Of a stretch of DNA of 28,111 bases, positions 1 to 28,111 are shown in pieces (positions within the stretch are counted from its first letter, which is position 1; each line of letters begins with the position of its first letter). Position numbers and translations under genes: made by a program. The stretch is from a virus: IMG/VR virus record IMGVR_UViG_3300009104_000097, positions 1 to 28,111 of that record. One strand, written 5' to 3'. The notes below the pieces were generated by a model. That model was not told where the DNA came from. It searched no databases and was given only the letters and a program-made list of their open reading frames with translations.

Positions 1-77
1 TAGATATGATGTACCACGGCACTTGGAAAGACCACGTTGCAAAGGTGAAGGCCGACATACCGAAAGGAAATAGCTAA
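1..77 (+). CDS. Tail assembly chaperone-like protein, C-terminal end only (first of three paralogues)
   Basis: Only the last 24 codons are inside the window; the start lies to the left. The visible end reads DMMYHGTWKDHVAKVKADIP followed by KGNS and a TAA. It matches the ends of the genes at 809 and 1766, which finish in a W or D-rich helix and then VK-x-KYPKG / IK-x-RYPKG. This pattern is typical of the Phage_tail_APC family (small proteins encoded next to tail fibres). The stop overlaps the start of the next fibre gene as TAATG, so the two are translationally coupled. The role as fibre-specific chaperone is inferred from family and position. Confidence 0.6.
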   Translation, partial: DMMYHGTWKDHVAKVKADIPKGNS

Positions 78-793
78 TGCCACAAATAGATATAGACGGA
101 GCGAACTCAAAGATTTCTGCCGATACCATACAGGGGCAGTCAGGCACTACAGTAACAGTTCAGTCGGGGCATAATTTAGCAGGGAGTGGCTCTGGATTGA
201 CTGCTCTGCCAGCAGGGAATTTAACTGGAACTGTAGCAAACGCAAATTTAGCTTCAGGAATTGATGCGGCTAAAATAACTACAGGTACTTTGCCGATGGC
301 TAGGCTAAGTGGAACTTTGCCAGCACTTAATGGTTCAGCCCTTACAAACTTGCCAAGTTCATTTCTAGGGTCTAGCGTTGGATTTAAAGCACATAAGGAC
401 GATGGCAACGTATCTCTTTCTGCCTCAACTTGGACTAAACTTCAAATGAACTCTCAGACTTGGGATTTAGGTGATGACTACGACAGTACATCAAATTATA
501 GGTTTGATGTGCCTACAACTGGAAAATACTTTCTTCTTGGAGCGGCTAATTTTTCTGGATTAGCGGATCAAGATGTTGTTATGCTTTCTTTCTATAGAAG
601 TGGTACACAGATTAACGCTCACGTTGTAGGACAAAGTAAACAACACGCTTCTGGAACTGGCAATTTGTGTAATAGCATTTCTGGATACACGAATCTAACT
701 GCTGGTCAGTATATTGAACTTTATGCCTATAGCGATGCTACGAACATTGTAAATTCTGGTCAATGCTTATTGGCTGGTTTTCAAGTGTCATAA
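77..793 (+). CDS. Tail fibre protein with C1q-like C-terminal domain
   Basis: A 238-residue protein with two parts. Residues about 1-95 are a Gly/Ser/Thr/Leu-rich shaft with short recurring units such as NLTGTVANANL, LSGTLPALNG and SALTNLP, common in trimeric phage fibres. Residues about 100-238 look like a C1q/TNF jelly-roll head: alternating beta strands, the pattern FDVPTTGKYFLLGAANFSG, and a final strand LLAGFQVS that resembles the last strand of C1q domains. It probably forms a trimer that binds a host surface receptor. The start overlaps the previous stop (TAATG), and a chaperone-like gene follows at 809. A second fibre of the same design lies at 1127. The C1q assignment is from pattern, not a search. 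Confidence 0.75.
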   Translation: MPQIDIDGANSKISADTIQGQSGTTVTVQSGHNLAGSGSGLTALPAGNLTGTVANANLASGIDAAKITTGTLPMARLSGTLPALNGSALTNLPSSFLGSSVGFKAHKDDGNVSLSASTWTKLQMNSQTWDLGDDYDSTSNYRFDVPTTGKYFLLGAANFSGLADQDVVMLSFYRSGTQINAHVVGQSKQHASGTGNLCNSISGYTNLTAGQYIELYAYSDATNIVNSGQCLLAGFQVS

Positions 794-808
794 TATAAAA
801 GGATAAGA

Positions 809-1126
809 ATGAAATACATTAAACAAATTTCAACAGGAAAAATTGTTCATAGAGAAAATCCTTATACAGATAAGACTCTCGACAACGCCTCTAATGAGCA
901 TAATATAGATAAGGCTGATTTAGAAGTTGTTGAGGAAAACTGGACTGAGGAGGAATGGAATAATGCTTATCATAATCAGTTACCTTATGAGGAAAAACGG
1001 AGAAAAAGTTATCCTCCTATAATCGACTACCTAGACGGCATAGTAAAAGGCGATCAGGCTCAAATAGACAAGTACATCGCTGACTGTTTGGCAGTGAAAG
1101 AGAAATATCCGAAAGGAGAAAATTAG
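809..1126 (+). CDS. Phage tail assembly chaperone-like protein (second paralogue)
   Basis: A 105-residue acidic protein. The C-terminal half carries the Phage_tail_APC-style signature: LPYEEKRRKSYPPIIDYLDG, a short charged helix, then AVKEKYPKGEN. The gene at 1766 shares the layout (VPY..KRKREY..., then KSRYPKG), as does the partial gene at the left edge. Its N-terminus (KYIKQISTGKIV) is different from that of the 1766 gene, so only the C-terminal half is clearly shared. It sits between two fibre genes, 15 bases after the first and directly abutting the second (TAG then ATG). A role in folding or attaching a fibre is inferred. An AAAGGA Shine-Dalgarno-like stretch precedes the start. Confidence 0.6.
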   Translation: MKYIKQISTGKIVHRENPYTDKTLDNASNEHNIDKADLEVVEENWTEEEWNNAYHNQLPYEEKRRKSYPPIIDYLDGIVKGDQAQIDKYIADCLAVKEKYPKGEN

Positions 1127-1756
1127 ATGGCTATAACTTTAAACGGTGGGACAGGAGTGATTACAGGGGTATCTGTTGGTGGATTGCCTGATGGATGTGT
1201 CGCTAATGATGATCTAGCAGGGTCAATAGCTGACGGTAAGATAACAGGGCTGACAGCTTCCAAGTTAACTGGTGCTTTACCAGCTATCTCAGGTGCGAGT
1301 TTGACAGGGATTTCATCACTAGCCGAGGCTTGTAACTTTCACGTTACTAACTCCCACGTTTATAATATAACAGGTCAAAATGAAGAATATACTTGTGCTT
1401 TTGATAGCGAAATATCTGATGTTGGTAGCAATTTTAATACTAGTACCTATACATTTACGGCTCCAGCGACAGGACTATATCAGATAAGTTTTGGTATTAA
1501 AATACACGGTCTGGAAGAAGGAACGGTTGATAGAATCGTTCTGTATCTGCATACCAGCAATAGGGGTTATTATTGGCACGTTGAAGGTGGGTCAGGAGCA
1601 AATTTTCGATTTGGTGAAAGCAATAGAGGTTCGAGTTTTCTGGTGGATATGGACGCATCCGACACGGCTGTTATGAAATTGAGTGTTGGTGGTCAAAGTG
1701 CTGTTAATGCTGATTTTAAATCGGGAAGTTTTTTTTCAGGTTTTAGAGTAACGTAA
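1127..1756 (+). CDS. Second tail fibre protein with C1q-like domain
   Basis: A 209-residue protein of the same design as the gene at 77. Residues 1-65 are a Gly/Ala/Leu/Thr-rich shaft (ITLNGGTGVITGVSVGGLP, then LTGALPAISGASLTGISS). The rest resembles a C1q/TNF head, with TYTFTAPATGLYQISFGIKI and the closing strand FFSGFRVT. The sequence of the head is clearly different from that of the first fibre, so the two could recognise different receptors or alternative receptor states. A GGAG Shine-Dalgarno lies in the end of the preceding gene, and the chaperone-like gene at 1766 follows. Receptor-binding function is inferred. Confidence 0.75.
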   Translation: MAITLNGGTGVITGVSVGGLPDGCVANDDLAGSIADGKITGLTASKLTGALPAISGASLTGISSLAEACNFHVTNSHVYNITGQNEEYTCAFDSEISDVGSNFNTSTYTFTAPATGLYQISFGIKIHGLEEGTVDRIVLYLHTSNRGYYWHVEGGSGANFRFGESNRGSSFLVDMDASDTAVMKLSVGGQSAVNADFKSGSFFSGFRVT

Positions 1757-1765
1757 GGAATAAAT

Positions 1766-2116
1766 ATGAAATTAACGCAAAGACAATTAGATGTTCTTAA
1801 TCACGTTGTAACTGACGGACAGACTTGGGCTGATAATGCAAAAGAAGAAGCACACGTTCTAGCTAAAGTGACTAGATGGGAAAGTGATTATGATGAAGCT
1901 GTTGCAAAAGGGAATTATAAAAATCGTAAACAACGTGATGATGCAGAGGCTAAAGCGGAGCAAGATGCTTATGACAATGTTCCTTATTCAGTAAAGCGTA
2001 AGCGAGAATACGATCAGCTAAACCAGTTTGAAATGCAGTTTGACGATAAAAGAGATGGTACTACCACTTGGGTGGATAAGATAAACGAAATTAAAAGTAG
2101 GTATCCGAAAGGCTGA
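1766..2116 (+). CDS. Phage tail assembly chaperone-like protein (third paralogue)
   Basis: A 116-residue, highly charged, probably helical protein. The N-terminal 60 residues are rich in Asp, Glu, Lys and Ala and have coiled-coil character. The C-terminal part reads NVPYSVKRKREYDQLNQFEM and then DGTTTWVDKINEIKSRYPKG, matching the tail-assembly-chaperone pattern in the 809 gene and the left-edge partial gene. An AAGGA Shine-Dalgarno lies seven bases before the ATG. It closes the fibre module; the next gene starts two bases after its stop. Function is inferred from family resemblance and position. Confidence 0.55.
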   Translation: MKLTQRQLDVLNHVVTDGQTWADNAKEEAHVLAKVTRWESDYDEAVAKGNYKNRKQRDDAEAKAEQDAYDNVPYSVKRKREYDQLNQFEMQFDDKRDGTTTWVDKINEIKSRYPKG

Positions 2117-2118
2117 TC

Positions 2119-2361
2119 GTGGAAAATCTAATTCACGATGCTTGGGTATTATTTACAGCTATAGGTGGTTGGATGGTGAATCGACTGACACAGAAGATAG
2201 ACAGCTTGGATAAACGATTAGATCAGTTGAGGCTGAGTTCGATAGATAGAAAAGAATATAAACAGGATGTTAGCCAACTCCACATTAGATGCAACGAATT
2301 GGAAAAGAGTAAAGCCTCCGCAGTGCAAGCGGTTGAAGTTAAACTAAAAAAAGGAAATTAA
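2119..2361 (+). CDS. Small membrane-anchored coiled-coil protein
   Basis: An 80-residue protein starting at GTG, two bases after the previous stop. A hydrophobic stretch at residues about 8-22 (AWVLFTAIGGWMV) could be a membrane anchor. The rest is charged and heptad-like (KIDSLDKRLDQLRLSS, then QLHIRCNELEKSKAS), suggesting a coiled coil facing one side of the membrane. No specific family recognised. It opens a run of small membrane or exported proteins that may act in lysis. Confidence 0.6.
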   Translation: MENLIHDAWVLFTAIGGWMVNRLTQKIDSLDKRLDQLRLSSIDRKEYKQDVSQLHIRCNELEKSKASAVQAVEVKLKKGN

Positions 2362-2362
2362 G

Positions 2363-2566
2363 ATGCGAGAACAATTATTGACAGCCTTACGAGCCTATTA
2401 TGTAGGGCAAATTGAGAAGCATAAAATGAATATCGAAAATATGATTACGAATAATGTAGGTGTCGCAGACCATCCCGATTACATAGAGACTATCTCCAAA
2501 GAGATGGAAGAAGTCGCTAAGTATGATGATATGTTGATGATGATTAATAAGCATTTCAAGGGGTGA
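2363..2566 (+). CDS. Conserved-looking small hypothetical protein
   Basis: A 67-residue soluble, helical protein (MREQLLTALRAYYVGQIEKH, then a region around GVADHPDYIETISKEMEEVA). It has no membrane segment, unlike its neighbours. The pattern of an initial amphipathic helix, a short loop with HPD, and a final acidic helix recalls small proteins found beside lysis genes in other phages, but I know of no function. It has a good Shine-Dalgarno (AAAAAGGA) and starts one base after the preceding stop, so it belongs to the same operon. Confidence 0.6.
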   Translation: MREQLLTALRAYYVGQIEKHKMNIENMITNNVGVADHPDYIETISKEMEEVAKYDDMLMMINKHFKG

Positions 2567-2569
2567 CTT

Positions 2570-2815
2570 GTGGCAGAGAAAGATATATTAGACAAATTGA
2601 ATGAGATGCATACAGATATTTTATTAACTCGGTCTTCTCTAAAGGTTACTCAAGCGGATGTTCAGGATCATCATAAGACTTTATATGGGAATGGTCGTGA
2701 AGGTTTAAATATAAGGGTTGATCGGATTGAAACTTCACAATCTACAGCCCATAAGATGTGGCTATTAATGGTGGGTGCGTTTGGTACTATGATTGCGTGG
2801 ATGGGATTGAAGTAA
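2570..2815 (+). CDS. Small coiled-coil protein with C-terminal membrane anchor (XhlA-like layout)
   Basis: An 81-residue protein from a GTG start preceded by AAGGGG. Residues 1-60 are helical and charged with the stretch LYGNGREGLNIRVDRIETSQ. Residues about 63-80 (MWLLMVGAFGTMIAWMGL) form a single transmembrane helix near the C-terminus. A coiled coil containing a YGNG-like turn followed by a C-terminal membrane helix is the layout of XhlA-type and related phage membrane proteins that accompany holins. Topology is seen; the lysis role is inferred. Confidence 0.55.
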   Translation: MAEKDILDKLNEMHTDILLTRSSLKVTQADVQDHHKTLYGNGREGLNIRVDRIETSQSTAHKMWLLMVGAFGTMIAWMGLK

Positions 2816-2838
2816 AACTTAAAACTAAGGAGCGAGTA

Positions 2839-3042
2839 ATGAGCAAGATGATGGGTGGTTTGATTGCAGCGATTGACGGATTTATGCCAGGGTATAAAAC
2901 TTATGTCTGTTGGGTAGCGGCGATGGGAATGATGGCTTGTCAGATGATGGGTTATCACCATTTCACTCCAGAGATGTGGGGTATGGTTGGTATTACTGGC
3001 ATGGGTACTTGGAAGATGGGACACGATAGGAAGAGGAAGTAA
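2839..3042 (+). CDS. Putative holin-like small membrane protein
   Basis: A 67-residue protein. I place the start at 2839 rather than the upstream in-frame ATG at 2758, because AAGGAG lies seven bases before it and the longer form would overlap the preceding gene by 58 bases. It has a short N-terminal segment, a hydrophobic helix at about 22-38 (YVCWVAAMGMMACQMMG), a second less hydrophobic segment at about 46-58, and a basic tail GHDRKRK. Size, Met-rich hydrophobic segments and the charged C-terminus fit a small holin, but no family was recognised. The stop overlaps the next start as TAATG. Confidence 0.5.
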   Translation: MSKMMGGLIAAIDGFMPGYKTYVCWVAAMGMMACQMMGYHHFTPEMWGMVGITGMGTWKMGHDRKRK

Positions 3043-3269
3043 TGTTTCAGGCAATATCTGCAGCTCTGGGAATATTGCTTTGGTTTCTTAAGCGTAAGAA
3101 AGCTAGGAGTTATAGTGATTGGAAGGCAGATGTTAAAGAAGTTAATAACGCTATCGCTAAAGGGGATGATGACGCTCTTACTCTTGCTTTTGACAAGTTG
3201 CGGTTGGAAGCAAAGCGTCATAATCCCAAGCGAAAGGGTGTTGGAATGCCCAGAGGACATAAACGCTAA
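3042..3269 (+). CDS. Small inner-membrane protein, possible inner spanin partner
   Basis: A 75-residue protein with an N-terminal membrane helix (residues about 3-16, QAISAALGILLWFL) followed at once by positive residues KRKKAR and a charged helical region (SDWKADVKEVNNAIAKGDDD), ending in a basic tail. The out-of-frame lipoprotein gene at 3130 starts inside it. That nested arrangement is how Rz/Rz1 spanin genes are often organised, so this could be an inner spanin. However, it is much shorter than typical Rz proteins, and the KxDxDALxxxFDKLRLEA part looks more like a soluble helical protein. Translation is coupled to the preceding gene by TAATG. Confidence 0.5.
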   Translation: MFQAISAALGILLWFLKRKKARSYSDWKADVKEVNNAIAKGDDDALTLAFDKLRLEAKRHNPKRKGVGMPRGHKR

Positions 3270-3357
3270 TTGCGAAGTCAGCAGGGCATGGTTGCTGGAA
3301 CGCTACGAGACAGAGCGTAATCTGTTAAGGCAGGTTGAAGAATGCAGGGAGATGTGA
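3130..3357 (+). CDS. Embedded lipoprotein, candidate outer spanin (Rz1-like)
   Basis: A 75-residue protein encoded in a different frame that begins inside the preceding gene (140-base overlap). It starts MLKKLITLSL, runs into a Leu-rich core and ends its signal peptide at the lipobox LTSC, with the lipidated Cys at residue 24. The mature part is about 52 residues with three further Cys and a charged C-terminal helix (WLLERYETERNLLRQVEE). Lipoproteins nested in or overlapping an upstream membrane-protein gene are characteristic of phage outer spanins. A GTG at 3115 gives a longer form with a less typical signal peptide. The stop overlaps the next start as TGATG. The lipobox is directly visible; the spanin role is inferred, and the mature part is not Pro-rich as in classical Rz1. 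Confidence 0.55.
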   Translation: MLKKLITLSLKGMMTLLLLLLTSCGWKQSVIIPSERVLECPEDINANCEVSRAWLLERYETERNLLRQVEECREM

Positions 3358-3716
3358 TGAGAAGATACTCTTGGAAGATTATATTTGGGGTAATGGTTTT
3401 AATCACCATGTTTCTCATGTTTTGTACGAGAACTGATGCAAAAGATTACGATGATTACAAAGTGGTTCCATCACCGATGGAGATTAGAGACTATTATCCT
3501 CAACCGAACAGGCTAATGATAGTTAAGTATGCGAATGAAAGGCTGTATCTGTTTCGCATTCAAGAAATAGTTCCTCGTTCAGATTGTAACCAGATTCAGT
3601 TTGATCCATTAGAGCGAAAAATAAGAATTATCACTCAGTCTGTTAGGAGTGCTTACGAATATATACTTGAACCATTACCTATAAAGATTAGCGAGTGGGT
3701 TCGATATGACAAATAG
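3357..3716 (+). CDS. Exported hypothetical protein with signal peptide
   Basis: A 119-residue protein. The start at 3357 overlaps the preceding stop (TGATG) and has a GGGAG Shine-Dalgarno; an ATG five codons upstream is also in frame. Residues 1-28 form a signal peptide or anchor: MRRYSWK, then IIFGVMVLITMFLMF, then a possible cleavage site after TDA. The mature part has no recognised domain; it contains several short beta-like stretches (RLMIVKYANERLYLFRIQEI, KIRIITQ) and one Cys. It probably acts in the periplasm or on the inner membrane. Function unknown. Confidence 0.55.
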   Translation: MRRYSWKIIFGVMVLITMFLMFCTRTDAKDYDDYKVVPSPMEIRDYYPQPNRLMIVKYANERLYLFRIQEIVPRSDCNQIQFDPLERKIRIITQSVRSAYEYILEPLPIKISEWVRYDK

Positions 3717-3718
3717 AT

Positions 3719-3895
3719 ATGTGGATATTAATATTCATTGTATTTAATGGCCCTATGTCTGTTGAAAGAATTACAGTTTTAGAAACTTATATGAATAAGC
3801 GTGATTGTATCAAGAGGGGGAAACAGGCTTCCACTATTCTTCCTCCTAGAACAAGCATAAGTTGTGTTGAACTATTAGGTACTTTAAAAACATAA
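3719..3895 (+). CDS. Small hydrophobic-leader protein, function unknown
   Basis: A 58-residue reading frame that fills what would otherwise be a 185-base gap. It begins MWILIFIVFNGPMSVERITV, a short hydrophobic leader, and continues with a basic middle (MNKRDCIKRGKQ) and a Cys near the end (TSISCVELLG). The start lies two bases after the previous stop and the end is six bases before the next gene, which is the spacing of its neighbours. Two Cys in the mature part suggest an exported, perhaps disulfide-bonded, peptide. No obvious Shine-Dalgarno; translation may be coupled. Assignment rests on fit to the gap and composition. Confidence 0.45.
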   Translation: MWILIFIVFNGPMSVERITVLETYMNKRDCIKRGKQASTILPPRTSISCVELLGTLKT

Positions 3896-3901
3896 GGGTT
3901 T

Positions 3902-4591
3902 ATGTACGAAGCAGACTCTGTTGGAAGGATTTGGCTGGACGAGGATTCTTTCCTTGCTCCATTTGGTCATTTTGAAAAGGATTATGAATTTGTTCTCAAG
4001 TATTTGCGTGATCCTTTTATTGCGAGCAGGACTTATTTTGAGGCGTTTGATGAAAGTGTAGCAATAGCACTCTACTCACAATACATGCAAGTAAGTGGGT
4101 GTGGATGGATAGGGTTTTATAAGAAGGAGAGAGCAGGGTTTTTAATACTTGAAGCGGTTTCTTTTCATCCGATGATATACGCCATACATGGTGGATTATC
4201 AAGAAAGTTATTTGGAAAAGGATATGGGAAGAAGTCGATGGATTTTGTTAAGCACTTTGTGTTTGAAGAAAAATCCGCAACCAAGTTAGAAGGGTACATA
4301 CTACATCCTAATAATTTTTTGTTAGGACATTTTAAGAGAAGCGGTCTTGTAAAAGAATGCGAGTTAAAAGATAGGTTGCTAATAGAAGGCAAGCTTAGTC
4401 CTATTAATATATATGGTCTTACTAGAGAAAACTATTTAAAGAACAAGGAGAAAGAAGATGGGCGGTTCAAAGCCAGCAGCACCCGATCCAATGGTGCAAA
4501 TAAAAGCACAAATGAAAGCTCAAGAAGACGCAAGACTAGAACTAGAAAGAAAAAGAGGTTTGGACGCAGAAAGATTTCTAGACGAAAATAG
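3902..4591 (+). CDS. GNAT-like acetyltransferase with basic C-terminal extension
   Basis: A 229-residue protein. The middle resembles a GNAT N-acetyltransferase: beta strands (GFLILEAVSFHPMIYAI), an acetyl-CoA-loop-like motif RKLFGKGYGKK with the usual R-x-x-G-x-G/A spacing near residue 105, then a helix, a strand (KLEGYILHPNN), and the terminal FKRSGLVKE feature typical of the fold. The last 45 codons overlap the next gene in another frame and encode a tail extremely rich in Arg, Lys and Ser (RRRKTRTRKKKRFGRRK). GNAT-like genes occur near virion genes in other phages; the substrate is unknown. The basic tail may be a by-product of the overlap. Confidence 0.6.
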   Translation: MYEADSVGRIWLDEDSFLAPFGHFEKDYEFVLKYLRDPFIASRTYFEAFDESVAIALYSQYMQVSGCGWIGFYKKERAGFLILEAVSFHPMIYAIHGGLSRKLFGKGYGKKSMDFVKHFVFEEKSATKLEGYILHPNNFLLGHFKRSGLVKECELKDRLLIEGKLSPINIYGLTRENYLKNKEKEDGRFKASSTRSNGANKSTNESSRRRKTRTRKKKRFGRRKISRRK

Positions 4592-5165
4592 AATTACTGA
4601 TGATTTTCGTCAGAACATATACGGTCAAGCTAATGCGGCTAGGGATGTGCAATCAGGTATTTTAGATACCCAGTTGGCTAATACGCTCCAAGACATTAGG
4701 CAAAGAAATGCGGCTAGGGGATTGGGCATGTCTAGTTCTGGTCAGGGAATACTTGGTCAGGCTAGAGGATATGCTGATGCCAGCAGATCAGATTTGTTTG
4801 ATACGTCAAGACGAATGGCAGAAAACAGGATATCTGACCAACAGCGTTTCTTGGATAATGCCGCTTCTGATATTAGAGGAGGTAGAAGTTTTGAATCAGC
4901 TAGGGCTTCATTTCGTAATTCAATGGATAGTGCTAATAGATCATTTGAAACCAAGCTTGCTGATGCTCAAACTGGCGATCAACGTAACGCTGCTTTTAGA
5001 GATTTTGAAACAGATAGACGATTGGCTGCTTCTAGGTTCCAAGAATCCGTTAACCAATTTGGGAATCAAGGTGCAATAGTTGCCGCATTAGGTGGTACTC
5101 CCAAGAAAAGCAGTCAAGACCCCGCAGGACAAGTTGGCGGTGGTTTTACTGGTAGCTTAAGTTAG
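4458..5165 (+). CDS. Putative internal virion protein, small, helical
   Basis: A 235-residue Ala/Arg/Gln/Asp-rich protein, almost entirely helical in character, with no membrane segment. It starts MGGSKPAAPDPMVQIKAQ and has the stretch NAARGLGMSSSGQGILGQAR at about residue 80, then many charged repeats (ESARASFRNSMDSANRSFE) and a Gly-rich end. A strong AAGGAG Shine-Dalgarno sits seven bases before the ATG, inside the end of the acetyltransferase gene. The following gene has the same type of RGLG-SS motif, so the two may be distant paralogues. Position before the giant proteins suggests a virion or ejection component of the kind seen in T7-like gp14/gp15 modules. No direct homology is claimed. 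Confidence 0.55.
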   Translation: MGGSKPAAPDPMVQIKAQMKAQEDARLELERKRGLDAERFLDENRITDDFRQNIYGQANAARDVQSGILDTQLANTLQDIRQRNAARGLGMSSSGQGILGQARGYADASRSDLFDTSRRMAENRISDQQRFLDNAASDIRGGRSFESARASFRNSMDSANRSFETKLADAQTGDQRNAAFRDFETDRRLAASRFQESVNQFGNQGAIVAALGGTPKKSSQDPAGQVGGGFTGSLS

Positions 5166-5175
5166 GAGATATATT

Positions 5176-6285
5176 ATGGGTGGTGATGCAGGGAAAATGA
5201 TTGTCCCAATGGCTTTGGCTATAGCCGCTCCTTATGCGGCTGGCGCAGCTTTGGGGGTAGGTAGTTCGGCTGGTTTAGCGACAGGCGTTACTACTGCCAA
5301 AACAGGAGCATTGGTAGCTGGCAAGGGAGCAAGTCTTCTGTCACAGGCGTTAGTTCCTATAGCAAATACAAGTTTTATGGGTTCTCTTATTACTGGAGCA
5401 GGGCTGGCTTATGCAAATTCTATGGAGACACCAGAAGCCCCTGACTATAGTGGAATGTTTGCACAACAGCAAGGTCAACTTACCGAACAGCAATCTTTTG
5501 GAAGAAGACCTACTGGTGAACTAGAGCAGATGCTTGAGTATGGTACTGACTATGAAAAGAATCAGGCTTATAACGAACTCCAAAGGCGTGGTGAAGATGA
5601 AACCAGATTAATGGAAATACAGACTAGGCGTGGCAGAACTGATGAACGCCAAGCTGAGATTGATGATTACATTGACAGGAATGCACCGCCAACAGAAGGT
5701 GAGCTTGATATATTAAGAGCTACATTGGTTCAAGAAGAAGAAGATAAGCTTGATGCAGATATTGAAGCTGAGAGAACTAGGGCTAAACAGGTTATGGCAA
5801 GGCGTGGACTTGGTAGTAGTAACGCATTGTCTCAGTTAAATGCAAGACTTGAAGATGTTCGTGCGAAGGGTACGCTTGCTATCAGGAACGATGTTAATAA
5901 TAGAGTTCTTAATTATGCCAAGGGTATTGGTTCATTGCAAGATCAAGGGCTGACTAGATTAATGCAGGCTTCTAGTATGGAAGATGCAACATCAAGATTT
6001 GATCTTGGTATGCAGGATTCTGAAAGAAGATTACAGGAAGGGTTGAGACAGTCTTCTACTGCACAGCAGAATGAGTTAGCTTTAAACAAGTTTAGGGCTG
6101 AAGTAACTGGAATGAATCAGCAATATGAACAGCAGATGCAGAAACAACAGAGTAATGCGGCTCTTGGACTTGGTGCAATAGGTATAGCGGCTCCAAGGTT
6201 ATGGCCTACAGAAGCAGAAAAAGCTTTAGCTAAAGGCCCACTTGGTAGTTTACCACCAGGTTCTGAAATTAAAGTAGGTGGTTAA
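5176..6285 (+). CDS. Putative internal virion protein with hydrophobic N-terminus
   Basis: A 369-residue protein. Residues 1-85 are hydrophobic and Ala/Gly-rich (MIVPMALAIAAPYAAGAALG, later SLITGAGLAYANS), with potential to insert in or cross membranes. Residues about 90-330 are helical, charged and Gln-rich. The stretch QVMARRGLGSSNALSQLNAR resembles the RGLG-SS motif of the preceding gene. A second hydrophobic patch near 325 (AALGLGAIGIAAP) precedes the end. Hydrophobic ends around a helical core fit a small ejection protein that joins a trans-envelope channel, as T7 gp14 does; this is inference. GGAG precedes the start. The stop overlaps the convergent M48 gene by four bases. Confidence 0.55.
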   Translation: MGGDAGKMIVPMALAIAAPYAAGAALGVGSSAGLATGVTTAKTGALVAGKGASLLSQALVPIANTSFMGSLITGAGLAYANSMETPEAPDYSGMFAQQQGQLTEQQSFGRRPTGELEQMLEYGTDYEKNQAYNELQRRGEDETRLMEIQTRRGRTDERQAEIDDYIDRNAPPTEGELDILRATLVQEEEDKLDADIEAERTRAKQVMARRGLGSSNALSQLNARLEDVRAKGTLAIRNDVNNRVLNYAKGIGSLQDQGLTRLMQASSMEDATSRFDLGMQDSERRLQEGLRQSSTAQQNELALNKFRAEVTGMNQQYEQQMQKQQSNAALGLGAIGIAAPRLWPTEAEKALAKGPLGSLPPGSEIKVGG

Positions 6286-6944
6286 TGAGAAGCCATAATG
6301 TAAATAGAAGTTTCTGGTTCATCTGGCAGTTCTTCAATAGCCTTGATGCGATCATTGATATGTGGGTGTGTTCTAAGGAGTGGATCGAAGGAATGCTCTG
6401 GAAGCGTTTCTTTCATCCAATAGAGAAGATCAAGAAAGTCTTTTTTACTATAGTTGGCTTTCCTTAGATATTGTATGGCAAGTAGGTCAGCTTCGGATTC
6501 GTGGCTTCTACTGAAAGCAGCGAGTCCCATTCTGCCGATAGGATTTGTAACTTGGGAAGAGTATGGTACATACAGTTCCCCTGTAATAATAAGAGCGTTG
6601 GCAATTATAGCCAACCCTAGATTTGAATAATAATGTCCTTGTTTTAAATGAGCAAGTTCATGTGCGGCAACAGCGGCACGTTTTGCTTTAGTTTTTAATT
6701 CATACAGCATATAGGCAGTTATGTTTATCTCATTACCAGTAGAAACCCAAGCATTCATAAAGTCGTCTTTGTATATAACACCAAGATATGGTTTATCGTT
6801 TGGGAAGTTTGGGATGGTTATGCTGTTGATAGCACTTTGCCAATCATCTTGACCGCAGTATTCTTGTTGATGGCAAAGGAATTTTGCAGGAGATGCACAG
6901 CTTATTATGAATAGGAACGTAACAGACAGGAATGTTTTTTTCAT
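6282..6944 (-). CDS. M48-family metalloprotease lipoprotein
   Basis: A 220-residue protein read against all neighbouring late genes. I choose the ATG at 6944 because AAAGG lies seven bases upstream and the signal peptide then begins MKKTFLSVTFLFIISC, with lipidated Cys16. Zinc-site motifs of peptidase family M48 are all visible: HELAH at residues 95-99, the third ligand in SHESEAD (Glu149), and a conserved-looking LRTHPHINDRI near the end. The NAWVSTGNEINITAYML stretch matches the strand before the catalytic helix. A hydrophobic helix near 110-122 follows the active site. It is therefore an envelope protease resembling the YcaL/LoiP/BepA group. In a phage it may act as a cargo gene affecting the host envelope, entry, lysis or superinfection; that role is not shown by sequence. 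Confidence 0.85.
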   Translation of the reverse strand: MKKTFLSVTFLFIISCASPAKFLCHQQEYCGQDDWQSAINSITIPNFPNDKPYLGVIYKDDFMNAWVSTGNEINITAYMLYELKTKAKRAAVAAHELAHLKQGHYYSNLGLAIIANALIITGELYVPYSSQVTNPIGRMGLAAFSRSHESEADLLAIQYLRKANYSKKDFLDLLYWMKETLPEHSFDPLLRTHPHINDRIKAIEELPDEPETSIYIMASH

Positions 6945-6974
6945 TTCATTACCTTTCATTAGGTTAACCATCTA

Positions 6975-7002
6975 ATGATACATGCATATAGTATAAAGTC
7001 AA
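6975..7002 (-). promoter_or_regulatory. Sigma70-like promoter for the M48 gene
   Basis: On the minus strand TTGACT (7002-6997) is followed after 16 bases by TATCAT (6980-6975), five of six matches to each of the -35 and -10 consensus sequences. Transcription would start near 6968, about 24 bases before the M48 start codon. It lies in the only real intergenic gap of the late region (6945-7014) and is the kind of independent promoter expected of a cargo (moron) gene. The + strand of the same gap has TATAAA at 6992-6997 but no matching -35 box. Confidence 0.5.
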
Positions 7003-7014
7003 GGATCAAAAAAT

Positions 7015-10000
7015 ATGTCAATTAGAAATTATGGTTCAACTAATTATTTGCCTCGTCTGCAGGATTTGGTAGACCCAGAACAGTTGCTAATACAAGAGTT
7101 AGGAAATACGCCTGGTGTAAATTTACAGCAACCAAATAATCCTTATGCACTCGAAAGAGGAAGCCCTCCTTCTACGGATGATAGTGGAACTACGTCACAA
7201 CCTAGTAGAAGTGGAACAGATGATATAAACGAGATACTTAGAAGCAGTCCTCAAGGTGCTGAATTTTTACTTGGTCTAGGTGGAAGTGGAAGGAATAATG
7301 CATATGCTCTAGCCGCTAATCGTGCCGATAGAAGGATAACTAGTAATAGACAACGTGTCCAAGACTTAGTCAAGCTTGATCCTACCAATCCTCTCGCCGC
7401 TTTAGTTACCCTTCTTGGTGCTAGGGAAGAGCATCTTATTAATGAAGACTTGGTTGGTATAAGAAATGCCTATGGGAAACAAGAGCGTTTAACACAAGGC
7501 AGAAAGAAATTTTTTGAAGACCTTAAAAAATCTGGGCATGAAAATATATTTAAAGAGCTGGTTAATAAGAGGTTTGGTGGGGATACAGATAAGGCATGGA
7601 TGTTTTTGAAAGACCACCCTGAAGTATTGGCAGAGGAGTTTAATAGGCCGAACCCAGCTAAGATAAAAGATTATACATCAGTATTAAGGACATATCAGGA
7701 AATTGCAAAAGATATGGATTTTATAGGTACTGGCTTGATGGGTAAAGAGGCAGAAGAACAATTAAAAACAGGGATGAAGATTATAAAGAAATGGTTGGAC
7801 AGGCAAAAAGCACTTCATGATGGTCAGCTACCAGCTTCGGAAGAAAAGAATTTACAAAAACATGTGAGGAAGTTAGAAGAGCTTCGTGAAACTGTTGATA
7901 AAGCAAAAGATGAGAAAATTAAAAGCGGAAATTTTACACCTGAAAAAGCCAATCAACTTAGGGCTAGGTTGCAAGAGCTAAAGAACCTAGCTGAAAACAA
8001 CAAGAAATATGGTGGAACTACTTCCAACGCTGTCATAAGGGAAATAACAAGCCTTCAAACTGCACTAGAGATATATGATTCTAAGATAAAAGAAAAAGAC
8101 GATTTAATGCCTAAGAAGGGCGACCCAAAACTTAAACAGATGGAGATGGAAGAGGAAGTTACAGATAGGTGGGGAAAAGTTTTAGGTAATTTCAATCATA
8201 AATCTTTAGGATGGCCAGACTCTAAGAAGATAGAAAAAATAAATAATTCTATTATGTATTGGGATAAGCACCAACCGAAGACTACCCTTAAAGATGGAGT
8301 TGAAACAACAGATCATACTCAAATTCCAGATTGGGCTTCCAGATTGTTAAGCGGTGATGATTCTAATGCTATTGAAGATATTAAGCAAGCTCTTATGTTT
8401 GAAATTCCAGCAGATGGGACAGACCAAGATTGGGCTACAAGAGAACCGACTACTACAGCGACTCCGTTTCAAGAGGAAGTCCAAGGTGTTTTAGATTCTG
8501 TAGGTTTAGGTGATAAAGATGAGAAGTATCCATATGGTAAAAAATCTTCCCCACCGCCATTGAGTGATGCGTATACAGGGGATACGTCTAACGTGGTAAC
8601 AGGGGGTGTTCAAACACAAGATTTCAGAGACAAACAATCTCAAACTGATTCTGGCTGGGGTGGTACGGATGAGACTGCTAATATTTTTAACGACCCTGAA
8701 TATGGGAGAACAAGTAAGTATGTATCCCCAAATGCCTCTGAAAATATTAACAATGCTACCATTGATCTTCAAGACGTGGAGAAAAAAGTTAATGAGGTAA
8801 CAACGTATGTAAAGAAAAGCAGTAAAGTTATTGGCGATAAAGCTCTTGAAGGCTCTGCATCTATTACAAAAGGTACTATAAAAGCTGTTAATAAAGCGAA
8901 AGAGGAATGGGATTTCATTAAAAGAAAAACCATTAAAAAGAAAAATGAACTTTACAAAAAGCTTGCTCAGTTAAATAAGGAATGGAAAGAAGCTAATAAG
9001 TTATTTGGAATAGAGTTAAGCCCGATTAATATTCCAAGAGGAGGATTGCTTGGTGAAAGTAGCAAGATGGCTGGTGAGGGTAGACCTCTTACTGAAGAAG
9101 AAGCAAACAGGTCAATGGAATTTGGATGGGATAGATATAAAGATAATGAATACACTAGAACAGTTAAATATCTAGCCCCAGATGCTAGCCCATTAACTCC
9201 ATCTGATAAGAAAAAACAATCTGTCTCAGATAAGTTAAACAAAAAATATAACGAAATAATTAAGGAAGTGGAAGAGTTTGTTGATGAAACCAAAAAAAGT
9301 ATTAGTGGCTTTCGCTTTTCCTCTAACAATATGATCGAAGAAGCTCCTAAAGAATCTCCCAAACAATATTCTGCGGCGGAAATAGAAGCTATGCAGAACA
9401 AGGAAAGGGAAGAACGCATGGGTGGTATGGGTGGCCCTGATAAGTCGGGTAGTCCTGGAATGTCAGCGTCTGATATGTTTGATGCTGAAGTAAAAGCAGA
9501 CATAGATAGGGGAAGGGAAGAAGACAATTCAAATTTTATAGCTAATCTTGATGAAGATACTAAGTTTATACTTCAAACAGAGAATGCTCCGATGGATGCA
9601 AGGGCAGTCGGTTATAGGTTAAAACCTAAAATGAAAGACGGAAAGAAAGTTACAAAGAATGGCAAAGTTGTTATGGAACATAGATTAAGAGATGGAGAAA
9701 AAATACCTATCTCTTATGGGTTGATGCAGTTAACCCCCAAGACAGCTTATGCTACAGACTATTGGAAGGAGCTGGTTAAAAAAGAAAAGCCTGCCAATGA
9801 AGAAGAAAAGATAGAGCTTCTGTTTAATCCTAAACATAGCGTTGCGATATCTAAAGAGTTTCGTAAGAAATTGGAAGATAAAATAAGGGGAGCAGTTGCT
9901 AAAAAGAATCTTGCTTGGACTGAAGAGGATATTAGGATGGCTGTTGTAACAGCATATAATTGGAATGGAGAGAATTTCGGGAGTGTTATAAGGCGAGCTG

Positions 10001-10128
10001 GGATGGATGACTTTAAATCAACCTTGAGTAAGTGGGATACAATCCATAAGAAGAATAAAGAGAACCAAGTTCCTGATGAAACATGGAGCCAAATCCGAAG
10101 ATATAAAACCTTAAGAGGTTGGAAATAA
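7015..10128 (+). CDS. Large virion protein with C-terminal lytic transglycosylase domain
   Basis: A 1037-residue protein. Residues 1-700 are mostly helical and charged with coiled-coil stretches (around 270-370) and a linker rich in Ser, Thr, Pro and Gly (about 480-560). Residues about 850-1037 are an SLT-type transglycosylase domain: candidate catalytic Glu856 in ILQTENAP, the motif YGLMQLTPKTA at 901-911, and AYNWN near 981. Between Glu856 and GLMQ lies an extra Lys/Gly-rich hairpin-like segment of about 25 residues. The domain would cleave peptidoglycan locally during genome delivery, like T7 gp16, though there the domain is N-terminal. A duplicated motif, EYGRTSKYVSPNAS and EYTRTVKYLAPDAS, occurs 150 residues apart. 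AAGG lies ten bases before the ATG. Confidence 0.75.
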   Translation: MSIRNYGSTNYLPRLQDLVDPEQLLIQELGNTPGVNLQQPNNPYALERGSPPSTDDSGTTSQPSRSGTDDINEILRSSPQGAEFLLGLGGSGRNNAYALAANRADRRITSNRQRVQDLVKLDPTNPLAALVTLLGAREEHLINEDLVGIRNAYGKQERLTQGRKKFFEDLKKSGHENIFKELVNKRFGGDTDKAWMFLKDHPEVLAEEFNRPNPAKIKDYTSVLRTYQEIAKDMDFIGTGLMGKEAEEQLKTGMKIIKKWLDRQKALHDGQLPASEEKNLQKHVRKLEELRETVDKAKDEKIKSGNFTPEKANQLRARLQELKNLAENNKKYGGTTSNAVIREITSLQTALEIYDSKIKEKDDLMPKKGDPKLKQMEMEEEVTDRWGKVLGNFNHKSLGWPDSKKIEKINNSIMYWDKHQPKTTLKDGVETTDHTQIPDWASRLLSGDDSNAIEDIKQALMFEIPADGTDQDWATREPTTTATPFQEEVQGVLDSVGLGDKDEKYPYGKKSSPPPLSDAYTGDTSNVVTGGVQTQDFRDKQSQTDSGWGGTDETANIFNDPEYGRTSKYVSPNASENINNATIDLQDVEKKVNEVTTYVKKSSKVIGDKALEGSASITKGTIKAVNKAKEEWDFIKRKTIKKKNELYKKLAQLNKEWKEANKLFGIELSPINIPRGGLLGESSKMAGEGRPLTEEEANRSMEFGWDRYKDNEYTRTVKYLAPDASPLTPSDKKKQSVSDKLNKKYNEIIKEVEEFVDETKKSISGFRFSSNNMIEEAPKESPKQYSAAEIEAMQNKEREERMGGMGGPDKSGSPGMSASDMFDAEVKADIDRGREEDNSNFIANLDEDTKFILQTENAPMDARAVGYRLKPKMKDGKKVTKNGKVVMEHRLRDGEKIPISYGLMQLTPKTAYATDYWKELVKKEKPANEEEKIELLFNPKHSVAISKEFRKKLEDKIRGAVAKKNLAWTEEDIRMAVVTAYNWNGENFGSVIRRAGMDDFKSTLSKWDTIHKKNKENQVPDETWSQIRRYKTLRGWK

Positions 10129-13100
10129 TGGTAGATAGTTTTAGTTCCATTGATACTGGCAGAGATACATCTTTAAGTTCTGGATTTCTTGATTTCACGG
10201 AAGAAGAAAAGAAACGTCTTGAACAATTTGGTTATGATGTGCAAGGAGTTAAGTCTGCTATTGATACTGGTCAGCTTACAAAAGATGATGTTATCCAAGT
10301 TTTAGATAATAAAGAATGGGGCTTGCAACAACAGGCAGAGCGTAAAGTTCAGCGTGAAGAAGCTGATATGCCTGAACCACAAAACAGGTATCTGCCTGCT
10401 TCAGTTGACTATCAAGATGTACCGCAACAGCAAAAAGGTTTTTCTTGGGATAATTTCTTATCTACAAATACTGGCCCGATAGATGCGGTTGTTGGTGCTA
10501 TGGGTGATACAGGAGAATTTTTTGGTACTGTCGCAGGTTTTGGTATAGAAGCATTAGGTAGGGCTACTAATAATCCAGAAATATATAAAGCAGGTAAGTG
10601 GTTAAAAGAACAATCTGTTGAAAAGTCTAAGTCTTTTAAAGATTGGGGGATGGATGAAGAAGCAAAGGCAGATGCTTTAGGGCCACGTTCTTTCTTTACC
10701 TATGATGATCCAAATGATTGGAAGCCAAGTGGCTTGGGCAACTTTAATCTTGGCACTATTACACAATTATTTGGTTCTGCTGTAGCTACTTCTGGTGGTC
10801 TTTTACTACCTGCCAAGATGATAGCAAAGAAATTAGTTAAGCAAGGAATGTCACCCAAGAGAGCAGGCATGTTGGGCATGGGATTAACGGCAGGTGGTGC
10901 TGAAGGTACTATGGCTGCTAGTGATGCATATGATAATGTCATTGAGTTTGCAAACCAAAATCCAGAAGGAATTAAAAATTCCCCTTTATACAATGATGTA
11001 AGGGCAAGAATAACTTCTCAATTTCCTGATGCAAGTGAGCAAGATTTATTTGATTTCATAGTAGATGAAGTTGCTGAGTCTGCGGCGTATACAGCAGGTA
11101 TCCCATCTGGTCTTGTTGTCGGGGTAACATCTGTTCCGATGGCAAAATTTTTAGATAAGGCTGGGTTTTGGGGAAGAGGTGGAAAGAAATTTGAGGGTGT
11201 TAGAAAACCTTGGGGGCAAGTTCTTTGGGGTGGGGCTTGGCGTGAGGGTGCAGAGGAAGCAACACAGGAAACTAATACCCAGCTATGGTCTAATTACTCA
11301 GAGTATATTTCTGGCAAATCACCAGACAGATTAAGTTTCAAAGGTGTTCCAGAAGCTGCGGTTAGTGGATTGGTTGGTGGTACTACTTCTGGCCCTGTTT
11401 TTAGTGGCTATACTAATGTAGGAAAAATGAGCCAAGAAGAAGTGGACAGCCGTAGGGTTGCTTCTCTTCAACAGCTAGGGCAACAAGAAGAAGAAGCCCA
11501 ATCTTTTATAGCTTCTGCTCAAAGGTGGGATGAGGGGAAACAGAAATTTATAGGGACATCCCCATTTACCACACAGGGTAATGAGGCGTACATAGGTGAC
11601 AGCTTAGAAGCTATTGGTCTTGAGTTTGAACAGGGAGATTCGTTTGAAACGATAGCTAAAAATAATGATGTTAGCTTAGAGTCTATTACAAATTTACAAA
11701 AAGCTATTGATCTTGCAAAAGAAGAAAAACAAAAGAAATTACCACAGGAGACTGATGATCCTTATGCTCAAGACGCAGATCAAAGGAAAGTTGCAAAGGA
11801 AAGAAAAAAGATTGTTGATGACGACCCTCCTGATGACCCAAGTATGGAAGGGTTTTCTGAAACTAAAAAGAAAATAATACGAAAATTCAAGAAGGCTTAT
11901 GGTGTAACCACATATGATGAGTTAAAGAATGAACTATCTGACCCAAATAAAAATACATGGTCATACATACAAGAAACATTTGGAAAGGATGCATCTTCCA
12001 AGCTTCAAGTAAACCTTTCAAAGAATAAAATAAAAGGATTCTCTAATAAGAATAAAGAGGGTGGTTCTTTGTTTGAGGCTATATTGGCAGCAAATGAGGA
12101 AGCAGAAGCAAAGCCTACAGTAGAAAAACCTAAAGCAGAGCCGAAGGCAAAGGTTGCTAAGACTGCCGAGCCTAAGCCTACTGCTGAAGCCCCAGCTAAT
12201 TTAGAAGTACAGCAAGCCGAAGAAGCTTTGGCAAAAGCTAGAAAAGAATTTGAAAGCTTTGGGAGGCAAGCCATTGCTGATAACAAGGTTAGTGCAGGTG
12301 TCGATGGTATTAATGTAGACCCCGATATAAAAGCAGATTGGGATAGGCTTGACAAAGCTGTTCTTGTGGCAGAAAAAAACTTAGAGGAAGCGAAGTTAAA
12401 AGTCAAGCCTGATATTGAACGCCCAGAAGAAGAGGTGTTGTCGGAAGCAGAAAAGAAAAAGATTCAAAAAGGTATTAATCTTAGAAATAAAACACATATT
12501 CCCAACGCACAGAAAAAAATTGCCGAACTAAAGTCGTCTTTAAAAAAATCAGAAAACTCTAAGGCAAGTAAAAAAAAGAAAGCTGAAGCAAAAGAAAGGA
12601 TAGATGGAGAAATTAAAAAGTATGATGACCGAATAAAGTCATACAAAAAGAAAAATAAAGACGAGCAGGCAAAGCTTGATGCTTCTAAACCTGTCACAGA
12701 AAAGAAGGCTGATAAGAAAGAACCCACCAAGGCAGATAAAAAACCTACCGAAGCCAAGGCTAAACCAGAGCCTAAACTAAAAGCAAAAACAGACAAAGAG
12801 AAAAAGGTTGGTGAGGCACTTTTAAATATTGTTGCTAATGTTACTAAAAGCGACATGATAAATGAGCGTATACATCAAAAGAACAATCCCAATAAAAGCT
12901 TGTTGATGGTGGTTAATCATCCATTTTTTGGGTTCGATAAGAAAGATGCGAAGAGGGAAGAGATTGTTAATTTTCTATATGCTAAAGCCGCTGAATATAG
13001 AAGGGCTAACCCAACAGCTATAGATAAAGCTAAAGAAGAATTTCATAAAAAAGTATTAGCGGCTTCCGCAAGTGAAACTGGACAGCTTAGTGCAAGAGAA

Positions 13101-16100
13101 TTGTATGCGACAGATGGGAAGTATGCTTTGGTTAGGGGCGAGAAGTATGATCTTCTTAAAGAAGCTTACCTGAATAGAATAATTGCAATAAGAGAAAAGT
13201 GGAATAAGCTCAAGAAGGGAGAAAAGAAAGATCAAGAAGATAATGACTTCATGACTAAGTGGCAGATGGCTCTGGAAACTATGTCTGGTCAGGCAGGTAT
13301 TGTTGAGACAAAATTAAGTGATGGAACATTTTCATATAAGCCAGTTTTTTATGGTTCTAAAGAACATATCAGAATTGAAAGGGCAGAGAAAAGCTACATA
13401 AGGAGCAAGCTGTCAAAACTCATAGGGCCGAACTGGGATACGATAAGACTTTTCCAGATTGCCTACCCTGACAAGGGCGATCCGAAAGAGGGGAGAAAAC
13501 CAGAGCCTCAATATGATGATGAGATTGTCGATCTTGCCAAGATGTTTATTAGTTATCATACCCCTAATCAAATGTTAATGGACAAGTTGTTTAAGAGTGT
13601 TTCGGATTTTGACTTGAGGCATCCCCAAAGCAACTTGCTTTATAATGTTGATGCTATCCCCACAAATTACATAGAGAATAAAGATGGCTCCGTTATCTTT
13701 GATGTGTTTGGTACAGAGAAAGGGTTGATTGATCCTTCCCCTCATCTATCCACAGAAGATATGGACATTATGTATACGAGGATTCTTAATAGAATAGATT
13801 TATTAAATCAAGGGAAGGAAGTCTTTCTTGATCCTAATGCAGATAAAATTGTGAACGAATTTATGGGTAAGGATCATAAGAAAGGACAGGGAAGTATTGT
13901 TTATAAGGGAGCTGGCAGTTCTGCATTATCCTTAAAAGATGCACAGGATATAAAGAGACTTCAGGATTATGCTAATTGGCTTCAAGCTGAATATGGAACA
14001 GACAAGCGTAAGCTAAAGCGTATTCCTTACCAGCAGTTTGCTTCCGATGAATACTATGTAAGAAATTTCAGAAGAGCAACTAAGTTTCTTGTTGGCGATC
14101 CTAGCAGGGGTGGCGGTTCAATCACCAAGGCTAAGAAAAGAATGAGGGAGTTTATCAATGACAAGATTAAAGAGCTAGAAGAATTTCGCAGTAAACAAGA
14201 TATAAAAGTCAAATCAAAAGAAATTACTAGGGACAAAGCTGACAAGGAAATTAGTATAAAAGATTCTAACTTGGCAAAAGAAATAGACAGCAAGTTGAAA
14301 GGTGAGATGCCTGCTATTCTTTCTGCTTACGAGAGATATTATAATGCATTAAGGAAAGATGGGTTTGATGTAAAGAATTTAAAGCCGAATCTCTTTGAAG
14401 ATTTTACTGAAGAAGAATTTAAGCTTGAGTCTGAAAAGGTCAAACAAGCTAGAACAAACATGACGAATCTTCTTAAAGAAATGTTTGATGAAGATAATTT
14501 TATTGGTGCTGTTGGCTTGTTCCATAGAACTGGCTATGCTGTTGATGATGAGCAAAGGGATATTATTGCACAATTACTAGAACAGCACGTTATGGGTGAA
14601 GGTAATGATGAGGTTTTAACTGCCGCAGATTACGCTGTTCTTAATGATGAGCTTGTTTCTTTTGGCTTGGAGTCTGATGCTGATTTAGTCGATGTAGAAA
14701 GAGCAAAACAGTTACAGTTTAGACCTGGTGATTATAGTCCGACAAGAGAAGACAGTATTGTTGGTGGATGGAGACAGAAGTTTGTTAAGAAAACAAAGCT
14801 TAAGGTTTTAATAGACAAAGAAGGTTTGCTTGACCCTGATACTGACATTGATGCAATCATAGAAAGCCAACCAGAAGAAGACTGGGAAATTTTAAGAGCT
14901 ATGGTTAAGGCTGGGCATCCTATATATAAATATAAAACAGTTAAGACACCCCTTGGTGTGAACGATAAGGGAAAAAGAATATTCAAAACTAATCGTGTAG
15001 CTGTTGAAGAGACAGACACCGAAGGGAATGTATTATATGAGATGAAACAATCTCGTGTGTTTATCCCAGAAACTAAAACTGTTATTAAACAGGTAGCAAA
15101 AATAGGAGATGACGGAAAGATTGTAGTTAGGGAAGTTCCGAGTGAAACAATTAGAAACAAAATGGTAACAGAAGTTGTTTATGAAAGTAAGGAGATGGAG
15201 GTACATACTGGAAGGGCTGACCCTAATGCTCCTCTTGCTTGGAAACAAGAATATAAGATTAGATATTTAGAAGGTAATGACAAAGGCAAACCTGCTGGTA
15301 CTGAAGAATTTGTTCGTGCGGAAGATTTTCCGAGAGATGTATATGTCAAAGATTTATATGTAGAGAAAGCTGACCAAAAGAAAGTTGAAGAAATAATTTA
15401 TGACAAGAGCTTGACGACACAGGAAAGATATTTGAAGTTGCAGAAATATTATGACAAAAGAAAAATTCTTTCTACCCAGATTTTAGATGTAAAGGAAACA
15501 AACAAAAGAGGGTATGCCGTATACAAGTGGATTAATAAAGGACAAAGAAAGAAGGAGCAGGTTCTTGATAAAGAAGAAACAAAGAGGCGTGGTTATGACG
15601 TGTACGAAGAGGTTGAATCTGGCATAGCTATTCCATTTAATATGTCAAGGCCAACATACGAGAAAGTTGTTGAGAAAGTTCCTACTAAAAATATCAGGAA
15701 TGAAGACGTTGTTGATTACAAGGGGCATAAGATGACAACGGATAAATGGATTTCAAGGGAGGCCATAGGTTCAGATGGGCAACCCATACCACAGATGGAA
15801 TTTGTTTATGAGCCTCAGAATGTTTATATGCATACAGAGAATCCATTGAGAATGTCAGATGAATTGCCACCAATGCAGAGAGCGTTAAGGATGACTCAGT
15901 ACAGTAGGGCTGTTCTAGATTCTCAAAATTCTGGGTGGCGTGTTGTCTTTAGCGAGATGGGTAGACCAACTACTATCAAAAGAATTACTGGTGTGCCGAA
16001 GCATATAATGAATGAGATGAAAGTTAAGGATGAAATGACTGAGGAAGAAGTTGACTTTTATAGTAGACGTGCCATCCAGAAAATGACAAATGAACAATCA

Positions 16101-17585
16101 AGAAGAGCAAAAGAAGGAAGAGACTACTATGATCGCATTGTTCTTGATAGGGTTATAGACATGAGTTTTAAATCTGATGAGGAAAGAACTAACTTTGAAA
16201 ATAACACTGCACTGCAAGGAGTTATTAATCAGGTAGACCCAAGCGGTAAAGTTGTTCGTTCTTATGTAAGGGAGTTCGTTGATGGGAAGGAGAGATTGAA
16301 AGAAATATCTCCAAGTATGGCTCAGGTAATAGATACTGGCGAAACAAGACACCCAATAACTGGGCGGCCTTACCCAACTTACTATGGTCATAAGCATTTT
16401 CCAGGTGATTTGGTTCACAAAGATGATCCTAAAAGACATATAAAATTAGAGGTTCATTCCTCTGGTAACACAAAAGAGGTTCGTGTTATAGCAGAGGACA
16501 GGACTATGGAAGGGGAGTTGGTTGGCACTATAGTCTTAACTAAAGATTCTGAGGGTTTAGAAAAAGTTAAGCACTACCATTTTAATACTGCTGCTGTGTA
16601 TAGGGCTAGGCTTACATTAGAAGAGGTGGACAATTTGATAGGTGACTCTCTTGGTAAATACGTTGCAGATCAGAGACAGTATTATACTGGGGTTGATCCT
16701 TTTGCTACTCAATGGGGTATTAAAAAATACTTAGGTTCTCCATCTAGAGGTGAGCCTGGATATGAAAGCTTTTACAAGCCAACTTCTGAACTCATAAAAG
16801 AGATTGAGTCTAAAGCACCGCCAGTAACACAGATAGGTGATGCCCCTATTAAATTAAAATATGACCCAAATTCTCCTATAGATTCTGATGATCGTAGGCT
16901 TGGTCTTGTGAGACAGGGTGGTGTTATGACCGACTCAATGAGAGAAGCATTCATCCAAAGGATGGGGATGGAGCAAGCTTATCCATTGAAGGTAATAGGT
17001 ATGAGATGGGATAGTGAACAAGAAAAATTTGTTGATGAATATGAATGGCCTACTACAACTTCAACTATTGATCCTCAGACGGGTAAAAAATATGCTATAG
17101 GTCAAGCTACTTTTGGTGGGCCGATGGGTATGGATAAATTAGAACCAGCTACATCAGAAGAGATAGTTCATGCCGCTAAGTTCTACTCTGACTTGGTAAA
17201 AGAGATGGAGGCTGAAGCTAAAAAACCAAGGGCTGAAAAAGTAATAAGTGAAAACAAAAAGGAAGCAATTAAAAGAACCGAGCAAGCTGTTAAGAACGCT
17301 GAAAATATGTTCAATAGTCTTGTAGCCGAACAAGAAAGATTGGAAAACACTAAAGGGTTGGGAGACTTGGATAAGCAAAAGCTTGCTGGTATTAAAAGGG
17401 TAACGGCTATGCCAAAAGCACAGCGAACAGCAGACGTTATAACATCTGCCCTTCTAGGCATGAATGAATCTGGGGAAAATGAAACACCCAATGATGATGC
17501 TCAAGTAGGTCAATCTCCGTTACGAAATCCTGTTAAAGACAATGTTAATGACGACATTATAAAACCTCCTTGTGAACTACTATAA
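10128..17585 (+). CDS. Giant putative ejection protein (2485 residues)
   Basis: I start at the ATG at 10128, which overlaps the preceding stop (TAATG) and has AAGAGG nine bases upstream; a TTG three codons earlier is also in frame. Residues about 130-450 contain several Gly/Ala-rich hydrophobic helices (FFGTVAGFGIEALG, TSGGLLLPAKMIAKK, AAYTAGIPSGLVVGV, AAVSGLVGGTTSGP) of the type seen in large internal virion or polyvalent proteins. Near 503-530, GDSFETIAKNNDVSLESI fits a LysM peptidoglycan-binding motif. Residues about 655-905 are low-complexity Lys/Ala/Glu/Pro, TolA-like. The remaining 1550 residues are mixed helix and strand with no catalytic motif I recognise. Position between a transglycosylase protein and an LPD38-like protein suggests it is packaged and ejected with DNA. 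That is inference. Confidence 0.65.
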   Translation: MVDSFSSIDTGRDTSLSSGFLDFTEEEKKRLEQFGYDVQGVKSAIDTGQLTKDDVIQVLDNKEWGLQQQAERKVQREEADMPEPQNRYLPASVDYQDVPQQQKGFSWDNFLSTNTGPIDAVVGAMGDTGEFFGTVAGFGIEALGRATNNPEIYKAGKWLKEQSVEKSKSFKDWGMDEEAKADALGPRSFFTYDDPNDWKPSGLGNFNLGTITQLFGSAVATSGGLLLPAKMIAKKLVKQGMSPKRAGMLGMGLTAGGAEGTMAASDAYDNVIEFANQNPEGIKNSPLYNDVRARITSQFPDASEQDLFDFIVDEVAESAAYTAGIPSGLVVGVTSVPMAKFLDKAGFWGRGGKKFEGVRKPWGQVLWGGAWREGAEEATQETNTQLWSNYSEYISGKSPDRLSFKGVPEAAVSGLVGGTTSGPVFSGYTNVGKMSQEEVDSRRVASLQQLGQQEEEAQSFIASAQRWDEGKQKFIGTSPFTTQGNEAYIGDSLEAIGLEFEQGDSFETIAKNNDVSLESITNLQKAIDLAKEEKQKKLPQETDDPYAQDADQRKVAKERKKIVDDDPPDDPSMEGFSETKKKIIRKFKKAYGVTTYDELKNELSDPNKNTWSYIQETFGKDASSKLQVNLSKNKIKGFSNKNKEGGSLFEAILAANEEAEAKPTVEKPKAEPKAKVAKTAEPKPTAEAPANLEVQQAEEALAKARKEFESFGRQAIADNKVSAGVDGINVDPDIKADWDRLDKAVLVAEKNLEEAKLKVKPDIERPEEEVLSEAEKKKIQKGINLRNKTHIPNAQKKIAELKSSLKKSENSKASKKKKAEAKERIDGEIKKYDDRIKSYKKKNKDEQAKLDASKPVTEKKADKKEPTKADKKPTEAKAKPEPKLKAKTDKEKKVGEALLNIVANVTKSDMINERIHQKNNPNKSLLMVVNHPFFGFDKKDAKREEIVNFLYAKAAEYRRANPTAIDKAKEEFHKKVLAASASETGQLSARELYATDGKYALVRGEKYDLLKEAYLNRIIAIREKWNKLKKGEKKDQEDNDFMTKWQMALETMSGQAGIVETKLSDGTFSYKPVFYGSKEHIRIERAEKSYIRSKLSKLIGPNWDTIRLFQIAYPDKGDPKEGRKPEPQYDDEIVDLAKMFISYHTPNQMLMDKLFKSVSDFDLRHPQSNLLYNVDAIPTNYIENKDGSVIFDVFGTEKGLIDPSPHLSTEDMDIMYTRILNRIDLLNQGKEVFLDPNADKIVNEFMGKDHKKGQGSIVYKGAGSSALSLKDAQDIKRLQDYANWLQAEYGTDKRKLKRIPYQQFASDEYYVRNFRRATKFLVGDPSRGGGSITKAKKRMREFINDKIKELEEFRSKQDIKVKSKEITRDKADKEISIKDSNLAKEIDSKLKGEMPAILSAYERYYNALRKDGFDVKNLKPNLFEDFTEEEFKLESEKVKQARTNMTNLLKEMFDEDNFIGAVGLFHRTGYAVDDEQRDIIAQLLEQHVMGEGNDEVLTAADYAVLNDELVSFGLESDADLVDVERAKQLQFRPGDYSPTREDSIVGGWRQKFVKKTKLKVLIDKEGLLDPDTDIDAIIESQPEEDWEILRAMVKAGHPIYKYKTVKTPLGVNDKGKRIFKTNRVAVEETDTEGNVLYEMKQSRVFIPETKTVIKQVAKIGDDGKIVVREVPSETIRNKMVTEVVYESKEMEVHTGRADPNAPLAWKQEYKIRYLEGNDKGKPAGTEEFVRAEDFPRDVYVKDLYVEKADQKKVEEIIYDKSLTTQERYLKLQKYYDKRKILSTQILDVKETNKRGYAVYKWINKGQRKKEQVLDKEETKRRGYDVYEEVESGIAIPFNMSRPTYEKVVEKVPTKNIRNEDVVDYKGHKMTTDKWISREAIGSDGQPIPQMEFVYEPQNVYMHTENPLRMSDELPPMQRALRMTQYSRAVLDSQNSGWRVVFSEMGRPTTIKRITGVPKHIMNEMKVKDEMTEEEVDFYSRRAIQKMTNEQSRRAKEGRDYYDRIVLDRVIDMSFKSDEERTNFENNTALQGVINQVDPSGKVVRSYVREFVDGKERLKEISPSMAQVIDTGETRHPITGRPYPTYYGHKHFPGDLVHKDDPKRHIKLEVHSSGNTKEVRVIAEDRTMEGELVGTIVLTKDSEGLEKVKHYHFNTAAVYRARLTLEEVDNLIGDSLGKYVADQRQYYTGVDPFATQWGIKKYLGSPSRGEPGYESFYKPTSELIKEIESKAPPVTQIGDAPIKLKYDPNSPIDSDDRRLGLVRQGGVMTDSMREAFIQRMGMEQAYPLKVIGMRWDSEQEKFVDEYEWPTTTSTIDPQTGKKYAIGQATFGGPMGMDKLEPATSEEIVHAAKFYSDLVKEMEAEAKKPRAEKVISENKKEAIKRTEQAVKNAENMFNSLVAEQERLENTKGLGDLDKQKLAGIKRVTAMPKAQRTADVITSALLGMNESGENETPNDDAQVGQSPLRNPVKDNVNDDIIKPPCELL

Positions 17586-20500
17586 TGGCTAAAAAAAAGA
17601 AATCAACATGCAGTAAGTGGGATAACGATGATGTTGTATGGAAGAGTGATGTCAGGTCAGATAACCAAAAGCATCACGAAGCAACAGATAAAGCAACTAA
17701 AGATCGTGGCGGTCTTTCTTGGGTAACTATGCAAAAGCATTTAACCGATAGGCTTGCCCCTATAAAGAAAGCTATTCGTGATAGTCTTCCAGCAGTTTGG
17801 GCTGAAAGAATTATCAGAAAGATGGAGGTTTCTACTGGTGGTTCTGCGATGGGTATGGTTGAAGCTCAAAAGCATTTGAGGAATATCTATGGTGATATGA
17901 AAGAAGGAGAAGAGTCTAACTTTAATGAAGTTGTGTTAGCTCTGCGTATTATTGCTATAGATAAGAACAAGGTTGCTGTTGCTAGGCGTGAGATAAAACA
18001 GTTAACTGGTGATGAGACAGGAGCGTTTAGGGTTTTTGATACTGGTAATTCAACAGAGCTTCGTATCTTAAGAAAGTTATTGAAGGATAAATCTTACACA
18101 CCAAAGAACAAAGGAAGCTATGTAACATTAAGTTTTGTTAAAGATAAGAATAACCCTAAGAAACAAAGCAAGATTCCAACAGAATTTTTAGATAGAGATA
18201 AAGCTATTCTTCATTCGTCTGGAGAGGTTGACAGAATACTAAGAGAAAGTGAGATACTTCATCCTGGAAATAAGGGTGCGGTAGAACAACAAGCTTTTCT
18301 TGATGAGATGAAAGAGAAAGACCCTACTGCTTATACAAGACTGCACAATAAAGCTGTTGAATACTTTAATGTTTATAAAGAGCAACTAGAAACTATGTAT
18401 CTAGAGGGTCTTATTACATCAGATGATTACCTTCATTTTAAATCTGTTGGTCATTATTCCCCAAGGCAGTACCTGAAATTTTTTGATCCAGACATTACAT
18501 TTGATAATCTTGCTGCAATAACAACTGGTAGTACAGGCTCTATTAATATGGATTCTGCTAATATTTTAAAAGAATATATTACCAAGTTGCATTTAAGGAT
18601 AGCTAGGAATAAAGCTAATGTGGAATTGTATCATGCTTCTAAAGCTAACGAAGTGCCAGGATTAATTAGCATTGTTGATGTAGATGCGGAAGAAAAAGTT
18701 GGTGACAACTTCAAGCTGATAAACGCATATGTTAATGGCAAGAAGTATAGAATGAAAATGCCATTAGAGTTTGGGAAAAGTTGGCTGGAATCTGAAAGTA
18801 CATTGGCTCATAGTACAGCTAAAATGCTTAGAACATGGTCTGGTGCTGACATTGTAAGAGCTGGGGCTACTGGGTATAATCCAGAGTTTGCTATTACTAA
18901 CTTGCCTCGTGACTTAATGTTTTCTTGGTTTAGAACTAGGGAGTATTCTAACTGGGTTCCAATGGCGATTCCTCAAATGGCAAAGAGAATGTGGGAAACT
19001 CGTAAAGATGTTTGGCATAGGGGGGAAGACCCAATAGGTGATGCCAGAGAATATCTAGAAGAGTATGGCATGATGGATTTCCTCACACAACAAGGGGAGT
19101 TTGGTGGTAGGGCATGGAAACATAACGAGAGTAAATCTCGGTGGCAGAAATTTAAAAACATGGCATCCTTTGTTGGTTCTAAGACTGAACTATGGGTAAG
19201 ATTAGCCTTGAGGAAGCAGGCTATTATGAATAGAGCAGCGAAGAACAATGGTGTTGTGACTCAGGAGATGAGAGAAGAAGCTACTTGGATAGCGAGAGGT
19301 TATTTAGATTTTTCTAAAGGTGGAAGTAGCGTAAAGGTTGCCGATACTGTTGTTCCGTATCTTAATGCTTCTATTATTGCGACTACAGGGTTGGCTGAAA
19401 CTTTGATGGGCAAGGGTGGTACTGGTTATCATACTCATGGTAGTAAGTATATTATTAATGAAGGGAATATTGTTGCATGGGGAAAGATGGCTCAGTTTTT
19501 TGTAATCATGACATCTTCTATTATGGCAAACTTAATCTATTGGCCTGAAGAATATGGGAAGATGGATGATAATGCTAGAGATTCAAACCTAATTATTCCA
19601 TTGCCGTTTCTGAAAGATAAAGATAAGGCTGGCAATAGTATAATGGGAATGTTTAAAGTTCCGCTAGATCAGGGGCAAACTATGGTTGCCAATATGGCAG
19701 GGGCTATGATGTCAGCTGCATTAAGAAGCATGGGATATGGTAATGGTGAGACAGTTTTAGATAAGTATGCCAACAGAAGAGTGAAAGTATATCGTGAGGG
19801 AATTTTGCAAGGTGTTCCAAATCTTTCCATGCCTCCCACAGTTAAAGCATTTCTAGGATACCTTAGTAATATAGATACATATGGGTGGAAACCTGTAGTC
19901 CCAGGTGAACCAAAAGATAATTTGGGTTCTGAATATTTAGGGAGAACTCCATTCGATCATCCATTCTTAAGCATGTCTGTTGATTGGCTTAATGAAAAAT
20001 TTCCTGAGTTCGGTGGGCTTATACCAGCAGAACCATTTTCTCCTGCTAGGATAGCATTTGTTTTTAATACATTTTTTGTTACCAGTAATTCTTTTGTCAA
20101 GCTTGTTGGTTCTATGTGGAACGCTGGCATTGGTGAGTTTAATGGATTGGAAAAAGAATTATTTGGTGATGAAGAACTGAATGATATTGATAGGAGAATT
20201 GGAGCCGACATAAGAGAGACTCTTAAAATACTTCCAGGTGTTCACAGGTTCTTTGAGATGACCCCTGGTGAAGACAGGGATGACATTGAAATTGGAAGAT
20301 TGGTAAGCACTAAAAACAATGAACAAGATGCAGAGATAAACGCAAATCTGTATGGGTATCTTGGCAAGTTGAATGAAGTTGATCCACCTCAAGGGAAGAC
20401 TCGTGGTCTTACTCCTGATGCTAACAGGTTAATTAAAAGAGCTACAGAATATGTGCGTAGTCTTGATATAACTGTGGATAAAAAAAGACGACTGATGAAT

Positions 20501-20773
20501 AGAATAATTGATGCTAAATCATACAAGGCATCTGTCGGTAAACTAAAGAACCCTCAGTTCTGGTATCATGTTGGAAGGGAAGGCGACCCTAGAACAAGAG
20601 CCGAAATGATTTTCCATAAGTGGAAGAAGCATCCAGAATTTCAGACTCAGTTACTGCGAGAGTTCAGAAGATTAAGAAGGGTTTCAAATGAGAAAACAAA
20701 ATTATATTTAAATGCGATGATAAGAAATCATCGTGGTGAAAGAGAAGTTAAATTTCCATCTAAAACATATTAG
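17585..20773 (+). CDS. Large putative ejection protein with LPD38-like region
   Basis: A 1062-residue protein whose ATG overlaps the previous stop (TAATG) without a Shine-Dalgarno; the upstream mRNA instead contains CCTCCTT, so translation is probably coupled. Residues 1-400 are charged and helical. From about 420 to 620 the sequence resembles large polyvalent protein-associated domain LPD38: GATGYNPEFAITNLPRDLMF at about 427-446, followed by a long helical stretch with TELWVRLALRKQAIMNRA and ARGYLDFSKGGSS. Hydrophobic helices follow (NASIIATTGLAETLMG, QFFVIMTSSIMANLIYW, VANMAGAMMSAALRSMG), then a basic C-terminus. LPD38-type regions occur in very large phage proteins thought to be delivered into the host. 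I infer an internal virion protein; the domain call is from memory of the family pattern. Confidence 0.6.
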   Translation: MAKKKKSTCSKWDNDDVVWKSDVRSDNQKHHEATDKATKDRGGLSWVTMQKHLTDRLAPIKKAIRDSLPAVWAERIIRKMEVSTGGSAMGMVEAQKHLRNIYGDMKEGEESNFNEVVLALRIIAIDKNKVAVARREIKQLTGDETGAFRVFDTGNSTELRILRKLLKDKSYTPKNKGSYVTLSFVKDKNNPKKQSKIPTEFLDRDKAILHSSGEVDRILRESEILHPGNKGAVEQQAFLDEMKEKDPTAYTRLHNKAVEYFNVYKEQLETMYLEGLITSDDYLHFKSVGHYSPRQYLKFFDPDITFDNLAAITTGSTGSINMDSANILKEYITKLHLRIARNKANVELYHASKANEVPGLISIVDVDAEEKVGDNFKLINAYVNGKKYRMKMPLEFGKSWLESESTLAHSTAKMLRTWSGADIVRAGATGYNPEFAITNLPRDLMFSWFRTREYSNWVPMAIPQMAKRMWETRKDVWHRGEDPIGDAREYLEEYGMMDFLTQQGEFGGRAWKHNESKSRWQKFKNMASFVGSKTELWVRLALRKQAIMNRAAKNNGVVTQEMREEATWIARGYLDFSKGGSSVKVADTVVPYLNASIIATTGLAETLMGKGGTGYHTHGSKYIINEGNIVAWGKMAQFFVIMTSSIMANLIYWPEEYGKMDDNARDSNLIIPLPFLKDKDKAGNSIMGMFKVPLDQGQTMVANMAGAMMSAALRSMGYGNGETVLDKYANRRVKVYREGILQGVPNLSMPPTVKAFLGYLSNIDTYGWKPVVPGEPKDNLGSEYLGRTPFDHPFLSMSVDWLNEKFPEFGGLIPAEPFSPARIAFVFNTFFVTSNSFVKLVGSMWNAGIGEFNGLEKELFGDEELNDIDRRIGADIRETLKILPGVHRFFEMTPGEDRDDIEIGRLVSTKNNEQDAEINANLYGYLGKLNEVDPPQGKTRGLTPDANRLIKRATEYVRSLDITVDKKRRLMNRIIDAKSYKASVGKLKNPQFWYHVGREGDPRTRAEMIFHKWKKHPEFQTQLLREFRRLRRVSNEKTKLYLNAMIRNHRGEREVKFPSKTY

Positions 20774-20775
20774 CA

Positions 20776-21654
20776 ATGAAGGGAATTGATGACTACATGA
20801 CGAAGGATGGTGTGCGTGTATTGCGTGTTCACTATTCTGCTGATGAAGACAAAGACCCTAACACTAAGGGCGGTGCTAACTGGATGGCTAAGTCTTTAAT
20901 AGGTTATCCTGGTGGTACAAGCGGTGCTAAGTGGCGAAGGGAAATGGAGATTGACTTCAATGCACAGGGTGGTCAGCTTGTCTTTTCATGTATGGATAAG
21001 CATAAAGAGAGAATATATATACCATCGTATGATGTAATACCAGAAAGATGGAAGCTGTATGGTGGGTTTGACTACGCAGGCAGGGGAACAACAGCCTTTA
21101 TGGTTGTTGCATACGACAAGATAAGTGATTCTTACTATGCAGTACATGAGTTTTACAAAAAGAAATCAGGATACATCGCAACATCTGAAGCAATTAAAAG
21201 CTATAAATATTTTGACAATCTAGAATGGATTGTTGCTGATCCTAGTATGTGGTCTAAGACACAGGAGCGTGGGGATGGTGGCGATCTGGTGAGCATGGCT
21301 CAACTGTTTAGTGAACAAGGCATTCATTTTCTCAAAGGAACAAGAGGTGGTGACACAGAATTTGCAGAACTTATTAACGAGAAAATGTGGAATGGTTTTG
21401 AAAAGAAGAACAAGAACTGGCAACCGAGATACAGGATAACCAAGTCTTGTATAAACCACTGGAATGAGATGTCTCAATGGCGTTATAATGAATGGACTAC
21501 TAGCACTGGTCAGAGTAGAAACTTAAAGGAAACAATGATAGACAAAAATAATCATAGCATTGATGCTGTTAAATATTTATTTAAGATGCTGTCCTCTAAC
21601 TGGATGGCTGATAAGGTGGACAGTTTTGATATGTCCAGACATGTTGTTAATTAA
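20776..21654 (+). CDS. Terminase large subunit, C-terminal nuclease half (separate gene)
   Basis: A 292-residue protein that starts two bases after the preceding gene and lacks any ATPase motif. It begins in the TerL inter-domain linker: VRVLRVHYSADEDKDP, then SGAKWRREMEIDFNAQGGQL, both typical of TerL just before the nuclease. The RNase H-like nuclease acidic residues are visible: Asp99 in YGGFDYAG, Asp155 in WIVADPSMW, Asp263 in NHSIDAVKY. It cuts concatemeric DNA during packaging. The matching ATPase half is encoded about 1.4 kb downstream at 23048, i.e. in reversed order. No frame upstream could extend it: an in-frame TAA occurs at 20761. No Shine-Dalgarno is visible, so translation may be coupled to the giant gene upstream. 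The first and post-stop regions share a 12-bp direct repeat. Confidence 0.85.
   Translation: MKGIDDYMTKDGVRVLRVHYSADEDKDPNTKGGANWMAKSLIGYPGGTSGAKWRREMEIDFNAQGGQLVFSCMDKHKERIYIPSYDVIPERWKLYGGFDYAGRGTTAFMVVAYDKISDSYYAVHEFYKKKSGYIATSEAIKSYKYFDNLEWIVADPSMWSKTQERGDGGDLVSMAQLFSEQGIHFLKGTRGGDTEFAELINEKMWNGFEKKNKNWQPRYRITKSCINHWNEMSQWRYNEWTTSTGQSRNLKETMIDKNNHSIDAVKYLFKMLSSNWMADKVDSFDMSRHVVN
20777..20788 (+). repeat. 12-bp direct repeat, left copy (start of terminase nuclease gene)
   Basis: TGAAGGGAATTG occurs here, covering codons 1-5 of the terminase nuclease gene, and again at 21682-21693, 28 bases after that gene's stop. The copies are 905 bases apart in the same orientation and bracket the gene. 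Reading frames differ in the two places, so shared protein function does not explain it. Confidence 0.6.
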
Positions 21655-21667
21655 GGTGGGATAATAA

Positions 21668-21826
21668 ATGGGTATGCCATTTGAAGGGAATTGCATCCAT
21701 CCAAGAACCAAGATCAAAAAGAATGGATCAGTGTTCTGCTTGGCTTGCCACCAGATAATTAAGGAGATTTTTATGTTACAGATAGACTCGAAAAAGAAAT
21801 CTAAACCTAAACCACCAAGATACTAG
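21668..21826 (+). CDS. 52-residue zinc-ribbon-like mini-protein
   Basis: A short frame in the gap after the terminase nuclease gene. AAGGTGGG lies just before the ATG. It reads MGMPFEGNCIHPRTKIKKNG and then SVFCLACHQIIKE, giving a C-x-x-H / C-x-x-C pattern (Cys9, His11 region; Cys24, Cys27, His28) that could hold one zinc ion, and it ends in a Lys/Pro-rich tail KKKSKPKPPRY. A second ATG at 21773 within the same frame has a strong AAGGAG seven bases before it and would make a 17-residue basic peptide alone, so two products are possible. Function unknown; a DNA- or protein-binding role is only a guess. Confidence 0.4.
   Translation: MGMPFEGNCIHPRTKIKKNGSVFCLACHQIIKEIFMLQIDSKKKSKPKPPRY
21682..21693 (+). 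repeat. 12-bp direct repeat, right copy (after terminase nuclease gene)
   Basis: Second copy of TGAAGGGAATTG, here inside codons 5-9 of the zinc-ribbon-like mini-gene. See the left copy at 20777. The repeat could be a scar of the event that placed the nuclease half here, or chance. Confidence 0.6.
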
Positions 21827-21835
21827 GAGAGTATT

Positions 21836-22042
21836 ATGAAAGAGCAAGGACTACCAGTAGAAAATTATGTTGCACCCAACACTTTGACCAATGGTGATGG
21901 GGAAGAGTTTGAAGCTAACATTATATGTTCACACGAAGGACACAAGAAGATGGATGATCGTGCGGCTAATGTTCATAACATTTCAACAGAGACTAGCAAC
22001 CACGCTCATCGTGTAGACATGCATGGAAGTTCAAAATACTAA
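21836..22042 (+). CDS. Small His-rich hypothetical protein
   Basis: A 68-residue protein with a good AGGAGA Shine-Dalgarno. It is acidic at the N-terminus and rich in His, Asn and Ser at the C-terminus (CSHEGHKKMDDRAANVHNIS, then NHAHRVDMHGSSKY); the single Cys and six His could bind a metal. No family recognised. It overlaps the next gene by 20 bases. It lies in the packaging gene cluster between the terminase nuclease and small-subunit genes, but nothing links it to packaging beyond position. Confidence 0.5.
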   Translation: MKEQGLPVENYVAPNTLTNGDGEEFEANIICSHEGHKKMDDRAANVHNISTETSNHAHRVDMHGSSKY

Positions 22043-22586
22043 GATATCCAATCACATTGGTGGTCTTGCTCTTCAGTTGAAGGGTAAGCATTACCCATGC
22101 GATAGTGTAATGGCATCAATGTTTCTTGGTAATGATGACCATACGAGTGCCTATGTTATAGCAGGTTGTCGTATGAGGCGAGGCGAGTATCATTTGTTTG
22201 ATGAAATGATGGGGCGTTTGTCTCCAAGTTTTATTTCTAAGATGAAAGATTTTCTGCGTAGCAATAAGGTAGAAAGGGTAATACTTTTATGTTCAGATGA
22301 AGACTTGCGGAATAGAATGAGAAAAGAAATTGGATGCAGGTTTATCTTTGAAGAAGAAAAGAGAAGAAAGAATGCCTCTGTAATTTTAAGGGAATGGTTT
22401 AGTAGGAATAAACCACAAACAGAAGAGCCTATTCTTAAGGTGTGGGGTGATTGCAGAGAAGCTGTTAAGTCTAACTACCCACCAGTTCGTGAGTGCATGG
22501 TAAAGCTTCTTGATTGGTATGATAAGAGAGCCAAGGCAGTTAATACAGTACCAAAAACTCTATCAATAAGGGCAGGATATGGATAA
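22023..22586 (+). CDS. Hypothetical alpha/beta protein in the packaging cluster
   Basis: A 187-residue protein overlapping both neighbours (20 bases before, 8 after). Alternating strands and helices are visible: TSAYVIAGCRMRRGEYHLFD, then ISKMKDFLRSNKVERVILLC, then RKNASVILREWFS, and near the end KVWGDCREAVKSNYPPVREC. The order (strand-turn-strand, helix, strand ending in an acidic SDED, then a C...I...Y helix) loosely resembles an RNase H-fold nuclease such as the terminase C-terminal domain, but I do not see the full acidic triad. It could be a diverged nuclease-fold protein or something unrelated. Placement immediately before the small-terminase gene suggests a packaging-related role. Confidence 0.5.
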   Translation: MEVQNTKISNHIGGLALQLKGKHYPCDSVMASMFLGNDDHTSAYVIAGCRMRRGEYHLFDEMMGRLSPSFISKMKDFLRSNKVERVILLCSDEDLRNRMRKEIGCRFIFEEEKRRKNASVILREWFSRNKPQTEEPILKVWGDCREAVKSNYPPVRECMVKLLDWYDKRAKAVNTVPKTLSIRAGYG

Positions 22587-23169
22587 GCAAGATGTAGAAA
22601 CTACAATGCTTGGTAAGAAATTTACTAAGCAAGATATTTTTATTGACCAGATAATTACCAATCCGTCTAAGAGTTGGATTCAGCTTGCTTTAAAATCTGG
22701 GTATGCTACCAAGTCTATCGACAAAACTGTTGGTAGATTAGCGAAAGACAAGGTGTTTCTTTCTAGGCTAGAGGATAGGAAGAGAGAGATACAGGCAAGG
22801 TTATTAGTTTCTGCTGATAAGGTAGCTGAAGAATACGCAAGGATAGCGTTCCTTGACCCTAAAGAATATATTGAATACACCCAAGATGGCGGTGTAGTTT
22901 CTAAAAATTCTGGTCAGGTTGACCTAAGACCTGTAGTTGAGATACAGGAAAGCAGATCAGGCAAGGGTTCTAATGGAAAGAATACCATTACCTTAAAGTT
23001 TCATGATAAGATGGATGCACTAAAAGCATTAAGGGAGATGTTCGGATATGACAAACCAGCTAAGCACGCTCACCTCGTTGCAGGGAGTGGACAAGGAATT
23101 GATTCAAAGAAAATTGAGTCAGCTATCTTCGGACTCCTTGGAGGAACTACACCGCCTACTGCTAATTAA
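22579..23169 (+). CDS. Terminase small subunit
   Basis: A 196-residue protein fitting the Terminase_2 style small subunit. Residues about 12-60 contain the DNA-binding helix-turn-helix-like region (FIDQIITNPSKSWIQLALKS, then GYATKSIDKTVGRLAKD, where GYA..SI. is the typical aGYs motif). A helical segment follows (ADKVAEEYARIAFLDPKEYI), then strands and KFHDKMDALKALREMFGYDK, a common closing motif of the family. It would recognise the packaging start site and load the large subunit. The start overlaps the preceding gene by 8 bases, and the last 122 bases overlap the ATPase-half gene in a different frame. Confidence 0.75.
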   Translation: MDKQDVETTMLGKKFTKQDIFIDQIITNPSKSWIQLALKSGYATKSIDKTVGRLAKDKVFLSRLEDRKREIQARLLVSADKVAEEYARIAFLDPKEYIEYTQDGGVVSKNSGQVDLRPVVEIQESRSGKGSNGKNTITLKFHDKMDALKALREMFGYDKPAKHAHLVAGSGQGIDSKKIESAIFGLLGGTTPPTAN

Positions 23170-23770
23170 AAATTGGTCAGAGCATCCAAACAATTTTATA
23201 TTTTCTGGTTATGTTAAGACAAAAGATGAACATGATGCAGACAATCCTGTTAAACCATTCCCAGATAAACCCTACCTAAGAGAAGTAATAGATGTAGTCC
23301 ATAATTCTGACAGGTTATTTATACCCAAGAGCAGACAGATAAGAATGTCTTGGGTCATGGTACTGTATGCTTTATGGGTTGCTTTATTTTTCCCACATCA
23401 ATCCATCTTTATACAATCCAAGAAGGAAGAAGATGCGGCCGCTCTAGTATTTGACAAGAAGATAGAGAACTCACGAATGAGTTTTGTTTACTTTCATCTA
23501 CCAGATTGGCTAAAGGCAATGGTTCCTATTGATACTAGCTATGCCAAAATAAGATTTGCCAATGGCAGTATTGTATGGGGGATACCAGAAGGTGGGCATA
23601 TCATTAGATCGCACACTGCTAGTCTGGTTATATCAGATGAGTGTGCATTCCAACCAGAGTTTGAATCAGCATATACAGCAGCGATTCCTATGGCTAAAAA
23701 GATTATAGGATTAAGCTCTGCATCTGGTGGAACTTTCTTTGGGGATATAGTGTGCGAAGTAATTCAGTAA
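23048..23770 (+). CDS. Terminase large subunit, N-terminal ATPase half (separate gene)
   Basis: A 240-residue protein with the TerL packaging ATPase only. Motifs: FSGYVKTKDEHD.DNPVKPFP near 52-72, Walker A-like PKSRQIRMSW at 93-102 (Arg99 where Gly is usual), Walker B with catalytic Glu in LVISDE at 193-198, and the coupling motif GLSSASGGTFF at 221-231. It stops 10 residues after that (DIVCEVIQ), exactly in the linker that normally leads into the nuclease domain; that domain is the gene at 20776. It must therefore work with the separate nuclease polypeptide. It starts inside the small-subunit gene (122-base overlap), and its last 7 bases overlap the convergent M15 peptidase gene. Confidence 0.85.
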   Translation: MTNQLSTLTSLQGVDKELIQRKLSQLSSDSLEELHRLLLIKNWSEHPNNFIFSGYVKTKDEHDADNPVKPFPDKPYLREVIDVVHNSDRLFIPKSRQIRMSWVMVLYALWVALFFPHQSIFIQSKKEEDAAALVFDKKIENSRMSFVYFHLPDWLKAMVPIDTSYAKIRFANGSIVWGIPEGGHIIRSHTASLVISDECAFQPEFESAYTAAIPMAKKIIGLSSASGGTFFGDIVCEVIQ

Positions 23771-24135
23771 ATCCATGTCAACATTTGTGACTTGTCTTTA
23801 TCTACATCAACATGAATGAAGTTGTCCTTGCCAGAGATACCAATGCGTTTAAAAAGCTGATGCTTGAATATTAAATCCAGTAGGACGTACCTTTCTCTGC
23901 TACTCTTTGCTGAGATATCTGCCGCTTCCCCTTTAATATGAGAACTGGTAGGTCGAGATATAGAAATTGGATGTTCTGGACATCTATATCCTGACGTAAT
24001 AATGATGGGTAATCCATACAGTTCACGCAACCTGTCTAACTTTTCTACTAACTCAAGTTTAATTTTCCCCTTACCACTACCACAATGTTGGCAAGCAAAT
24101 TCTCTTGGGTTAAAATATTTGATATCATCCCACAT
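23764..24135 (-). CDS. M15-family peptidase, candidate endolysin
   Basis: A 123-residue protein of Peptidase_M15_3 style, close to the usual length for the bare domain. Zinc ligands are visible: His66 and Asp73 in SSHIKGEAADIS, and His108 in FIHVDVD. The upstream features YFNPREFACQHCG and IIITSGYRCPEH are typical of phage M15 enzymes. It would cut peptide cross-links in peptidoglycan (D-Ala-D-Ala or L-Ala-D-Glu type specificity cannot be told). AGGAGA lies about six bases before the ATG. It is the last gene of the minus-strand operon, far from the membrane-protein cluster at 2119-3895, so the endolysin and holin/spanin candidates are on opposite strands. No signal peptide, so a holin is needed. 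Confidence 0.8.
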   Translation of the reverse strand: MWDDIKYFNPREFACQHCGSGKGKIKLELVEKLDRLRELYGLPIIITSGYRCPEHPISISRPTSSHIKGEAADISAKSSRERYVLLDLIFKHQLFKRIGISGKDNFIHVDVDKDKSQMLTWIY

Positions 24136-24490
24136 AATTTTCTCCTATTGCTAATTGGGTGCAAAAGGTATCCAATGGTATTACCGAATAGTATTCATGA
24201 GATACATTCTCGTAAGGTATTACCACCCTCCAATTCTCTCTACTCTTTCTGAAGAACAAGACAGGCTTTTTGCCATTCGCCTGTTCAACAGTTTGTTTCC
24301 ACCATTTTTCAATAGATAATTTCTCTTGGAACTTGACTTCGATTGCCCATCCTTTTAATCCTAGTACATCATAACCACCCTCTGCTGTCTGCATCAGGTT
24401 ACGTTTAAATTCTCCACCGAGTTTATCACTCAGTATCTTACACACTTCCCTCTCTCCCCTTTGCCCCTTCTGTCTGCTTGCTCGGCTCAT
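24125..24490 (-). CDS. PDDEXK nuclease, Holliday-junction-resolvase-like
   Basis: A 121-residue protein. I choose the ATG at 24490, preceded by AAGGAG nine bases upstream, over a longer form that would overlap the zinc-ribbon gene further. It begins SRASRQKGQRGEREVCKIL, giving the N-terminal Glu of the fold (GERE, residues 12-15), then TAEGGYDVLGLKG with Asp41, and AIEVKFQ with Glu51 and Lys53: the D-...-E-x-K nuclease centre. This pattern is common in phage resolvase-like or VRR-like nucleases acting on recombination or replication intermediates. Exact substrate unknown. Overlaps the zinc-ribbon gene by 53 bases and the M15 gene by 11. Confidence 0.7.
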   Translation of the reverse strand: MSRASRQKGQRGEREVCKILSDKLGGEFKRNLMQTAEGGYDVLGLKGWAIEVKFQEKLSIEKWWKQTVEQANGKKPVLFFRKSRENWRVVIPYENVSHEYYSVIPLDTFCTQLAIGENYVG

Positions 24491-24611
24491 CTGCTGTTTC
24501 TCCTTGACAACACGGTGAATAGTTCTGCCCACAATTATTGCATTGGACATGACCATGAATCTCTACTGGTATTGTTACCCTGTTACAGATGCTACATATC
24601 TCTTCATTCAT
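24438..24611 (-). CDS. Small zinc-ribbon protein
   Basis: A 57-residue protein; start at the ATG at 24611, which overlaps the preceding stop as ATGA. Two Cys pairs are visible: EEICSICNRVTIPVE and HVQCNNCGQNYSPCC, a treble-clef or zinc-ribbon arrangement (C-x2-C then C-x2-C), followed by a charged tail. Small zinc ribbons between replication and nuclease genes are common in phages; they usually bind nucleic acid or a partner protein. A longer form from a TTG at 24623 is possible. The last 53 bases overlap the nuclease gene in another frame. Confidence 0.6.
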   Translation of the reverse strand: MNEEICSICNRVTIPVEIHGHVQCNNCGQNYSPCCQGETADEPSKQTEGAKGREGSV

Positions 24612-25090
24612 TTTTTCCCCCAAGGTTTTAATAGATTCTCAGGGAAATTATGAAGTTCACTTTGATCCATCATATAAACTGGGCCGTTACCCAGTTCCCC
24701 AAGGTGTTCTTTGTTAATAATCTCTGGGGCATAAGCCCATCCTATTATTTCATACCGAGGCATGGAGCCAACAACAAGAACGTAAGCATCACACTCTGAT
24801 ATTTTTTTTGTTGATGATACAAGTAACCTTCCATTCTTGTGCCTTGTTGTCTTAACATCTACCTTCATACCATGTGCTAAGAAATCATACTTGCCAGGAA
24901 TAGTAGCAAAATCTGGGTATAGATTACATGCCTTAGCGAAAACAAGCTCACCGCCAACACCTTCTACCTCTGTTTCATATGCAGACATTGTGCCTGCTTT
25001 CTGGTTGACTATACCCTTCTTTCTATTAGACGCATACCTTTCCTTGCCTACCAATACTGCAATCATTCTTTCATTTTTATTGAGTTCCAT
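24608..25090 (-). CDS. Second PDDEXK-fold nuclease-like protein
   Basis: A 160-residue protein. The core reads GVGGELVFAKACNLYPDF (Glu48), then GKYDFLAHGMKVDVKTTRHK with Asp69 and the Asp78-x-Lys80 motif, then a strand pair (CDAYVLVVGSMPRYEIIGWA). This is the layout of small restriction-endonuclease-fold proteins, with an initial charged region that may bind DNA. It is only distantly like the nuclease at 24125. It sits between two unknown genes and the zinc-ribbon gene, with one base before it and an ATGA overlap after. Possible roles are host DNA degradation or recombination; these are not decided by sequence. Confidence 0.65.
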   Translation of the reverse strand: MELNKNERMIAVLVGKERYASNRKKGIVNQKAGTMSAYETEVEGVGGELVFAKACNLYPDFATIPGKYDFLAHGMKVDVKTTRHKNGRLLVSSTKKISECDAYVLVVGSMPRYEIIGWAYAPEIINKEHLGELGNGPVYMMDQSELHNFPENLLKPWGKK

Positions 25091-25091
25091 A

Positions 25092-25367
25092 TCAATAGCA
25101 CCTGAGATATTCCTTCTTAATTTTTTCTAGTTCATCAAAGTAATCTGCTCTTTCTCCTTCGGTTATGTTCCTTACATCCCTTTTGTTTACTGCCATCTTT
25201 GCCGCCCATGTATTATAAGCTAGAAGCTCTATCCTTGAAAGGTCTTGAGGTACTATAGGAAACTTGCTTTCCTTTTCAAGTCTTGCTTGCCTCAATGCTT
25301 CTCTCATTTCATCTCTTGCTTTATCCAGCTCTTCTATTGTTGGTTTATGCTTATTTTCCTCTTTCAT
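25092..25367 (-). CDS. Hypothetical small helical protein
   Basis: A 91-residue protein with a strong AAAGGAG Shine-Dalgarno before the ATG. It is strongly charged and mostly helical: KPTIEELDKARDEMREALRQ at the start, then a short Pro-containing turn (FPIVPQDLSR) and a second helical half (YFDELEKIKKEY). No motif recognised. It overlaps the previous gene by 17 bases and is one base from the next, so it is part of the replication operon. Confidence 0.6.
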   Translation of the reverse strand: MKEENKHKPTIEELDKARDEMREALRQARLEKESKFPIVPQDLSRIELLAYNTWAAKMAVNKRDVRNITEGERADYFDELEKIKKEYLRCY

Positions 25368-25863
25368 TTCTTTCTCCTTTTAAAATTTTACCACCAAACT
25401 TCTTACCTTGATGGAGCCAGTAAAGCATTTCTTTATCCAGCCCCTTTAATCTTGGCAGTTCACTTTCCATATACACAGCCAAGTCTTTCTTGTATGCGAG
25501 ATTCACGCCAAGCTTATCTTTCCATTGATGTAAACTATTTTCTTTCTTTGAAAGAATATCAAATGCATGTGAATCTCTAGCTAAATAAAATGGTTCACCA
25601 AGATGTGGTGAATATAACATAATGTAACCTTGTTTTTTATATTGTTCTCTCCACCTTTCTACTTGAATGATATCAAGTGCTTTGAATGTTTTATCAAGGG
25701 CATCCCTTTGTCTATCGGCTATTGTATCACCCTTGGCATCATCAATGAATCCTTTATAAACTTCCCTTGTCTTGTCACCTAACGTCAAAAGAATTAAAGG
25801 TTCATCAGGTTCAACCCCTTTCTTTTCTAATACTGCATCAGCATCTGATTCATATTTTCCCAC
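25351..25863 (-). CDS. Hypothetical protein downstream of helicase
   Basis: A 170-residue protein starting at GTG with AAGGAG nine bases upstream; the start lies inside the last codons of the helicase gene (14-base overlap). It is soluble and charged with mixed predicted helix and strand (PLILLTLGDKTREVYKGFID, GYIMLYSPHLGEPFYLARDS, LYWLHQGKKFGGKIL). No known motif. Coupling to the helicase suggests a replication accessory, but that is from position only. Confidence 0.6.
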   Translation of the reverse strand: MGKYESDADAVLEKKGVEPDEPLILLTLGDKTREVYKGFIDDAKGDTIADRQRDALDKTFKALDIIQVERWREQYKKQGYIMLYSPHLGEPFYLARDSHAFDILSKKENSLHQWKDKLGVNLAYKKDLAVYMESELPRLKGLDKEMLYWLHQGKKFGGKILKGERNERGK

Positions 25864-27229
25864 TTGGCATCTCTCCTTCCGTCATTAATTGAGTACGCTC
25901 ATTGTAGTTAAGGTATATGTTTCTAGGTGCTACACCGTTACGGTTCTTTCTAAGATTAACTATGTACTGTTTGTATTTGTCTGGTTCATTTTCCCCCTTA
26001 TCTGTATTCTTAATCCATTCATAATAAAGAATCATAAACGTATCAGCATCTTGAGCCAACTGCCAACACTCACCGATGTTTGATAGTTCTGGTTCCTTCT
26101 CGCCATCCCTGTTCATCTGTGCTACGACAATCAGTTTAATCCCAAGCGTTGTGCATACTTGCTTGAGCATCTGGTTGTATCTTCCAAGGCTAATCCTCTT
26201 GGAGTTCTCTTTAAATGCTAGCTTGTCATTCCTGATGTGTCCTATGTAATCAACAATGACTACCTTGATGTCGTGCCTTGAATGATACTTATGTATCAAG
26301 GTTGTTATATGGTTTATATTTTTTGGTGTGTTGTCTGTCATATACAGGGAAGACTCTTCAAGTTTCTCTGCAAATCTAGCCACCAGTTTAAAATCCTCTG
26401 GGTTGTTTCCATAATCACCAGTGTCTATCTTGTCAATCTCAACACCAGATAAGATGCTCAATACACGAGTAATGATTTCATCAATGTTCATCTCAAGGTT
26501 AATGTATAGAACAGGTACGTTTGTAACAGCTAGGTTCAACGCCATGTTCAATGATAACCCTGTCTTGCCCACACCTGTACTAGCTGCGATGCAATTAACA
26601 TCTCGCAATCTTTTCATGTATCTATCTAACAAAGGGAAACCTGTCTGGTATCCTCCTGTTTCCTCTGGTGCTTCATACCTTTGCTTCGCATTCTTATAGC
26701 CAAGTGATGCCATATCTTCTGGTGAATAAACATCAATCGACTTCTTGTTACCCTCAACCTCATTCATTAATCTAAAAATAATTGAATGAGTATCATCCAA
26801 TACATCGGATGGGTCATCATCTACCTTGAAGGCATTACTTATGATTGGCTCTACCTGTTTAAGAAACTTTCTCTTAATTGCTAAAGCTTTTACCTTTCTA
26901 CAATGGTGAGCAAGTGCAGTTGATGTTGGAATATAATCTTCCACATCACTTAACTTTTCAATACCGCCAACCTTGTCTAACAAATTTAAATTCTTTAGCT
27001 CTTCAGAGACATTGATAACATCTATCGGCTGTCCTTTCTTGCTAAGATTTATCATTGCTTGATAGGAATGACGACCCACATCAGTCCAGAAATCTTCAAC
27101 ATCCACAAGAGACATGGCTTCATGTACTGCCCCTTGTGAACCTGGATGAAAGATAGAACCAATAATAGAATACTCTGACTCTCTGGAGAATGGAGCCATT
27201 CTGCCTACATCAAACACAGGCTTACTCAT
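25850..27229 (-). CDS. dnaB: DnaB-type replicative helicase
   Basis: A 459-residue protein, the usual length for DnaB. Residues 12-110 are the N-terminal domain (PFSRESEYSIIGSIF, as in the SxExE/EQSVLGAI start of DnaB). Then a linker and the RecA-like core: Walker A AASTGVGKT at 215-223, catalytic Glu246 in LYINLEMN, Walker B VVIVDYIGHI at 323-332, and motif QMNRDGEKEPELSNI followed by an arginine-rich segment NLRKNRNG. It unwinds DNA at the replication fork as a hexamer. AAAGGAG precedes the ATG. The start overlaps the preceding gene by 8 bases. A polymerase or primase would be expected to the right of the window. Confidence 0.92.
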   Translation of the reverse strand: MSKPVFDVGRMAPFSRESEYSIIGSIFHPGSQGAVHEAMSLVDVEDFWTDVGRHSYQAMINLSKKGQPIDVINVSEELKNLNLLDKVGGIEKLSDVEDYIPTSTALAHHCRKVKALAIKRKFLKQVEPIISNAFKVDDDPSDVLDDTHSIIFRLMNEVEGNKKSIDVYSPEDMASLGYKNAKQRYEAPEETGGYQTGFPLLDRYMKRLRDVNCIAASTGVGKTGLSLNMALNLAVTNVPVLYINLEMNIDEIITRVLSILSGVEIDKIDTGDYGNNPEDFKLVARFAEKLEESSLYMTDNTPKNINHITTLIHKYHSRHDIKVVIVDYIGHIRNDKLAFKENSKRISLGRYNQMLKQVCTTLGIKLIVVAQMNRDGEKEPELSNIGECWQLAQDADTFMILYYEWIKNTDKGENEPDKYKQYIVNLRKNRNGVAPRNIYLNYNERTQLMTEGEMPSGKI

Positions 27230-27587
27230 TTAGCATCTCCTTTCTATATTGTTCTAATCTTAACTGCTCCTTCTGTTGCTGTACTCTTCGTACCTCAGAT
27301 AGAGAACCGAAGGTTGCTGCTTTGGTACTGTTCAATCTCATAGTTTGAATAGCATCAAACCATTTGATAAAACCTGGAATGTTCTTGGCGTTCTGCAACC
27401 AAGGGTCTTTACACTCAAGAAGGAACTTGAATGTATCAACCAGATTCTCATAACCTACTGCGGTAGCAAGAGCATTGATGTTTCTACCTTGTTCTTGGTA
27501 GGCTTTATTGCTATGAGGCACACCAAAATGTTCCTCGTATATAGCTTTCAAGTCACCAATGATTTCTCCTGCTGTCTTCTTGGTCAT
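27222..27587 (-). CDS. Hypothetical protein upstream of helicase, possible replication accessory
   Basis: A 121-residue helical, charged protein with a very strong GAGGAGG Shine-Dalgarno inside the end of the preceding methyltransferase gene. Its stop and the DnaB start overlap. Features: an N-terminal helix (AGEIIGDLKAIYEEHFG), a middle reading GYENLVDTFKFLLECKDPWL with IPGFIKWFDAI, and a Gln/Arg-rich end (VQQQKEQLRLEQYRKEML). Phage helicase loaders and DnaD-like proteins often sit directly upstream of the helicase and end in such helices, but no diagnostic motif is seen, so this is only a candidate loader. Confidence 0.55.
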   Translation of the reverse strand: MTKKTAGEIIGDLKAIYEEHFGVPHSNKAYQEQGRNINALATAVGYENLVDTFKFLLECKDPWLQNAKNIPGFIKWFDAIQTMRLNSTKAATFGSLSEVRRVQQQKEQLRLEQYRKEMLNE

Positions 27588-28111
27588 TAGTCCTCCTCAT
27601 AAAAATCTAAGTTTCGTTGACTAAATCTTTTCATACTTATATCTATATAATCTTGGTTCAATTCTATTCCAATCACCTTCCTTCCTAGTTTGACAGCCAT
27701 AACTCCAGTAGTACCTGACCCCCAGAAAGGATCAAGCACCGTGTCACCTACCTTACTACCTGCCTTGATACAGTATTCTGGTAGCTTGGGTGGGAATACA
27801 GCAAAGTGTGCCTCACTGTATGGCTTGAGGTTAATATTCCATACATCTCTTTTGTTTCTAAACTCACCAGTATTTGTATTGATTGAGTTCATTGAAGTGC
27901 CACGCCTTGCATCTGGACGTTCACCTCTGTTATCCCCTGCATATAAAGCACGTTCTTGCAATGCTTCATAGTCAAAGTAATACTGTCTACTCTTGGATAG
28001 TAAAAAGATATACTCATGTGACTTAGTGCATCTATCTTTGACAGGCTCTGGCATAGCGTTTGGTTTATTCCATATGATGTCCTGCCTCAGATACCACCCA
28101 TCATTCCTTAA
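27587..28111 (-). CDS. DNA methyltransferase (N4/N6 type), 5' end cut by window
   Basis: The frame is open to the right edge, so the gene continues outside; an ATG at 28054 would start in the middle of a conserved block. The visible 174 residues begin [20 protein letters not shown] and [14 protein letters not shown], typical of the DNA_methylase (PF01555) family between the catalytic motif and the target region. The SAM-binding end is [20 protein letters not shown], then [10 protein letters not shown]. Since the SAM motif comes last and the catalytic (D/N)PPY motif must lie earlier, outside the window, it is a beta-type enzyme. It methylates adenine (N6) or cytosine (N4), probably to protect phage DNA or mark it. 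It is the most upstream visible gene of the operon; the stop overlaps the next start (TAATG). Confidence 0.85.

What the first reader, a model, noticed from the sequence alone, without database searches (positions are those of the whole stretch)
20776..23770. Large terminase split into two genes in reversed order
The ATPase half (23048-23770) ends in the linker just after the coupling motif, and the nuclease half (20776-21654) begins in the same linker, with nothing obviously missing: together they give 532 residues and all motifs (Walker A/B, SSAS coupling motif, Asp99/155/263). But the nuclease gene is about 1.4 kb upstream of the ATPase gene, with a mini-gene, two unknown genes and the small subunit between them. 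Simple interruption by an intron, intein or homing gene keeps N before C, so a circular permutation (tandem duplication of the terminase block followed by loss of the outer halves) or a transfer of the nuclease half fits better. It implies a motor whose ATPase and nuclease assemble in trans. Splits of terminase genes are known; this order is one I do not recall.
Basis: partly seen in the sequence, partly recalled or inferred. Interest (0 to 1): 0.75.

Follow-up and report, generated by a model that had tools for sequence, protein, structure and literature searches.

The report
Packaging motor made from separate genes
A whole lineage of uncultured phages makes its DNA-packaging enzyme as two separate proteins, with the DNA-cutting half encoded before the ATP-burning half, so the two halves most likely work together without ever having been one chain.

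Summary
20776-21654 encodes a TerL nuclease domain (NUC) and 23048-23770 a TerL ATPase domain. The order NUC, u187, TerS, ATPase recurs in 26 distinct sequence pairs from independent IMG/VR contigs, down to about 47% ATPase identity, and forms one clade (support 100/99). Both halves keep their motifs and are under purifying selection (dN/dS about 0.03-0.10).

The proposed origin needs correcting. 34 more distant relatives already carry TerL as two genes cut at the same linker, in normal order (ATPase, NUC, usually then portal); three are fused. So the split most likely came first and the reversed order was a later, single relocation. A circular permutation of an intact gene is not needed. No intron was found and a convergent gene abuts the ATPase stop, so two proteins acting in trans is the likeliest reading (inferred, not shown).

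Unexpected addition: the intervening gene u187 (22023-22586) has a predicted RNase H fold closest to TerL nuclease domains and was found only in reversed-order genomes. It may be a second, perhaps vestigial, nuclease-like packaging subunit.

The parts
20776..21654 (+). TerL nuclease domain as a separate gene (NUC, 292 aa; Asp triad D99, D155, D263)
   Evidence: phrog_5653 1.6e-8; SPP1 gp2 nuclease 2wbn 1e-4; AF2 model matches P22 TerL nuclease 4dkw 3.4e-8; triad invariant
23048..23770 (+). TerL ATPase domain as a separate gene (240 aa; deviant Walker A with K94, Walker B D197-E198, coupling motif S223-S-A)
   Evidence: phrog_5989 1.2e-11 and phrog_2 3.1e-11; alignment A3
22579..23169 (+). Terminase small subunit (TerS, 196 aa); its last 122 nt overlap the ATPase gene in another frame
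   Evidence: PF03592 Terminase_2 5.8e-12; phrog_51 3.8e-12
22023..22586 (+). u187: stand-alone RNase H-like protein with a TerL-nuclease-like predicted fold, found only in reversed-order genomes
   Evidence: AF2 pLDDT 76; Foldseek PDB: PhiV-1 TerL 5.0e-6, SPP1 gp2 nuclease 1.0e-4; BFVD hits mostly TerL; 45 loci, all in the reversed clade
21836..22042 (+). Small gene of 68 aa, function unknown, present in the closer relatives only
   Evidence: ORF; tblastn hits in the nearer part of the clade
21668..21826 (+). Mini-gene of 52 aa; found only in near-identical contigs
   Evidence: ORF; tblastn
17585..20773 (+). Large gene of 1,062 aa directly upstream; NUC starts 2 nt after its stop
   Evidence: ORF and sequence; same neighbour in the relatives that cover the place
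23764..24135 (-). Convergent M15 peptidase (endolysin) gene that overlaps the ATPase stop, leaving no room for a split intron half
   Evidence: PF08291 6.4e-18; coordinates

Best explanation
The phage makes TerL as two proteins. The ATPase protein (Walker A and B, coupling motif) and the nuclease protein (RNase H-like, Asp triad) come from separate genes and assemble on the portal as a two-chain equivalent of the usual TerL: TerS binds the DNA, the ATPase ring pumps it, and the nuclease, held by non-covalent contacts, cuts at start and end. Origin in two steps. First, an ancestor of a large group of phages split TerL inside the short interdomain linker, probably by a frameshift or stop that left a stop/start overlap, giving TerS, ATPase, NUC, portal. 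Second, once, in the ancestor of the window's clade, the terminase genes came to lie at the end of the late operon, away from portal, with NUC upstream of TerS and ATPase and with the TerL-nuclease-like gene u187 between. Shown: two genes, their homology, conservation and order, one reversed clade, and the same split outside it. Inferred: assembly in trans, the order of the two steps, and any role of u187.
For: Homology and intact motifs of both halves. 26 distinct reversed pairs, 34 normal-order split pairs, 3 fused. One reversed clade in the ATPase, NUC and concatenated trees. dN/dS 0.03-0.08 for NUC and 0.04-0.10 for the ATPase. Fused L110 aligns end to end, linker only about 10 aa. Stop/start overlaps in L054 and L117. 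Portal follows NUC in most non-reversed relatives, and is about 19 kb away from the ATPase in the reversed 52-kb contig G003. No intron, convergent gene at the ATPase stop. No other TerL in the contigs of 35-52 kb.
Against: No direct evidence that the two proteins bind each other; they could not be co-folded here. The deep forks of the tree are only moderately supported, so split-before-reversal is likely, not proven. Fused L110 nests among split genes, so fission and fusion may have happened several times. All data are metagenome assemblies without reads; no genome of the clade is proven complete.
Confidence: 0.8

Rival explanations
1. One reading: an intact terL block was tandemly duplicated and the outer halves were lost, making split and reversed order in one process.
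For: It gives the right order, NUC before TerS-ATPase, in one step (inference). Duplication and loss could also have moved an already separate NUC gene.
Against: The same split exists in normal order in 34 pairs outside the clade, on both sides of it in the concatenated tree. No remnant of a second TerS or ATPase was found around NUC.
Confidence: 0.12
2. The two pieces are rejoined as one chain, by trans-splicing of a split intron or by a split intein.
For: terL genes split by group I introns that are spliced are known in Jug phages (PMC12363816), in N-before-C order.
Against: No Rfam match to an intron in 20-25 kb. The ATPase stop overlaps a convergent gene and NUC starts 2 nt after the preceding stop. 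Compared with fused L110 neither half carries extra sequence. Each half has its own conserved start and end in the clade.
Confidence: 0.03
3. Assembly error or dead remnants, with an intact terL elsewhere in the genome.
For: The window is a partial record (28 kb) and no reads are available.
Against: The same order in 26 distinct pairs on independent contigs, purifying selection on both halves, and no other TerL in three contigs of 35-52 kb by four searches.
Confidence: 0.02

Closest known systems
Canonical single-chain phage TerL (T4 gp17, P22, SPP1 gp2, D6E)
   Same: Same two domains, same motifs, same fold of the nuclease
   Different: Here two genes, in reversed order, with a deviant Walker A; the about 12-residue linker of D6E (PMC5727402) is where the chain is cut
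Parabacteroides phage phiPDS1 (PMC10773633)
   Same: The two TerL domains are annotated as two CDS
   Different: The authors suspected a codon table or assembly problem; no reversed order is reported
Jug phages with terL split by group I introns (PMC12363816)
   Same: terL in 2-3 fragments
   Different: Fragments in N-to-C order and rejoined by splicing; here no intron and reversed order
Normal-order split TerL of uncultured phages (for example L049-L057, L087, L109)
   Same: Homologous halves, cut at the same linker
   Different: ATPase before NUC, usually followed by portal; no u187
phi29 gp16 with a vestigial nuclease domain (PMC7672431)
   Same: Precedent for a TerL-nuclease fold kept in a packaging motor without nuclease activity; a possible model for u187
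   Different: In gp16 it is fused to the ATPase and there is no separate active nuclease

Membership tests
Phage TerL (large terminase) | P-loop ATPase with Walker A, Walker B and coupling motif | tested here: met
   Invariant K94-S-R (deviant Walker A), D197-E198, S223-S-A in 25 sequences; PHROG TerL hits
Phage TerL (large terminase) | RNase H-like nuclease with an acidic triad | tested here: met
   D99, D155, D263 invariant; SPP1 gp2 by sequence; P22, D6E and SPP1 by fold
Phage TerL (large terminase) | Both domains in one chain, ATPase N-terminal | tested here: not met
   Two genes, nuclease first, 1,393 nt apart; recurs in 26 distinct pairs
Phage TerL (large terminase) | Motor ring on the portal that pumps and cuts DNA | not testable with these tools
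   Needs biochemistry or co-folding of several chains
Intron-split terL | Intron RNA at the break and N-to-C order of the pieces | tested here: not met
   No Rfam intron; reversed order
TerL nuclease domain (for u187) | RNase H-like fold closest to TerL nuclease | tested here: met
   AF2 pLDDT 76; Foldseek PDB and BFVD
TerL nuclease domain (for u187) | Sequence homology to TerL nuclease | tested here: inconclusive
   hhalign E 0.0046, score 26.5 against at most 18.5 in 30 shuffles; BLASTP, a smaller profile and PHROGs found none
TerL nuclease domain (for u187) | Conserved acidic triad | tested here: inconclusive
   D38 invariant; position 92 is N in some; the helix-C acid at 157 is missing in L086 and L108

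The most novel reading that the evidence does not exclude
A packaging motor whose TerL functions are spread over three proteins: an ATPase, a free active nuclease, and u187, a second TerL-nuclease-like subunit that takes the structural place of the covalently attached nuclease domain on the ATPase ring. The 'motor part' and 'cutter' roles that one domain has in other phages would then be separate proteins.
Probability: 0.3. Interest if true: 0.8.

Novelty: new variant of a known kind. Interest (0 to 1): 0.6.

Why it matters
TerL is generally treated as one chain with two domains (PMC7824862 calls the attached nuclease domain universal in tailed phages), and motor models differ on what the attached nuclease domain does during translocation. 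A natural lineage with the halves far apart and in reverse order implies that the covalent link is dispensable and provides separate proteins with which to test what the link does. It also warns annotators that split terL is common in uncultured phages and need not be an assembly error.

Tried and rejected
u187 against NUC by sequence: BLASTP nothing; first profile comparison 0.2% probability; a family-wide NUC profile gave score 26.5, E 0.0046, against at most 18.5 in 30 column shuffles, in a register that fits the fold: suggestive only. u187 in PHROGs, PDB sequences and isolated phages: nothing convincing. Isolated phages hold no close relative of either half; the best nuclease matches lie in fused TerL genes (ctEqG8 from Manatee Spring, Cellulosimicrobium phage DS1, Wollypog). 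Introns: none. A 212-aa gene in L106 that looked u187-like by eye did not match the profile. Literature searches for a reversed split terL found none. Joint folding of the halves could not be run. One search failed on wrong coordinates and was repeated.

Full report
What is there. 20776-21654 (+) encodes 292 aa and 23048-23770 (+) encodes 240 aa, together 532 aa. The 1,393 nt between them hold a 52-aa mini-gene, a 68-aa gene, a 187-aa gene (u187) and TerS, whose last 122 nt overlap the ATPase gene in another frame. The first protein matches TerL families in PHROGs (1.6e-8), the second TerL families (1.2e-11 and 3.1e-11), and 22579-23169 matches TerS (PF03592, 5.8e-12). A profile of the nuclease hits the SPP1 gp2 nuclease domain (2wbn, 1e-4) with the KDNHxID motif aligned. 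Its AlphaFold2 model (pLDDT 71) matches the P22 TerL nuclease domain (3.4e-8), D6E TerL and SPP1 gp2.

Motifs. In 27 aligned nucleases D99, D155 and D263 are invariant. In 25 aligned ATPases K94-S-R, D197-E198 and S223-S-A are invariant. Walker A is not GK[ST] but begins with the lysine. Deviant Walker A motifs in TerL have been described (Mitchell and Rao 2004, in the reference list of PMC5727402); the likeness to lambda gpA K76 is from my own knowledge.

Not an artefact. The window is a whole IMG/VR record of 28,111 bases. Scans of IMG/VR with each half returned dozens of contigs with NUC, u187, TerS, ATPase in this order. After removal of identical pairs there are 26 reversed-order pairs, 34 split pairs in normal order and 3 fused genes. 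Both halves are under strong purifying selection: dN/dS 0.03-0.08 for NUC and 0.04-0.10 for the ATPase. Three longer relatives (35, 40 and 52 kb) have one NUC and one ATPase each and no other TerL by the profiles used.

Which came first. In the more distant relatives the halves are mostly separate genes, but in the order ATPase, NUC, often with a stop/start overlap (ATGA in L054, GTGA in L117) or with up to 1,172 nt between the matched parts. In most of them, and in all three fused ones, a portal gene follows (portal identity). L087 shows TerS, ATPase, NUC. In the 52-kb reversed relative G003 the portal (same family, 1.5e-213) lies about 19 kb from the ATPase. The reversed sequences form one clade in the ATPase tree, in the NUC tree and in a concatenated tree (100/99), with normal-order split genes on both sides of it. 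The split thus most likely predates the reversal, and a single relocation explains the order. The deep forks have modest support, so this polarity is likely, not proven. The fused L110 nests among split genes, which suggests that fission and fusion are both easy.

Nothing is missing. L110, a natural fused relative of 593 aa, aligns end to end with window ATPase+NUC; the window pair lacks only about 10 linker residues. In D6E TerL the linker has 12 residues (PMC5727402).

No rejoining. Rfam finds no intron between 20 and 25 kb. The ATPase stop overlaps a convergent M15 peptidase gene, and NUC starts 2 nt after the preceding stop. Neither protein has extra sequence that could be an intein half. 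Two separate proteins acting in trans is the simplest reading; it is inferred, not shown.

The surprise. u187 lies between NUC and TerS in the reversed-order contigs that cover the place, and was not found in the others; all 45 loci found with it belong to the reversed clade. Its AlphaFold2 model (pLDDT 76) has the RNase H order of strands and helices. The best solved matches are PhiV-1 TerL (5.0e-6) and SPP1 gp2 nuclease (1.0e-4), with RuvC and the HCMV terminase nuclease close behind; the named BFVD matches are mostly TerL. Sequence support for kinship with NUC is weak but above shuffled controls. The putative active site is only partly kept: D38 invariant, position 92 N in some, the helix-C acid lost in L086 and L108. 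A structural or regulatory role like that of the vestigial nuclease domain of phi29 gp16 (PMC7672431) is possible, and so is a second nuclease. This part is a hypothesis.

Comparison with what is known. A TerL split into two CDS has been reported for phiPDS1, where the authors suspected a codon table or an assembly problem (PMC10773633), and intron-split, spliced terL in Jug phages (PMC12363816). I found no report of the reversed order or of a stand-alone TerL-nuclease-like partner (ten literature searches; most subscription journals are not covered). I rate it a new variant of a known kind.

Noticed in passing
23048-23169: The first about 40 residues of the ATPase are encoded inside the end of TerS in another frame. 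This N-terminal extension is conserved in the reversed clade and shorter or absent in the normal-order relatives L049-L057.
   Followed up: partly
L110:2786-4564: A fused TerL of 593 aa nested among split ones in the trees: a re-fusion, or several independent splits.
   Followed up: partly
L057:9305-9766: A 153-aa ORF between the ATPase and NUC genes in a normal-order relative; by eye it looks phospholipase A2-like, but PHROGs has no match. Unrelated genes seem tolerated between the halves.
   Followed up: partly
L106:7215-7853: A 212-aa gene a little downstream of NUC that looks RNase H-like by eye (GEDYH, FRVLDEF); the profile comparison with u187 found nothing.
   Followed up: partly
L090, L155: In L090 the NUC match, and in L155 the ATPase match, is broken over two reading frames: frameshifts, sequencing errors or further splits.
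   Followed up: no
27587-28054 (-) and 7015-10128 (+): A DNA methylase (N6_N4_Mtase, 1.6e-31), and a large structural-region protein with a sub-threshold transglycosylase SLT match.
   Followed up: no
G003 (L160 start, L162 end): The first and last roughly 130 bases of this 52,535-base contig are nearly identical: either a closed genome or a repeated domain in a tail gene.
   Followed up: partly
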